Shown here: piece by piece, positions 1-64,000 of the stretch
How the letters are laid out: the number at the start of each line of letters is the position of its first letter
Numbering within the stretch: position 1 is the first letter of the stretch
Assembly (NCBI RefSeq): GCF_000507245.1
Contig: NC_023035.1
Location: 2,957,570 to 3,021,569, forward strand
DNA length: 64,000 bases
Origin: Salinispira pacifica
Lineage (GTDB): Bacteria; Spirochaetota; Spirochaetia; DSM-27196; Salinispiraceae
Direction: 5' to 3'
Translations under genes and position numbers: made by a program
The notes under the pieces: model-generated
Seen by the model: the letters and a program-made list of their open reading frames with translations, nothing else
Told to the model about the DNA's origin: nothing
Database searches by the model: none

Positions 1-140
1 AGAACGGTGAACATACTGTCCATGAATATGGGAAGGTCTGCGAGCTGGGTAAGATAATTCAGGAGGGAATTCATGAACACTGAGACGATCACCAGAACCG
101 AGACAAGTGCACTGCGCCGTGAGAACAATTTCGTGTTCAT
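1..140 (-). CDS. membrane protein, N-terminal fragment cut by window edge
   Basis: The reading frame starts at an ATG at 140 and runs off the left edge, giving about 46 residues (MNTKLFSRRSALVSV...). A short basic N-terminus is followed by a hydrophobic segment (LVSVLVIVSVFM) and then a second apolar stretch with PIFMDSMFTVL, as in the first helices of integral membrane sensor or transporter proteins. It lies 20 bp downstream of the radical SAM stop on the same strand, so it may be co-transcribed. No good ribosome binding site is seen. Too little is present to name a family. Confidence 0.5.
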   Translation of the reverse strand, partial: MNTKLFSRRSALVSVLVIVSVFMNSLLNYLTQLADLPIFMDSMFTV

Positions 141-160
141 AACAAATATAATAATCTATT

Positions 161-1665
161 TCAGGAGATTTGCCCAGAAAAAGCCCGGCCGGCGGGGCTG
201 TCCCCCTCCCGGGAAAACTCATTGAGAAGTCCGGCCATATGCCCGGCGTCGATGCCCCAGGTACGCCCCAGATGGCTGTAGAGGTAATCTCCCAGGGCCA
301 TGAGAGAAGCGAAGCTGTCTCCCCCCGGAGGAAAGAGCCGTGAGACTTCCCGGGGGTAGCGTCCCCGGTTCACCACCAGCTCCCAGTATTTGGCAGCTCT
401 GCTGATTCTCTGCATATCTTCAGCAGAAATGCTTGCACTTGAATGCAGTTCATAGGGAGCTTCAGGGGAAAATTCCATGTTCCATTCATCAATATGCCGT
501 CCCAGGGTGGTTCCCGGAAGATATTTCAGTATCCCCAACTGAAGCTCTGCGGAGCTTCCGGTACCTGGCTGCTTAAGAAGATCCCACAGGCGGTTGAAGC
601 CCGAACCGAAGCTGTTCATATCTTCTCCCGGCAGCCCTGCAATAAGATCGGCATGAATTACCGCATGGGTCCGGGTTACCAGAAAGCTGAGGTTTTCCAT
701 ACTCCTGTCATAGTCCTGTTTCCGGTTTATCCGGGCGGCAGCTTCCCGGTTAAAGGTCTGAATGCCCACTTCCAGGCGAAGCATTCCCGGAGGAAATTGT
801 TTCAGCCTCCCCCTCAGCTCATCAGGCAACCGGTCCGGCACCACCTCAAACTGGACGTAAGCGTCATTCCGCCGTTCATCACGGAATAGCTCCAGAAACA
901 GGTCCAGCACCGCCGCCGCCCGGGAAATATCCAGGTTGAATGTACGGTCAATAAACTTGAAAAAGCGTCCCCCCGCCGCCCAATAGCGCCGGATGGCGGA
1001 AAAATCCCTTCCAGGGGAATATTCCGCACCGCTCCCTGCACACTGGAGAGACAAAACTCACAACGGAAAGGACAGCCTCTGCTGGTTTCGATGTACAGCC
1101 GGCGGTGCACAATATCGTGATCGCTGAGCAGATGGTATGGAAGCCGTATTTTCTCCAGCTGCCGGGGGCTCAACTGCTGAAACCGCCGGGTTTCGGGAAT
1201 CAGCTCTTTTGCACGCCGTCTCAGGCTGGTTTGGCCGGGCCTTCCAGCCTTATCAATTTCGGACAAAATCTTCCTGCAGAGCTCCGGGAAAAGAATTTCC
1301 CCCTCTCCCCGTACGACAAGATCGGCATGTTCAAACAGGGGGTGGGAGGCATAGCCCGGGCCGTCCCCTGCCAGATAGCCCGCCTCCGGTCCGCCCATCA
1401 CAATCACCGAATCCGGAAGCAGATCCCTGAGGGCGGCGGCCAGTTCCCGGGAGTCCTGATGGTTCCACACCGCCACCGAAATACCGATGATCGCCGGGGC
1501 ATGGCTCACAATTTCCCGGATCATGGGCTCACGTCCGCCCCGGCGGGTGCCCTCCACAATTCGGGTGGAAGATTCCAGCTCGCCCATATTGGCCAGAATG
1601 TATCTGAGGCCGAAATTGGGGTGGCTGTACCCTGCATTGACACTGGTGAGTACGATATTGGACAT
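161..1665 (-). CDS. B12-binding domain radical SAM protein, frameshifted as sequenced
   Basis: The N-terminal part (from ATG 1665, GGAGG about 10 bp upstream) has a cobalamin-binding Rossmann-like region (VNAGYSHPNFGLRYI, VMGGPEAG) and the radical SAM cluster motif CPFRCEFC near residue 200. The rest of the SAM barrel (FKFIDRTFN, LRLEVGIQTFN, HADLIAGLPGED) and a DUF4080-like C-terminus continue in another frame. The two join if one G is restored in the coding-strand GGG run at 1006-1008, giving roughly 500 residues. The family cleaves SAM to make a radical; the substrate of this subgroup is not known to me. It is divergent from ettA with a 44-bp gap. Sequence error and true mutation cannot be told apart here. 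Confidence 0.8.
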
Positions 1666-1709
1666 GGGAACCTTCCTCCCGGAATCGTTTTTCGTTATAC
1701 TGCCGGGTA

Positions 1710-3391
1710 ATGAGCAATGGTGAAGACAAAAAAGTAATTTATTCGATGCACAAGGTGAGCCGGCACCACGGAACCCGGCAGGTAATTAAAGATATCAGCC
1801 TCTCATATTTTTACGGCGCAAAGATCGGAGTAATCGGTCTCAACGGTTCGGGAAAGTCCACCCTGCTGAAAATCATGGCTGGTGTGGATACCGAATACAA
1901 CGGTGACATTTCCGTCAGCCCGGGATTCAGTATCGGCTACCTGGAGCAGGAGCCCCAGCTGGAAGCGGGCAAAACCGTCAAGGAGATCGTCTCCGAAGGC
2001 GTCCAGGAGACTGTAGACCTTCTGGCTGAATATGACAAGATTAATGAATCGTTCGCCGATCCCGATGCGGATATGGAGAAGCTTCTTGAGCGTCAGGGTG
2101 AAGTGCAGGAACGGCTGGACGAACTTGACGCCTGGAATCTGGACAGCCGATTGGATCTGGCCATGGATGCCCTGCGCTGCCCCCCACAGGACCAAACCGT
2201 GGATACTCTTTCAGGGGGGAACGCCGGCGGGTGGCCCTGTGCCGGCTCTTGTTGAAGCAGCCGGATATTCTTCTCCTGGATGAGCCCACCAACCATCTGG
2301 ACGCTGAATCCATCGCCTGGCTGGAGCGGCATCTTCAGCAGTATGCGGGAACCATTATTGCGGTTACCCATGACAGATATTTCCTGGATAACGTGGCGGG
2401 CTGGATTCTTGAACTTGACCGGGGAGAAGGGATTCCCTGGAAGGGCAATTACTCAAGCTGGCTTGAACAGAAGCGTCAGCGGCTGGCACAGGAAGAGAAA
2501 AGCGAAAGTCAGCGGCAGAAAACCCTTCAGCGGGAACTTGAGTGGATCAACATGACCCCCAAAGGCCGTCACGCCAAGGCCAAAAGCAGAATCAACAGCT
2601 ATGAACAGCTTCTCAGTCAGGGCGGCCGTGAGCAGCAGAAAGATGTAAAACTCTTTTTTCCTCCCGGCCCCAGGCTTGGCGACATCGTGATTGAAGCGAA
2701 AAGCGTGAAAAAATCATATGGAGACAGGCTTCTCTACGACGACCTGAACTTTGAGCTTCCCCCAGGCGGCGTCATCGGGGTGATCGGACCCAACGGTGCG
2801 GGTAAAACCACCCTCTTCCGGATGATCACCGGAGAGGAAAGCCCCGATTCCGGGGAAATCCGGGTTGGCGATACGGTCAAAATGGGCTTTGTGGATCAGA
2901 TGCGCAGCGAACTGGACGGAAGTAAAACCGTCTGGGAGCAGATCAGCGGAGGCAACGATATGCTCAAGCTGGGCGAACGGCAAATCAACAGCCGGGCGTA
3001 CGTGAGCTGGTTCAATTTCAACGGCTCGGATCAGCAGAAAAAAATCGGCGATCTTTCGGGGGGTGAACGCAACCGCGTGAACCTGGCCATGATGGTGAAA
3101 AGCGCGTCCAACCTGATCCTGCTGGATGAGCCCACAAACGACCTGGATGTGAACACCATGCGGGCGCTGGAAGAAGCTCTGGACAGCTTCGCCGGTTCTG
3201 CGGTGGTGATCAGCCATGACCGATGGTTCCTGGACAGAATATGTACCCACATTCTCGCCTTCGAAGGTGAAAGTCAGGTTGTATGGTTCGACGGGAACTA
3301 CAGCGAATACGAAGAAGACAAGCGCAAGCGTCTGGGCGCAGAGGCGGACCGCCCCCACAGGATCGTGTACCGCAGCCTCACCCGGGACTGA
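1710..3391 (+). CDS. ettA: energy-dependent translational throttle protein EttA (ABC-F), frameshifted as sequenced
   Basis: An ABC-F protein with two ATP-binding cassettes and no membrane segment. It binds the ribosomal E site and gates early elongation according to ATP/ADP. Walker A motifs are GLNGSGKST and GPNGAGKTT; LLLDEPTNHLD and the EttA-typical WILELDRGEG, TKG-like linker and PPGPRLGD segments closely follow E. coli EttA. The first signature motif LSGGERRRVAL is broken: a six-G run at 2214-2219 needs a seventh G to restore the frame. Full length would be about 560 residues, normal for EttA. A TATACT box at 1696-1701 lies 8 bp before the ATG with no Shine-Dalgarno, so the leader may be very short. 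A terminator follows at 3441. Confidence 0.88.
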
Positions 3392-3440
3392 GATCCGGGT
3401 AAACAGCCGGACCGCGGCAGCCATAGCGGCTATTCAAATA

Positions 3441-3492
3441 AAAACGCCCCCTTCCTGCAGCGCCGCCGGCGCCAGGACGGAGGGCGTTTTTT
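3441..3492 (+). terminator. rho-independent terminator after ettA
   Basis: The arm starting AAAACGCCC at 3441 pairs with the arm GGAGGGCGTTTT ending near 3490, and a run of six T follows. The loop contains a second GC-rich palindrome (GCGCCGCCGGCGCC). It sits about 50 bp past the ettA stop. The 215 bp from here to 3708 contain no convincing gene. Confidence 0.8.
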
Positions 3493-3708
3493 ATGCCCGC
3501 AGCGGGGAATGGGGGCGGGACACCGGGCTCCGGCACGGGCGGCGCCGGGCGGGTCGTTCAGGGGCACGGGTCGTACCGGAGCCGCGGCTTTTACTTCGGA
3601 GTACGCTTTGGGTTGTGCGGCCGAAGCGCCGCGGTCCGCTTCAGCTGTGGAACAGTGCTGCGCCGGATGGGTCGCGCGCCGGTGGGGCTTCAGACGGAGA
3701 ACTCCCGG

Positions 3709-5142
3709 CTAGTCGGTAACCGTAAAATCAAAATCACAGATCTCATAACCTTCGGCGATGGTTTTCGGGCGGTCCATGGAGATCATGGGCTGGCGCTCAA
3801 CAAAAAATGCGCCGTCGGCGGCACAGAAGGCGGTGGCCAGCTCGGGATGCCCCAGCTGGTGCACCAGGTCCACGAAGCGGCATTTGGTAACCAGATAGCG
3901 CAGCCGCGGATACTTTACCGTATCCAGACGGTAGTCGGTGTTGGGAAAGCGGTCAACCAGTGAGATCACATCCTCTTCCAGCTGCGCTTCGCTCTTTTTG
4001 AAAAAGTCCGGCCCCATTACCGGTATGCTGTCGCTGAGAAAGCGCATGGCGGAAACGTATATAATCTCCCGTATGATATCCAGGGCCCGGGCGGCGGGAA
4101 GCCGCTTGAGAAGCTCCCGGTACATGAGCACGGCATCAGACACAAGACCTCTGGACTGACGGTCCTTCCAGTCTGATGCCGGGGGGAGATCTTTCCAGAG
4201 CCGGCCCAGAGTTTTCCGAACATACATGGAGACCAGTACCGGCAGCCACAGCAGGGCCCCCTGCCCGCTCCGGCGCATCTGCTGGACCGCCGCTATCCGT
4301 ATGCGGATCCATCGGGCTGCAGGCCCCAGCCGGCGCCGGTCGCCGTGGCGGTCCATATCAATAATACCCATCAGCACCGAGAAAAACGCTATTGTCACGA
4401 TTAATGATGATGCAAGAGTCATGGCGTCCACCATCAGATCCCAGGGCCGGGCCACCGATGCCTGACGGATTCCTCCCAAAAGCAGCCGGAACTGAAATGC
4501 CGATCCGTATATCACCCCCTGGACCAGAACCACCAGAGCGACCCGTTTAAAGCCCAGAAAAATCATCCCCACAAAGGGTATGGCCACCGAGAGTATCTGG
4601 TAGGTCTGAACCAGTCTGGGGCGCTGAAAAATCCGCCGGGCCAGCACCGAGCCGTCAAACACCCCGTAATTGATGCTTGCCAGCACCATCCCTGCGAAGA
4701 AGAGCAGATTCACATACATGAGAAAATTGCTGTCCATGGGACGCAGATTCTGACCTGAGCTGCTGAGCCGGGCAGGTTGCAGAGTCCGTCCCTGGCGGGT
4801 ATGGGCATGCCTGTTCCGTGAGAGCAGACGGAAGAGAAACATGCTGTTCAAATAGGTCAACATGACGAACCACCCGGAATCCAGCCAGGCGAGTTCAAAG
4901 AGTGCAAGGGTGCGGGCCCACATCTCACCTTGAAGAACACGGATTCCCCGGTTCACCATGAAAAATTCCACCAGGGTGTTCACCGCCCCCACCGAATGAA
5001 AGAGGACCAGAGCCCTCCATCGCCGGGCACGGATTAACAGGATGTGAAGAACCACCATCACCGCCAGAGTGGCAAAGAGGGCGTCATAACTGATGAGACG
5101 GTTCATTTCCATAATCTGCATAGCCGTAGACTGCATACGCAC
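3709..5142 (-). CDS. multi-pass membrane protein with C-terminal ATC-hydrolase-like domain
   Basis: 477 residues. The N-terminal half has about six to eight hydrophobic segments (ALFATLAVMVVLHILLI, FFAGMVLASINYGV, LIVTIAFFSVLMGIID among them). After about residue 300 the chain is soluble. The last 80 or so residues (CRFVDLVHQLGHPELATAFC, then AADGAFF, then TIAEGYEICDFDF) match the L-2-amino-thiazoline-4-carboxylic acid hydrolase-like family (PF14196), whose conserved cysteines and aspartate are present. That family is normally a stand-alone soluble protein of about 150-200 residues, so the membrane fusion is notable. Several ATGs near 5106-5142 could be the start and none has a clear ribosome binding site. 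Substrate unknown. Confidence 0.65.
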   Translation of the reverse strand: MRMQSTAMQIMEMNRLISYDALFATLAVMVVLHILLIRARRWRALVLFHSVGAVNTLVEFFMVNRGIRVLQGEMWARTLALFELAWLDSGWFVMLTYLNSMFLFRLLSRNRHAHTRQGRTLQPARLSSSGQNLRPMDSNFLMYVNLLFFAGMVLASINYGVFDGSVLARRIFQRPRLVQTYQILSVAIPFVGMIFLGFKRVALVVLVQGVIYGSAFQFRLLLGGIRQASVARPWDLMVDAMTLASSLIVTIAFFSVLMGIIDMDRHGDRRRLGPAARWIRIRIAAVQQMRRSGQGALLWLPVLVSMYVRKTLGRLWKDLPPASDWKDRQSRGLVSDAVLMYRELLKRLPAARALDIIREIIYVSAMRFLSDSIPVMGPDFFKKSEAQLEEDVISLVDRFPNTDYRLDTVKYPRLRYLVTKCRFVDLVHQLGHPELATAFCAADGAFFVERQPMISMDRPKTIAEGYEICDFDFTVTD

Positions 5143-5257
5143 ATGCTATCATAGAGCGGGAGAGACTTACAGCATTCCCCCCGCCTCCGGGAGAGATTCG
5201 CGACTCCGGGAGGCAGTGAAGCCACCAAGCCCGGTGCCGGGTGCGGGGATTACCGGC

Positions 5258-5938
5258 TCAGGAGCGCTTCTTGTAGAGATCTTTCCTCAGGCGTCTGGAC
5301 ATCTCATATGCACTGTTTCTGGCAAGGCGGTCAAATCCCTCGGTTAATTGCTCATCGTTGAGCGTATCCAATGTACGGAAGGTAATGGCAGTTGATATGA
5401 CATCATTCAAACCGAAAAAGGAGGGACTGGCGGCATAATCCTCGCTGATCCTCCGTCTCCATACCAAGTCACCGCTGGCAAAATGATGAATTCTGGCTTC
5501 AAGAGTGAGGTGAAAATAAATTCCTCCGCCGGAGCTGTGAATACCGTACTCCCTCACCTCTACTTCCAGCAGATATTCCCCTCTTGTGCCCTCTGCCGCA
5601 TTCCTTGCACCAAGGAGCGTCATGGTAGGCGGGACAAATTCATCCCGCAATGCGGCCTCAACCAGCCGGGAATCCAGGGTTTCATACAGACGCTGCTCAT
5701 ATTCGGCTTCCTTCATGCCGGTAACGATATTCGCGCCGATTTCCACGGCCTGCAAAATACCGTCATTGGAAGAACCGGGAATACTGGTCCGGGAAAGATG
5801 CACTTCAGGAGCATGGGGTACAGAAACCCGTTGATTCATCTCCGTATCGGTGAAACTGAACTCATCCAGATTATTGACGGTGACACAGGAACTGAGAAGC
5901 AGCAGGGCGGCGCTGAGCCCCCACAGTAATTTTTTCAT
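5258..5938 (-). CDS. putative lipoprotein
   Basis: The start at 5938 is chosen because GGAGG lies 7 bp upstream and a lipoprotein signal follows at once (MKKLLWGLSAALLLLSSC; the lipobox cysteine is residue 18). The mature 208-residue chain has no family I recognise. It contains LVEAALRDEFVPPTMTLLGARNA and LEVEVREYGIHSSGGGIYFHLTLEARI, a beta-rich pattern like envelope lipoproteins of the LptE/curli-assembly type, but this is only a resemblance. It is on the same strand as the ATC-domain membrane protein, 115 bp upstream of it, and may share its transcript. Outer or inner membrane anchoring cannot be decided. Confidence 0.72.
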   Translation of the reverse strand: MKKLLWGLSAALLLLSSCVTVNNLDEFSFTDTEMNQRVSVPHAPEVHLSRTSIPGSSNDGILQAVEIGANIVTGMKEAEYEQRLYETLDSRLVEAALRDEFVPPTMTLLGARNAAEGTRGEYLLEVEVREYGIHSSGGGIYFHLTLEARIHHFASGDLVWRRRISEDYAASPSFFGLNDVISTAITFRTLDTLNDEQLTEGFDRLARNSAYEMSRRLRKDLYKKRS

Positions 5939-6095
5939 GACATCCTCCAGGTTCATGCCGGGCAGCCCCTGCCGCGCCGGTGTGAAGCTACTATTTTTCA
6001 CATCTTAAACACCTTCGCAGTCCCTGAACGTCACCGGAACAGGATTCCGGATGCCTTTTGAACAGTCACGGCCCGCACGCCCGGGGATTGCCCGG

Positions 6096-6245
6096 GCCTG
6101 GTTTCCTCTGGCCTGGTTTCCTCTGGCCTGGTTTCCTCTGGCCTGGTTTCCTCTGGCCTGGTTTCCTCTGGCCTGGTTTCCTCTGGCCTGGTTTCCTCTG
6201 GCCGGTTTCCTCTGGCCGGTTTCCTCTGGCCGTTTTTCCTGAGGC
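6096..6245. repeat. 15-bp minisatellite (GCCTGGTTTCCTCTG)n
   Basis: Seven perfect tandem copies of GCCTGGTTTCCTCTG fill 6096-6200. Two 14-bp variants lacking one T (6201-6228) and a degenerate unit to about 6245 follow. The array lies between the lipoprotein start and the end of the FliM-FliG gene. Reading frames through it (FPLAW repeats) lack a plausible gene context and are taken as artefacts. Confidence 0.93.
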
Positions 6246-6263
6246 CGGGACCGATTGAACGGA

Positions 6264-8272
6264 TTACTCGATCATTTCACCCTGCCGCCCCACCAGTACT
6301 TCACCGGCCTCCTCAAGCTCCTTCAGCACCTGGATGATCCGCATACGGGCTCCGTCAACATCCTGTACCCGCACCGGCCCAAGCCCGTCGGATCTTTCCT
6401 TCAGGGAAGCATATTTGGCTTCACCCATTACGTTTCTGAGATGTCCTGCAAGCTCCTCGGGCAGCCGTTTCACCGCCAGGGCAAGATCCCCGGGGTCGGC
6501 CTGGGAAAGGAGTTTTCCCAGGGCTCCGGGATCAAGCATCACCAGATCTTCAAACACGAACATCCGCCGTTTAATTTCATCGGCCAGCTCCGGGTCACTG
6601 CTCTCTAGGGCGGTTACCAGCTCCATTTCAACCATTCTGGGGAGTAATTCAGAATTTCCACCGTTTTCTCAATACCGCTACAGTTCATATGTACAGGGTT
6701 CCGATAGTCATCCAGCTTTCTTCTGATATAGCCGTTCAGGGCGGCATGGAAAAAATCAGGCTGCGAACTGCAGGTGCTCAGCCGGCGAACAATATGCTCC
6801 CGGAGCCGTGATTCACTCCGGGCGAGATAATCCGCCCCCAGGGCATGTCCCAGCTGCATGAGAAGGGCCGCCTGAATACTTACCCGTTCCGGGCTCATGA
6901 GCTGATGAAGAAAGGCGCCCTGATTCACCGTAAGGGTCTGAATAACCCCCGGAGATTCGTCCCCATACTCCCGACCGTCCCCCGGAAATCCATTCTGCAG
7001 CCCCCGGGATGATTGAGCCCAGTGGTTCAGGGCTGCTTTGTCACCGGGCTTTTCCCGGGAGGCATTCAGATTCCCGGAACCCCGTGCCGGATTTCGCCGT
7101 TCATCCCTCCCTTCGGCAGCTGAATCCCCGGACAGCTGCTGAAGCCGGGGAAGGCTGTGTGCCAACCCTTCCCGGATTTCCCGGCGTATCATGGACATAA
7201 GATGATCTTCCCGTTCACGGTCGTTCGAACCCGGAAGGATCGGAGCGATTTCAAGGCGTTCCCCTTCCAGTGAGGACACAGTGCACTTTTCGATATCCTT
7301 TCCGTTGGCCCGGATGCGGCATTGCTCCATTGCGTCAAGTGGAATTTCAAGGCTGTCGCCGGGTTTCAGCCGTTCCAGTTCGCGTAAGGTCAGGGGCTCA
7401 ATAAGCAGCTCCACCCCCGCCTGAACGGGGAGGCGGCTTACCCGGTCTCTACCAAGACTGCTGCCACCGGGCCGTATCCGGGTATACCAGTAGCTGAAGC
7501 TCAGCTGTTCCAGTCTGGATTCCAGGGTGATATACGGATACACACAGCGCAGCTTCCAGCTGCCCAGGGAAGTGCTGATATCGATTTCCGCAAACACCAC
7601 CATTTCATTGGGAGGGATAATCCGGGCAAACTGGGTGTCGTTCTCCATCCCCTCCAGGCGGATATGATCGTCCTCGAAAAACCACCAGGCAGATCCCAGA
7701 TCCCCGGCCAGGGAATGGTAGAGAGGTGAAAGAATTTCAATCTCCAGCTCTGTGAGGGAGGAGACGTTCCCGATTGTTTCGGGACCGCTGGCCACTTGTC
7801 CCCTGGCCACTTGTCCACCGGGCACTTGACCATCAGTTACTGGGCTTCCAGTACCGGGGCTTCCGGGAACGGAGCCGGTTTGTTCAGGCCTGGTTTGCCC
7901 TGACCCTGCAAAACTATCCAGGAGAAGATTGTTTCCCGCCGGGTCGCTTTGGAGCAGGAAGGCACCGGATGATTCATGGAAACGGTACACGGCGAACAGG
8001 GAGCGGGGATTGCATAGGTCCAAAAATTCCTGAAAGGTTGACTGATCCACCATGGATACCGAAATCTTCGGTTTCACTTCCAGAAGACCACTCAGCCGAT
8101 CGGTGAGTTTCCGGGATAGGATCTCGTGTACCAGAGAAATGGTGCGGATCTGGAACCAGCTGAATTTGTCCGGCCTGGTGAAGTCATAAGCCTTGATCCG
8201 CAATTCATCCCCAGCCGTGCCCTTGTGGCCCAGTATTATTTCAGGATCATAGTAATCGGGGTATTCCGGCAT
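6264..8272 (-). CDS. FliM-FliG fusion, flagellar switch protein, frameshifted as sequenced
   Basis: Start at 8272, preceded by GGGGG, overlaps the end of fliN. Residues about 29-268 are a FliM core (YDFTRPDKFS, QIRTISLVHE, FARIIPPNEMVV, YPYITLE). A SpoA domain follows (about 279-346), then a low-complexity linker, then from about 446 a FliG middle/C-terminal region: GIEKTVEILN, MFVFEDLVMLD, GPVRVQDVDGARMRI. The FliG part is split at 6639-6642; adding one C to the CCCC run joins both frames into one 669-residue protein. The N-terminus lacks the LSQxEIDxLL CheY-docking motif of FliM. In the FliG torque helix K264 and R297 (E. coli numbering) seem kept, while R281 is A, D288 is E and D289 is R. 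I know of no natural FliM-FliG fusion; its role in a real C-ring is inference. Confidence 0.82.
7790..7834 (-). repeat. in-frame 15-bp repeat in FliM linker
   Basis: Three 15-bp units (GGCCACTTGTCCCCT and two variants, plus strand) encode a GQV-based pentapeptide repeat in a Pro/Gly/Ser-rich loop at about residues 130-170 of the fusion. The loop interrupts the FliM core between LDSFAGSG and LTELEIEIL, where ordinary FliM has a short turn. Confidence 0.7.
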
Positions 8273-8513
8273 ACCTGCCCCCTTCATCGCTGAGTTTGGT
8301 AATTCGAAGGCCGAAGTTTTCATCAATAATCACCACTTCTCCTTCTGCTACCTTTTCGCCCGAGGCATACAATTCCACAGGCTCTCCGGCAATGGAGGTT
8401 AATTCCACAATAGAGCCTTCACCCATCCGGTGGAGATCCTCAATCCGGATTCTATTTTCTCCCAGTACCACGGTGACCGGTACGGTCACATCCTTGACTG
8501 CATCGAGTTTCAT
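8247..8513 (-). CDS. fliN: flagellar motor switch protein FliN
   Basis: 88 residues, almost entirely a SpoA/FliN domain: VTVPVTVVLGENRIRIEDL, then GSIVELTSIAGEPVELY and GEVVIIDENFGLRIT, the most conserved FliN block. It lacks the long N-terminal extension of many FliN proteins and carries a short C-terminal tail. FliN forms the lower ring of the flagellar C-ring with FliM. The ATG (AGAGGAG upstream) overlaps the stop of the preceding SpoA gene as ATGA, and its own 3' end overlaps the FliM-FliG start by 26 bp, so the three genes are translationally coupled. Confidence 0.9.
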   Translation of the reverse strand: MKLDAVKDVTVPVTVVLGENRIRIEDLHRMGEGSIVELTSIAGEPVELYASGEKVAEGEVVIIDENFGLRITKLSDEGGRYAGIPRLL

Positions 8514-8770
8514 GTTCGCTCCTCTTTCATCTTCCGAATAACAAACCGTATTCCATTCTCATCAGATTTCACCTCGCCCAGGGCGATTACGCTGTCGTTG
8601 AGCATCAGCCGGCATTCCCGGGAATCCCATTTCAAATCCCTCTGCCTCTGTCCGGGAAACAGATATTCAAGCTCTCCCGCAGCTGTGGTGAACTCGGCAA
8701 TCCGGATCCGGGGCTGCAGCCGTATGTTCGATACCGGTGAACTGCCCGGTTTTTTTTCTGTCTTTCCCAT
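8510..8770 (-). CDS. small divergent SpoA/FliN-like protein
   Basis: 86 residues from ATG 8770, which has GGAGG 7 bp upstream (an in-frame start at 8815 lacks this). The C-terminal part (CRLMLNDSVIALGEV, then RFVIRKM) follows the last strands of a SpoA fold, but overall similarity is weak and the usual hydrophobic pattern is eroded. It is the first gene of the operon with fliN and the FliM-FliG fusion, which supports a switch-complex role such as a second SpoA partner. That assignment rests on context as much as on sequence. Confidence 0.6.
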   Translation of the reverse strand: MGKTEKKPGSSPVSNIRLQPRIRIAEFTTAAGELEYLFPGQRQRDLKWDSRECRLMLNDSVIALGEVKSDENGIRFVIRKMKEERT

Positions 8771-8909
8771 ACTGCCTCCTTCAATCCTCACACACGTATT
8801 GTGTCCCACCGGCATAGAGCGGGCTTACACTATTTTGATTTCCTTGGATTGTAGAACACGCCGGGTGCTGAAGCGTTGATCCCCGGCGGTTTACATCAGG
8901 GAAGAACCG

Positions 8910-9665
8910 TCAGCAGGAGCGCCGGAATTCACCGGGAGTCTGCCCCATAATTTTCTTAAAGTAGCGGTTGAAAAAGGATATGTTGTTGTATCCCAGTGAT
9001 ATGCTGATATCCAGGATACTGGATTCCCCCTGCTTGAGCATTCTGCAGGCCTTTTTCACCCGTACCATGTTGATGTACTCAAAGAGCGAATATCCGCTGC
9101 GGGATTTGAATTCCCTGCTGAAACTGCTGGTATTCATGGCACATCTGCGGCGGAAAAACTCAAGAGTGAACTGCTTATCATAATGGAGTTGAATGAAGTT
9201 CATTGCATCTTCCATGCTCCAGGGAGATTTATCTTCAAGGCGGATGTATAATCTGGAGTGAAACAGACAGATGAGGTGGACGGCAATGCTGCGCATCATA
9301 TATTCGCCGGAAGCTGATTCCGCAGATGTCTCACCGGCACAGTGTTCCATGCACCGGGAAACATAATCACAGTCCCCACGCCCTGCTTCCACCTGATGCG
9401 ATCCCCTGGTGAAATATAATCCTGCTTCCGCCAGTTCCTCCATGGTTTCCTGCCAGATCAGTCCGGGTAAGGAGAGGAAGCGGTTGTCACCCATGAGTTC
9501 TATCTTTTCTTTTCTGGACGGAGGGACAAGGATGAGGCACGGAGCATGCACCACCCTGCTGCTCTCATTGTGCAGCAGGGTGACCGCACCTGTCCGCAGC
9601 ACTCCCAGGTGCCCCTGCAGATAGGGGAGAAAATGAACATGTTCCCTGCATTGAATTAATCCCAC
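8910..9665 (-). CDS. AraC family transcriptional regulator
   Basis: 251 residues. The last 100 or so form an AraC/XylS double helix-turn-helix (FRRRCAMNTSSFSREFKSR, then ILDISISLGYNNISFFNRYFKKIMGQTPGEFR). The N-terminal 150 residues look like a small-molecule-sensing cupin domain (LPYLQGHLGVLRTGAVTLL). The listed start is GTG at 9665 without a clear ribosome binding site, so it is uncertain. It sits 74 bp downstream of the MATE exporter gene on the same strand and could be co-transcribed with it; the inducer is unknown. Confidence 0.85.
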   Translation of the reverse strand: MGLIQCREHVHFLPYLQGHLGVLRTGAVTLLHNESSRVVHAPCLILVPPSRKEKIELMGDNRFLSLPGLIWQETMEELAEAGLYFTRGSHQVEAGRGDCDYVSRCMEHCAGETSAESASGEYMMRSIAVHLICLFHSRLYIRLEDKSPWSMEDAMNFIQLHYDKQFTLEFFRRRCAMNTSSFSREFKSRSGYSLFEYINMVRVKKACRMLKQGESSILDISISLGYNNISFFNRYFKKIMGQTPGEFRRSC

Positions 9666-9739
9666 TTCATACAGTATATCCGGATGAGAGTTAATGGACT
9701 GACACTATTTTCCAAAGATGAGTAATTTTTCCAGGAAAA

Positions 9740-11146
9740 TCAGGGGGCGGCCGCTGACAGTTCCCGCTCCGCTTTGCTCAGCGCATGGGAACTTTTGCGG
9801 ATAAGTATCAACCCGATGAAAAAGCTGAAGAGAAAACCGGCGGGCTGAGCCAGAAACACCCCGTGGATACCCAGGACTTTGGGGAGAAATATCACCAATG
9901 GAATCAGAAAACCTCCCTGCTGACCTGCCGCCAGAATCATGGCGGACCTGCCGTCACCCAGAGCCTGGAATATGCCTCCGAACATCAGCAGCAGCCCGGT
10001 AGGAACCATCACCACCGCCATGTAGCGCATGGCCATGCTTCCCATCCTGATTACATCGGGATCCTGGGGGGCGAAAAACCTCATGATTCCCGGGGCGAAA
10101 ATCATCGCTATGATTCCCGCAACCAGTCCCACCAGTGCTGCGGTTATATACACCACACGGATTCCTTCCCTCACCCGGGGAATGTTTCCCGAACCGTAGT
10201 TATATCCCACAAGAGGTTGAAGTCCCTGTGCCAGCCCGATAAGAGCCATCAGAAGCAGCATAAAAATCCGCATAGTCACGCTGATGGCTGCGATGGCAGC
10301 ATCCCCGAACGCCGAGGCTGCATTGTTCAGGATGCCGAAGGAGACGCTCCCCAGCAGCTGCCGAACCAGGGTAGGCGCACCCAGGGCCATTATTGCCCGG
10401 TAGGTTGGCAGGTTGATTCTGACGCTGCCCGGCCGGAGGGGATTAATGGCACCCCGCCCTCGAAGGTAAAAACTGATAAGAAATGCCGTGGAAACCGATT
10501 GTGCAATAATGGTGGCCACCGCAGCTCCGGTAATCCCCATATCCAGAACAAAAATGAAGATCGGATCCAGAATAATATTCAGGACCGCACCCAGAATCTG
10601 TCCCATGCTGCTGTACAGGGATGCGCCTTCAGAGCGGAGAAGATTGTTCAGCGTCATATTGAGTATCTGGAACACCGAGCCTCCCAATATGATCCGCCCA
10701 TAGAGACTGCCCTGTGCAATAATTGAATCTGTTGCCCCGAAAACCCTCAGAATGGGTTCTATAAAAATTGCGCCGATGAGGGAGAGAAGCAGGCCCGCCG
10801 CCAGTGATGAGTAGAATGCAGTGGCACCTGATTGTTCCGCTTCTTTATATTTATTCTCCCCCATTCTCCGGCTGATTACGCTTGCCGCTCCCATGCCGAA
10901 GGTGAGCCCCACTGCGCCGATCAGCTGAAAGAGGGGAAAGACGATTCCGGTGGCGGCTATTGCCGTGGTATCCCGAAGAAAACTGACAAAAACGGTATCC
11001 ACCACGTTATACACCGCCAGGACAAGCATTCCCGCAATTGCAGGGGCCGCAAGGCTGAACAGGGTTTTGGGGACCGGGCCGTGGGCAAGCAACTGAATTC
11101 GCCTGGAGGCCGATGACGCAGGGCTGTTGTGTGAAGAGTCGCTCAT
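9740..11146 (-). CDS. MATE family efflux transporter
   Basis: 468 residues with about 12 membrane helices in two similar halves. The first half starts PVPKTLFSLAAPAIAGMLVLAVYNVVDTVFVS, the typical MATE/NorM-DinF beginning, and GLAQGLQPLVGYNYGSGN is the matching second-half signature. MATE proteins export cationic drugs or metabolites using a sodium or proton gradient. AAGGA lies 6 bp before ATG 11146. It is upstream of the AraC gene on the same strand, so that regulator may control it. Substrate cannot be predicted. Confidence 0.92.
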   Translation of the reverse strand: MSDSSHNSPASSASRRIQLLAHGPVPKTLFSLAAPAIAGMLVLAVYNVVDTVFVSFLRDTTAIAATGIVFPLFQLIGAVGLTFGMGAASVISRRMGENKYKEAEQSGATAFYSSLAAGLLLSLIGAIFIEPILRVFGATDSIIAQGSLYGRIILGGSVFQILNMTLNNLLRSEGASLYSSMGQILGAVLNIILDPIFIFVLDMGITGAAVATIIAQSVSTAFLISFYLRGRGAINPLRPGSVRINLPTYRAIMALGAPTLVRQLLGSVSFGILNNAASAFGDAAIAAISVTMRIFMLLLMALIGLAQGLQPLVGYNYGSGNIPRVREGIRVVYITAALVGLVAGIIAMIFAPGIMRFFAPQDPDVIRMGSMAMRYMAVVMVPTGLLLMFGGIFQALGDGRSAMILAAGQQGGFLIPLVIFLPKVLGIHGVFLAQPAGFLFSFFIGLILIRKSSHALSKAERELSAAAP

Positions 11147-11279
11147 TGAAAATCCTTAGTAACGCCGCGAATCTGTTTATTCCGGTAAAAACATCCGAAG
11201 GGCAAAACACAGATGACGGTAATTATTTTTACACATCCGTATAATATAAAAAAAGGCGGCCACTGACTATCTTTTATTC

Positions 11280-12676
11280 AGTGCACCAAAGCTTGTAAAA
11301 AAACACAGCGAATTCAAGCAGCAGTAATTCTTTTCCGGTGTATGGTTTATGAACACATTACAACCATACATCACCAGACTGCTGACCCAAATCAGCACAA
11401 ATTCCCTTGATTTTACTCACCACAGCCCGGTCCCCCACTGCTCAAACCCCCATTGCCCCCGGTTTGCAGACCAGAAACCCCATGATCAGTCATGGTTCAG
11501 GTTTCATGGATGCTACTTCACCAAAGCCTTCGGCAGGGTTCCGCGTTATCGCTGTCAGGATTGCGGCAAGACCTTTTCCCTCCAGACATTCCGCATGGAT
11601 TACTACGTGAAAAAGCCGGTGGACTACATCCAGCTGATTCGCCAGCTTGTCTCTTCCAGCGGACAGGGCAACATGACCCGCTTCACCGGTATGCGCTATG
11701 AGCAGATCCAGAACAGATACGAGCGCATCTGCCGGGTACTTCTGGCCATCCATTCTGATATGCGCAAGCTGATCAAACCGGAAGATGAGTTCGCCCTGGA
11801 CGGCTTTGAATCCTTCAGCGTGAGTCAGTTCTTCCCCAACAACATCAATATCCTGGTGGGAAGCGGCTCAGAGTTGATATACGCAATGGGCTACTCCCAG
11901 CTGAGGCGTAAAGGACAGATGACAGATAAACAGAAGCAGAAGCGAACTGACTTGGAGCAAACCCTGGGCAAGGCTCCGGGAAATGCCGTTGAGAAATCGG
12001 TCCAGTCCATCCTTACCCACTTGTGTAAATACATGAAAGATAAAGACATACCGGATGTTACGCTGAATACCGACTATCACAAGGCGTATGTTCGGGCCCT
12101 TTCGAAGGTGCCTGAGGGCAGGTCCCGGATTCGTCATTGTCAGTATTCATCCACCCTGCCGCGCACCCCGTCAAACCGGCTGTTCCCGGTGAATTATGTG
12201 GACCGGCAGTTTCGAAAAGATCAGGCGAACCACGTGAGGGAGTCGGTACAGTTCGCCCGATCTCCTGCAGCAATGATGGTGCGGCTGAGCATATATCAGA
12301 TGGTGCACAATTATCTCATGCCCCGGAGGGTACGGGATCAGAGAAAAGGAAACTGGAAAACCAGAGGAGAACAGCTTGGAGTCCCGGGATGGAAGCTTCA
12401 TGAGGTAATCAGAAAACACTGGGATAGGAGAGTTTTTCTGAACAAATGCACATTATGGGAACCTGAGAAGATGACCTGGCTGCTTGGATGGCGAAACCGG
12501 GGGATTGATTCAGGCCGCAGGCTGCCGTTTCATGTGTGGGTGTGATTGAGCTGAAGTGTGAGAGACGGGGCGGTCAGGGCTGGTTGTAGACCTGAAATCG
12601 GGCTGGATTCCGGATCGATATTTCGGAGCGTATCGGCCGGACTGAGGTGAAAGTTTTTCACAAGCTTTGGTGCACT
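11280..12676 (+). mobile_element. insertion sequence with zinc-ribbon DDE transposase, perfect 17-bp inverted ends
   Basis: The 1397-bp element has the terminal inverted repeat AGTGCACCAAAGCTTGT at 11280-11296 and its exact complement at 12660-12676; pairing extends several bases into an A-run with one mismatch. It contains one intact transposase (11349-12545). No convincing target duplication is seen (left flank TTTTATTC, right flank CTATATTG). It lies between the MATE promoter region and the marR promoter. A 142-bp element at 24352 carries nearly the same ends. Confidence 0.9.
11349..12545 (+). CDS. transposase with N-terminal zinc ribbon
   Basis: 398 residues, intact. Two CxxC-type pairs near the N-terminus (CSNPHC and YRCQDCGKTF) make an InsA-like zinc ribbon. 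Candidate DDE residues are the D in FALDGFESF, the D in LNTDYHKAYV and the E in HVRESVQFARS. The C-terminal RLSIYQMVHNYLMP resembles IS1 and IS1595-type enzymes. I cannot place it in a named IS family with confidence. It occupies nearly the whole element, leaving 52 bp on the left and 114 bp on the right inside the inverted repeats. Confidence 0.85.
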   Translation: MNTLQPYITRLLTQISTNSLDFTHHSPVPHCSNPHCPRFADQKPHDQSWFRFHGCYFTKAFGRVPRYRCQDCGKTFSLQTFRMDYYVKKPVDYIQLIRQLVSSSGQGNMTRFTGMRYEQIQNRYERICRVLLAIHSDMRKLIKPEDEFALDGFESFSVSQFFPNNINILVGSGSELIYAMGYSQLRRKGQMTDKQKQKRTDLEQTLGKAPGNAVEKSVQSILTHLCKYMKDKDIPDVTLNTDYHKAYVRALSKVPEGRSRIRHCQYSSTLPRTPSNRLFPVNYVDRQFRKDQANHVRESVQFARSPAAMMVRLSIYQMVHNYLMPRRVRDQRKGNWKTRGEQLGVPGWKLHEVIRKHWDRRVFLNKCTLWEPEKMTWLLGWRNRGIDSGRRLPFHVWV

Positions 12677-12708
12677 CTATATTGCATGCAGAAATTTCAG
12701 ATATTAGC

Positions 12709-12749
12709 TTGATATTCAAAGTATATCTCGCTATTATCTTGATTATCAA
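12709..12749 (+). promoter_or_regulatory. marR promoter with two palindromic operators
   Basis: TTGATA (12709-12714), a 17-bp spacer and TATTAT (12732-12737) make a good sigma-70 promoter. Two near-palindromes, TTGATATTCAA at 12709-12719 and TTGATTATCAA at 12739-12749, cover the -35 box and the bases just after the -10 box. This layout fits autorepression by the MarR protein encoded 20 bp downstream. The right end of the IS is 32 bp upstream. Confidence 0.7.
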
Positions 12750-12768
12750 ACTATATGCCGGAGTATCC

Positions 12769-13188
12769 ATGGAAGAACCACAGCAGCAATTTTCCAGAAT
12801 CCTCACAGAATTTTTCGACCGGATGAGCTCATGGGAGCAGGGGCTGGTTGAAGGAAGCGGAATCTCCCTTCCCCAGATGCATGTTCTGGAAACCCTGGGA
12901 AATCACCGGAAGCTGAGAATGAAGGAGCTGGCAGAGAAGCTTGGTGTCACCACAGGGACTCTCACAGTGATGGTGCAGCGTCTCCTGCAGAAGGATCTGA
13001 TCCGGCGTATCCGGGACGAAGAGGACCGAAGATCAAGCTTTATTGATCTCAGCCCCCTGGGAGAGGAGATCTACAAGCGGCATCACAGCCTCCATGACGA
13101 GCTCATCGGAGAACTGGTAATCCGCCTGGGTGACCGAGAGAGCGAACACTTCTTTGCTTCCATGGAGAAGGTAATTGAAGTGCTCTGA
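12769..13188 (+). CDS. MarR family transcriptional regulator
   Basis: 139 residues from ATG 12769 (CCGGAG upstream); an upstream in-frame ATG at 12667 is rejected because it lies inside the IS end and its extension is the promoter DNA. A winged helix is clear: LRMKELAEKLGVTTGTLTVMVQRLLQKDLIRRIRDEEDRRSSFIDLS. MarR proteins bind palindromes as dimers and release them on ligand, oxidation or metal binding. The gene is followed 70 bp later by a DmeF-type metal exporter on the same strand, so the likely signal is a divalent metal; this is inference. Confidence 0.88.
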   Translation: MEEPQQQFSRILTEFFDRMSSWEQGLVEGSGISLPQMHVLETLGNHRKLRMKELAEKLGVTTGTLTVMVQRLLQKDLIRRIRDEEDRRSSFIDLSPLGEEIYKRHHSLHDELIGELVIRLGDRESEHFFASMEKVIEVL

Positions 13189-13258
13189 GAAAATCGGAAA
13201 TGCATTACAGATGTAAAAAAACAGCCTCGACGGCACAGGTATTGAGCAGGGAGTAGAT

Positions 13259-14218
13259 ATGAATCGGCGGGTATGCGACCAAGACATGAAATCAAAAGCA
13301 GCATCAGACAATATGAAACGGACGGCAATTGTTGTGGCCATTACTCTCACAACCATGTTCGCAGAGATCTTTTTCGGCATGGTAACCGGCTCCATGTCGC
13401 TGCTTGCCGATGGTATTCATATGGGAACCCACGGACTGGCTCTGGGGGTGACCCTGATTGCATATGTCATCAGCGGAAAGCACCGGTACAACAGGAAGTT
13501 CAGTTTCAGTTCGGGAAAAGTTGAAGTCCTTGGCGGCTACAGCAACGCCATATTCCTGGGCGTCACCGCGGTTATCATGACCGTCGAATCGGTTGAACGG
13601 CTGATATCCCCCGAAGTGGTGGATTTCAGCCAGGCTCTGCTGGTCGCCGTCATCGGACTGGTAATAAATATCGCAAGCGCACTGATTCTCTCTCCGCCCT
13701 GGAAGGGACACAATCACCGGCACCACGGGGAACACAGAGACCGGGATACAACCGATTCCAGGGACGATGAACATGACCATAATCTGAAAGCTGCATATCT
13801 TCATGTGGTAACCGATGCCCTCACCTCTGTACTGGCGATTTTTGCGCTTCTCAGCGGAAAAGTCTTTTCGGTTACCTGGCCGGATGCCGCCGTGGCGATC
13901 CTGGCCGCAGCGGTAATTCTGAAATGGGCGTACGGACTTCTGGTCTCAAGCGGAAAGATTCTGGTGGATTATTATGATAGCGAAAAGGAACTGAAGGAAG
14001 TTCGGGAGCTTTTGAAATCCCGGAACCGGGAACTGCAGGATTTTCATCTCTGGAGAACCTCCGCTTCGGAAAAAGCCATGGTTATCAGCGTCATTCCTTC
14101 ACCCCGGGAGGAGTTGAGCAGCAGAGCGGAACTGACCGAAGAGGTCCGCCGGGATATTGCCCGAAAGTTCAGCCTTCAGCATCTCACCGTGGAGCTCTCC
14201 CGGGAATATCAGCCTTAG
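13259..14218 (+). CDS. dmeF: cation diffusion facilitator, DmeF-like divalent metal exporter
   Basis: 319 residues. The second membrane helix carries MSLLADGIHMGTHG, the form of the metal site typical of the DmeF branch, and the fifth helix has HVVTDALTS (HxxxD). A His-rich cytoplasmic loop (HNHRHHGEHRDRD) lies between helices four and five. The C-terminus (residues about 235-319) is the usual soluble CDF domain. CDF proteins export Zn, Co, Ni or Cd in exchange for protons. GGGAG lies upstream of the ATG. It follows a marR gene and ends in a 4-bp convergent overlap with the frameshifted araC gene. Confidence 0.87.
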   Translation: MNRRVCDQDMKSKAASDNMKRTAIVVAITLTTMFAEIFFGMVTGSMSLLADGIHMGTHGLALGVTLIAYVISGKHRYNRKFSFSSGKVEVLGGYSNAIFLGVTAVIMTVESVERLISPEVVDFSQALLVAVIGLVINIASALILSPPWKGHNHRHHGEHRDRDTTDSRDDEHDHNLKAAYLHVVTDALTSVLAIFALLSGKVFSVTWPDAAVAILAAAVILKWAYGLLVSSGKILVDYYDSEKELKEVRELLKSRNRELQDFHLWRTSASEKAMVISVIPSPREELSSRAELTEEVRRDIARKFSLQHLTVELSREYQP

Positions 14219-15074
14219 GATGCGCCGTTGGTCTCCCGGTACTCCCGGGGGCTGATCCCTTCGAACCGTTTAAACACCGTTCCGAAATAGCTGTCGCTTT
14301 CAAACCCTACACCGGCGGCAATATCATGAATTCTGGCGTGGGGTTCTTTCAGCAGCCGCTCCTTGGCCCGGTCTATCCTCCGCTGATTGATGTACTCGAC
14401 GGGGCGCTGGGTGGTGACCGATTTGAAGAGTTCGCAGAAATACTGGGGGTCACATCGATGCTCCGGGCCAGGTCTTCCAGCCCCAGAGGGCGGTGAAGCT
14501 CCTTTTCTATGAGATCCAGGGCCGGCTGGAGGCGGTGAATGCTGCCGATATGGGAATCTTCCCCGTCCCGCTCCAGATATTTCAGAAAATCCAGAAGAAG
14601 ACTGTAGACGATGGCCGAACCGTCAATGCCCCGCATAAGAGCATTGCTCCCCAGTGTCTGCAGAGCCCGTCTGATGAGGGTCTCCACCGCATTGGGATGG
14701 CTGAGCTGGTACACCCCGGTTTCCGTCATACCCAGATAGTGGAGCATGCTCTCGGCACTGTTTCCGCTGAAGGTAATCCAGTGGACGTACCAGGGATCCT
14801 CCATGCCGTAGTAGCTGTGAGGCTGTCCCGGATAGAGAAGCATGCCCTGTCCCGGTTCAACCCTGTGGGTTTTCCCCCTGTCCTCCAGCACGCCGATTCC
14901 CCGGATGGTCTGAATCCATTGAAAAACCGGGAAACCGAAAGGACGCTCTATGGAGTACTGGTAAAAATCGCACCCGGCACCGATTAGCTGAAACGGGAGT
15001 TCGTTCTCAATTTCCGTGGGTTTGGACAGGATGAAATCCCCGTCCCTTCGTCCGAGATCATGCTGATTCTTCAC
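14215..15074 (-). CDS. AraC family regulator of the galactoside locus, frameshifted as sequenced
   Basis: Starts at GTG 15074 with AGGAG 8 bp upstream. The first 210 residues hold the AraC sensor cupin (IQTIRGIGVLEDRGKTHRV, LYPGQPHSYYG) and the first helix of the DNA-binding domain (LGLEDLARSIDVTP). The rest, QYFCELFKSVTTQRPVEYINQ and IAAGVGFESDSYFGTVFKR, lies in another frame. One C added to the coding-strand CCCCC run at 14445-14449 restores a normal protein of about 286 residues. It is divergent from the binding-protein gene at 15388, so it most likely activates the alpha/beta-galactoside operon. Whether the break is real is not decidable here. Confidence 0.85.
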
Positions 15075-15219
15075 TCGCCACTCCTGAATCCTAAAATTGT
15101 AATACTCAAATGAATATTTTGAAAGTCTGAGCTTCAGTGGCCCGGGCTTTTTTCTCCGGAGCTGTATTCAGCCTTTTTTGCCGGCCTCCCCGTGGCGGTC
15201 TTTTTTTCCAGAAAATGCG

Positions 15220-15241
15220 ATATCAGCCTATATTCTGATAT
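15220..15241. promoter_or_regulatory. inverted repeat in araC/sugar-operon intergenic region
   Basis: ATATCAG at 15220 and its exact complement CTGATAT ending at 15241 are separated by 8 bp. It lies about midway in the 313-bp divergent region between the araC start (15074) and the binding-protein start (15388), where a regulator would bind. A second small palindrome, GACC-N8-GGTC near 15330, is close to the likely sugar-operon promoter. AraC sites are usually direct repeats, so this assignment is tentative. Confidence 0.4.
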
Positions 15242-15387
15242 TTTTTCTAATGTTTACCCCCTGCCGTTTTGTATTCACATCCCCGCAAATGAGCTGAATT
15301 TCCCGGCAATGCCGTGAATATCTTGAGATTGACCGATTTAAAGGTCGGCAGGACAATGATATATCACATCAACGAGGAGGATGTTTG

Positions 15388-16647
15388 ATGGTACGACGAA
15401 TGGTAATAATAATGGCTTGTCTGGTACTCCTGGCGCCGTTGGGTCTTGCTGCCAACGGACAGGATGAAGCAGCCGACGACGGTCCCAGAAAACTGGTGAT
15501 CAATTCCAACCTTTCCGATCCGGCCCCCAAAGCGGCATTTGAGGATCTGGTGAACAGATTCCGTGAAGAATACCCGGATATTGAAGTTACCCTGAACAGC
15601 TTCGATCATGAGGCGTATAAAACCGCGATCCGGAACTTCCTGGCTTCCAATCCCCCGGATGTGGCCCTGTGGTTCGCCGGAAACCGCATGAAGTTCTTTG
15701 TTGATCAGGGCCTGATCATGGATATTTCCGATCTCTGGGAAGAAGCAGGCTTTAATGATTCAATGGCTTCCAGCCGCCCCACCCTCACCGTTGACGGTAA
15801 ACAGTACGGCGTACCCTGGGGATACTACCAGTGGGGTATGTTTTACCGTACAGACATTTTTGAGGAATACGGAATCGATGTACCTGAAACCTGGGACGAA
15901 TTCATGGAAGCCGGCGATACCCTGGTGGAAAACGGCATAACTCCCGTTACCATCGGAACCAAGTTTCTCTGGACTGCAGCCGGCTGGTTCGACTACCTGA
16001 ACCTGAGAATTAACGGCTACGACTACCACATGGACCTTACCGCCGGAGACGCCAGCTATCTTGATCCTGAACTGGACAGGGTTTTCGAGGTTTGGGAAGA
16101 TATGATTGACCGGGGATTCTTCCTGGAAAACCATGCCACCTATTCCTGGCAGGAAGCACAGGCACCGTTTATCAACGGAAATGCCGCAATGTACCTGATC
16201 GGAAACTTTATTACTCCCGACCTGGAAAGCGCAGGGGTTATCGACAACGTCGGATTCTTCCAGTTCCCGCAGATCAATCCTGAAGTGGGTATGTATGAAG
16301 ACGCACCCATGGAAGCCTACCTGGTACCTGCCGGGGCGGAAAACGTGGAAGAAGCAAAGCTCTTTCTTGAGTTTGCTTCCAGGGCGGATGTTCTGGCGGA
16401 CTTTGCCTATGAAGTCGGCAATATTCCCCCGAACAAGAACAGCCGGCCCCCGGAAGACCGCTTTACTCTGGCAGGTTTCGAAATGCTGAACCAGGCCGAC
16501 GGTCTTGCACAGTTCTACGACCGGGACACCGATCCGGAAATGGCCTCTGTGGGCATGGAAGGTTTTCAGGAGTTCATGGTGAATCCCGACCGTCTCCCGG
16601 AAATCCGGGCACGGCTGGATGAAGAACGGAAGAATATTTTCCAGTAA
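15388..16647 (+). CDS. ABC sugar transporter, extracellular solute-binding protein
   Basis: 419 residues from ATG 15388 with GAGGAGG 8 bp upstream. A Sec signal peptide (VIIMACLVLLAPLGLAANG) lacks a lipobox, so the protein is probably periplasmic. The mature part follows the family 1 binding proteins (MalE/UgpB group): FREEYPDIEVTL, VALWFAGNRMKFFVDQG, GVPWGYYQWGMFYRTDIFEEYGI. Downstream permeases and two galactosidases suggest alpha- or beta-galactosides as ligands. A strong hairpin after the stop probably keeps this mRNA segment more abundant than the permease part. Confidence 0.92.
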   Translation: MVRRMVIIMACLVLLAPLGLAANGQDEAADDGPRKLVINSNLSDPAPKAAFEDLVNRFREEYPDIEVTLNSFDHEAYKTAIRNFLASNPPDVALWFAGNRMKFFVDQGLIMDISDLWEEAGFNDSMASSRPTLTVDGKQYGVPWGYYQWGMFYRTDIFEEYGIDVPETWDEFMEAGDTLVENGITPVTIGTKFLWTAAGWFDYLNLRINGYDYHMDLTAGDASYLDPELDRVFEVWEDMIDRGFFLENHATYSWQEAQAPFINGNAAMYLIGNFITPDLESAGVIDNVGFFQFPQINPEVGMYEDAPMEAYLVPAGAENVEEAKLFLEFASRADVLADFAYEVGNIPPNKNSRPPEDRFTLAGFEMLNQADGLAQFYDRDTDPEMASVGMEGFQEFMVNPDRLPEIRARLDEERKNIFQ

Positions 16648-16674
16648 TTCGTTTCGCATCGAAATAATCCGCTG

Positions 16675-16705
16675 CATCCGTCCGGCACATATTGCCGGAC
16701 GGATG
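16675..16705 (+). promoter_or_regulatory. intercistronic hairpin after the binding-protein gene
   Basis: A perfect 13-bp stem (CATCCGTCCGGCA and its complement) with a 5-nt loop (CATAT) sits between the binding-protein stop and the first permease. There is no T-tract, so it is more likely an RNA-stabilising or attenuating structure than a terminator. Such structures are known after malE-type genes and give an excess of binding protein over permease. Confidence 0.75.
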
Positions 16706-16746
16706 TGCGGGGTTTCAATTTCCCTGTTCCGAGAGGAGTCCCCGCT

Positions 16747-17634
16747 TTGAAAAAACGTACAGAATACCGTTTCCTGCGTTTACAGTTCACCCTTGCCCCG
16801 GTGTATTTTCTTGCCCCGGCTTTTCTGCTGTTTTCCGTGTTTGTCCTCTGGCCCATTGTGCAGAGCATATGGATCAGCTTTCATGAATGGAGCGGCTTCG
16901 GAGAAATGACCTGGGTGGGATTCGAAAATTATTCAAAACTCTTTCAGGATAATGATTTTCGCATCTCAATCTTCAACAATATCAAGTGGCTGGTGCTCAT
17001 GCTCCTGGCCCCGGTAGGCGGGCTCGTACTGGCGCTCTTTCTGAATCAGCAGGTACGGGGAATCCGGATTGTAAAATCCCTGTTCTTTTTCCCCTTCGTC
17101 ATCAATCTGGTTGTGGTGGGATTGATATTTTCCTGGTTTTACAACCCGGACCTGGGTCTTCTTGCTGCAATTTTCCGGAGCCTGGGGCTGAAGCCCATAC
17201 CTATTCTGGCGGATGAAAACCTCGCGACCTACGGAATTATTCTTGCCAATCTCTGGCCCCAGACCGCCTACTGCATGATTCTATACCTCACCGGACTCAC
17301 CAGCATGAATACTCAGGTAATAGAGGCGGGACGAATCGACGGCGCCCACGGCTGGTTAATGTTGAAAAATGTGGTCCTTCCCCAGCTGAGAGGCGCAAGC
17401 TTCATAGCAATTGTGGTCACCGTCATCGGTGCCCTGAGAAGTTTTGACCTGATTGCCATTATGACCGCCGGGGGACCCTGGGGACGGTCCAATGTTCTGG
17501 CGTATTTTATGTACGATGAAGCCCTGTTCAATTTCAAGATGGGCTATGGCGCCGCCATTGCAGTGATTCTGTTTCTGATTATGTCCATTTTCATAGCATT
17601 CTTTCTCAACTCAGTTGTCCGAAACGAGAGGTAA
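16747..17634 (+). CDS. ABC sugar transporter permease, MalF/UgpA type
   Basis: 295 residues when started at TTG 16747, which has GAGAGGAG about 8 bp upstream; the longer GTG start at 16705 falls in the hairpin and lacks a site. About six membrane helices begin with APVYFLAPAFLLFSVFVLWPIVQSIWISF. The cytoplasmic EAA loop is EAGRIDGAHGWLMLKNVVLP, where the ATPase docks. It pairs with the next gene; no ATPase gene is in this locus, so a shared MsmK/UgpC-like ATPase elsewhere must serve it. Confidence 0.9.
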   Translation: MKKRTEYRFLRLQFTLAPVYFLAPAFLLFSVFVLWPIVQSIWISFHEWSGFGEMTWVGFENYSKLFQDNDFRISIFNNIKWLVLMLLAPVGGLVLALFLNQQVRGIRIVKSLFFFPFVINLVVVGLIFSWFYNPDLGLLAAIFRSLGLKPIPILADENLATYGIILANLWPQTAYCMILYLTGLTSMNTQVIEAGRIDGAHGWLMLKNVVLPQLRGASFIAIVVTVIGALRSFDLIAIMTAGGPWGRSNVLAYFMYDEALFNFKMGYGAAIAVILFLIMSIFIAFFLNSVVRNER

Positions 17635-17637
17635 GCC

Positions 17638-18495
17638 ATGTTTCCAACACCAATTCAACGAACCAGCGCTCCTGTACGGGTCATATATCGAATCGCACTG
17701 CCTGTGGTTCTCCTGTTCTGGCTTCTGCCCATGCTTGCGATCCTCATCACATCCATCCGGGGAAATGCGGATATCATCGCCGGGAATTACTGGGGCTGGC
17801 CCACAGAGTTCAAAATGGTGGAAAATTATTCGGAGGTGTTTAACCCTGCCCGCTCGCCGATGCTGTTGTATCTGAGGAACTCAATAATCATCACCCTTCC
17901 TTCGGTGTTTTTCGCCGTATTTTTCAGCGCCATGGCAGGCTATGGTCTGGCCATTCATAAATTCAAGGGCCGGATTCTCATCTATGCCATGTTTATCGCC
18001 GGGAATTTTGTTCCTTTTCAAATACTGATGATACCGGTACGAACCATATTTTCAAATCTCGATTTGCTGGATACCCTGCTTGCCCTGATTATCTTTCACA
18101 CCGCCTTTCAGATAGGGTTCGCAACGTTTTTTCTCAGAAATTTCATTGCCGATTTGCCCATGGCCCTGGTGGAATCCGCCCGTATTGAGGGAGCCACAGA
18201 GCTGACCATATTCTTCCGGGTCATTTTACCCCTGATCCGGCCGGCTCTGGCCTCCCTGGGCGTACTGCTGTTTACATTTATCTGGAACGATTTCTTCTGG
18301 GCGCTCACTCTGGTTCAAAGCGACGCTGCCCGGCCCATCACCTTTGGTCTTCAGGCGCTGAGAGGCCAATGGTCGATATCCTGGAACCTGATAGCCGCCG
18401 GTTCTGTGGTTGCTGCGGTCCCCTCTATTCTGGTGTTCTTTGTCCTGCAGCGACAGTTTATTCAGGGTCTAACGTTCGGCGGAGTGAAGGGCTGA
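17638..18495 (+). CDS. ABC sugar transporter permease, MalG/UgpE type
   Basis: 285 residues starting 3 bp after the previous stop, so translation is probably coupled. About six helices, with IALPVVLLFWLLPMLAILITS first. The EAA loop is VESARIEGATELTIFFRVILP. The C-terminus FVLQRQFIQGLTFGGVKG is the classic ending of carbohydrate permeases of this class. Together with the preceding permease it forms the membrane channel of the presumed galactoside importer. Confidence 0.93.
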   Translation: MFPTPIQRTSAPVRVIYRIALPVVLLFWLLPMLAILITSIRGNADIIAGNYWGWPTEFKMVENYSEVFNPARSPMLLYLRNSIIITLPSVFFAVFFSAMAGYGLAIHKFKGRILIYAMFIAGNFVPFQILMIPVRTIFSNLDLLDTLLALIIFHTAFQIGFATFFLRNFIADLPMALVESARIEGATELTIFFRVILPLIRPALASLGVLLFTFIWNDFFWALTLVQSDAARPITFGLQALRGQWSISWNLIAAGSVVAAVPSILVFFVLQRQFIQGLTFGGVKG

Positions 18496-18499
18496 GCAG

Positions 18500-24350
<5,851 letters not shown>

Positions 24351-24351
24351 C

Positions 24352-24493
24352 AGTGCACCGAAGCTTGTAAAAACCGACAGTTTCGGCGGATTTCAGAAAA
24401 ATCGCCGCTACCTGTAGCGGGCTGATCACCTTCCTCCGCCGCATATAGAGATTAATCAAGGATGCGCTTCTGGTTCACAAGCTTCCGTGCACT
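24352..24493. mobile_element. 142-bp non-autonomous element (MITE) related to the IS at 11280
   Basis: Ends are AGTGCACCGAAGCTTGT (24352-24368) and the complement of AGTGCACGGAAGCTTGT (24477-24493), 16 of 17 matching each other and 16 or 15 of 17 matching the IS at 11280-12676. The interior has no ORF and little likeness to that IS; it includes a small CCGCTA/TAGCGG hairpin. It starts 2 bp past the beta-galactosidase stop and ends 9 bp before the csoR -35 box. No target duplication is evident. Confidence 0.85.
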
Positions 24494-24502
24494 GTGAATT
24501 GA

Positions 24503-24556
24503 TTGACAAATACATCCTGGAGCAATATACTCCTCTATATAGGGTAGGGGGGTAAT
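24503..24556 (+). promoter_or_regulatory. csoR-copA promoter and copper operator
   Basis: TTGACA (24503-24508), 17 bp, TATACT (24526-24531) is a near-consensus promoter. Just downstream, TAGGGTAGGGGGGTA at about 24540-24553 has the G-rich tract flanked by TA that typifies CsoR operators. Binding there would block transcription until Cu(I) releases the repressor. Confidence 0.75.
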
Positions 24557-24561
24557 CTATT

Positions 24562-24867
24562 ATGGCACGACCCGAAACAGATGACACGGTGCGCAAGGCG
24601 CATCATCCGTATGAAACCAAGGCACATATGCTGAACCGGATGAAACGAATTGAAGGACAGATCCGGGGCATATCCCGGATGATTCAGGAAGACGTCTACT
24701 GTGATGATATCCTCCATCAGTTTATGAGCGTTGAGTCGGCAATTCAGGGGGTCAAAAAGACTCTCCTTGAAGCCCATGTGAAAAGCTGCGTGGTGGAACA
24801 AATCCAGAACGGCGAACTGGAGGTAGTTGATGAGCTGATGACCACCATTCGGAAAATGACCAAGTAG
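24562..24867 (+). CDS. csoR: CsoR family copper-sensing repressor
   Basis: 101 residues of the CsoR/RcnR (DUF156) four-helix fold: NRMKRIEGQIRGISRMIQED, then VYCDDILHQ and AHVKSC. The Cys-His-Cys triad (YC, AH, SC) that binds Cu(I) in CsoR is present, with a Tyr before the first Cys. The copA gene 45 bp downstream and the G-rich operator upstream agree with a copper role. Start at ATG 24562; the operator sequence doubles as its weak ribosome binding region. Confidence 0.92.
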   Translation: MARPETDDTVRKAHHPYETKAHMLNRMKRIEGQIRGISRMIQEDVYCDDILHQFMSVESAIQGVKKTLLEAHVKSCVVEQIQNGELEVVDELMTTIRKMTK

Positions 24868-24912
24868 CCCGCAGAGTGCAGCCAAAGAACGGCTAGGACA
24901 AGGAGATATAAT

Positions 24913-27549
24913 ATGGATATTATTCAGTTGGATATACAGGGCATGACCTGCGCCTCATGTGTGGGACATGTGGAAAAGGCGCTGAAAAACGTGGACGGCA
25001 CGGATATGGCGAATGTAAATCTGGCCACCGAGAAAGCCACTATCAGCTATGACCCGGAAAAAACCGATATTCAGGCTCTGCTGGACAGCGTGAGCAAAAG
25101 CGGGTACTCCGCACGCCCCGCCGCCGAAGATCGGTCCGAGACAGAAGAGAAGAAGCGCAGAAAGCTGAAGAAGCTGAAGGTGCATACGATTATCTCTGCC
25201 CTTCTCAGTGCACCCCTGGTGCTGGCCATGGCGGCCATGCTGCTCTCCATTGAGTCCCTGTCATTTCTTCATAATCCCTGGGTGCAGCTTGCCCTTGCCA
25301 CTCCAGTGCAGTTCTGGATCGGCCTTCGTTTTTATAAAACCGCCTGGGCTACTCTGAAGGCGGGAAACCCCGGCATGGATGTGCTGGTTGCCCTGGGTAC
25401 CAGTGCCGCATATGCCTACAGCGTGTTCAACGGCTTCTTCGCCGATTCACTGGGAATAGAAGGCAGCGGACTGTATTTTGAAGCATCAGCGGTGATTATC
25501 ACCCTGGTACTGTTCGGCAAATACCTTGAAGAGATGGCCAAGGGCAAAACCTCCGATGCCCTGAAAAAGCTGATGAACCTCCAGCCGGAACAGGCCACCG
25601 TGAAACGGGGAGGTGAAGAACTTGTGATTCCGGTACGTGATGTTATTCAGGGTGATTACGTACTGGTTCGCCCCGGGGGACGGATCCCCGTGGACGGCAA
25701 AGTTCTTTCAGGGGCTTCCGCGGTTGATGAAAGCATGGTCACCGGTGAGAGCATTCCCGTTGAAAAGGCAGAACGGGATGATGTTATCGGGGGAACCGTC
25801 AACAGTTACGGTTCTCTCATTGTTGAAGCGGGAAATCTGGGCAGCGATTCTGTACTGTCACGAATTATCTCTGTTGTGGAGGAAGCACAGGGCTCCAAAG
25901 CGCCCATTCAGAAACTCGCTGACAAGGTTGCGGGTATTTTTGTGCCGGCGGTATTGGGCATTGCCCTGCTCACATTCCTTCTGTGGTGGCTTGCCGGGGG
26001 CAATATGAACAGCGGAATTATATCTGCAGTGGCCGTTCTGGTGATTGCATGTCCCTGCGCCCTGGGTCTGGCCACTCCCACTGCAATTATGGTGGGCACC
26101 GGATTAGGTGCACAGAGGGGAATCCTGATCAAAAACGGGGAAATTCTTCAGGCCGCCGGAAAGATCAACGCAGTGGTTCTGGACAAGACCGGGACCGTCA
26201 CCCAGGGCAGACCCGTTGTCAGGGAAATCCACCGGATTCAAGAGCCCGGTGATGCCGGATCTCAGCCCCTGGGGGATGAAGAAATTCTCAGCATTGCCGC
26301 AGGATTGGAATATCACTCAGAACATCCCCTGGCCCGTGCCGTTGTTGATGCGGCGGAAGAACGAGGGATAGAAATCCCCCATATCTCGGATTTTCGTTCC
26401 GTGCCGGGTAAAGGTGTAAGCGGCAGTCTGAACGGAGCCAGGCACATTATCGGCACATCGACCTTCATGAAAGAAGAGCACATAGACACCCGGGAAGCGG
26501 AAACCCAACTCAGGGAGCTGGAAAACCGGGGTATGACCTGTATCCTGTTGGCGGATCCCCGCAAAGTTTTGAGTGTGATTGCCGTAGCCGACTCAATAAA
26601 GGAGAGCTCCCGTGAAGGGATTGAAATGCTAAAAAAGATGGGCATTGATGTCTATATGATTACCGGAGATAACCGCCGGAGTGCGGCATCCATAGCCCGG
26701 GAAGCGGGAATTGATAATATACTGGCAGAGGTACTTCCCGAGGATAAAGCCCGGGAGGTGGAAAAACTCCGGGAACAGGGCTACACGGTGGCAATGGCCG
26801 GTGACGGGGTGAACGATGCCCCTGCACTCGCTACTGCGGATCTTGGAATCGCCATGGGTCAGGGAACCGATATCGCCATGGAAACCGCAGAAATCACCCT
26901 CATGCGGGGCGATCTCCGGGAAATTGCAAACACCATTCTCCTGTCCCAGAGGAGCATGGCAAAAATCCGGCAGAATCTTTTCTGGGCCTTTTTCTACAAC
27001 AGCGTGGGAATCCCCTTCGCCGCCCTGGGAATGCTGAATCCGGTGATTGCCGGTGCCGCCATGGCATTCAGCTCGGTCTCGGTTGTGAGTAATTCCCTGA
27101 GTCTGAAAAGATTCGATCCGGCAAAGGCGCTGAAGCGCTTCAAACCCGTCGGTCTCCCGGCAGAATCCGTAAACAAGGATACATCAGGAAATAAGGATTC
27201 TTCAGGAAACAAGGATTCATCAGGAAGCAAAAATATAGAGGCCCGGTTCGGAAACCGAAACCAATCAGATTCCGAAACCGGACAGAACTCTTCGGGAGAA
27301 TCCCCGGAGCAAACCACCAATACGAAGGAGAGTACCATGCAGATACAGGTACAGGGAATGAGCTGTAATCATTGCAAAATGGCCGTGGAAAATGCGGCTG
27401 CGTCAGTTGAGGGAATCAAGAGCCCCAGCGTAGACCTGGAAAAGGGAATTCTGGACTTCGAGCTGGAAAACGTCCATGAAGGAAATTCCGCTGAACGGGT
27501 GGAACAGCTGAAGGCAGCGGTTCAAAACGCCGGGTACGAAACCGTATAG
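24913..27549 (+). CDS. copA: Cu(I)-exporting P-type ATPase CopA with C-terminal CopZ-like domain
   Basis: 878 residues, AAGGAG 9 bp before the ATG. An N-terminal heavy-metal domain (GMTCASC), eight predicted helices with the CPC metal site (ACPCALG, about 380), TGES, DKTGT (phosphorylated Asp about 424), SEHPLA and [10 protein letters not shown] make a complete P1B-1 ATPase. After the last helices ([15 protein letters not shown]) comes a KDSSGN-type repeat linker and a second heavy-metal domain (GMSCNHC) at the very C-terminus, which is unusual. It pumps Cu(I) out of the cytoplasm. Operon with csoR; terminator follows. Confidence 0.95.
27175..27228 (+). repeat. 18-bp in-frame repeat in CopA linker
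   Basis: Three 18-bp units of the form AAGGATTCATCAGGAAGC encode [12 protein letters not shown] and KDSSGS. They form part of a hydrophilic linker of roughly 60 residues between the ATPase body and the C-terminal metal-binding domain. Confidence 0.75.
27337..27549 (+). CDS. copZ: possible internally initiated CopZ copper chaperone (3' part of copA)
   Basis: Inside copA and in the same frame, AAGGAG at 27325-27330 stands 6 bp before ATG 27337, which opens a complete 70-residue heavy-metal-associated domain ([20 protein letters not shown]). The size matches free CopZ. Internal initiation would yield a soluble Cu(I) chaperone from the pump gene. E. coli copA makes a comparable product, CopA(Z), by programmed frameshifting. 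Expression as a separate protein is inference; the domain may exist only as the C-terminal end of CopA. Confidence 0.45.
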
Positions 27550-27583
27550 ATCTGAAAAAGGGGTCTGCCGGTGTGCATCTATG

Positions 27584-27616
27584 AGGGGGAAAGATATGTT
27601 CTACCCCCCTTTTTTT
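27584..27616 (+). terminator. terminator after copA
   Basis: GGGGG at 27585-27589 pairs with CCCCC in 27604-27609 across a 14-nt loop, directly followed by seven T. It ends the csoR-copA operon about 35 bp past the stop. Confidence 0.8.
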
Positions 27617-27651
27617 ATGTCTGATATCTTTAAATGTTCTATAATAATGAT

Positions 27652-29964
27652 ATGCGATCTCTCCGACGTACGCTGATGATGGTATTATTGGCCCTGCAGC
27701 TAACCCATTCCGCCGCCCAGCAATTCCAGGTTCCGGATTTTGCATCTCCAACGGAGAGCATCAGACTGCTGCTTATTGCGTCCTACCATCCGGCATTTCC
27801 CACCTGGCCGGTTCAGCGGGAGGGGCTTGAGGAACGGATCCGGGAATTCGAGGGAAACCACCAGGTCAATATCTGTCTGGATGTTGAATTCATGGATAGT
27901 AAACGACTCTTCAGCCGGGTACATTTTGCCAATTTCCGCAACGGGCTTGTAGAGAAACTGAACAACCTTCCCGGGTATCACGGAGTCCTCACAGCCGATG
28001 ACAATGCATTACATTTTGTCCTGGAGAACCGGGAAGAGCTTTTCCCGGGAATTCCTTTGGTATTTTTCGGAGTGAACGATGCAGACCGGGCCGCCTCGGC
28101 CATGAAACAGCCCCAGATTTCCGGTGTTGCCGAGAGAATTCCCCTGGAAGAAAATATCCGCTTTTTAAAGGCGGCTTTTTCCGAACCTTCGGCCATCTAC
28201 GGCATATCCGATGGCACCAATACCGGCATTAGCGATGCGCGACTTTTCAGATCCATGCAGAAACAATTTCCTGAAACCGAACTCCGCCTGCTTGATCTGG
28301 CGGTTATGAGCTACCGGGAGCTGAAAAATACTGTGAAGGAGATATCCCCCTCAAATCCGGTAATTCTCCTGGACGCCTATCTGGATAAACAGGACACGGG
28401 CATGGAATTTGACCAGGCGGTCAGATTTCTTACAGAGGATGTACGGGTTCCCATGTTCCACGTGTATGAACACGGTATCGGTTCAGGACTCACAGGCGGA
28501 GTGGTGATCTCCCATCGGCTGCAGGCCTACCATGCCATGGATCTATTAATTGATATGCTGGGATCCGGCGGTGATCTTGTCCCTCCACGGCTGATGAGTC
28601 CTCCGGTAAGATTGATGCTTGACTATAATCGCTGGCGGTCCCTGGGAATTTCCCTGCCCGCAGAGTGGTCAAACCCCCAATGGGTTAACAAACCTCTCAC
28701 AATCTGGGATCTCTACGGTATATGGGCTCTCATCGCCATTCTGCTTTTTGCCGGTCTCGCAATCCTCACAGTTCTGCTGATCGGCAGCAGAAGAAAGCTG
28801 ATCCTCAGCCGGGAGCAGATACAGCGGGAACACAGGCGTTACCGAACCCTCTTCGATGAGTTTTCTCTGGGACTATGGGAAGAGGATCTTTCGGCGGTCC
28901 GCATGTTCCTGGAAAAGCTGAAAAGCAGTCACAAGGGGAATTTCTCCGATTTTCTCCGCCGCAATCCTGTCCTGATTCAGGAAAGCATCAGGGACATCAG
29001 GATCATCAGGGTGAATGATGCAGTGCTCAAGATGTATAAGGCCCGGGGGGAAGAGGAACTGATTCGCAGGCTGCCGGAGATTTTTCCTCCCCAGGCGAAA
29101 GATGTATTTGCCCAGGCAATGACCCGGCTTTTTGAAGGAGCCGGGGAATTCAGCTCTGAACTCCTTCAACGGGATCTCACCGGAAGGGAATTCTGGGTTC
29201 GTTTCCGCCTTACCATTCTCCAGGGGCACGGTCTGGACTGGAGACGGGCTCTGGTATCCACGGAAGATATTGATGAAAAAATCAGGAACAGACACATGCT
29301 TGCCGAATCCCTGCGGGAAAAAGAAACCCTGCTTCGGGAAATGCACCACCGCATTAAAAACAATCTGAACACTGTAAGTTCCCTCATCGATCTTCAGGAA
29401 GAGAAAATTGAGGACCAACGGCTTCGGGATGTGCTGGACGCTGCCCGGGGAAGAATTTACAGCATCTCCATGATGCATGAGCTGCTCTACGGTTCGGATA
29501 CCCGGAACTCAGTCAGTCTGAGGGATTATTTTGAACGGATACGTGATGCGGTGTTCTCTCTGCATCAGGATGTAATCAATCCCCAAGAGTTCCGGCAGCG
29601 TGCACCTGTCCCGGAACTATTAGCCGATATCGAACTGGACATATCCCGGATGGTACCATTGGGTCTTATTTTCAATGAGATCCTCACAAACACCATTAAG
29701 CACGGGAAGACCCCATATGAGCGGCTCACAATTGATATTAAATGCAGAATGAACGGGAATCAGGCGGAGCTCCTTTTTCAGGATAACGGCGGAGGAAATG
29801 GCGGGGCTGATTCAAACAGCGTAACCAGCCAATCCCGGGCCGGAGGGCTGGGTCTTGAGCTGATCCAGGTTCTGGGAGAACAGCTGGGAGGAGATGTGCT
29901 CTCCCAGCCGGTGCCCGGAGGATTCAGGGTTGCAGTGAGCTTTCCCCTGAATGCCCCGGAATAA
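27652..29964 (+). CDS. sensor histidine kinase, HisKA_2 type with ABC-type periplasmic sensor domain
   Basis: About 770 residues. A signal segment (TLMMVLLALQLTHSAAQ) is followed by a periplasmic domain of about 330 residues like the ABC substrate-binding family PF04392 (LLIASYHPAFPTW, HGVLTADDNALHFVLENREELFPGIPLVFFGVN). Then come one membrane helix (IWALIAILLFAGLAILTVLLIG), a PAS-like region, and a HisKA_2 box (EMHHRIKNNLNTVSSLIDLQ, phospho-His about 565) with an HATPase domain (LIFNEILTNTIKHG, GGLGLELIQVL). A TATAAT box at 27640-27645 is 6 bp before ATG 27652, so the transcript may be leaderless; starts at 27634 or 27676 are possible. No response regulator is adjacent. Confidence 0.88.
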   Translation: MRSLRRTLMMVLLALQLTHSAAQQFQVPDFASPTESIRLLLIASYHPAFPTWPVQREGLEERIREFEGNHQVNICLDVEFMDSKRLFSRVHFANFRNGLVEKLNNLPGYHGVLTADDNALHFVLENREELFPGIPLVFFGVNDADRAASAMKQPQISGVAERIPLEENIRFLKAAFSEPSAIYGISDGTNTGISDARLFRSMQKQFPETELRLLDLAVMSYRELKNTVKEISPSNPVILLDAYLDKQDTGMEFDQAVRFLTEDVRVPMFHVYEHGIGSGLTGGVVISHRLQAYHAMDLLIDMLGSGGDLVPPRLMSPPVRLMLDYNRWRSLGISLPAEWSNPQWVNKPLTIWDLYGIWALIAILLFAGLAILTVLLIGSRRKLILSREQIQREHRRYRTLFDEFSLGLWEEDLSAVRMFLEKLKSSHKGNFSDFLRRNPVLIQESIRDIRIIRVNDAVLKMYKARGEEELIRRLPEIFPPQAKDVFAQAMTRLFEGAGEFSSELLQRDLTGREFWVRFRLTILQGHGLDWRRALVSTEDIDEKIRNRHMLAESLREKETLLREMHHRIKNNLNTVSSLIDLQEEKIEDQRLRDVLDAARGRIYSISMMHELLYGSDTRNSVSLRDYFERIRDAVFSLHQDVINPQEFRQRAPVPELLADIELDISRMVPLGLIFNEILTNTIKHGKTPYERLTIDIKCRMNGNQAELLFQDNGGGNGGADSNSVTSQSRAGGLGLELIQVLGEQLGGDVLSQPVPGGFRVAVSFPLNAPE

Positions 29965-30007
29965 ATTGAATTATGTCCCGAAATACGATGAGAGACCCTC
30001 GCCCGAT

Positions 30008-30988
30008 CTACCAGCGCTGATGTACGTGATCCCGGATATACCGGCCGTACACCTCATTCACCCATTGATGGTTCTCACTGCTCAGGGGGGATGCATCCGA
30101 AGCCGATACGTTTGATTCAAGCTGTTCAACCCTGGAAGCCCCGGGAATAACCGTGCTCACCTCAGGATGATCGAGGATCCAGCGGAGAGCCGATCCTGCC
30201 AGGGGCTGAGGAAGCCTGCCCTTCAAGGCATCGGCGGCATCCACTCCCGTCTCAAAGGGAATGCCAGCGAAGGTTTCCCCTTTATCGAACGCTGCGCCGT
30301 CCCGGTTGAAATTCCGGTGATCATCCGGGGAAAAATTACTCTCCTTTGTGAACTTGCCGCTGAGCAGGCCGCTGGCCAGGGGAACCCGCACCAGAACTCC
30401 GCAGTCTTTTTCCTTCGCACGTGCAAAAAAGAGATCCGAAGGGCGCTGACGGAACATATTGAAGATGATCTGAACCGAAACCACATTGGGATACTCCATG
30501 GCCTTCAGTCCCTCTTCAACTTTTTCCACACTCACCCCCAGATGAAGAATTTTACCTTCATCTTTCAGACGTTCGAAGGTCTCGAAGATTTCCGGACGGT
30601 AGAATACTTCAGTGGGCGGACAGTGGAGCTGGATCAGATCCAGCTGCTCCCGGCGGGTATTCTTCAGGCTTGCCTCCACAAATTCCCTCAGAGCCGCCGG
30701 AGTGTAGGATTCACTCACATGGGGGTTCAAAAACCGTCCGCATTTGGTGGCCATATACACCTGCTCGGAACGGGATTTAATGACCCGTGCCACCGCAGCT
30801 TCGCTTTTCCGGTTTTCATACACATCTGCCGTATCGATAAAATTCACCCCCAGGTCTATGGCCCGGTTGAGAATCCGTTCAGCCAGGGCATCATCAAAAC
30901 CGCTGCCCCATTTGCCTCCCACCTGCCAGGTTCCCAACGATACTTCAGATACCTTCCATTCTGTTTTGCCGAATCTTCTGTAGTTCAT
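30008..30988 (-). CDS. aldo/keto reductase
   Basis: 326 residues of the AKR TIM barrel: VSLGTWQVGGKWG, FIDTADVYENRKSE with the catalytic Asp and Tyr, MATKCGRF with the Lys, and LIQLHCPP with the His. The C-terminal NADPH-binding segment is VSTVIPGASRVEQLESN. It reduces aldehydes or ketones with NAD(P)H; the substrate cannot be read from sequence. The ATG overlaps the stop of the upstream histidine kinase as ATGA, with AAGGAG upstream, so the two are co-translated. Confidence 0.92.
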   Translation of the reverse strand: MNYRRFGKTEWKVSEVSLGTWQVGGKWGSGFDDALAERILNRAIDLGVNFIDTADVYENRKSEAAVARVIKSRSEQVYMATKCGRFLNPHVSESYTPAALREFVEASLKNTRREQLDLIQLHCPPTEVFYRPEIFETFERLKDEGKILHLGVSVEKVEEGLKAMEYPNVVSVQIIFNMFRQRPSDLFFARAKEKDCGVLVRVPLASGLLSGKFTKESNFSPDDHRNFNRDGAAFDKGETFAGIPFETGVDAADALKGRLPQPLAGSALRWILDHPEVSTVIPGASRVEQLESNVSASDASPLSSENHQWVNEVYGRYIRDHVHQRW

Positions 30989-32094
30989 AACGTCTCCTTG
31001 TGGGCGGGAAACATAATCATCACTTCCAGCCCCTGCCTGCCCGGCGAGGCCATGCTCATGCTGCCGTCCAACACCTGTACCACAAGACTGTAGACTATGC
31101 TCAGTCCCATTCCGCTGTTCCCCGCTTTGCGCCTGATACTGTAAAACGGTTCCACCAGTCTGTTCAGCTTCTCCGGAGGAACACCCGGCCCGTAATCCCG
31201 GTAACTGATGCAGACCTGTTCACGCTCCATACTAAGGCTGATGGTAAAGTAGGCAGCGGCACCGTCGGGGCCGACCGGGGCCGTATTTTGCTCCAGACCG
31301 TGGTCAAACAGGTTGTCGATCAGACAGTTGATAATAAAGCGAAGCACCTCAACATCGGTGACAACATCAACGGTGGCAGAGGAGGAAAACTCCCAGCTGA
31401 GGTCTTCCAGAGCAATCCCCTGTATTTGTCCTTCATCCACTGCCCGAACCGCAAACTGATCCTTGAGCCGTGTGGTGACCACATCCGGAATGAAGCGGTT
31501 GAGCCGAACCTGCTGAATAAGGGGATCCCAGCTGTCCACGCCCAGCCGCCGGATGCTCTCCACCAGATCCACGGTGCGCTGCAGGTTTCCCTCCAGCAGA
31601 TCCAGGAGAGAGCTGATCTGGGGGGGCAGGCCGGTTTCCGGCCCGTTGCCTGCAGAGACCTGTTCGGAGGCCAGGGCATGCCGCAGTGTGGAAATCGCGG
31701 TAACCGAAACACCCAAAGGGGTATTAATCTCATGGGCGAAGCCCACCATCAGTTCTGAAAGGGCCAGATTTTTCTTACGCTCCACCAGCTTTTTCTGAGC
31801 ACGGTTCAGCTCCCTGCTTCGCTGGGTCAGCTTCTCCTGCAGCTCCGCCTGAAATTCTTTTTCAATCTTCCGGATAATGCCCACATATACCTGAACCATG
31901 AAATAAATCAGAACAGCTGTAACAATCACATACCCCCAGCCTTTCAGGGTCTGAAGCCGGCTGAGCTGTTGGGCACTTTGGGCAAACGCTTCCACAAACC
32001 TGTCGGAAAACAGAATCCAGAGACTGCCAAACAAAGCATACACTGCAGCAATAATTGCAGCCCAGTAAGGCCGATAAAGAAATGGAGATTTCAT
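30985..32094 (-). CDS. membrane sensor histidine kinase
   Basis: 369 residues. Two N-terminal helices (WAAIIAAVYALFGSLWILF and GWGYVIVTAVLIYFMVQVYVG) flank a short outside loop of about 35 residues. A coiled coil (EFQAELQEKLTQRSRELNRAQ) leads to the H-box MVGFAHEINTPLGVSVTAIS and an HATPase domain (CLIDNLFDHG, YRDYGPGVP, GNSGMGLSIVYSLV). The sensing loop is small, so the signal may be sensed in the membrane. It is coupled to an aldo/keto reductase and has no regulator next to it. Confidence 0.9.
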   Translation of the reverse strand: MKSPFLYRPYWAAIIAAVYALFGSLWILFSDRFVEAFAQSAQQLSRLQTLKGWGYVIVTAVLIYFMVQVYVGIIRKIEKEFQAELQEKLTQRSRELNRAQKKLVERKKNLALSELMVGFAHEINTPLGVSVTAISTLRHALASEQVSAGNGPETGLPPQISSLLDLLEGNLQRTVDLVESIRRLGVDSWDPLIQQVRLNRFIPDVVTTRLKDQFAVRAVDEGQIQGIALEDLSWEFSSSATVDVVTDVEVLRFIINCLIDNLFDHGLEQNTAPVGPDGAAAYFTISLSMEREQVCISYRDYGPGVPPEKLNRLVEPFYSIRRKAGNSGMGLSIVYSLVVQVLDGSMSMASPGRQGLEVMIMFPAHKETL

Positions 32095-32206
32095 ATTCCT
32101 ATTCTATTACTTCTCGTGCTCATATGCCCGAAGTCAGCCCAAATCCCCGGGATTTTTTGCCCGGATTAATACCACGGTTAATTGGCCCGTATTCCCCGGC
32201 AGCAGA

Positions 32207-32235
32207 TTGCAGAGTCCGTTGTAAGCGGATATACT
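32207..32235 (+). promoter_or_regulatory. promoter of the DUF134 gene, leaderless layout
   Basis: TTGCAG (32207-32212), 17 bp, TATACT (32230-32235). Only six bases separate the -10 box from ATG 32242, so transcription would begin at or next to the start codon. Confidence 0.6.
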
Positions 32236-32241
32236 CATTCC

Positions 32242-32712
32242 ATGGGTAGACAGGAAAAGATCCGTTCCATGCCGGCACCTCCCCGGAGTTTCAGGTTCAC
32301 CGCCGAAGAGAGCCCCGGAGCAGAAAAGCACGCAGTAATTCTCAGACTGGACGAGTACGAAGCCATCCGTCTGGCGGATCAGAACGGATACAACCACAAT
32401 GAAGCCGCCGAGGTGATGGGAATATCCCGTCCCACATTCAACCGTCTGCTGAATAAAGCCCGGGGGAAAATGGCCGAGTTCCTTACCAGCGGATCAAGTC
32501 TGGAAATCAGCGGAGGAAAAGTATTATTCGGGCCCAACGTCTACTGCTGTAAATCATGTCACAGACCCTTTGTAGTACCTGAAAACGGGGAATACTGCTG
32601 TCCGCGATGTCTGGGAGATAATATCATCGCAGCACGGCCGGAGTGTCACCACGACTGCCGCTGCTGCGAAGAAGAGGACCGGCGGGCCGGGCAGATGTTC
32701 CATAAAGCCTGA
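32242..32712 (+). CDS. DUF134 family HTH DNA-binding protein
   Basis: 156 residues from ATG 32242; an earlier in-frame start at 32182 lies upstream of the promoter. The N-terminal part (MGRQEKIRSMPAPPRSFRF, then ILRLDEYEAIRLADQNGYNHNEAAEVMGISRPTFNRLLNKARGKMAE) is the DUF134 sigma-region-4-like helix-turn-helix. The C-terminus is cysteine-rich (CCKSCHRPF, YCCPRCLGDN, CHHDCRCCEEE), likely binding zinc or another metal. Members often sit by dinitrogenase iron-molybdenum cofactor-like proteins, none of which is here. Target unknown. Confidence 0.85.
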   Translation: MGRQEKIRSMPAPPRSFRFTAEESPGAEKHAVILRLDEYEAIRLADQNGYNHNEAAEVMGISRPTFNRLLNKARGKMAEFLTSGSSLEISGGKVLFGPNVYCCKSCHRPFVVPENGEYCCPRCLGDNIIAARPECHHDCRCCEEEDRRAGQMFHKA

Positions 32713-32750
32713 ACCCGGCCAAACCAAATTCCACATTCTTCGGGGCGCTC

Positions 32751-34448
32751 CTAACTGGTAACTGCTCCTTCACTTGCAGATGAACTCAGCCGGGCAAATT
32801 TCGCCAGCACACCCCGTGCATAGCCGTGATCCCTGGGTTTCCAGTTTTCCAGTCTCTTCTGCAGCTCATCGCTGCTCAGTTCAACCTCGAGAAGTTTTTC
32901 CTCAAGACTGATGCGGATCATATCCCCTTCCCTGACCGCTGCGATTGCTCCGCCGTTTTGCGCCTCAGGGCTCACATGTCCCACAATCAGCCCATGGCTT
33001 CCGCCGGAAAAGCGTCCGTCGGTTATCAGGGCGACTTTTCCCGCCAGACCCCGTCCGGCGATGGCTGCGGTGGGGGCCAGCATCTCCCGCATTCCCGGTC
33101 CGCCCCGGGGGCCTTCATAGCGGATTACCACCACATCCCCTTCAACCACGTCTCCGGAAAGAATTGCGTCAAGAGCTTCCTTTTCCCCTTCATACACCCG
33201 GGCAGGACCCCGGTGGTTGGTGACCTTCAGACCGCAGGTCTTCAGCACTGCACCTTCCGCCGCCAGATTACCGAACAGGATGGCGATGGGACCGGTGGGT
33301 TTTTCAGGTTCGGAGAATGCTTTGATTACGTCCTGGCCTTCCAGATTCACTTCAACATCTTTCAGGTTTTCCGCCAGTGTCTTTCCGGTGACCGTCATAC
33401 AATCGCCGTGAAGAAGGCCTTCATCCAGCAGAATTTTCATTACCACCGGTACACCTCCCGCCCGATGGAGATCCTCCATAACATACCGGCCGGCGGGTTT
33501 CATATCGGTGAGCATGGGGGTTGTATCGTGAAAGTGATTAAAATCCCGTATGGAAAGCTCCACTTCCGCCTCTCGTGCCAGTGCCAGCAGATGAAGAACC
33601 GAATTGGTGCTGCCTCCCAGGGCCATGACCGTACGGATGGCATTTTCGAACGCCTTGCGGGTCATGATGTCTCTTGGAGTAATATGTTCCTTTACAAGAT
33701 ATGCAAGGGCCTGGACGGAATCCCGCATGTGTTTGTCTTTCTCCGGTTCCACGGCGGGAATACCGGAACTGCCCGGGAGACTCATTCCCAGGGCTTCAAC
33801 TGCCGAGGCCATGGTGTTCGCCGTGTACATTCCGCCGCAGGCCCCGGCTCCGGGGCAGGCGCTGCATTCAATGCCGTAACGCTCTTCTTCATCGATGGTA
33901 CCCGAACTGAAGGATCCCACCGACTCGAATGCGCTCACAATATCGATGGCCTTCCCCTTATGCCTGCCCGCTTTGATGCTGCCGCCGTAGCAGAAGATAG
34001 CCGGCCGGTTGAGCCGGGCCATGGGCATTACGGTACCGGGAATGGTCTTGTCACAGCCCCCGATACCCAGGACTCCGTCCAGGGCGTGTCCCCTGACCAC
34101 CAGCTCGATAACATCTGCAATGGTATCCCGGGAGACCAGGCTGGCCTTCATTCCCTCATGGCCCATTGCCTGACCGTCGGTCACCACAAAGGTGTTGAAC
34201 TTCATGGGTTTTAACCCAACCGACCCCATCTCATCTTTGACAATTTCTGCCAGATCATCGTGGTGAATATTGCAGGGACTGAGCTCAGCCCCTGCACTGG
34301 CCACACCAATAAGGGGTTTGCGAAAATCCTGATCCTGGAATCCGATTGCCCTGAGCATTGCCCGGTTGGGAGTCCGTTCAACCCCGGATGTCATGTCTCC
34401 GCTGTAACGTTTCCCTTGTTCAAGTTCTGTGTTATTCGTTTCGCCCAT
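32751..34448 (-). CDS. ilvD: dihydroxy-acid dehydratase
   Basis: 565 residues. IlvD converts dihydroxyisovalerate and dihydroxymethylvalerate to the 2-oxo acids of valine and isoleucine synthesis with an Fe-S cluster and Mg2+. Diagnostic motifs: [47 protein letters not shown], and near the end [11 protein letters not shown](L)[16 protein letters not shown] lies upstream of the ATG. No other ilv gene is next to it, so it is transcribed alone or after the HAAS-domain gene 93 bp upstream. An AT-rich palindrome occupies the upstream gap. Confidence 0.96.
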
Positions 34449-34492
34449 CCCGGCCTCCTGCCCGGCACCATCAAAAGACGAATGCCGGAAGC

Positions 34493-34521
34493 ATAAATAT
34501 TACAATAATAATAATATTTAT
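34493..34521. promoter_or_regulatory. AT-rich 10-bp inverted repeat upstream of ilvD
   Basis: ATAAATATTA (34493-34502) and its exact complement TAATATTTAT (34512-34521) are separated by 9 bp. It lies between ilvD and the end of the upstream HAAS-domain gene, where it could be an operator or part of the ilvD promoter. Confidence 0.45.
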
Positions 34522-34541
34522 ACCGGGGGTCGGACAAGTGA

Positions 34542-35513
34542 TTATGCCTGATCCTGACTCAGCCGGTTGGGCCGCAGCCTGTACAGGGAATACAGCAATT
34601 CAATAACATTGATGGCAAAAGCCAGAAGAAAGAAAATGCGGGCGCCTCTCCAGCCACCGCCGATCCAGAGGGCTGAATGGTTCACCATGATGAGCATCAC
34701 CACAGCTTCCAGAGCGAAGTATCCGCTCTCCATCCAGCGCAGCTTCAACGTCTTGCGTCCCAGACGGATTCCGTACAGGGTATGTATCAGCTGAAAAACC
34801 CACAGGGCTGCGAATACCGCCACATACCAGGGGAAGATCTCAAGGTTCACCCGATGATCCAGCGGCAGGGTGCTGAGCAGGTACAGTTCCTCCAGAAAAC
34901 TGATAATTCCCGGATACACCGCCAGAACCAGAATAAATGCAAGACTGATGCCCAGAGCAATATAGGCTCCTACTCTGCTTTCTATTTCATCTCCAAGCTG
35001 TACCTGATCAATACGGGAAATATCCCAGGTATCTTCGTCCAGGACTGAGGAGGGGTTTTTCATCGCCGTGCTGATTCCAATAAACACCAGAAGCAAAACT
35101 CCCACCCCGCTGATCCATGCCTGAAAAATCTGCAGCAGAGTAAGAAAGAACCGGCGAACCAGCTCTGCGCTGGAATATGCGTTCTGCAGCAGCTCAATGA
35201 TCAGAACAATCATGAAGCTGAGAGTCAGAGCACCCAGAATAATCACCATGATTGTGCGAAACAGACTCACAAGAGGAGGCGCCATCAGCCTGGGCTCTCC
35301 GGCATACTCCGCGGCGAGTTTCCTGGGGGGGCCCAACTCAGCGAGTGCCGACCTGATCTCATTTTCTTCCGGATTGCCGCCGAAGCGCTGCTCCGCCTCA
35401 TCCAGAAAATTGCTTTTCAGTTCCCGTACAATATCCTCCCGGTTTCCCAGGGGCAAAGCGCTGCGCAGAAGCGCAAAATATTTATCAACCTGACGTAAAA
35501 CATTCTCTTTCAT
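34542..35513 (-). CDS. HAAS-domain membrane protein, PadR partner
   Basis: 323 residues from ATG 35513 with AGGAGG 6 bp upstream; the longer reading upstream covers the padR gene. The N-terminal 75 residues (VDKYFALLRSALPLGNREDIVRELKSNFLDEAEQ, ALAELGPPRKLAAEYAG) are a HAAS/DUF1700-type helical domain. About six membrane helices follow (TIMVIILGALTLSFMIVLIIEL, IALGISLAFILVLAVYPGI). Such proteins are regularly encoded after PadR-type repressors and take part in envelope-stress style signalling; the exact function is unknown. Its start is 2 bp past the padR stop. Confidence 0.75.
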   Translation of the reverse strand: MKENVLRQVDKYFALLRSALPLGNREDIVRELKSNFLDEAEQRFGGNPEENEIRSALAELGPPRKLAAEYAGEPRLMAPPLVSLFRTIMVIILGALTLSFMIVLIIELLQNAYSSAELVRRFFLTLLQIFQAWISGVGVLLLVFIGISTAMKNPSSVLDEDTWDISRIDQVQLGDEIESRVGAYIALGISLAFILVLAVYPGIISFLEELYLLSTLPLDHRVNLEIFPWYVAVFAALWVFQLIHTLYGIRLGRKTLKLRWMESGYFALEAVVMLIMVNHSALWIGGGWRGARIFFLLAFAINVIELLYSLYRLRPNRLSQDQA

Positions 35514-35514
35514 C

Positions 35515-35856
35515 CTATTCCTCCTCTGTGAGAATCCTGTCCATGCTGCGGGACATCTCATTCCATTCCTCTTTAAGCAGCTGCCGTGTTTCCCTGCCCT
35601 CATCGGTAATGCGGTAATACTTCCTGGGTCGTGCCTCGCCGGTATCCCAGCTGCTCTCCATGAGACCCTGCTGCTCAAGGCGGCGAAGCAGCGGATAGAG
35701 GGTGTTTTTCTCTGCCCCTATTCCAGCCTGCTTCAGACGCTCCACCAGGGCATAGCCGTAGCTGGGAGCATCACTCAAATGGAGAACCGCAAGTACAAGA
35801 GACCCCCGGCGGAGTTCCTGAACCAGGTTTTGAAACCTCGAATCGCCTGTTTCCAT
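35515..35856 (-). CDS. PadR family transcriptional regulator
   Basis: 113 residues from ATG 35856 (AGGAGG upstream). A PadR winged helix is clear: LRRGSLVLAVLHLSDAPSYGYALVERLKQAGIGAEKNTLYPLLRRLEQQGLMESSWDTGEARPRKYYRIT. The short C-terminal helix places it in the PadR-s2 group. It is encoded with the HAAS-domain membrane protein and has a palindrome within its own promoter, so it probably represses its operon. Confidence 0.92.
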   Translation of the reverse strand: METGDSRFQNLVQELRRGSLVLAVLHLSDAPSYGYALVERLKQAGIGAEKNTLYPLLRRLEQQGLMESSWDTGEARPRKYYRITDEGRETRQLLKEEWNEMSRSMDRILTEEE

Positions 35857-35873
35857 ATCATCCTCCTGACAAT

Positions 35874-35903
35874 AATATAGTGTGTTATACACACCATTGT
35901 CAA
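35874..35903 (-). promoter_or_regulatory. padR promoter with embedded operator
   Basis: On the minus strand, TTGACA (35903-35898) and TATATT (35879-35874) are 18 bp apart. The spacer contains GTGTGT-N3-ACACAC (35880-35894), a perfect 6-bp-arm palindrome. A repressor bound there would occlude RNA polymerase, which fits PadR autoregulation. Confidence 0.72.
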
Positions 35904-36044
35904 TATAATTTATACTTTTTCGCACATCAAAGTATATCTCACAGTGTATAGATTGAAATGGAGGCGCCAATCCCATACTATATAGACAGTAGCCGGAGGC
36001 CGTGTAACAGTTCCCGGTAACGAAAAGTCAATAAGGGAGGAAGC

Positions 36045-36317
36045 ATGAGTGATCCGCATAAATTTACCGAGGAATTCATGGTACGGGGCAGCGAAGCAGT
36101 CAAGAAAGTCAAAGAGCTGATCGCGGAAGGCAACGTACGGAAGGTGATAGTAAAAAATGAACATGACAAGATTCTATTCGAAATTCCCGTTACCGCCGGA
36201 GTCGCGGTGAGCGGTGCCCTGACCCTTATGGCTCCGGTACTTGCAGCCCTTGGAGCGGCGGCGGCCCTCATGGCCCGTGTGAAAGTGGAAGTAGTGAGGA
36301 CAGATGACGGAGAGTGA
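36045..36317 (+). CDS. DUF4342 family protein
   Basis: 90 residues with GGGAGG before the ATG. An N-terminal UBA-like segment (EEFMVRGSEAVKKVKELIAEGNVRKVIVKNE) precedes one hydrophobic stretch (IPVTAGVAVSGALTLMAPVLAALGAAAALMA) and a charged tail. DUF4342 members look like small membrane-associated proteins of unknown function. Its 3' end overlaps the NUDIX gene by 14 bp, so the two are translationally linked. Confidence 0.8.
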   Translation: MSDPHKFTEEFMVRGSEAVKKVKELIAEGNVRKVIVKNEHDKILFEIPVTAGVAVSGALTLMAPVLAALGAAAALMARVKVEVVRTDDGE

Positions 36318-36978
36318 ACTCGCCCTTCTGCTCAACGATATTTCAACATGTGAAGGAAGAATCATCGATTCACAGGCATACCGCAACTCTTCGGTGGTCA
36401 TCCCCATCATTCCCGGTGAGAGCCTGGATTCCTGCAGGATTTTACTGGAGAAACGGGCGGAGCATATGCCCCAGGGACGGGAAATCTGTCTGCCGGGAGG
36501 AGGCATTGAAGCTGGTGAAACCTCAAGGGATGCGGGTTTCCGGGAACTTGCCGAGGAGACCGGCTTGGCATCCGGCGCCGTGACAGCAAGCGCATATTAC
36601 GGCAGTCTGGTGAATGCCGGAGGGAGGCTGGTACATGTATGGATGGGAATTGTGGATGACAACCGGCCCTGGGATCCCAATGAAGAGGTGGAGAGGCTTT
36701 TCACGCTCTCCTTGAAACTTCTGAGAAACAGTCCCACCACAGTCTACCGGGTATCAGTTGACTTCGGGCGTCGTCCTCCGGAAAAGGAAATACCGTTTCA
36801 CCGGTTCGATTTTTCCCATGACTACGGCAGAGACTGGCGGGGCCGGGATCTGAACGTTCTGTTCTATGAAAATCTTGAAGAAACTCTCTGGGGCATGACG
36901 GCAAAAATTATTCAAAACTTCGTCGAGGATCTGTATACAGCCTATGAACGGCGCTATGGTCCGGATCAGCCGGTATGA
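36304..36978 (+). CDS. NUDIX hydrolase, CoA-diphosphatase-like
   Basis: 224 residues. The Nudix box is complete: GGIEAGE, seven residues, RELAEETGL. The N-terminal arrangement (SSVVIPIIPG, then LLEKRAEHMPQGREICLPGGGIEAGE) and the LPGG preceding the box resemble the NudL/CoA-pyrophosphatase branch, although the extra UPF0035 motif is only partly kept. It would cleave a nucleoside diphosphate linked to another moiety. Preceded by DUF4342 with a 14-bp overlap. Confidence 0.85.
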   Translation: MTESELALLLNDISTCEGRIIDSQAYRNSSVVIPIIPGESLDSCRILLEKRAEHMPQGREICLPGGGIEAGETSRDAGFRELAEETGLASGAVTASAYYGSLVNAGGRLVHVWMGIVDDNRPWDPNEEVERLFTLSLKLLRNSPTTVYRVSVDFGRRPPEKEIPFHRFDFSHDYGRDWRGRDLNVLFYENLEETLWGMTAKIIQNFVEDLYTAYERRYGPDQPV

Positions 36979-37045
36979 GCTCCCGGCCTGGGGTTCCCGG
37001 TCTGGTGTTCCTGTCTGGTATTCCTGTCCTGGGCCTCCCGGGATG
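36975..37045 (+). repeat. degenerate short tandem repeat upstream of fhs
   Basis: Imperfect units of 13-15 bp of the type CTGGTATTCCTGT (for example GGTCTGGTGTTCCTGT and GTCTGGTATTCCTGT) fill the gap between the NUDIX stop and the fhs start. Copies differ at several positions. In style they resemble the 15-bp array at 6096. Confidence 0.5.
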
Positions 37046-37090
37046 AATAATTTGCTTGAACTATCGGGTATTCGGGGGGATGATGTGACT

Positions 37091-38749
37091 ATGGAATACA
37101 GCAACATGAAAGAGATAACTGAAATAGCAGAGGGTATCGGCCTGAAAGGCGAAGACCTTATTCCCTACGGCAAATGGAAGGGCAAGATATCCATGCAGGC
37201 GGTAAAACGGATCATGGAAAAGCCCACGGGCAAACTGATCCTGGTGAGCGCCATAACCCCCACTCCGGCGGGAGAGGGCAAGACAACCACCAGCATCGGT
37301 CTGAGCCAGGGGCTGAGGCACATCGGTGTGAATGCGGTTGCTGCCCTCCGGGAACCAAGCCTGGGACCGGTGTTCGGCATAAAGGGCGGTGCAACCGGCG
37401 GCGGAAAAAGCATGGTGCACCCGGCGGATGAGATCAACCTGCATTTCACCGGCGACCTTCACGCAATAAGCGCCGCCCATAATCTCATTTCTGCGAGCCT
37501 GGACAACCGGCTTCATTTTTACCCTGACGATGCCCCTGCGGTGGCCCACGTGTACTGGCGCAGGGTAATGGATATGAACGACAGGGCCCTGAGAGATATT
37601 GTTGTCGGCCTGGGGAGCACCAATGCGCCGCCCAGGGAAGACGGATTCGACATCACCGCCGCAAGCGAGATCATGGCCATCCTCTGTCTTGCAGACAGTT
37701 ACTCAGATCTGAAAGAGCGTATCGGTAATATCCTTCTGGGCCTCAAAGCGGATAAAACCCCGTTTTATGTACGGGATCTGGGCGTTCACTCCGCAGCCGC
37801 CGCCCTGCTGAAAGATGCCTTCCTTCCGAACCTTGTTCAGACCACAGAGGGCGGACCTGTGCTGATCCACGGAGGCCCCTTCGCCAACATCGCCCAGGGG
37901 GCAAACTCGGTCCTTGCAACCAACCTGGCCCTTCGCCTGGGAGAAGTGGCGGTCACCGAAGCGGGTTTCGGCTTCGATCTGGGTGCTGAGAAATTTTTTG
38001 ATATCGTAAGTCCTTACGGCGGATTCAGGCCGGATATGGTGGTTCTGGTGGCTACGGTGCGGGCTCTGAAAATGCACGGAGGGGTGAACAAGAAGGAGCT
38101 GGACAAGGAAAATCCTGAAGCGGTGAAACAGGGAGGGGAAAACCTGGCCAAACATGTGGAAAACATCAGGAAATTCTCCGTTTCACCTCTGGTGGCCATT
38201 AATGTGTTTCCCGGCGACAGCGATGGGGAACTCCGGGAGGTTGAGAAAATCTGTACGGCCCTTGATGTGGAATACGCAGTTTCCCGGCACTATGCCCAGG
38301 GAGGCGCAGGGGCGGCGGAACTCGCCAACAAGGCCATGAACCTTCTGAACCAGCAGGAAGATGCGGGAGAATCCCGGGGAAAACCTCTCTACGACTGGAA
38401 TTCTTCAGTACAGGAAAAGGTTGAGACTGTTGCCCGGCAGATTTACGGCGCTCAGGCCGTGGATTTTACTTCGGCGGCAAAAAAAGACCTGAAAACCATC
38501 GAAAGCAGGGGCTACGACAATCTTCCCGTCTGTATTGCGAAAACCCAGGCTTCCCTCAGCGACAATCCGAAACTTTTGGGCAGACCCAAGGATTTTCTGG
38601 TTACCGTACGTCGGATTCTGATCAACTCAGGTGCCGGGTTTCTGGTTCCTTTGACGGGGGATATTATGCGGATGCCGGGACTGCCCCGGAACCCGTCGGC
38701 CCTGGAAATAGATATTGATGACGACGGGAACATTCACGGATTATCCTGA
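37091..38749 (+). CDS. fhs: formate-tetrahydrofolate ligase
   Basis: 552 residues from ATG 37091, the normal length; the longer frame from 36944 runs over the repeat tract. It joins formate to tetrahydrofolate with ATP, feeding 10-formyl-THF to purine synthesis or the methyl branch of acetogenesis. Motifs: ITPTPAGEGKTTTSIGL (ATP loop), REPSLGPVFGIKGGATGGG, NIAQGANSVLA, GFGFDLGAEKFFDI. The 3' end overlaps convergent hutH by 16 bp. Confidence 0.96.
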   Translation: MEYSNMKEITEIAEGIGLKGEDLIPYGKWKGKISMQAVKRIMEKPTGKLILVSAITPTPAGEGKTTTSIGLSQGLRHIGVNAVAALREPSLGPVFGIKGGATGGGKSMVHPADEINLHFTGDLHAISAAHNLISASLDNRLHFYPDDAPAVAHVYWRRVMDMNDRALRDIVVGLGSTNAPPREDGFDITAASEIMAILCLADSYSDLKERIGNILLGLKADKTPFYVRDLGVHSAAAALLKDAFLPNLVQTTEGGPVLIHGGPFANIAQGANSVLATNLALRLGEVAVTEAGFGFDLGAEKFFDIVSPYGGFRPDMVVLVATVRALKMHGGVNKKELDKENPEAVKQGGENLAKHVENIRKFSVSPLVAINVFPGDSDGELREVEKICTALDVEYAVSRHYAQGGAGAAELANKAMNLLNQQEDAGESRGKPLYDWNSSVQEKVETVARQIYGAQAVDFTSAAKKDLKTIESRGYDNLPVCIAKTQASLSDNPKLLGRPKDFLVTVRRILINSGAGFLVPLTGDIMRMPGLPRNPSALEIDIDDDGNIHGLS

Positions 38750-40281
38750 GGTTCCGATTCATCAATTCCCGCGTCCCTGGCACAGGCGGCAAGCTCTCCT
38801 CCCTGGATAAGCTTTCGACCCGCCTCCAGGTCGTCGGCAAATACCCTGTCCTGGTCCGCATGATCAATGTATTCCCGTACCAGGCGGTGGCAGGCCTCAA
38901 GGATCGGTCCTGAACGCAGGGGCCTGCGGAAATCGAAGGCCTGGGCTGCGCATACCAGCTCCACCGCCAGAATTTTCTCAACGTTGGTCAGAATTTCATA
39001 CAGTCTTCTGGCGCTGATGGAGCCCATGCTCACATGATCCTCCTGGCCCAGACTGGTGGGTATGCTGTCTGCAGAAGGGGGATGGCAGAGACTTTTATTC
39101 TCACTCACCAGAGCGGCGGAGCTGTACTGGGGAATCATGAATCCCGAATTGATGCCTGTGTGCTTCATCAGCAGTTTGGGCAGATCACGGCTGGTACCGT
39201 CCAGGAGAAGGTAACTGCGTCTGTCGGAAATATTTCCCAGTTCTGCGGCAGCTACAGATGCATAGTCAAGAGGTATGGCCACCGGCTGACCATGGAAATT
39301 CCCTCCGCTCACCGCCGATCCGTCAGTGGTGAGAATGGGATTATCGGTTACTGAGTTCAGCTCAATTTCCACCGTTTCCCGCAAATGATTCCAGGCGTTC
39401 CGGGAAGCGCCGTGAACCTGGGGCATGCAGCGCAAGGAGTAGGGATCCTGCACTCTGCCGCAGTCCTTATGATGTTCAAGAATCTGTGATCCATGAAGAC
39501 AGCGGCGGATCCGCCGTGCGGTTTCCATGTTTCCGGCGTAGGGCCGCAGCTCATGAAGTTCCCGGGCGAAGGGTTTCACCGAGCCCAGAGCCGCTTCCAG
39601 ACTCATGGCCCCGATAATATCCGCAGTGTCCAGCAGATTTTCCATCTTCTCCAGCCCCGCCACCGCCCAGGCCAGAATAAACTGTGTTCCGTTAATAAGC
39701 GCCAGCCCCTCCTTGGGTCCGAGAATCAGGGGATCCAGGGCTAATTCTTTCAGCACATCTTCTGCCGGGCCCACAGCGCCCCGGAACCGAAGCTGTCCCA
39801 ATCCGATGAGGGGAAGAAAAAGATGCGCCAATGGTGCCAGGTCCCCGGATGCCCCCACCGATCCCTGGGAGGGAACCACAGGAATGGCATCCTCCCTGAG
39901 CATCAGTAAAATACGCTCCATGGTTTCCAGGCGGATCCCCGAACGTCCCGCAGCCAGGGCCTGGAGTTTCAAAACCATCATCAGGCGGGCAATCTCTGAG
40001 GGTACCGGAGGTCCCATTCCAACACTATGGCTTTTCAGGATGTTTTCCTGAAGCAGAAGGCTTTGTTCGGGATCAATTCTGGTGCTGCAGAGGGGACCGA
40101 AGCCGGTATTGACTCCATACACCGCCTCTTCCCCTTCCACGATGCGCTCAACCTGCGCAGCGCCGCTGCGAATCCGTCGGCGCCCCTCCCTGCTGAGCTC
40201 TCCGCGTATTTCACCCCGGGCCAGGGCCCGGGCCGTTTCAGACTTCAACGGCTGGTCACCGTAAGAAAAACTTCGGTTCAT
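38734..40281 (-). CDS. hutH: histidine ammonia-lyase
   Basis: 515 residues from ATG 40281 (GGGAG upstream). It deaminates histidine to urocanate using the self-formed MIO group from the Ala-Ser-Gly in GSVGASGDLAPLAH (about 143-145). YGVNTGFGPL, LINGTQFILA, NPILTTDGSAVSGGNFHGQP and QEDHVSMGS are all conserved. No hutU, hutI or other hut gene is adjacent, so urocanate handling is encoded elsewhere or absent. The C-terminus overlaps the end of fhs by 16 bp. Confidence 0.95.
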   Translation of the reverse strand: MNRSFSYGDQPLKSETARALARGEIRGELSREGRRRIRSGAAQVERIVEGEEAVYGVNTGFGPLCSTRIDPEQSLLLQENILKSHSVGMGPPVPSEIARLMMVLKLQALAAGRSGIRLETMERILLMLREDAIPVVPSQGSVGASGDLAPLAHLFLPLIGLGQLRFRGAVGPAEDVLKELALDPLILGPKEGLALINGTQFILAWAVAGLEKMENLLDTADIIGAMSLEAALGSVKPFARELHELRPYAGNMETARRIRRCLHGSQILEHHKDCGRVQDPYSLRCMPQVHGASRNAWNHLRETVEIELNSVTDNPILTTDGSAVSGGNFHGQPVAIPLDYASVAAAELGNISDRRSYLLLDGTSRDLPKLLMKHTGINSGFMIPQYSSAALVSENKSLCHPPSADSIPTSLGQEDHVSMGSISARRLYEILTNVEKILAVELVCAAQAFDFRRPLRSGPILEACHRLVREYIDHADQDRVFADDLEAGRKLIQGGELAACARDAGIDESEPQDNP

Positions 40282-40353
40282 ATGCACTCCCGAAATCGTA
40301 ATAAACTGATTTCAGCTTAGTACCCGTTTTTCGGTTCTGTCCAGCCATTTCTC

Positions 40354-40590
40354 TCAACCGATAAATCGGCCTTTTCCTGCCAGAGCAGAGTATTTCATCA
40401 GCTTTTCATACGCCGGCATATCGCCGATCCCTGCGATGTGACCTCCCATACGTATGAGGAAGGTTCCCAGCTTCCTTCTGAGTCTTCCCACCAGCCGGGA
40501 GATTCCCACCTCTCCCCTGCCGGCGGTCTCAAGAAGCGCTTCATGCCTCTGCTCTGCAAGTTTCATCATGTTGTATTCAGGTAAGAACAT
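40354..40590 (-). CDS. small protein coupled to ArsR-like regulator
   Basis: 78 residues (MFLPEYNMMKLAEQRHEALLE, ISRLVGRLRRKLGTFLIRMGGHIAGIG). No family recognised. It is basic, with one amphipathic or weakly hydrophobic helix around residues 35-55. The start is real: GGAGG lies 6 bp upstream inside the last codons of the preceding regulator gene, whose TAA is one base from the ATG. Coupling suggests a joint function with that regulator. Confidence 0.65.
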   Translation of the reverse strand: MFLPEYNMMKLAEQRHEALLETAGRGEVGISRLVGRLRRKLGTFLIRMGGHIAGIGDMPAYEKLMKYSALAGKGRFIG

Positions 40591-40591
40591 A

Positions 40592-41677
40592 TTATCCTCC
40601 GATATAATGTTTCAGGCTCTGATACATTCCTTCGAATTTGCTGATATTCAAAGAGAAAAATTTCATCCGGTCCTGGTACCGCATGTTGAGAAAACCGTTT
40701 GCGGTAAGCTGTTTCAGGTGGCGGGAAACACTGGATTGACTCATCTCCATATAGTCGATGGCTTCCTGACTGCTGATTTCCCCCCTTCCGGATATAAAGT
40801 GCAGAAGACTCAGGCGGTGTTCATCCGCCAGCGCCTCCAGCTTCATCAGGAGCTCAGAGCGCACCAGGGACGGCGACTTCAAGGCAGCTCCCCGGGGTAT
40901 CCGGGCCCCGTGAACAATCCGTAGCACCGAATCGCCTGAACCGAGAATCATGATGTAGGGGCCTATGTGAGCCGACGGAATAAAGCGGATCTGGCCGGCC
41001 TTCATCAGCATATTGGTAATGCCCGGAGTGAATTTCTGCCTCTGGGTAATTTCCAGAATTGCCTCAATACGGTCCATTGACTGGTAGTCCACCGAACGGA
41101 AGGCCTGAATGCTGTCCTGTAAATCCTGAAGATGTTCCTGCCACTCCTGCTGCAGATAGTTGTCGTACATATGCCGAAAATGGCGGATAATGAATTCCCG
41201 CTTCTCTGCGGGGTGTGTGAGCAGATAGTACTCATCTTCCAGAGCACCCGGCTCCACCGGAAGATCCTCCGCCTGAAGAAATACCTCCATATATTCGATA
41301 AAGGCATCCCGGCTGTTCAGAATCTCTTCCTTTTCCGGCGGTTCACGGGTGAACCCCGGAAGGCGCCGGGCTTTGATCCGCAGATGCTCCAACACCGAAT
41401 CGATCATGTAATCATCATCAAGGGATGCCACGTATTCCAGCCACTGATCCGGGGAGCCCCAAATTTTATCATCCAGGAAGACGGCGGTGCGGCAGAATTT
41501 CCGGTTATCCCGGAGCTCTTCGTCAGTCAGCTGCCGACGCATTTTTTCCACCCAGGGATGCAGACCCACCGCCTCATCATTTATCAGGCAAAGACTGGCC
41601 TGCATGGAATACAACGGCTCCAGAACAAATTGAATGTCCTCGGATTGCTGAGTGCCGATAAGCGATAAATTGCGCAT
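40592..41677 (-). CDS. ArsR-type HTH regulator with long N-terminal domain (DUF5937-like)
   Basis: 361 residues from ATG 41677 (CAGGGAG upstream). The C-terminal 90 residues form an ArsR winged helix (LADEHRLSLLHFISGRGEISSQEAIDYMEMSQSSVSRHLKQLTANGFLNM). The N-terminal 250 residues, helical and acidic, resemble the domain found in DUF5937-type regulators and have no clear metal motif. A TATGCA-N6-TGCATA palindrome 110 bp upstream is a likely operator. The gene is coupled to a 78-residue protein and its promoter region borders an IS insertion. Confidence 0.8.
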   Translation of the reverse strand: MRNLSLIGTQQSEDIQFVLEPLYSMQASLCLINDEAVGLHPWVEKMRRQLTDEELRDNRKFCRTAVFLDDKIWGSPDQWLEYVASLDDDYMIDSVLEHLRIKARRLPGFTREPPEKEEILNSRDAFIEYMEVFLQAEDLPVEPGALEDEYYLLTHPAEKREFIIRHFRHMYDNYLQQEWQEHLQDLQDSIQAFRSVDYQSMDRIEAILEITQRQKFTPGITNMLMKAGQIRFIPSAHIGPYIMILGSGDSVLRIVHGARIPRGAALKSPSLVRSELLMKLEALADEHRLSLLHFISGRGEISSQEAIDYMEMSQSSVSRHLKQLTANGFLNMRYQDRMKFFSLNISKFEGMYQSLKHYIGG

Positions 41678-41783
41678 ACATATCTCCCTGATAAAATTCC
41701 TGCGATCCCAATGGCAATAGAAAGGCCAATACATATCCAGAATGTCACCGATCTTTCGGGATGCAGTCTTGCTTACATGCAGT

Positions 41784-41801
41784 TATGCAAGTTTGTGCAT
41801 A
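41784..41801. promoter_or_regulatory. palindrome upstream of the ArsR-like gene
   Basis: TATGCA and TGCATA, perfect 6-bp arms with a 6-bp spacer, lie 107 bp before the start of the ArsR-like gene and 20 bp from the IS left end. Size and place fit an ArsR-family operator. Confidence 0.55.
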
Positions 41802-41820
41802 TGTGTAAATTATACTTAAT

Positions 41821-43699
41821 GACTCCCCTGAAAAAAGCTTGATGGTAAATTCAAAAAAACCCGGAAAAATTGGTCGGGGAATCCAGCCCCATAGGGGGAG
41901 ATAACCCTATGGGAGGGCCCCCGCCACTTTCTTTACCGGCTATTTATCTGTACCCCCACCCCGAAGGGCTTTCCCTTTCCCCTTTTCGCTTCTAACAGAG
42001 TGCATATCCATCCGGAATTGGTTTTGACCCATCTTCGGGAAACAGGTATCCCCTGATTCTGCGAATGTTAACCATCATGGCACTCAAGACCATCATGGTG
42101 GTAACCCGATGCCTGCCCCGCACTGGTAGTTTACAGAGATGGCCACCAAAGGGGTGAATAACACTTCGAACGGTACTCTCTATTGATGCCCGCTTATTGG
42201 TAATCTCTTTTCCTGTTTCTGCTACCTGCTTCCTGGTGGCGGCAACCCGCAAATCGGTCGCAGTAAAATGAAGAACATAACTTGGTCGCTTTTTCAGCCG
42301 CTTTGCCGGGCACTGGTTGACAAAGGGGCAAGCCTGACAGCCGTCGGCAGAAAACCCGGCGGTATAGCGGTCTGCTGCTTTTTTACTTTCCCGCAGCTCC
42401 CCGCCCTGGCCATTTGGACAGATGATAGCAGTCACCTTTCCTTCACTGGTTCGAGTGACGGTGAAATCTTCCAGGCCCACTCTCGTCTTCTCTTTTTTCC
42501 TTCCCTTGATGGCACTCACGTGCTGGCTTACCTGATATGTTGCTGTTGCCTTGGCTGCCGCCTCTCCCGTATACCCCGCATCGGTATACACTTCATCGAT
42601 TCCCTCCCGCTCTTTCAGGTTCTCAATATCTTCGGCCAGAAATTGCTGGTCATCGGTTATGTTTGGCGCCACACTTACCCTGCTGATGAGTTGGAGATTA
42701 TTATCTTCATCGCAAGTTTCCGTGATATTTGCACCATACCCCCGGGAGCTTTCTCTGCTTTTCGTCCTGAAGGTGGCCTCTTCATCATCAGGAGACTGCA
42801 AGGTGCTACCACCGAGTTCTTTACTTTCTCGCACAACGATAGATTCCTGTTCAAAACGAAAGTGTTCACCAAAAACCCTGAAGGCCTGCTGGTACGCTTT
42901 TTCATCTCCGTGCACGTCTTCAAAACATTCCAGCATAGTCGATAGATCTTTTCCAAGCTGCTCAAGTCGCCCGTCCATCTCGTCCCGTTTCACCCGGCAG
43001 CAATAGTGCAGGGAGTCTTCTTTCACATACCTGGCAAACAGCTGCTCATACGCTTTCTGTTCTTCTTCACTGAGCATACGGTAAAAGCGATGGATGATTT
43101 CTACCAACAGCTGCAGACGGCTCATCTTGCGGATGTTACTCTGCACCATGGTTGAATCCATCCGCTGTAGGCCGGTTTTTATCTGAAACTGTTTCAATTG
43201 CTCGTCGGTTATCTGTTCACTTGCCTTGTGAATCAGATTAACCCTGTGTTCCTCTTCATAGGCACTCACCGCTGAGCGGAAGTTGTAGATAGTACGCAGC
43301 TCAAAGTTTCCTTCGTCAAAGTCCTTCAAGCCCAGGGCGTAGCGGAACTTCAGATCAAACATGAAATGATCATAGAGTCGCTCGTCACTTAAGCCGAATC
43401 CGGATTTGAGGGTTTCAAAGCCTACCAGAATATTGATAGGCGTGTTGGGCCGTGAATGCTTATCACTGTAGAGAACGGAGAAGACCTCCTCGTTAATCCT
43501 GCAGAAATATTCATGGTAGAAAACCTGTGCCCAGGACTGTTCAAGGTGTTTTCTTGCAGTCTCAGGAAGTTGGTCCACCGATGTAAACATTCTCTGCTGC
43601 TTATGTCCTTCGTTCTTTCGAAACATCCGCTCCCCCCGATGCGGAATTTTACCCTATCAACAAAATTTTGGGAATTCCCTACCTTTTTTCAGGGGAGTC
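41821..43699 (-). mobile_element. IS1182-like insertion sequence with 6-bp target duplication
   Basis: The 1879-bp element is bounded by GACTCCCCTGAAAAAA (41821-41836) and its exact complement (43684-43699). CTTAAT flanks both sides (41815-41820 and 43700-43705), a clean target-site duplication. It has a single intact transposase on the minus strand. The insertion is intergenic, between the ArsR-like gene promoter and chrA. Confidence 0.93.
41992..43626 (-). CDS. IS1182-type transposase
   Basis: 544 residues, intact. The N-terminus (YHEYFCRINEEVFSVLYSD, PINILVGFETLKSGFGLSDERLYDHFMFDLKFRYALGL) is the DUF772 domain typical of IS1182/IS1182-like enzymes. DDE residues are likely D in RMDSTMVQSN, D in VYTDAGYTGE and E in RASIESTVRS. 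A Cys cluster (CQACPFVNQCPAK) lies between the last two. The complete frame with intact ends implies a potentially active copy. Confidence 0.92.
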   Translation of the reverse strand: MFRKNEGHKQQRMFTSVDQLPETARKHLEQSWAQVFYHEYFCRINEEVFSVLYSDKHSRPNTPINILVGFETLKSGFGLSDERLYDHFMFDLKFRYALGLKDFDEGNFELRTIYNFRSAVSAYEEEHRVNLIHKASEQITDEQLKQFQIKTGLQRMDSTMVQSNIRKMSRLQLLVEIIHRFYRMLSEEEQKAYEQLFARYVKEDSLHYCCRVKRDEMDGRLEQLGKDLSTMLECFEDVHGDEKAYQQAFRVFGEHFRFEQESIVVRESKELGGSTLQSPDDEEATFRTKSRESSRGYGANITETCDEDNNLQLISRVSVAPNITDDQQFLAEDIENLKEREGIDEVYTDAGYTGEAAAKATATYQVSQHVSAIKGRKKEKTRVGLEDFTVTRTSEGKVTAIICPNGQGGELRESKKAADRYTAGFSADGCQACPFVNQCPAKRLKKRPSYVLHFTATDLRVAATRKQVAETGKEITNKRASIESTVRSVIHPFGGHLCKLPVRGRHRVTTMMVLSAMMVNIRRIRGYLFPEDGSKPIPDGYALC

Positions 43700-43835
43700 C
43701 TTAATGGGTTTCCCAAAAGCAAGAAAAACAAAGGAAATTCAGCGAATCGGACGATTAATCTCATTCATGCCTGTACAGTAGCCGTGAAAAGACAGTATGT
43801 TCACCGGGAGTTGGCATGAATTAAGGAGATTCTTC

Positions 43836-44999
43836 ATGATAGCATTTCTGCGGGATGTTTTTCTGGTTTCCCTCCAGGCCTTCGGAGGACCCCAAAGTCA
43901 TATTTCCGTTTTTGAACAAATCCTGGTAAAACGAAGGGGATATTTGAACGATGAGGAGCTGATGGAGCTTCTGGGACTCTGCAGCATGCTCCCCGGGCCC
44001 ACAAGCACCCAGACCATAGTCTCTGTCGGGTACAAACAGGGAGGCAGGATTCTGGCCGTGCTGACCCTGGTAGTATGGGCCCTTCCCATCCTTATTGCCA
44101 TGGGGGCTTTGAGCTTTTTCTATGCATCCATGGAATCATACGAAGGTCTGCAGAGAAGTCTCCGCTTCGTGGGGCCGATGGCTCTGGGATTCATTATTGT
44201 TGCGGCGTTCAGGATCGGACGAAAGGTGATCAAGGATCTCTTTACCGGATTGATTTTCGCCGCAAGCGCCCTCATCACATTTTTCTTCTCCATGCCGTGG
44301 ATCTTTCCTCTGGTGCTTGTTGCCGGCGGAGGGGCGGAGATTCTGCGCAACAGGGATCAGCAGCTCTGGAATCGGGTAGAGATCAAGCCCCGCTGGAGCC
44401 TTCCCGCAGCAGTGCTGGCCATCGCCCTGATCAATCCGCTGCTCACGGCTCTCACCGGTTCGTCATTGGCAGCCCTCTTTGAAAGCTTCTTCCGCTACGG
44501 ATACCTGGTATTCGGCGGAGGCCAGGTGATCATCCCCATGATGTACAGTGAACTGGTGGAGCTTCGCCGGTACTTAAGCAGCCAGGAGTTTCTGGCCGGG
44601 TACGGTCTGGTTCAGGGACTTCCCGGACCCATGTTCAGCTTCACCGCCTTCGCCGGGGGACTGGCTATGAGAACCCAGCCCGCGCTTCAGCAGGTTCTTG
44701 GGATAGTTCTTTCCGCCACCGGAATTTTTCTGCCCGGTCTGCTTCTGATTTTCTTCGTCTATCCGCTGTGGCAGGATCTGAAAAAAATCCGGGGACTGGC
44801 CCTCTCGGTTACCGGTATTTCCGCCGCTGCCGGCGGTCTGCTGGCATCCGCTGCTCCAAGGCTGATCATCGCCGGAAGCTCCGGTCTCATAGAGGCTGTG
44901 GTAAGCCTGTGTACGGTTCTGATTCTGGGGTTTACCAGGCTCCCGCCGCCGATCCTGGTGCTTGGAGTAATTCTTGCAGGACTGTTCATTCCCATGTAG
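43836..44999 (+). CDS. chrA: chromate transporter ChrA
   Basis: 387 residues from ATG 43836 with AAGGAG upstream. Two homologous chromate-transporter domains: the first has LQAFGGPQSHISVFEQ, LLGLCSMLPGPTSTQT, and the second FFRYGYLVFGGGQVIIPMM and YGLVQGLPGPMFSFTAF. This long-chain form exports chromate driven by the proton gradient, though some relatives carry other anions. About 10-12 helices. It is transcribed alone, starting 130 bp right of the IS. Confidence 0.92.
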   Translation: MIAFLRDVFLVSLQAFGGPQSHISVFEQILVKRRGYLNDEELMELLGLCSMLPGPTSTQTIVSVGYKQGGRILAVLTLVVWALPILIAMGALSFFYASMESYEGLQRSLRFVGPMALGFIIVAAFRIGRKVIKDLFTGLIFAASALITFFFSMPWIFPLVLVAGGGAEILRNRDQQLWNRVEIKPRWSLPAAVLAIALINPLLTALTGSSLAALFESFFRYGYLVFGGGQVIIPMMYSELVELRRYLSSQEFLAGYGLVQGLPGPMFSFTAFAGGLAMRTQPALQQVLGIVLSATGIFLPGLLLIFFVYPLWQDLKKIRGLALSVTGISAAAGGLLASAAPRLIIAGSSGLIEAVVSLCTVLILGFTRLPPPILVLGVILAGLFIPM

Positions 45000-45097
45000 A
45001 AATCGGTTCCGGGCCAGAGGCCGGTTTATTTCGCTATAGTTGGTTTTTCTATAGTTAGTTATTCTATAGAGAGACGGTGCTGCCGGGACGCCTGTAA

Positions 45098-45511
45098 CTA
45101 GGGATGGTCCGGACAGCCGCCCTCAAGGTCCGAAAGCTGGAGATTCAGTGCGGTAACCGATATTCTCAGTTCAGCCAGAGAATATCCCAGACTGGTAATC
45201 ATGGATACAAGGCTCAGGGCGAACACCACCTCCGCCACCGGACGCACCGAGAAGAACAGGAGAAACATGGTCACCACGCAAAGGAGCAGCGAGAGTACAC
45301 CGAACATCTGCATAATCTTGATCAGGAAAATACGGCGCTGGAGATTCCGGATCTGACTGTACACCATGTTCACGTGCTCCTCTCCCTCCTCACGGGACTC
45401 CCTGTGAAGCTGACGGATGAGATTGGCAAGGGTGATAAAGCGGTTGGTATACGCCAGAAGGAGAAGAGAGAGCGCGGGAAACAGCAGCGCAGGAGTTGTA
45501 ATATCTATCAT
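45098..45511 (-). CDS. DUF2721 family membrane protein
   Basis: 137 residues with three membrane helices: ITTPALLFPALSLLLLAYTNRF at the N-terminus and a pair near residues 65-112. The RLHRESREEGEEHVNMVYSQIRNLQRRIFLIK segment between helices and the general layout match DUF2721. Function unknown. No strong ribosome binding site; the start is supported by family length. It follows the DUF2892 gene on the same strand with a 21-bp gap. Confidence 0.78.
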   Translation of the reverse strand: MIDITTPALLFPALSLLLLAYTNRFITLANLIRQLHRESREEGEEHVNMVYSQIRNLQRRIFLIKIMQMFGVLSLLLCVVTMFLLFFSVRPVAEVVFALSLVSMITSLGYSLAELRISVTALNLQLSDLEGGCPDHP

Positions 45512-45532
45512 GATGTGACACCGGCTCCCGGG

Positions 45533-45748
45533 TTATTCCGCATTTTTACGGGTATTAATCCCGAATGGAATGTACATGGGGCAGCGCGCCGCTGCAGAGC
45601 TGATCATCAGAATTACACCGGGTACGGCAAGCCACCACAGCATTCCATAGAGAATCTGCACTGCAATTCCTGCAGCCAACAATGCGATTCCGATGATCAT
45701 TCTCAGGGTTCTGTCGGTTTGCCCCATATTTTTCACAAATTTTTTCAT
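45533..45748 (-). CDS. DUF2892 family small membrane protein
   Basis: 71 residues from ATG 45748, which has GGAGG 8 bp before it. KKFVKNMGQTDRTLRMIIGIALLAAGI and WWLAVPGVILMISSAAARCPMYIPFGINT are the DUF2892 pattern: an amphipathic start, two helices and a CPxYxPFGI-like tail. Members are often found with rhodanese or sulfur genes; none is seen here. Function unknown. Confidence 0.88.
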   Translation of the reverse strand: MKKFVKNMGQTDRTLRMIIGIALLAAGIAVQILYGMLWWLAVPGVILMISSAAARCPMYIPFGINTRKNAE

Positions 45749-45823
45749 GCTTTCCTCCATGCCGGGGTTGGTAAATGAATGTACGCCCGCCGTCCCGGTC
45801 TGCTATCGGCGGCAACGCTGCTC

Positions 45824-46279
45824 TCAGCGGGTAATCAGGATAATACTGATGTACCCGGCGGCAAAGCTGCCAAGGGCTGCCGCCCCGCTCAAACGATGTT
45901 CAATACTGCCCGGCTCAAGAATGAAGGCATTCAGAAACAGTCCGCTCACCCCCAATGCATTGAAGAGCATATGAGGCCATACCCGGTCAATCCGGTCCGA
46001 ATACGCAATGGTTCCCGCAATGCTGCTCAGGGCGGCGGAACCCAGGCTTGCATACCCCAGATAGGGGTGACCTTCCCAGCCCAGCATACCGGTAACCCCC
46101 GTGGCAGTCATCAACCCCAGAGAGGTATACCCGCCGATTCGGTGAATATTGTTGCTCCGTATAAATCTTGCAAGACTCATATCCCGTTCCCGGGAATCAT
46201 CGGCATCCTCAGCACTCTGGGCCGTGATCCCTCCCAGCGCAAGGCTCACCAGCAGAACCAGCATCAGCACACGTTTCAT
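45824..46279 (-). CDS. hypothetical membrane protein with signal peptide
   Basis: 151 residues. A signal peptide (VLMLVLLVSLALGGITAQS) is followed by an acidic stretch and about four hydrophobic segments (YTSLGLMTATGVTGMLGW, YASLGSAALSSIAGTIAYS, MLFNALGVSGLFLNAFIL, AALGSFAAGYISIILI). Histidines at HRIGG, EGHPYLG, WPHML and EHRLSG recur near the start of the helices, which would suit heme or metal binding, but that is a guess. GGAGG precedes the ATG, which overlaps the ALDH stop (TGATG). Confidence 0.7.
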   Translation of the reverse strand: MKRVLMLVLLVSLALGGITAQSAEDADDSRERDMSLARFIRSNNIHRIGGYTSLGLMTATGVTGMLGWEGHPYLGYASLGSAALSSIAGTIAYSDRIDRVWPHMLFNALGVSGLFLNAFILEPGSIEHRLSGAAALGSFAAGYISIILITR

Positions 46280-47856
46280 CAGTCCTCCTTCCTGAACATC
46301 CTCAGAAATGTCTTGAATAAAGGTACTAAAAAACGGAGCCGTCGTGGCCCCTTAATTACCCGAATTGCTCCGAGAAGCCCGTTGTAGAGGTTAGCGCTGT
46401 AGGGGTACCACCACATTTGGCGGGGTGCGAAGTCAAGCATATCTCTGACGACCACTTTGGGCTGGGTCATCTCTTCGAATCCGAGAAAGGAGTGACTACG
46501 GCCCAAAGCCGACTGCTTGTATCCCCCCCAGGGGGTCTCCGGCATCCCGTGGCTCATGAGATGATCGTTCACCGTCACCGCACCTGCTTCAAGCTCTCTG
46601 ATGAAATACATGCTCCTGGATTTGCTTCGGGTCCATACCGAAGCGGTGAGCCCCAGATAACTGTTATTCGCATGTTCAACCGCTTCGCTGTCCCGGGAAA
46701 AAGCAGTCAGGGTGAGTACCGGTCCGAAGGTCTCATCCAGCTGGACCTTCATTGACATATCAACATCCTCCAGAACCACCGCCGGATGACCAAAGCCGGG
46801 GAGAGCGTGGAAACCCTCTGTTCCGTAGCCCTCAAGAGAGCTGGTTACAAACCTGGCTCCTTTACTCACTGCATCATCAATGTGCACAGCAACACTTTTC
46901 CTCTGGCTTTCTGTGGTGAGACTCCCCATGTCCCAGTCGGTTGAGCCGTTCTCCGTACCAGCAGTCCTGTGTCTCAGCCGGGAAATCTTACGGCTCAGCA
47001 GTTCACGGAATTCCTCATAGATGTCTGTATGAACGTAGATCCGTTCCACCCCGCCGCAGGATTGACCGCAATTGGACAGCCCGGCCCACATGGCGCCGTT
47101 CACCGCACGATGAATGTTTGCATCGGAACAGACAATCATGGCGTCATTTCCGCCCAGCTCCAGGGAAACCGGAAGCAGAATACTCCCCGCCTCCTGTGCA
47201 AGTTTTTTCCCCACATCCACCGATCCGGTAAAAAACAGCTTCCGGATTCCCGAATGAATCAGGCCGCTTCCCGCCCTGGAACCCGGAACATGGGTCAGCT
47301 GAAGGAGATCAGGATCCAGCCCCGCTTCAGTGAAATAGCGCTTCATCATCTCCCCCAGGGGCTGGCACTGACTGGCCACTTTCAGGACCACGCCGTTCCC
47401 TGCCATGAGAGCGGTGGCCACCTCCTGAAACGGGATTGAAAAAGGATAGTTCCAGGGGCTGATAATTCCCACCACCCCCAGGGGCTCCCGGAAGAGCCGG
47501 GAACGCTTATTGAAAAACAGGATGCTGCTTCCCTTCAAGGGGCGGGGAGCCAGTGCTGCGGCAGCGCTGCGGCCGTAATAGGAAGCTGATATGACCGAGG
47601 GCAGAACCTCGGTGACGAGGGCATCAACTTCGGTTTTCCCCGTCAGTCTGCTGATCATGGCTGCAAGTTCTTCGGCATCTTCCGACAAAATCCGGGAAAG
47701 GCTGTCCAGCACCTTCCTGCGCCGGGAAATAGGGACCATCTTCCACCTTTCCTGGGCGTCTGCCGCCCTGCGGACCAGACCGGGAAGGGACGAGGGATCA
47801 TCCCGTTTTTGTTCACATACCACCTCTCCGGTGGCGGGATTATATATATGTGCCAT
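46279..47856 (-). CDS. NAD(P)-dependent aldehyde dehydrogenase
   Basis: 525 residues from ATG 47856. It oxidises aldehydes to acids. Seen: SPWNYPFSIPFQEVATALMAGNGVVLKVA, the Glu in LELGGNDAMIV, the catalytic Cys in NCGQSCGGVERIYV, and VQLDETFGPVLTLTAF. The C-terminal extension (DMLDFAPRQMWWYPYSANLYNGLLGAIR) is typical of the branch seen in succinate-semialdehyde-like and long-chain enzymes. No clear ribosome binding site. It follows rsgA on the same strand at 43 bp and overlaps the next small gene. Confidence 0.92.
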   Translation of the reverse strand: MAHIYNPATGEVVCEQKRDDPSSLPGLVRRAADAQERWKMVPISRRRKVLDSLSRILSEDAEELAAMISRLTGKTEVDALVTEVLPSVISASYYGRSAAAALAPRPLKGSSILFFNKRSRLFREPLGVVGIISPWNYPFSIPFQEVATALMAGNGVVLKVASQCQPLGEMMKRYFTEAGLDPDLLQLTHVPGSRAGSGLIHSGIRKLFFTGSVDVGKKLAQEAGSILLPVSLELGGNDAMIVCSDANIHRAVNGAMWAGLSNCGQSCGGVERIYVHTDIYEEFRELLSRKISRLRHRTAGTENGSTDWDMGSLTTESQRKSVAVHIDDAVSKGARFVTSSLEGYGTEGFHALPGFGHPAVVLEDVDMSMKVQLDETFGPVLTLTAFSRDSEAVEHANNSYLGLTASVWTRSKSRSMYFIRELEAGAVTVNDHLMSHGMPETPWGGYKQSALGRSHSFLGFEEMTQPKVVVRDMLDFAPRQMWWYPYSANLYNGLLGAIRVIKGPRRLRFLVPLFKTFLRMFRKED

Positions 47857-47899
47857 AGAACTATAAGTGTACACCCCGCTGATGCAGGGTGCAACTGTG

Positions 47900-49081
47900 T
47901 CAGCGTTTGGCCGCTTTCCGGGCCTCCTGTTCTCTGCGCCGTTCAAGGTACGCCAGTTCCCGCAGCAGCTTTCTGTAGGATTGAAAGCGCCGTTCGCTGA
48001 ACCTGCCGTCGCTGATTGCCTCTTTCACCGCACAGCCGGGTTCCTTCTCATGCCGGCAGTCTCTGAAGCGGCAATCTTCGGCCAGTTCATGAATGTTCGG
48101 GAAACTTTGATCCAGGGTATCTTCTTCACCCCAAATTTTCAGTTCACGAAGCCCCGGCAGATCTGCGATGAGCAGTCGGTTTCCCGCGGGATATATTCTT
48201 CCCGATGTGGTGGTATGTCGCCCCTGAAGATCCCCCTTCCGCTGAGTTCCTTCCTTCGCCCGGACGAGACTTTCTGCAGGGGAGCCAGATTCCCGCTGAA
48301 GGGCATTCACTATGGCAGACTTGCCGACTCCGCTTTTCCCGAGCATGGCAAGGGTAACTGCGGAATCTCCCGCAGTTACCCTCAACAGTTCCGTGAGCCG
48401 GGAAATACCCTCTCCGGTATGAGCACTCACAGCACATACCGGCACACCGAATGAAATCTCACTGGCCGCGGCAGAGATCCTGCGGACATGTCCGGTGTCG
48501 GCGCAATCCAGTTTGTTCAACACGATCACCGGTTTTGCCCCGGAGTTCCAGGCTGTGGTGAGGCTTCGTTCAAGCATGGACTCAAGGAAATTTCTTCCGC
48601 CATCCAGGCCGAACACCAATAATAGGTAGTCAAGATTGCTCACCATCCACTGCTGCTCGGTTTTACGTCCTGCAGCCCAGCGCTGCAGTCCGCTGCTCCG
48701 TGGGAGGACTTCTTCAATTATGCTTCCCCCACCCTCATTCCGGATCGCGACCCAATCCCCCACTGCCGGGTAGTCGGCGCTTTTTTCTGCACGAGACTCG
48801 AAATGGCCGGATATGCGGGCGGCAACCGGGTCCCTGAGGACGGCTGCCGTCTCCACTTCTCCGGTCTCCACTTCTCCGGTCTCCACTTCTCCGGCCTCCA
48901 CTTCTCCGGCCTCCATTTCTGCACTTCCCGGTGCAAGGAGATATACGTGGTGTTCCTGTCCGATAACCCGGGCGGGAAACAGCGTTGAGTTATTCTCTCC
49001 CATCAGTTCCTGCCCACGTTCCTTCCAATTCTCTTCCATTTCCGGGGTCCAGCCCCAGACGTTCAGATTTCTGATTTTCAT
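47900..49081 (-). CDS. rsgA: ribosome biogenesis GTPase RsgA
   Basis: 393 residues. Circularly permuted GTPase order is visible: NKLD (G4) before GKSGVGKSAIVNAL (G1), the TTT switch in GRHTTTSGRI, and DLPGLRELKIW (G3). A zinc site CRFRDCRHEKEPGC closes the protein. It assists 30S maturation. The OB-fold region near residues 55-80 contains a run of EAGEV/ETGEV pentapeptides made by a 15-bp DNA repeat, which normal RsgA lacks. Confidence 0.94.
   Translation of the reverse strand: MKIRNLNVWGWTPEMEENWKERGQELMGENNSTLFPARVIGQEHHVYLLAPGSAEMEAGEVEAGEVETGEVETGEVETAAVLRDPVAARISGHFESRAEKSADYPAVGDWVAIRNEGGGSIIEEVLPRSSGLQRWAAGRKTEQQWMVSNLDYLLLVFGLDGGRNFLESMLERSLTTAWNSGAKPVIVLNKLDCADTGHVRRISAAASEISFGVPVCAVSAHTGEGISRLTELLRVTAGDSAVTLAMLGKSGVGKSAIVNALQRESGSPAESLVRAKEGTQRKGDLQGRHTTTSGRIYPAGNRLLIADLPGLRELKIWGEEDTLDQSFPNIHELAEDCRFRDCRHEKEPGCAVKEAISDGRFSERRFQSYRKLLRELAYLERRREQEARKAAKR
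48851..48925 (-). repeat. in-frame 15-bp repeat inside rsgA
   Basis: Four units of CTCCACTTCTCCGGT/C at 48851-48910 and one degenerate unit to 48925 (plus strand) encode the pentapeptide EVETG/EVEAG. The repeat lies in the N-terminal OB-fold region of RsgA. Confidence 0.9.
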
Positions 49082-49617
49082 GTACTTCCTGTTTATTCAG
49101 CCGTTCACCCGGAGCAGAACGAAGTTCTCCGGGGGATCAGGACATCTCAGCTCTCATGGAAGCATCAGGTATGTGAAAATCTGCCTGAGAGGAACTACTG
49201 CCGGTGTCGACAAGGCCCGGGGGCAAAACGCTTCCTGCGGATGCTGAAATCCGATAAAAAATGCATGAATCGAGAACCCAAGCGGATATGCCGGTTAAAA
49301 ACCGGTCATGTGTGGGGGAATCATTCCTGTGTCAGAATCTGTGTGCAGGGAAGCAGTGTGCCGGAAAACTGTGGGTGAAGCACTTTTAGCGGTTTTCAGT
49401 GCTTCGTCGGCGGATCGGAGTTATTCAGAGATTCCGGAGAACGATTCGTTATCATGCGTACGTGAAATGTGAGTTTGATATATTTTCAGCATGTATACAC
49501 CTCCGGAAAGAATAATTTCTCCAAGAGTAGCACTCACCTGCCGTCGTTTCAATCTCCCGGGACCGAAGCCGGGTGATTTTTCTTCATTTTTTCTCATTCC
49601 CTGGCTATTTTTTTCAT
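49082..49617. other. 536-bp intergenic region with hairpins, no gene seen
   Basis: This divergent gap between rsgA and the SGNH lipoprotein gene has no convincing coding frame. It holds a CCGGTT/AACCGG hairpin near 49290-49305 and GAAGCAC paired with GTGCTTC around 49377-49406. A TTGATATATTTTC stretch near 49470 might be part of a promoter for the + strand gene. Nothing matches an RNA family I know. Confidence 0.5.
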
Positions 49618-50418
49618 ATGATATTCATCCGCAGGCACAGGTTCACCAGTCGTCGCACAGCCCGACCCCGCCAAAAGAAGATCGGAGGGCAGAGTTCAGC
49701 CGGCGGAGCTGCGGGTATCGTCGTTCCGATTTTCATGGTTCTTTCCCTTCTTCCTGCGGCATGCAGTTCCCAGGGGGAGCTTCTCTCCCAGGCTGATGCC
49801 GATGCGCGGTACCTGGCGCTGGGAGACAGCTACACCATCGGCGAATCGGTGGAAGCTGATCGGCGCTGGCCGGCGATCCTGGCCCGGAACCTGGAAAATA
49901 GATACCCCCATAGCAGTATTTCGGTGCAGTACCGGGCCCGTACAGGCTGGACCACCGGGAATCTGCTCTCCAGTCTCATGGAGACACCTCCGGAAAACAG
50001 CTATGATGCGGTGAGCCTTCTCATCGGAGTAAACAACCAGTTTCAGGGTCTGGATTTCTCCACCTATCGGCAGGATGTTCCCAGGCTGATCGCACTGGCA
50101 AGAAACTACAGTTCCGAAGGCAATATATTCGTTCTCTCAATACCGGATTACAGCTACACGCCCTACGGAGGCATGCTCAGCCCCGGGGACCGTGAACGGA
50201 TATCCCGTGAAATCGATGAATACAACAGCTGGATGGAAGAGTACTGTCGGCAGCAGGGAATTCCCTTTGTAAATATCACCCCCATAACCCGGCAGGCAAT
50301 AGACAACCCGGATCTGGTGGCGGATGACGGGCTTCATCCCTCGGCGCAAGCCTACAGGCTGTTTGCGGAGGAAATTATTCGGCAGATCGATATCCAGGCA
50401 TTGCTGGATCTTGAGTAG
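49618..50418 (+). CDS. SGNH/GDSL hydrolase lipoprotein
   Basis: About 266 residues. A basic start, then a hydrophobic stretch ending LLPAAC gives a lipobox. Catalytic blocks follow: GDSYTIGES with the nucleophilic Ser, RTGWTTGNLL with the Gly, LIGVNNQF with the Asn, and DGLHPSAQAY with Asp and His. These enzymes hydrolyse esters, often on cell-surface glycans or lipids; substrate unknown. The start at 49618 is a choice among several without a clear ribosome binding site. Confidence 0.85.
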   Translation: MIFIRRHRFTSRRTARPRQKKIGGQSSAGGAAGIVVPIFMVLSLLPAACSSQGELLSQADADARYLALGDSYTIGESVEADRRWPAILARNLENRYPHSSISVQYRARTGWTTGNLLSSLMETPPENSYDAVSLLIGVNNQFQGLDFSTYRQDVPRLIALARNYSSEGNIFVLSIPDYSYTPYGGMLSPGDRERISREIDEYNSWMEEYCRQQGIPFVNITPITRQAIDNPDLVADDGLHPSAQAYRLFAEEIIRQIDIQALLDLE

Positions 50419-50428
50419 CGGGATTCCG

Positions 50429-51871
50429 TCAAAACGGTCCATATCCTGTGGCATACGCAAGATACAGGTATCCCAGAGAGAGCAGAAACATGAAGGCCTG
50501 GACGGGAAAAATGAACCTGAACCAGCTTCCGTAGGATACTCCGGAGATCCCCAGAGATATGAGCAGCACCGCATTGGTCGGGAACAGGAGATTGCTGAAT
50601 CCGTCTCCGAAGGAAAAGGCAAGAACCGCCGTCTGGCGGGTGAACCCCAGAATATCCGCAAGCGGGGCGATCACCGGCATCACCAGAAGAGCCTTGGCTG
50701 AAGCGGAGCCCACAAAAAGATTGAGAATGAACACCAGCAGATAGATGGCCGCAAGGGCGAAAAAATCGCTCTGTCCCTGAATAATCCGGGATGCACGGTA
50801 CAGAATGGTGTGGAGAACTCCCGCCTCAACAATAATGTATTTCACGCTTGCTGCCATGAGGATGAGGATCACTCCAGGTAACACCGCCAGAATCCCCCGG
50901 AGAAAATATGAGCCCAGCTGCTTCAGGGAATATCCCGCCAGCAATCCGCTGATCCATGCCGAAAAGAAAAATACCAGGGCTATTACCGGCATGCTGTAAT
51001 CCGAGAGGCCGGGAACCGCCGAAGCTCCCAGAATATACGCCAGAATTATCAGCAGAGAACCCAGGAATGCCCGGTAAGCAGCGGGCCGGGGCGGTCGGGC
51101 ACGGGGCGGTTGAGACCGGGGGTCCCGAGCCCCCTGTTTTGAACCGGAACCGGCGCCTGCCATGGAGCCGACGGGGGTTATGCCGCCTAAGCGCTTGATG
51201 TATCGGAAGATGAATATCAGCAGGAAGAAATAGGTCAGGGTGAATATCACCAGCCGGAAACCCGCACCGGAGAAGAGAGGAAGACCTGCAATCTGCTGGG
51301 CCACTCCTATGCTGAAGGGGTTTGATACCGCTGCACTGAAACCGAAACCTGCGGCGAGAATGCTGATGGCAAGGCCGGTGAACCGGTCCCAGCCCATGGA
51401 TACTGCAATGGATATTGCGATGGGAACCAGGAGGACAACCTCCTCAAAGATTCCCATGAAGGCTCCGAAGGCCATGAAAAGCAGAACCAGCACCGCCACC
51501 AGCATTTTCGGACGGTTCCGGAAACGGCGGACGCTTTCATCAATAAGATGGGGAATAATGCCGGTGTTCTGGAAGACAGTGATGGCACCGCTGACAATGA
51601 AAATAAATGCGATTATCACCAGAATGATCAGCGAGTCATCGCTGAACAGCACCAGCACCGGGGAGGCCAGCCACTGAAAAAAGGAAAGGGGCTCAACGTC
51701 GCCGGATTCATAGCTGCCGGGAACCAGCACCTCCCGGCCGTTTTCCACAGCCGTGGCATAGCTTCCCGGTTCGATCACCCTTGAGAGAAGTCCCGCCACA
51801 ATCATTATTGCGAACAGCGCGGCAAAGGACACAAGAAAGGCCCGTTTCCCGATTCGTATGCTTTGCTCCAT
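50429..51871 (-). CDS. YfcC family (C4-dicarboxylate/basic amino acid carrier superfamily) transporter
   Basis: 480 residues with about 11-12 helices. GAFMGIFEEVVLLVPIAISIAVSMGWD, AAVSNPFSIGVAQQIAGLPLFSG and, late, NLFVGSASAKALLVMPVIAPLAD with FPTNAVLL fit the YfcC/DcuC-like family (PF03606). Some members exchange arginine/ornithine or transport dicarboxylates or peptides; the substrate is unknown here. A basic Pro/Arg-rich cytoplasmic loop (SQPPRARPPRPAAY) lies mid-protein. Transcribed alone, convergent with the SGNH gene. Confidence 0.87.
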   Translation of the reverse strand: MEQSIRIGKRAFLVSFAALFAIMIVAGLLSRVIEPGSYATAVENGREVLVPGSYESGDVEPLSFFQWLASPVLVLFSDDSLIILVIIAFIFIVSGAITVFQNTGIIPHLIDESVRRFRNRPKMLVAVLVLLFMAFGAFMGIFEEVVLLVPIAISIAVSMGWDRFTGLAISILAAGFGFSAAVSNPFSIGVAQQIAGLPLFSGAGFRLVIFTLTYFFLLIFIFRYIKRLGGITPVGSMAGAGSGSKQGARDPRSQPPRARPPRPAAYRAFLGSLLIILAYILGASAVPGLSDYSMPVIALVFFFSAWISGLLAGYSLKQLGSYFLRGILAVLPGVILILMAASVKYIIVEAGVLHTILYRASRIIQGQSDFFALAAIYLLVFILNLFVGSASAKALLVMPVIAPLADILGFTRQTAVLAFSFGDGFSNLLFPTNAVLLISLGISGVSYGSWFRFIFPVQAFMFLLSLGYLYLAYATGYGPF

Positions 51872-51948
51872 GATGCCTGCCTGGTTGCCGGGCCTTCAGT
51901 CCGGGAGGGCCGTGAGTACCGGCCCTCTCACCCCGGTCTGAGAATTTT

Positions 51949-53883
51949 CTATTCAAAAAGCTCCCGGATCTCCTTCGCATAGGCATCGGAAATATAATGC
52001 CGCTTCAGATCCTGCTTGCCGGAAAGTTCCTTTCCAACCTCGAAGCTGCCGGGAAGAACCGTAAACCGGCTGATCTGTTCCCAGGTGCGGAATCCGTTTT
52101 TGGAGTTTACCGTCTCGGCGATCTCGAATTTCAGCAGGGATCTCACCGCATCGCTTGTTGCCAGAGTTTCCCAGTCATCACCGGGAATACCCTGCTCACC
52201 TGCCCATTCAATAACGTTGTCCCGGTTGGGTACGATTAGCGCACCCAGATACTTCTGGTCCTGGCCAACCACCACGGCGAAATCTATATAGCTGCTGGAG
52301 CGCAGTTTCGCTTCAATAGGTGTGGGTTCAATGTTTTCACCGCCCAGGAGCACAACCGTGTCCTTGGCTCTTCCCCGGATGGCGATTTCACCGTTGTGAG
52401 TCATCTCCGCAAGATCCCCGGTGTTGAGCCAGTTCTCGCCGTCGATCATCTGCTCGGTAAGATCCGGTCTTTTATAGTATCCGATCATCCGCTGCATGCC
52501 CCGCACCCACAGTACGCCTTTGTGTCCCGGGGGAAGCACCTTGCCGTTTTCATCCCGTACCTGGGCCTCGGTATAACGCAGGGGAGAGCCGATGGTTCCC
52601 TGAACCGGAGACCACTGGGTTCTCACCGAAATCACCGGACTGGTTTCTGTAAGGCCGTAGCCCTCCAGGAGCAGAATCCCCGCAGCGGAAAAGAACTTAT
52701 CGATATGGGCGGGAAGCGCTCCCCCTCCGCTGATTCCCGCTACGAAGCGTCCGCCGAGCTTGGCCCGGATCTTGCTGAATACCAGTACGCTCCCCAGGGC
52801 CTGCAGGGGAAGCAGGAGAAGCCAGGGGATAAAGGCGGTCACAACATCAAGTATGCGGCTGCGCTTTTTGAAGTTGGGCAGCCACCCTCTGAGTTTGGCT
52901 TCCTGATATTTATACGCTCCGCCCACCGCAACAAAAAAGCGGAACAGGGCCCAGCTTGCACCGCCTTTGGCCCGGAGATTTTTATAGATTCCCGCCTGAA
53001 GGCTTTCCCAGATCCGGGGCACGGAGGCCATCCAGGTGGGACGCACCTTTGCGAAATCCGCCAGCATAATGGGACCCACCGGCTTGGAATATGCAAGGGC
53101 CGAACCGTTGGCAATGGATATGTACTGCATGACCCGCTCGAAGCTGTGCCATACCGGCAGTACGCAGAGCCAGGTGTCTCCGGCGGAAATATCTATTTTA
53201 TTATCTATATAGAGGGCCTGAACCAGGAAGTTCCAGTGACTGATCATCACACCCTTGGGTTCACCGGTTGTTCCCGAGGTAAAAATAATGGTGGCAAGTT
53301 CTTCCGGCTTTGCGGAATCGATGTTCGACTTGATAGCCTCCCGGTGCCTGGAAAGATGTTCTTTCCCGCTCTCCATAATGGATGAAAAAAGGATCAGGCT
53401 CGACCCCCGGGGGAGCTGGGATTCAATATCCGGGAGACTCTCCTTTGCATCCTCCCCCGGCTCATCGAAGAGAATCCAGTTCTTCAGATGGGGAACTTCC
53501 TTTTTCCGGTCCAGAACCTTTTTCAGCTGGGTGATATTCTCGAAAATCGATGACCTGGCCTCAACAGTGTTGAGAATATAGATGAGCTCACCGGGCATGG
53601 TATCATTTCCCCGGGGAACATCCGCCGCACCCAGGGCCTGGAGTCCCAGGTCTGCAAGAAGCCACTCTTTCCGGTTTTCCGAAATAAGCCCCACCAGATC
53701 GTCCCGGCCAATTCCATGCTCCAGGAAACCTGCGGCGGCTATATACATCTCTTCAACCAGCTGGGGATAGGTTGTGGGCTGGAAATCTCCCTTGTCATCC
53801 TTACTGTACTGGGCTACAGCCGATGGCCAGGTATCAGCACTGATCATCAGCTGCTGGGGAATGGTTCTCTTGTTCAGTTCCAT
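51949..53883 (-). CDS. long-chain acyl-CoA synthetase (AMP-forming)
   Basis: 644 residues, GAGAGG upstream of the ATG. It activates fatty acids to acyl-CoA via acyl-AMP. Motifs: TIIFTSGTTGEPKGVMISH (P-loop), GYGLTETSPVIS, WLNTGDLAEM, and GRAKDTVVLLGGENIEPTPIE with the late catalytic region. The length and the amphipathic insertion near 290-350 suit the FadD15/ACSL-like group that can be membrane bound. Divergent from azlC across a 201-bp gap. Often found in spirochaetes that take up fatty acids. Confidence 0.93.
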   Translation of the reverse strand: MELNKRTIPQQLMISADTWPSAVAQYSKDDKGDFQPTTYPQLVEEMYIAAAGFLEHGIGRDDLVGLISENRKEWLLADLGLQALGAADVPRGNDTMPGELIYILNTVEARSSIFENITQLKKVLDRKKEVPHLKNWILFDEPGEDAKESLPDIESQLPRGSSLILFSSIMESGKEHLSRHREAIKSNIDSAKPEELATIIFTSGTTGEPKGVMISHWNFLVQALYIDNKIDISAGDTWLCVLPVWHSFERVMQYISIANGSALAYSKPVGPIMLADFAKVRPTWMASVPRIWESLQAGIYKNLRAKGGASWALFRFFVAVGGAYKYQEAKLRGWLPNFKKRSRILDVVTAFIPWLLLLPLQALGSVLVFSKIRAKLGGRFVAGISGGGALPAHIDKFFSAAGILLLEGYGLTETSPVISVRTQWSPVQGTIGSPLRYTEAQVRDENGKVLPPGHKGVLWVRGMQRMIGYYKRPDLTEQMIDGENWLNTGDLAEMTHNGEIAIRGRAKDTVVLLGGENIEPTPIEAKLRSSSYIDFAVVVGQDQKYLGALIVPNRDNVIEWAGEQGIPGDDWETLATSDAVRSLLKFEIAETVNSKNGFRTWEQISRFTVLPGSFEVGKELSGKQDLKRHYISDAYAKEIRELFE

Positions 53884-54084
53884 AATATTCCTCTCACTAT
53901 TTACTCGCCGGGAGCGGTATTCGCCCCTAATGCGACTGAACCGGACTGCACATATTCAAATTTTTTCATATTCCGGCCTTACAGGTAGTATGGAGGGCTT
54001 TCAGCGAATTGACAACCGCTATTTCCCAGGCAGGAAATTCCTGTGTATCTGTACGTGTATGCCGGCTACGGGTACAATGCCGGA

Positions 54085-54780
54085 ATGGATCAGCATGTTC
54101 GAACCTTCATATCTGCACTGCGCAGTACAATACCGGTATTTTTCGGATATATGAGCATCGGCATTGCGTTCGGCTTCCTTCTGGTTACTTCCGGAGTACA
54201 CTGGATCTGGGCTCTCATCATCAGCGTGGCAGTATTTGCCGGAGCCGCTCAGTTCCTGGCGGTGGGGCTGATAAGCAGCGGAAGTTCTCCCGTGGAGATC
54301 GGGATTGCGGTGTTTTTGATCAATGCCCGGCATATGGTGTACGGGCTTTCTCTGCTGGAAAGGTTTCAGTTCTTCCGGAGGTTCAAAGCCTATATCATTT
54401 TCGGGCTGACGGATGAAACCTACGGTCTGCTCACCACCGTCGAGGCCCCGGAGGGCTCGGATCCGGAGGTCTTCGATTTTTACATCACTCTGCTGAATCA
54501 TTCATACTGGATTCTGGGCTCGGTAAGCGGTGCGCTGCTGGGAAGGGTGCTGCCCTATGACGCACCGGGAATTGAATTTTCCATGACGGCCCTGTTCACC
54601 GTCCTGCTCATCGAACAGATCAAAAGCATCCGAAAAGCGGCTCCCTTTGTTCTTGCTCTGGGAATCTGTATTCTTCTGCATCTGCTCCAGGTGAGGGAGC
54701 AGCTTCTGCTTCCGGCCATTATCCTCTCGGCTCTCGGGACAATGGCCCTGCCTGCGGATGAAAACGGCGGTGCATCATGA
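54085..54780 (+). CDS. azlC: AzlC family branched-chain amino acid exporter, large subunit
   Basis: 231 residues from ATG 54085. Early IPVFFGYMSIGIAFGFLLVTSG, AGAAQFLAVGLISSG and INARHMVYGLSLLERF are the AzlC/YgaZ signature; about five or six helices. With AzlD it forms an exporter of branched-chain amino acids or analogues. A TACAAT box at 54073-54078 is only six bases from the ATG, so a leaderless message is possible. The stop overlaps the azlD ATG. Confidence 0.93.
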   Translation: MDQHVRTFISALRSTIPVFFGYMSIGIAFGFLLVTSGVHWIWALIISVAVFAGAAQFLAVGLISSGSSPVEIGIAVFLINARHMVYGLSLLERFQFFRRFKAYIIFGLTDETYGLLTTVEAPEGSDPEVFDFYITLLNHSYWILGSVSGALLGRVLPYDAPGIEFSMTALFTVLLIEQIKSIRKAAPFVLALGICILLHLLQVREQLLLPAIILSALGTMALPADENGGAS

Positions 54781-55094
54781 CTGCGTACCTGCTCAGCGCA
54801 ACCCTGGCCATGGCCTTCGCCACCCTTATAACCAGAGCCCTGCCCTTTCTGGTATTTCGCCGGGGCATACCCCATCCGGGTTTCGTCAAACGGGCAAGGA
54901 GAATTCCCGCCGGGGTAATGGTGGTTCTGGTGTTTACCAGTCTTCCCCTGGAAGGAGCTTTGCTGTCATGGGAGACCCTGATTCCGTGGATATCCGTGGC
55001 GGTTACGGCTCTGATCCATATAGCCACCCGGCATCCCCTTCTCAGTATTTTCGGCGGCACAGGGCTGTACATGCTGCTGCTGCATTTCAGCTGA
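54777..55094 (+). CDS. azlD: AzlD family branched-chain amino acid exporter, small subunit
   Basis: 105 residues, four helices. ATLITRALPFLVFRRG and IPAGVMVVLVFTSLPLEG are AzlD/YgaH hallmarks. The ATG overlaps the azlC stop (ATGA), giving tight coupling, as is usual for this two-component exporter. Confidence 0.93.
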   Translation: MTAYLLSATLAMAFATLITRALPFLVFRRGIPHPGFVKRARRIPAGVMVVLVFTSLPLEGALLSWETLIPWISVAVTALIHIATRHPLLSIFGGTGLYMLLLHFS

Positions 55095-55187
55095 TCCGGC
55101 GGCCTCCGGCATTGAAGATCCCCCTTTCCCGGGGTATAGTGGTGTTGATTGAACCGGGTTCAATATTACCGGTTTTCAGAGGAATAT

Positions 55188-56273
55188 ATGAAAGATTTTA
55201 CAGATATACAGGCATATTCAGACAGTCAATTCCGGGAAGGCTGGCGCAGGATGCTCCGGGATCCGGGGTTCAGCAGCATGCTCAGCGGCATGAAGGGGCG
55301 GTTCCGTCTGCTCCGGCGCAGGATTTCCAGGATACGGCGCATCGGTCAGTTCCGGCGGCTGATGATCCGTCTGGTGGGTTATCTCATTCGCAAAACCACC
55401 GGCGGGGTCAGCTGGAGCGGTGCGGAAAATCTTCCTGCAGCAAGGGCCAGAAAAAAGCAGGGTGCCATTTTCATCTCAAACCACAGAAGCACATCCCTGG
55501 ACCCCATGCTCTTCAACTACATGCTGAACTCTGAGATCGGCACCACCGCCTACAACGCCGCAGGAGATAATCTGATGAATACCCCCTGGCTGGGGCATCT
55601 CATACGGCTCAACCGGGGCTTCATCGTGAAACGGAATCTTTCCGACCCGGATCAGAAACTTGAAGAGGCTGAGAAGCTCTCCAAATATATCAGGAAACTG
55701 GTGGAATCCGGCAAGCATGTATGGATCGCCCAGAGGAACGGACGGGCCAAGGACGGCAATGACCGCACAGATTCCGCCGTCCTGGCCATGATTAAAATGG
55801 CACACCGGGAAAAATCCTGGGAGGAACTGAGCACTGAGATCCCCATAATTCCGGTAAGCATGAGTTATGAGGAAATCCCTTTGGATGATCTCCTTGCAAA
55901 AGATCACCTGGGTATTCTTGACCGCAGTTCCCCGGACCGGGATAAAGCCCAGGTTATCCGTGAGCTGAGGGACAGAAAACGGCGTATTCATATTCATGTG
56001 TCCGAACGAATACGGGGAGGCAAACGGGGCGAACTGGTGCGGAGCCTGGACAGGAAGATTATCGGCGGAACCCGGATCTGGGATTCCAATGCAGTGGCAG
56101 CTGAGCTGCTGGAGCATATTAAACCCACCTCAGCCGCTCCTTCACGACCCCACCACATTCGGGAAGGAGCAGAATGGTTTCTGGAAAAACTCCAGCAGCA
56201 CGATCATCACATCCGAAGCGCCATACTCCGACTCTATGCCGCACCCCTGCTCAACCGGCTGGAACTGAAATGA
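55188..56273 (+). CDS. lysophospholipid acyltransferase-like protein (PlsC superfamily)
   Basis: 361 residues from ATG 55188 (AGAGGAATAT upstream). FISNHRSTSLDPMLFNYML holds the acyltransferase motif in its NHR(x)4D variant, followed by AAGDNLMNTPWLGHLIRLNRGFIVKR and a WIAQRNGRAKDG segment, as in a 1-acylglycerol-3-phosphate-type family seen in several bacteria. The protein has no strong membrane helix, so is probably peripheral. It likely transfers an acyl chain to a lysolipid; the acceptor is unproven. Its stop overlaps the methyltransferase start (ATGA). Confidence 0.8.
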   Translation: MKDFTDIQAYSDSQFREGWRRMLRDPGFSSMLSGMKGRFRLLRRRISRIRRIGQFRRLMIRLVGYLIRKTTGGVSWSGAENLPAARARKKQGAIFISNHRSTSLDPMLFNYMLNSEIGTTAYNAAGDNLMNTPWLGHLIRLNRGFIVKRNLSDPDQKLEEAEKLSKYIRKLVESGKHVWIAQRNGRAKDGNDRTDSAVLAMIKMAHREKSWEELSTEIPIIPVSMSYEEIPLDDLLAKDHLGILDRSSPDRDKAQVIRELRDRKRRIHIHVSERIRGGKRGELVRSLDRKIIGGTRIWDSNAVAAELLEHIKPTSAAPSRPHHIREGAEWFLEKLQQHDHHIRSAILRLYAAPLLNRLELK

Positions 56274-57241
56274 ACCCCGACAAGCTGCTTCTCATCATCT
56301 TTCTTCTCCAATATGCAGCGCAGAAAGAAGTGACCATGGAGCTGCTGTTTCAGGAAGCTGACAGCTTTTTTCCCGGCGAGCACAATATGCCCTCCGTCCT
56401 TTCATCGGAAATCAGGCAGCAGCTGGGAAGCCTTCGGGAACGGGGACTCATTATTGAACAGGGTGACAGCTACAGGATTCCCGAAAAAAACCTCAACAGG
56501 GTTATGCGCCACCGGGTGGAGTTCGAATTCAAGGCGGGATCTGCCCTGAGCAGAATCAGCCGGGCAGATGAGGCTATGCGTACCGCATTGTACGACCAGG
56601 GAGGTTTTATCGGGCTCTGCGGCGAGACCCAGCGGAAGTGGATCGGGGAGCAGCTGTCTGATATGCATTCTCCCGTACTGGATCTGGGCTGCGGAGACGG
56701 CCGCCAGGGGGAGCTGCTGCAGGAGCTAAGCGCTGCTCGGTTAACAGGTGTGGATTACAGTGAAGATGCGGTGCGCCGGGCATCCGGCAAGCTCCATGGG
56801 GGTGCATATCTGCATGATATGGAGGCCCTGGAAACCCTTGATGCGGAATACCGTTCCATCATGTCTGTTGATTCACTCTATTTCAGCCGCGATCCGGAAG
56901 ATCTGCTGGAAAAGATCCGGGAGCACAGCCATAGCGGCGAGCGCATCCTTCTGTATTCGGAATACCGTCAAACACAGAGCCAAACAGCTCCCCTGACCAG
57001 TCCGGTTGACACCATTCCCGGTAGCTGGATGGACAGCGAACGGATACCCTACCAGGTAATCGACTTCAGCAGCAGAGAACAGGCAATCTGGTCGCTGCGG
57101 CTGAAGCTCCTGGAAGGGCTGAAATCCCAATATTATGAAGAAAAAACTGCATACCTTTACTGGTCCCAGTATCAGGAGGCATCGGTGATGGCCCGGATCA
57201 CTTCCCGGAACAGCTTCAAACGCTACGGCTTCAGATTCTGA
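56270..57241 (+). CDS. SAM-dependent methyltransferase with N-terminal helical domain
   Basis: 323 residues from ATG 56270, which overlaps the acyltransferase stop. The first 90 residues (LLIIFLLQYAAQKEVTMELLF, SEIRQQLGSLRERGLIIEQGDSYRI) resemble a small winged-helix module. Next comes a class I methyltransferase: PVLDLGCGDGRQGELL (motif I), LTGVDYSEDAVRRA (acidic residue for SAM ribose), MSVDSLYF. The methyl acceptor is unknown; coupling to an acyltransferase hints at lipids. The 3' end overlaps the convergent epimerase by 19 bp. Confidence 0.8.
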   Translation: MNPDKLLLIIFLLQYAAQKEVTMELLFQEADSFFPGEHNMPSVLSSEIRQQLGSLRERGLIIEQGDSYRIPEKNLNRVMRHRVEFEFKAGSALSRISRADEAMRTALYDQGGFIGLCGETQRKWIGEQLSDMHSPVLDLGCGDGRQGELLQELSAARLTGVDYSEDAVRRASGKLHGGAYLHDMEALETLDAEYRSIMSVDSLYFSRDPEDLLEKIREHSHSGERILLYSEYRQTQSQTAPLTSPVDTIPGSWMDSERIPYQVIDFSSREQAIWSLRLKLLEGLKSQYYEEKTAYLYWSQYQEASVMARITSRNSFKRYGFRF

Positions 57242-58002
57242 TCTGCTGCGGAGATTCCAAGCCGCTGAGGTATTGATTCGGGTTCACAGCGATCATCCAA
57301 CATCCGCTGATCAAACACAAAGGAATTATCCTCCCTCAGTTCCCAGGGCAGATTCAGTCTGACCCGGATTGCATCAATCATGTCATAAAAATTCCAGGCT
57401 TCACTGCTGTTTCCGTCCAGATGATACACTCCCCCCTCACCCCGGCTCAGAAGCGAGTACATCCATTCCCCGCTTTCGGCCATATGGGAACAGGCGGGGA
57501 TCCATTTTTTGGATGCCGATATATATCCCTGCTCCCGGGCCTGGGCGGAAAGCTGGGCGAACATATTATTGCCGCCGGAGTTTTCGTCAAACTGCCAGCC
57601 CAGGCGGATAATCAGTCCACGGGGGTTCTCCCGGGTCACCGCCTCCTCGCAGCGGAGTTTGTACGCCCCGTACTCGTCGGCGGGTTCGGGCACACGGCCG
57701 GGCTGAAAGGGTCCGGTCATATGGTTTCCGAACACCATTACCGAGCTGGTGAACGCAAAGGGAATTCCCCGTTCTGAAGCCAGCCGGGCAAGCAATCCCG
57801 ACCAGTTTTCGTGACCCATTCCCAGGTGTATGAGGGCATCGGGCTTTTTCTCTTTGAAGTAGCGGATACAGGCGTCAGTATCATCGGGATCTGCGCCCTT
57901 TCTGTCCCAGCCGCTCCATTCCCATCCTGCCTGGGTGAACCTGCGGATTACATGGGGGGCCAGGCTGCCCCCGCTTCCGGTTATCAGCACATGTTTGCTC
58001 AT
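57223..58002 (-). CDS. NAD-dependent epimerase/dehydratase, RmlD-like
   Basis: 259 residues from ATG 58002. A Rossmann start VLITGSGGSLAPHVIRRF precedes GWDRKGADPDD, the SSVMVFG stretch with the catalytic Ser, and YGAYKLRCEEAV with YxxxK. These are features of extended short-chain dehydrogenases that act on nucleotide sugars. The protein is at the short end of the range. An upstream extension to 58272 is rejected since it would overlap the korA start and promoter. Divergent from korA. Confidence 0.83.
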   Translation of the reverse strand: MSKHVLITGSGGSLAPHVIRRFTQAGWEWSGWDRKGADPDDTDACIRYFKEKKPDALIHLGMGHENWSGLLARLASERGIPFAFTSSVMVFGNHMTGPFQPGRVPEPADEYGAYKLRCEEAVTRENPRGLIIRLGWQFDENSGGNNMFAQLSAQAREQGYISASKKWIPACSHMAESGEWMYSLLSRGEGGVYHLDGNSSEAWNFYDMIDAIRVRLNLPWELREDNSFVFDQRMLDDRCEPESIPQRLGISAADQNLKP

Positions 58003-58194
58003 ATGTTTCACATCCTTTTCACCCACACATCCTATGGGGCTCAAGTCCCCGGGGTCAAGACATTCCCAATTTTCCCGGCCGCCCTGATCTTCCCCCGGGA
58101 ACGGAGTGACGCCTTCCGGAATGAGCAACCGGCCCTTTACTGAACCTGCTTCACCGGGAGCGGACAAGAATCGTTCAATATATTGAAATTTCTC

Positions 58195-58222
58195 TTTACA
58201 TCCTGAAATTCCCGCATATGAT
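58195..58222 (+). promoter_or_regulatory. korAB promoter
   Basis: TTTACA (58195-58200), 16 bp, TATGAT (58217-58222), followed by AGGAGG at 58235-58240 and the korA ATG at 58247. A typical sigma-70 layout with a short leader. Confidence 0.6.
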
Positions 58223-58246
58223 ATTAGGTGTACCAGGAGGCTTGCC

Positions 58247-60082
58247 ATGGAACAGCAGGACTTTGTTTCCAACGTGGATTTTATTATCCGGGTTGCAGGA
58301 GAAGCGGGGGAAGGGGTGATCAGCTGCGGTGAACTGTTCGCCAGGGCCGCATCCAGAACTCAATACCATGTATTCACCTTCATCACCTATCCGGCAGAGA
58401 TGAAAGGCGGTTACTCCATGATTCAGATCCGGGTCAGGGATAACACCATCTACTCCCTGGGCAGCAAAGTGGATTACCTCATCGCCTTTAACCAGCGGGG
58501 GTATAACCGGAGTATAGAAGATATTAAAGACGGGGGAGTACTGTTCTACGATCCCCGGGAAGTGGAACCGGAAGAAAGCGGCAGCTATGAACGGATCCCC
58601 CTGCCCTTCACCGAGCTGGCGAAAAGCAGCAGCAGTTCGGTACGCACCAAAAATGCAGTGGCCCTTGGAGTACTGGGGCATCTGTTCGGGGTGGAGCCCG
58701 AAGTATCCCGCAAGCTCCTTGAAGACCGTTTTAACAAGAAAGGCCGGGAACTTCTGGAGAAAAACTTCCTGGCCCTGGACTCCGGGTACGCCTACGGCCG
58801 GGAGCAGGCCATCAAACCCCGTTTCTCTCTGGCTTCAGGGCCTCCAGCTAAAGAGAATTACATGTTTCTCTCGGGGAACGAGGCTGTGGCGCTGGGGGCA
58901 ATAACCGCAGGCTGCCGCTTCGTGGCAGGCTACCCCATCACCCCGTCAACATCCATCTTCGAAACCCTCTACCGCCTCATGCCCCTGGTGGGGGGCACGG
59001 CTCTGCAGATGGAGGATGAGATTGCCAGCATATCGGCCATCATCGGCGCATCCTTTGCCGGGGAAAAGGTGATAACCCCCACAAGCGGTCCCGGACTGCA
59101 GCTCATGGCGGAACAGATAAGCCTGGGTTCCATGCTGGAGACTCCGCTGGTGATCATCGACGTGCAGCGGGGCGGTCCCAGCACGGGACTCCCCACAAAG
59201 ACCGAACAGTCTGATCTGAAATTTGCAGTCTACGGAGGGGCAGGGGAAAGTCCAAGAATTATTCTTGCCCCCACAACAGTGGAGGACAGTTTTTATCAGA
59301 CCATACGGGCCTTCAACCTTGCAGAGCGCTACCAGCTTCCGGTTATTGTTCTCCTGGATCAGTCAATCGGTTACCGGAAAGCCACGGTAAAAATGCCCGA
59401 CTTCAACCGCTTCAATTTCATTGATAATCACAATATCCGGAAGCATTTCAAGGTGCCCAAGGCGGATGTTGTGGAAATTGTATCCCGTCTGGCTCCCATG
59501 GAGGATGAACTGGAGGATTACCGCCGCTATGAGGATACCAAAGACGGGGTTGCAGCCATGTCCCGCCCGGGAACTTCCGGCGGAGAATACCTTGCAACCG
59601 GCCTGGAACATGACGAATACGGCAGAGCCGACCAGACCCCGGGAAACCATCTGAAAATGAGCCTGAGACGGAGGCGGAAACATTTCAGCATCAGCAGGGA
59701 CCTGGAGAAAAACCCCCTGGAAATATACGGAGATCCCTATGCGGAAATCGGCATTATCGGGTGGGGTTCCACCGAGGGTGCAATCCGGGAAGCCAGATAC
59801 ATGGCCCTGGAGCAGGGAATTGCGGTGCGCCACCTTCACCCCCACACCATATCCCCCCTTCCGGAGCGGCAGATAGCCCGTTTTCTCATGCATCTGAATT
59901 ACCTGATCATTGTGGAGGAAAATATAACCGGCCAGTTCGCCCATCTTATTACTGCCAGATTCAGGGTGAAAGCCATCGAGGTGCATAAATGCCAGGGGGT
60001 GCCCTTTAATCCCGAGGAAATTTACAGAAGCATAGAAAAAGTAGCGAGGATCGCAGATGAAGAAGCAATCACACAAGCCTGA
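58247..60082 (+). CDS. korA: 2-oxoacid:ferredoxin oxidoreductase, fused gamma-alpha subunit
   Basis: 611 residues with AGGAGG upstream. Residues 1-190 are the gamma domain (IIRVAGEAGEGVISCGELFARAASR, TYPAEMKGGYSMIQIRV). From about 205 comes the alpha pyrimidine-binding domain (FLSGNEAVALGAITAGCRFVAGYPITPSTSI, MEDEIASISAIIGASFAGEKV, TSGPGLQLM, QRGGPSTGLPTKTEQSDL) and the C-terminal domain. With KorB it oxidatively decarboxylates 2-oxoglutarate or a related 2-oxo acid to acyl-CoA and reduced ferredoxin. Operon with korB, overlapping by 26 bp. Confidence 0.93.
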   Translation: MEQQDFVSNVDFIIRVAGEAGEGVISCGELFARAASRTQYHVFTFITYPAEMKGGYSMIQIRVRDNTIYSLGSKVDYLIAFNQRGYNRSIEDIKDGGVLFYDPREVEPEESGSYERIPLPFTELAKSSSSSVRTKNAVALGVLGHLFGVEPEVSRKLLEDRFNKKGRELLEKNFLALDSGYAYGREQAIKPRFSLASGPPAKENYMFLSGNEAVALGAITAGCRFVAGYPITPSTSIFETLYRLMPLVGGTALQMEDEIASISAIIGASFAGEKVITPTSGPGLQLMAEQISLGSMLETPLVIIDVQRGGPSTGLPTKTEQSDLKFAVYGGAGESPRIILAPTTVEDSFYQTIRAFNLAERYQLPVIVLLDQSIGYRKATVKMPDFNRFNFIDNHNIRKHFKVPKADVVEIVSRLAPMEDELEDYRRYEDTKDGVAAMSRPGTSGGEYLATGLEHDEYGRADQTPGNHLKMSLRRRRKHFSISRDLEKNPLEIYGDPYAEIGIIGWGSTEGAIREARYMALEQGIAVRHLHPHTISPLPERQIARFLMHLNYLIIVEENITGQFAHLITARFRVKAIEVHKCQGVPFNPEEIYRSIEKVARIADEEAITQA

Positions 60083-60935
60083 AACCGCCGGAGACTGGTA
60101 TAAAAAACCCACGGTGAAACCCATATGGTGTCCCGGCTGCGGGGATTATGCGGTATATAATTCTCTGCTGAAAGCCCTGAAAGCTCTTGAGATTCCCAAA
60201 GAGAATGTGGCAATGATTTCCGGCATAGGATGTTCCGGACGCTTCAGCCATTATTTTAACGTATACGGTCTCCATGGAACCCACGGCCGGGCTCTTCCCA
60301 CTGCCTGCGGAGTGAAGGCCGCACGGCCTGATCTGACAGTTTTCGCCGTGGGGGGAGACGGAGACGGTCTGAGCATCGGCGGAGGGCACATCGTTCATGC
60401 TGCCCGGAAAAATGTGGATCTCACCTATATCATTATGGATAACAACATCTATGGTCTCACCAAAGGTCAGACATCCCCCACAACAGAACCGGAGTTTCGC
60501 ACCAAAACCACCCCGTTCGGCCCCCAGGACGATCCCCTGGAGCCCATTCCAATGTACCTCTCCTACGGTATTTCCTTTATTGCCAGGGTGCAGGCGTTGA
60601 ATCAGAAGCAGATGCTTGAGGTGATGACCCGGGCCGTGGAGCACAAGGGGATGAGCATGGTCCACATCGTAAGTCCCTGTGTAACCTACCAGGCCATGCC
60701 CTGGGATCAGCTGAAAACCGGCTGGGAAGAACTGCCGGAAAGCCATGACAGGGAAGACAAAATGGAGGCGTTCCGGATGGCCTATTCCCGGGATCCTCTG
60801 TACAGCGGGATATTTTATGAGGTGGACAAGCCCAGCCTGGAAGAGCGGCTGAAATCCCAGAGAGAAGCTGCGCTGGAGAGCATGGACCGGGATTCATACA
60901 TGGAGCCGGATGAAATCGTGCACCTGTTCCGATAG
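60057..60935 (+). CDS. korB: 2-oxoacid:ferredoxin oxidoreductase, beta subunit
   Basis: 292 residues. It binds thiamine pyrophosphate through GGDGDGLSIGGGH and DNNIYGLTKGQTSPT. Cysteines for a [4Fe-4S] cluster are in WCPGCGDY, GIGCSGR and VSPCVTY. LHGTHGRALPTACGVK is strongly conserved. GAGGA lies upstream of the ATG within korA. The gene pair without a separate delta ferredoxin subunit resembles two-subunit KorAB enzymes. Confidence 0.95.
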   Translation: MKKQSHKPETAGDWYKKPTVKPIWCPGCGDYAVYNSLLKALKALEIPKENVAMISGIGCSGRFSHYFNVYGLHGTHGRALPTACGVKAARPDLTVFAVGGDGDGLSIGGGHIVHAARKNVDLTYIIMDNNIYGLTKGQTSPTTEPEFRTKTTPFGPQDDPLEPIPMYLSYGISFIARVQALNQKQMLEVMTRAVEHKGMSMVHIVSPCVTYQAMPWDQLKTGWEELPESHDREDKMEAFRMAYSRDPLYSGIFYEVDKPSLEERLKSQREAALESMDRDSYMEPDEIVHLFR

Positions 60936-61019
60936 ACCCGGGCGGCCCGGAAAGCCGTACACCGGCACGGAGACTCATTGCCACCGGGGGAGGGGAAACC
61001 CGTTCTACCGGGAGGGGAA

Positions 61020-61062
61020 TTGATCTATCGGGCATTTCACGCTATAATATTACTTTGTAATA
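61020..61062 (+). promoter_or_regulatory. promoter and palindromic operator of the RHH regulator gene
   Basis: TTGATC (61020-61025), 17 bp, consensus TATAAT (61043-61048). TATTAC-N3-GTAATA, a perfect inverted repeat, runs from 61048 to 61062 across the end of the -10 box and the expected start site. It fits autorepression by the ribbon-helix-helix protein downstream. Confidence 0.75.
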
Positions 61063-61088
61063 CTATATGCCGTTACACCGGGGGATCT

Positions 61089-61385
61089 ATGTCAAAAAAA
61101 CAGGAAATTATCAGTTTCAAGGTTGAAGAGGATCTGGCGGAAGTAATTAAACAGCTTCCCAACCGCTCCCAGTTTATCCGGCAGGCTCTGCTTGCAGCCC
61201 TGGACAGCACATGTCCTCTCTGCCAGGGAACCGGGCAGATCACCCAGGCACAGAAGCCTCACCTGAATGAATTTCTCAAGCACCATTCTCTTCAGCAATG
61301 CGACAGCTGTGAAGCGGTGTTTTTTGCCTGTGACGAACATCATGAAGAGGAAGTTCAGACACACGTAAGCGGAAGCCCGGGCTGA
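61089..61385 (+). CDS. ribbon-helix-helix regulator with cysteine/histidine-rich tail
   Basis: 98 residues from ATG 61089 (GGGGGA upstream). The first 40 residues form a CopG/NikR-type ribbon-helix-helix (EIISFKVEEDLAEVIKQLPNRSQFIRQALLAAL). The tail contains CPLCQGTG, HLNEF, HH, CDSC, C and DEHHEEE, a likely zinc or nickel site distinct from the NikR ACT domain. A perfect palindrome covers its promoter. The neighbouring DUF1007 gene, a family linked to metal transporters, supports metal sensing. The metal is not known. Confidence 0.75.
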   Translation: MSKKQEIISFKVEEDLAEVIKQLPNRSQFIRQALLAALDSTCPLCQGTGQITQAQKPHLNEFLKHHSLQQCDSCEAVFFACDEHHEEEVQTHVSGSPG

Positions 61386-61435
61386 ACCCGGAACAGCCGC
61401 CGTATCCGGCTCTGTTATCTGAGGTCCAGTATGAG

Positions 61436-62065
61436 CTATCTGAGGTCCCGTATGAGCCGTCCCCTGCTGCGGAATACCCTTCCGCCGCTGTGACGAAAGC
61501 GCAGTTCCCTGGTGCTGTATTCATATCCCTGTGACATTTCCAGACGCACCCCGTTTCCCATGCTCCCGCCCGGATCGATCATGTAAAAAGCAATATAATT
61601 GGTGGCATCAAAACTTGTAACCCCCAGAGTTGATCCCTGCTCCAACTGCCGGACATCCTCCAACCTCAACGGCAGTGTAAACTGATACACCACCTGACCG
61701 GAGCTGAAAGCCACATGAAAATCGTAGGCTTGATCAACAGGCAGGGTTTTCCCGTCTATCTGGAGAAAGCTGAAGTATCCTCCTTCCTGCAGATGCCGGA
61801 ATGCTTCGCGATAGATGGCATCGGCTTCCTCGGGCTGAAAGGCTCTGTCCCGGTTTTCATCAAAATCCACCAGAAAACCGCTGCTGTAAAACTCATCGAA
61901 ACGCCATTCCAGACGCACTCCTTCAAGACGCCCCTGCTTTTCCACCGGCACTGCATCAACGTCTATCCAGATATGAGGATGGGCGGACAATATCTGCAAA
62001 GGGAAAAGGAAAAAGATCACAGCGGCGGAGAGGAATATTCTGAAAAACTGATTAACCAGGAACAT
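61436..62065 (-). CDS. DUF1007 family protein, metal-transport associated
   Basis: 209 residues. A signal segment (IFLSAAVIFFLFPLQILSAHPHIWIDVD) is cut near SAHPHIW, giving a mature N-terminus with a His pair as in DUF1007 (PF06226). RLEWRFDEFYSSGFLVDFDENRD and FLQIDGK, FHVAFSSGQVVYQFTLPL are the typical pattern. The family often sits with nickel/cobalt or zinc transporters; no transporter gene is within the window. The -10 box ends 8 bp before the ATG and no ribosome binding site is seen. Convergent with the RHH gene. Confidence 0.82.
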   Translation of the reverse strand: MFLVNQFFRIFLSAAVIFFLFPLQILSAHPHIWIDVDAVPVEKQGRLEGVRLEWRFDEFYSSGFLVDFDENRDRAFQPEEADAIYREAFRHLQEGGYFSFLQIDGKTLPVDQAYDFHVAFSSGQVVYQFTLPLRLEDVRQLEQGSTLGVTSFDATNYIAFYMIDPGGSMGNGVRLEMSQGYEYSTRELRFRHSGGRVFRSRGRLIRDLR

Positions 62066-62073
62066 ATATTGAA

Positions 62074-62102
62074 TACATAGTTAATTGTCTCCTGCCGGTC
62101 AA
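62074..62102 (-). promoter_or_regulatory. promoter of the DUF1007 gene
   Basis: On the minus strand TTGACC (62102-62097), 17 bp, TATGTA (62079-62074). The leader would be at most a few bases, since the ATG is at 62065. Confidence 0.55.
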
Positions 62103-62125
62103 GGGAAATTGCGGCGGAATGCAGG

Positions 62126-62185
62126 GGATATCCGGGACAAGGATATCGCGGAGAAGGGTATCCGGGAGAGGTTTGCCCGGAAACA
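62126..62185. repeat. degenerate 15-bp tandem repeat upstream of the amylase gene
   Basis: Four consecutive 15-bp units, GGATATCCGGGACAA, GGATATCGCGGAGAA, GGGTATCCGGGAGAG and a more diverged one, lie between the DUF1007 promoter and the GH13 gene. No coding function seen. Confidence 0.65.
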
Positions 62186-62330
62186 GTTGGTCAGGGGTCC
62201 GGGAATGAATGAATAGGTGGATGAACGAAACGAAAGCTTGCTGACCGGGAATTCAGCTGGTATTCTGCGGGAGCTTGTTTTCATTACAAAAACCCTGAAA
62301 GCGGGGGAATTCCCCCCATAAGGAAGGATC

Positions 62331-63758
62331 ATGAAAAAAAATACTACACTGTTTACCCGGAGAACAATCCCGGGCTGCCGGCCATCTCCGACGGCTTTGC
62401 TTTATTCAGTTCTGCTTGCTGCGGTTCTGCTGATATTCAGCGGCTGCGCCACATCCCTGCCCCCCGCAGCAGAGGGCAGCAGGCCATCGGATGTGGTTCA
62501 GGAAACACGGCTGGAGCCGGAATGGATTCAGGAAGGCCTGGTCTACGAACTGTTTGTCCGGGATTTCACCCCTGAAGGAACCTTCCGGGCAGTCATTCCC
62601 AGGCTTGAGGAAATTCGGGAGCTGGGAGTCGAAACTATATGGCTCATGCCCATCCACCCAATCGGCCAGGAGGAGCGAAAAGGCAGACTCGGTTCGCCCT
62701 ACTCCATTCGGGATTACTATGCGGTGGATCCGGCTTACGGCAGCGGCGAGGACTTCCAGGCCCTGGTGGACGCAGTACACGGTCTGAACATGCATATTAT
62801 CATAGACCTGGTGGTGAATCACACTGCCTGGGATCATCCCTGGGTGGAGGAACATCCTGAGTGGTACACCCGGGATGCCGACGGCAACATGGTTCCCCCG
62901 GTGGAGGACTGGTCCGATGTGGCTGATCTTGATTTTTCCAACCGGGAACTCCGGGAGGAACTCACCCGGGTTATGAAATACTGGGTTGCCGAATATAACA
63001 TTGACGGATACCGGGTGGACACCGCCTCCATGATTCCGGCGGATTTCTGGATGGAAAGCATCCCCCGGGTAAAGGAAGTTAAACCGGTGCTGTTTCTGGG
63101 TGAAACAAATGACCCCGGATTACGTGCGGCGGGATATCAGTTGATCTACAGCTGGGATTCCTACGGATGGCTCAAAAATACCGCCCAGGGAAAAAGTGCA
63201 GGCGTTTTTGTGGCCGGCGCCGAACGTCAGATGGAAAATATTGAAGGGGCATCATATCTTCGATTCATCACAAATCATGATGAGACCGCCTGGGATGCAG
63301 CTCCTCCGGTGCTGTTCGGCTCCCAGGAACGGGCAATGGCCATGGCAGTGGCGCATATGTTCATGCCCGGTGTACCCCTGGTCTATAACGGACAGGAGAT
63401 CGGGAATGAGGAAAGCTGGGCGTTCTTCGATAAATGGAATTATGACTGGAGCATGAATCCCCAGGTCAGGGACTTCTATATCAGACTGGGAGAAATCTGG
63501 CAGAACGAGGATGCGCTGCGTTTCGGTGATATGCGGAGGATTCGTCTGGATAACTCAGAAGATACCGTTGCCTATGTCCGGCGGACCCTGGACAGTGAAC
63601 TTCTCATTCTGGTGAATACCAGGAACGAAACTGCGGTACCGGGCCTTCCGCCGGAGCTCCACGGAAGCTACACCGAACTGTTCAGCGATACCCCGGTTCA
63701 GCTGAACGGGGAAACCCGACTTGAAGCTCTGGAATACGGAGTGTACAGGAAAAACTGA
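62331..63758 (+). CDS. GH13 alpha-amylase family lipoprotein
   Basis: 475 residues, AAGGAAGG upstream. A signal peptide ends in IFSGC, so the enzyme is a lipoprotein facing the periplasm or outside. The (beta/alpha)8 barrel has DLVVNHTAWDHP, GYRVDTAS with the nucleophile Asp (about 230), FLGETN with the acid/base Glu (about 258) and FITNHDE with the third Asp (about 317). The C-terminal beta domain is short. It should hydrolyse alpha-1,4-glucans or maltodextrins outside the cytoplasm. A GC-rich hairpin (GCCGGC arms, about 63773-63798) follows the stop. Confidence 0.93.
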   Translation: MKKNTTLFTRRTIPGCRPSPTALLYSVLLAAVLLIFSGCATSLPPAAEGSRPSDVVQETRLEPEWIQEGLVYELFVRDFTPEGTFRAVIPRLEEIRELGVETIWLMPIHPIGQEERKGRLGSPYSIRDYYAVDPAYGSGEDFQALVDAVHGLNMHIIIDLVVNHTAWDHPWVEEHPEWYTRDADGNMVPPVEDWSDVADLDFSNRELREELTRVMKYWVAEYNIDGYRVDTASMIPADFWMESIPRVKEVKPVLFLGETNDPGLRAAGYQLIYSWDSYGWLKNTAQGKSAGVFVAGAERQMENIEGASYLRFITNHDETAWDAAPPVLFGSQERAMAMAVAHMFMPGVPLVYNGQEIGNEESWAFFDKWNYDWSMNPQVRDFYIRLGEIWQNEDALRFGDMRRIRLDNSEDTVAYVRRTLDSELLILVNTRNETAVPGLPPELHGSYTELFSDTPVQLNGETRLEALEYGVYRKN

Positions 63759-63840
63759 GCCGGATCCCACGCCGGCGGCCCCCAACAGGCTGCCGGCATC
63801 GGGCACTTACGGGGCTGCAAAAATGCCGGATGGAAAGGAT

Positions 63841-64000
63841 CTATCCGGCGGCACCCTTCGCCGCTTCCCGCGAATCCGCAAATGCGTTGAGAATGGCACG
63901 CCGGGTGAAGGCCATCTCGGCACAGGCCCGTATTACCGGCAAAATGAGATTGGATGGCAGAGTGTCCAGAAAATCTTCAGGACTTCGGATGCCGTCGAAC
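63841..64000 (-). CDS. C-terminal end of a gene cut by the window edge
   Basis: A reading frame enters from the right edge and stops at 63841-63843, giving about 52 residues (FDGIRSPEDFLDTLPSNLIL, VIRACAEMAFTRRAILNAFAD). Codon use matches the neighbours. The piece is helical and too short to assign. It is convergent with the GH13 gene. Confidence 0.5.
   Translation of the reverse strand, partial: FDGIRSPEDFLDTLPSNLILPVIRACAEMAFTRRAILNAFADSREAAKGAAG

Follow-up and report, generated by a model that had tools for sequence, protein, structure and literature searches.

A natural FliM-FliG fusion protein in spirochaetes, encoded in a cassette with fliN as a candidate accessory module of the flagellar switch

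RESULTS

A FliM-FliG fusion gene in Salinispira pacifica and its relatives

The spirochaete Salinispira pacifica carries a gene, here called fliMG, in which the flagellar switch proteins FliM and FliG are joined. The fusion is natural and not an artefact of the S. pacifica sequence, and it is patchily distributed in spirochaetes. As far as the literature searched extends, it is a previously undescribed variant of the flagellar switch; no published FliM-FliG fusion was found in searches whose coverage leaves out most subscription journals, and a profile search of the PDB returned no solved chain that spans both the FliM and the FliG halves.

The gene lies on the minus strand of the window, the 64,000 nt stretch of the genome that was analysed, and in the deposited sequence it consists of two overlapping open reading frames in different frames. 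The first (8272-6614, 552 aa counted from the ATG at 8272) encodes an N-terminal segment without the CheY-binding motif, the FliM middle domain, a SpoA domain, a linker and FliG_M, and it aligns with intact fusions. The second (6635-6264, 123 aa) encodes FliG_C. Pfam placed the FliM middle domain at residues 29-126 of the 552-aa part (E 3.4e-24), the SpoA domain (FliMN_C) at residues 277-336 (E 2.4e-6, above the cut-off) and FliG_M at residues 455-521 with an E value of 0.012, below the cut-off; FliG_C was recognized in the 123-aa part with an E value of 1e-27. Residues 2-123 of this part are 39% identical to the C-terminus of an intact 623-aa frame in genome G003. The initial annotation, made from the letters of the sequence, had described a single gene whose junction shows only once a C is added at 6639-6642, and its coordinates, motifs and two frames all agree with the ORF translation and Pfam results. 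It had also assigned FliM, SpoA and FliG_M/FliG_C domains to the product. The domain identities are not a matter of chance, because intact homologues in other genomes align throughout, junction included.

Using the FliG_C piece as query, a search of relatives identified three genomes with open frames of 619-623 aa, all uninterrupted and with FliM, FliG_M and FliG_C each exceeding the Pfam cut-offs. Profile searches of 395 sampled Spirochaetia genomes recovered the same architecture in uninterrupted fusion ORFs of about 600-680 aa in 23 of them, representing 11 families. In a phylum-wide spirochaete sample the fusion was present in 9/393 genomes, two of them outside the class Spirochaetia. Examples of MAG contigs with the fusion are SKVS01000181.1, JAPLSM010000212.1 and QKAK01000200.1, and genome G528 has two copies. 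A single-sequence pattern search of contigs failed to detect relatives when the broken 552-aa part was the query, although the profile search did recover them; 398 genomes from the phylum of Anaerovibrio gave no match at 1e-110, in a search that lacked a positive control. The proposal that FliM and FliG are naturally fused thus stands on more than 25 intact homologues with identical domain order, and the search of spirochaete genomes that the initial annotation had recommended yields one-frame fusions in relatives, beside separate canonical genes.

A tree of the FliG M and C domains is compatible with a single origin of the fusion. Canonical FliGs form a clade free of fusions (support 97/86), four FliGs of a second type form a separate clade (100/100), and the fusions all fall to one side of one branch, with modest support (75/64). 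A tree of the FliM domain, with long branches and an incomplete thorough search, did not show where the fusion arose.

Fold and motifs of the fusion protein

In intact members the FliM middle domain matched Pfam with E values from 3.8e-29 to 1.9e-65. FliG_M and FliG_C were above the cut-off in members L033-L035, in which SpoA gave no match at E values up to 1. No separate FliG_N domain was found by Pfam; weak FliG_N matches in L034 and L035 overlie FliG_M. The structure prediction that the initial annotation had suggested was run on a homologue, L043. The AlphaFold model (pLDDT 72, pTM 0.50) is laid out as FliM_M, a weaker SpoA region, a long helix predicted to link SpoA to FliG_M, and FliG_M-FliG_C. 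Both halves match solved FliM and FliG folds, with Z scores of 28.7 for the FliM middle domain, about 17 for FliG MC and 16.3 for FliG_C, while matches of the SpoA region to SpoA folds were weak (Z about 5).

The N-terminal CheY-P binding peptide of FliM, which we take to be LSQxEIDxLL, is absent from the window and from 25 of 26 members. Only L042 (2868-4724, plus strand) retains a version, LTKEDVDGLL, along with both docking motifs, GGxG and EHPQ; this member may represent an early form of the fusion. FliM's GGxG motif is retained in 13/26 members and the exact EHPQ motif of FliG_M in 8/26; these losses were compared by eye among related members, and on account of this kinship no statistical conclusion is drawn from them. 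We would guess that such losses are tolerated since the FliM and FliG domains are now tethered.

FliG_C, with its MFVF motif and residues like K264 and R297 of Escherichia coli FliG, is retained in 25/26 members. The exception, L187 (1480-3105, minus strand), stops short of FliG_C but keeps the rest, with araC coming straight after it. The position of E. coli K264 is K or R in all 25 FliG_C domains and that of R297 is R or K in 23; R281 is retained in one, and aspartate occupies the D289 position in four. The fusions do not match the full charge pattern of the torque helix (K264, R281, D288, D289 and R297, E. coli numbering); their stator-facing charges are altered. For the roles of these residues we presume what is generally held of FliG. 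Charges of the torque helix, together with the GXXG and EHPQR loops, have been reported to be important (PMC7355467).

The fusion gene belongs to a conserved cassette

Directly upstream of fliMG on the same strand is a gene (8247..8513) whose product scores as FliN (Pfam FliMN_C, 4.7e-21; NCBIfam TIGR02480, 85.1 bits against a cut-off of 84.05). It is preceded by a SpoA-like gene (8510..8770, minus strand, with 8815 as a possible earlier start), the end of which overlaps fliN by 4 bases. By itself the SpoA-like protein has no Pfam match; a profile built from six homologues matched the FliN profile in hhalign with a probability of 90 and an E value of 1.6e-6. The order SpoA-like gene, fliN, fliMG on one strand was found in 27 of 27 distinct loci, frequently with short overlaps.

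An AraC-type transcriptional regulator lies directly upstream on the same strand in the window (8910..9665; Pfam HTH_18, 1.1e-20). Such a regulator is adjacent in 23/27 loci, 18 times directly upstream and five times downstream, and the four loci without it run into a contig end upstream. The HTH_18/HTH_AraC domain of the adjacent regulator was confirmed by Pfam in ten loci as well as in the window. We do not claim that the cassette AraC proteins are one regulator family, as their N-terminal domains match each other in few pairs only. The initial annotation had identified the fusion gene correctly and had overlooked the fliN, SpoA-like and AraC genes as well as the absence of FliG_N.

Two other features of the window were noted. 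Just downstream of the fusion gene, at 6100-6240, is a short tandem repeat with a TGGTTTCCTCTGGCC-like unit. At 3709-5142 (minus strand) a 477-aa protein is encoded with an L-2-amino-thiazoline-4-carboxylic acid hydrolase domain at its C-terminus only; its N-terminal part is membrane-like in appearance.

Carriers of the fusion retain a canonical switch

A separate canonical FliM was found in 18 of 18 fusion genomes tested, and a separate canonical FliG in 16 of them; the two that lack one are incomplete genomes, G003 (57% complete) and G042 (77%). Some of the 18 are the same assembly under two handles (e.g. G323/G446 and G373/G443), so that independent genomes are slightly fewer. FliF was found in 11 of 12 carriers tested, and S. 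pacifica itself is motile with two periplasmic flagella (PMC4511686). Since the tested carriers keep separate FliM and FliG, the fusion is an addition to the motor's normal switch and not its sole switch. The suggestion that it would fix a 1:1 ratio of FliM to FliG in the switch is not supported for genomes that also encode both proteins separately.

The frame break in S. pacifica

The frame of fliMG is lost at a C run (6639..6642, minus strand), as seen by three-frame translation, and at least 25 homologues are uninterrupted. The genome of strain L21-RPul-D2T (CP006939.1) was assembled by HGAP from PacBio reads, with short reads for checking (PMC4511686). Other genes of the window are broken similarly. 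The ettA gene (1710-3391, plus strand) changes frame at a G run, so that positions 2-166 and 170-552 of the TIGR03719 profile lie in separate ORFs. A B12-binding radical SAM gene (161-1665, minus strand) has two overlapping ORFs near 814-1054, the break apparently being at a G run. The DNA-binding end of an AraC-family gene (14373-15074, minus strand) resumes in another frame past a C run. Several conserved genes within 15 kb are broken at G or C runs, and this points to an assembly error in fliMG, most likely a sequencing slip; the ettA split is likely an assembly error too.

The break could also be a real mutation, which would leave S. pacifica with either a non-functional copy or one that yields two polypeptides. 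That the locus is a decaying pseudogene, and the window holds a remnant, would fit with the broken frame and with the FliM middle domain, which has the lowest Pfam FliM scores among the tested fusions and matches in two pieces. We consider this decidedly improbable, however, as the 123-codon tail past the break stays open and retains FliG_C, the fliN, SpoA-like and araC genes of the cassette are all intact, and the highly conserved ettA is broken in the same manner, which points to sequence error. The C run at the junction might also suggest programmed ribosomal frameshifting that yields both a FliM-FliG_M protein and full-length FliMG; with every intact homologue in one frame, and unrelated genes in the window similarly broken, there is very little to recommend this explanation.

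DISCUSSION

We propose, with moderate confidence, that the cassette is an AraC-regulated accessory module of the C-ring in which FliMG and FliN join the rotor and tune its switching or torque, the break in S. pacifica being likely an assembly error. The operon would supply the FliM-FliG fusion (FliM_M, SpoA, helical linker, FliG_M and FliG_C), together with FliN and another small SpoA protein. On activation of the AraC regulator, units of FliMG and FliN would join the existing rotor at the level of FliM and FliN, each bringing its own FliG torque domain. Such units would not answer to CheY-P and would engage the stator differently, so that their dose would tune the switching bias or torque of the motor proportionally and make it less responsive to CheY. 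Entry at this level is conceivable because the FliM and FliN of running motors are known to be exchanged, in contrast to the stable FliF and FliG (PMC10128058). Judged from its domains, FliMG without FliG_N cannot hold FliF through the known contact. Nor does docking into the canonical ring appear assured, since GGxG is gone from half of the members and the exact EHPQ from most. The C-ring is perhaps just one of several places where the module could act. More tentatively, the cassette might build a second type of C-ring unit, with FliM and FliG in one chain and a FliN and SpoA protein of its own, that could be exchanged into existing motors on demand and turn chemotaxis-controlled rotation into chemotaxis-blind or altered-torque rotation.

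Two other roles were considered, and we believe that both are unlikely. FliMG could replace FliM and FliG in the motor of one pole, or in one growth state, and impose a fixed asymmetry of rotation. Such a role has been suggested for Borrelia FliG1, which has an asymmetric location and is not needed for assembly (PMC7225975), and a protein that is CheY-blind, as judged by its motif, and is accompanied by its own FliN would suit such a task. FliMG lacks the FliG_N domain for attachment to FliF, however, and its rarity in the phylum-wide sample is difficult to reconcile with a problem of asymmetry that every bipolar spirochaete has. FliMG-FliN could instead act off the ring, as a cytoplasmic decoy or assembly factor that titrates FliM, FliN, FliG or export components and reduces flagellation when the AraC protein is active. 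The absence of a FliF-binding domain, the degenerate FliM-FliG docking motifs of many members, and L187, which has lost FliG_C and retained the remainder, are all in line with titration. A simple decoy would have no use, on the other hand, for a FliG_C with MFVF and K264/R297-like residues, which nearly all members preserve.

The cassette shares its domains and folds (FliM_M, SpoA, FliG_M, FliG_C and FliN) with the canonical C-ring proteins FliM, FliG and FliN. In contrast to the canonical switch, it has FliM and FliG in one chain without FliG_N, nearly always lacks the CheY-binding peptide in the fusion, and sits as a separate unit with an adjacent regulator while coexisting with the canonical set. 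FliF-FliG fusions, known from engineered and mutant strains, likewise place two rotor proteins in one chain, and working motors have been built with them (PMC7355467, PMC10128058). These tie FliG to the membrane ring, whereas the spirochaete fusion carries FliG without its FliF-binding domain, behind FliM. FliY is also a composite switch protein, with a FliM_M-like domain and SpoA (a FliN-like C-terminus), but it has no FliG part, and the middle domain of FliY reportedly does not bind FliG (PMC7355467). The FliG1 and FliG2 proteins of spirochaetes are likewise extra FliG copies beside the main one, with special roles possible (PMC7225975); unlike the fusion, they are free-standing FliG proteins.

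That the order FliM_M-SpoA-FliG_M-FliG_C is tolerated by evolution in a single chain bears on models of the way in which adjacent subunits of the ring share FliG_M and FliM. The finding also bears on how the composition of the switch ring changes during rotation and on how the motors at the two cell poles of spirochaetes are coordinated. A natural FliM-FliG protein without a FliF anchor, mostly without the CheY peptide and encoded beside its own regulator, is a ready-made test case for these questions.
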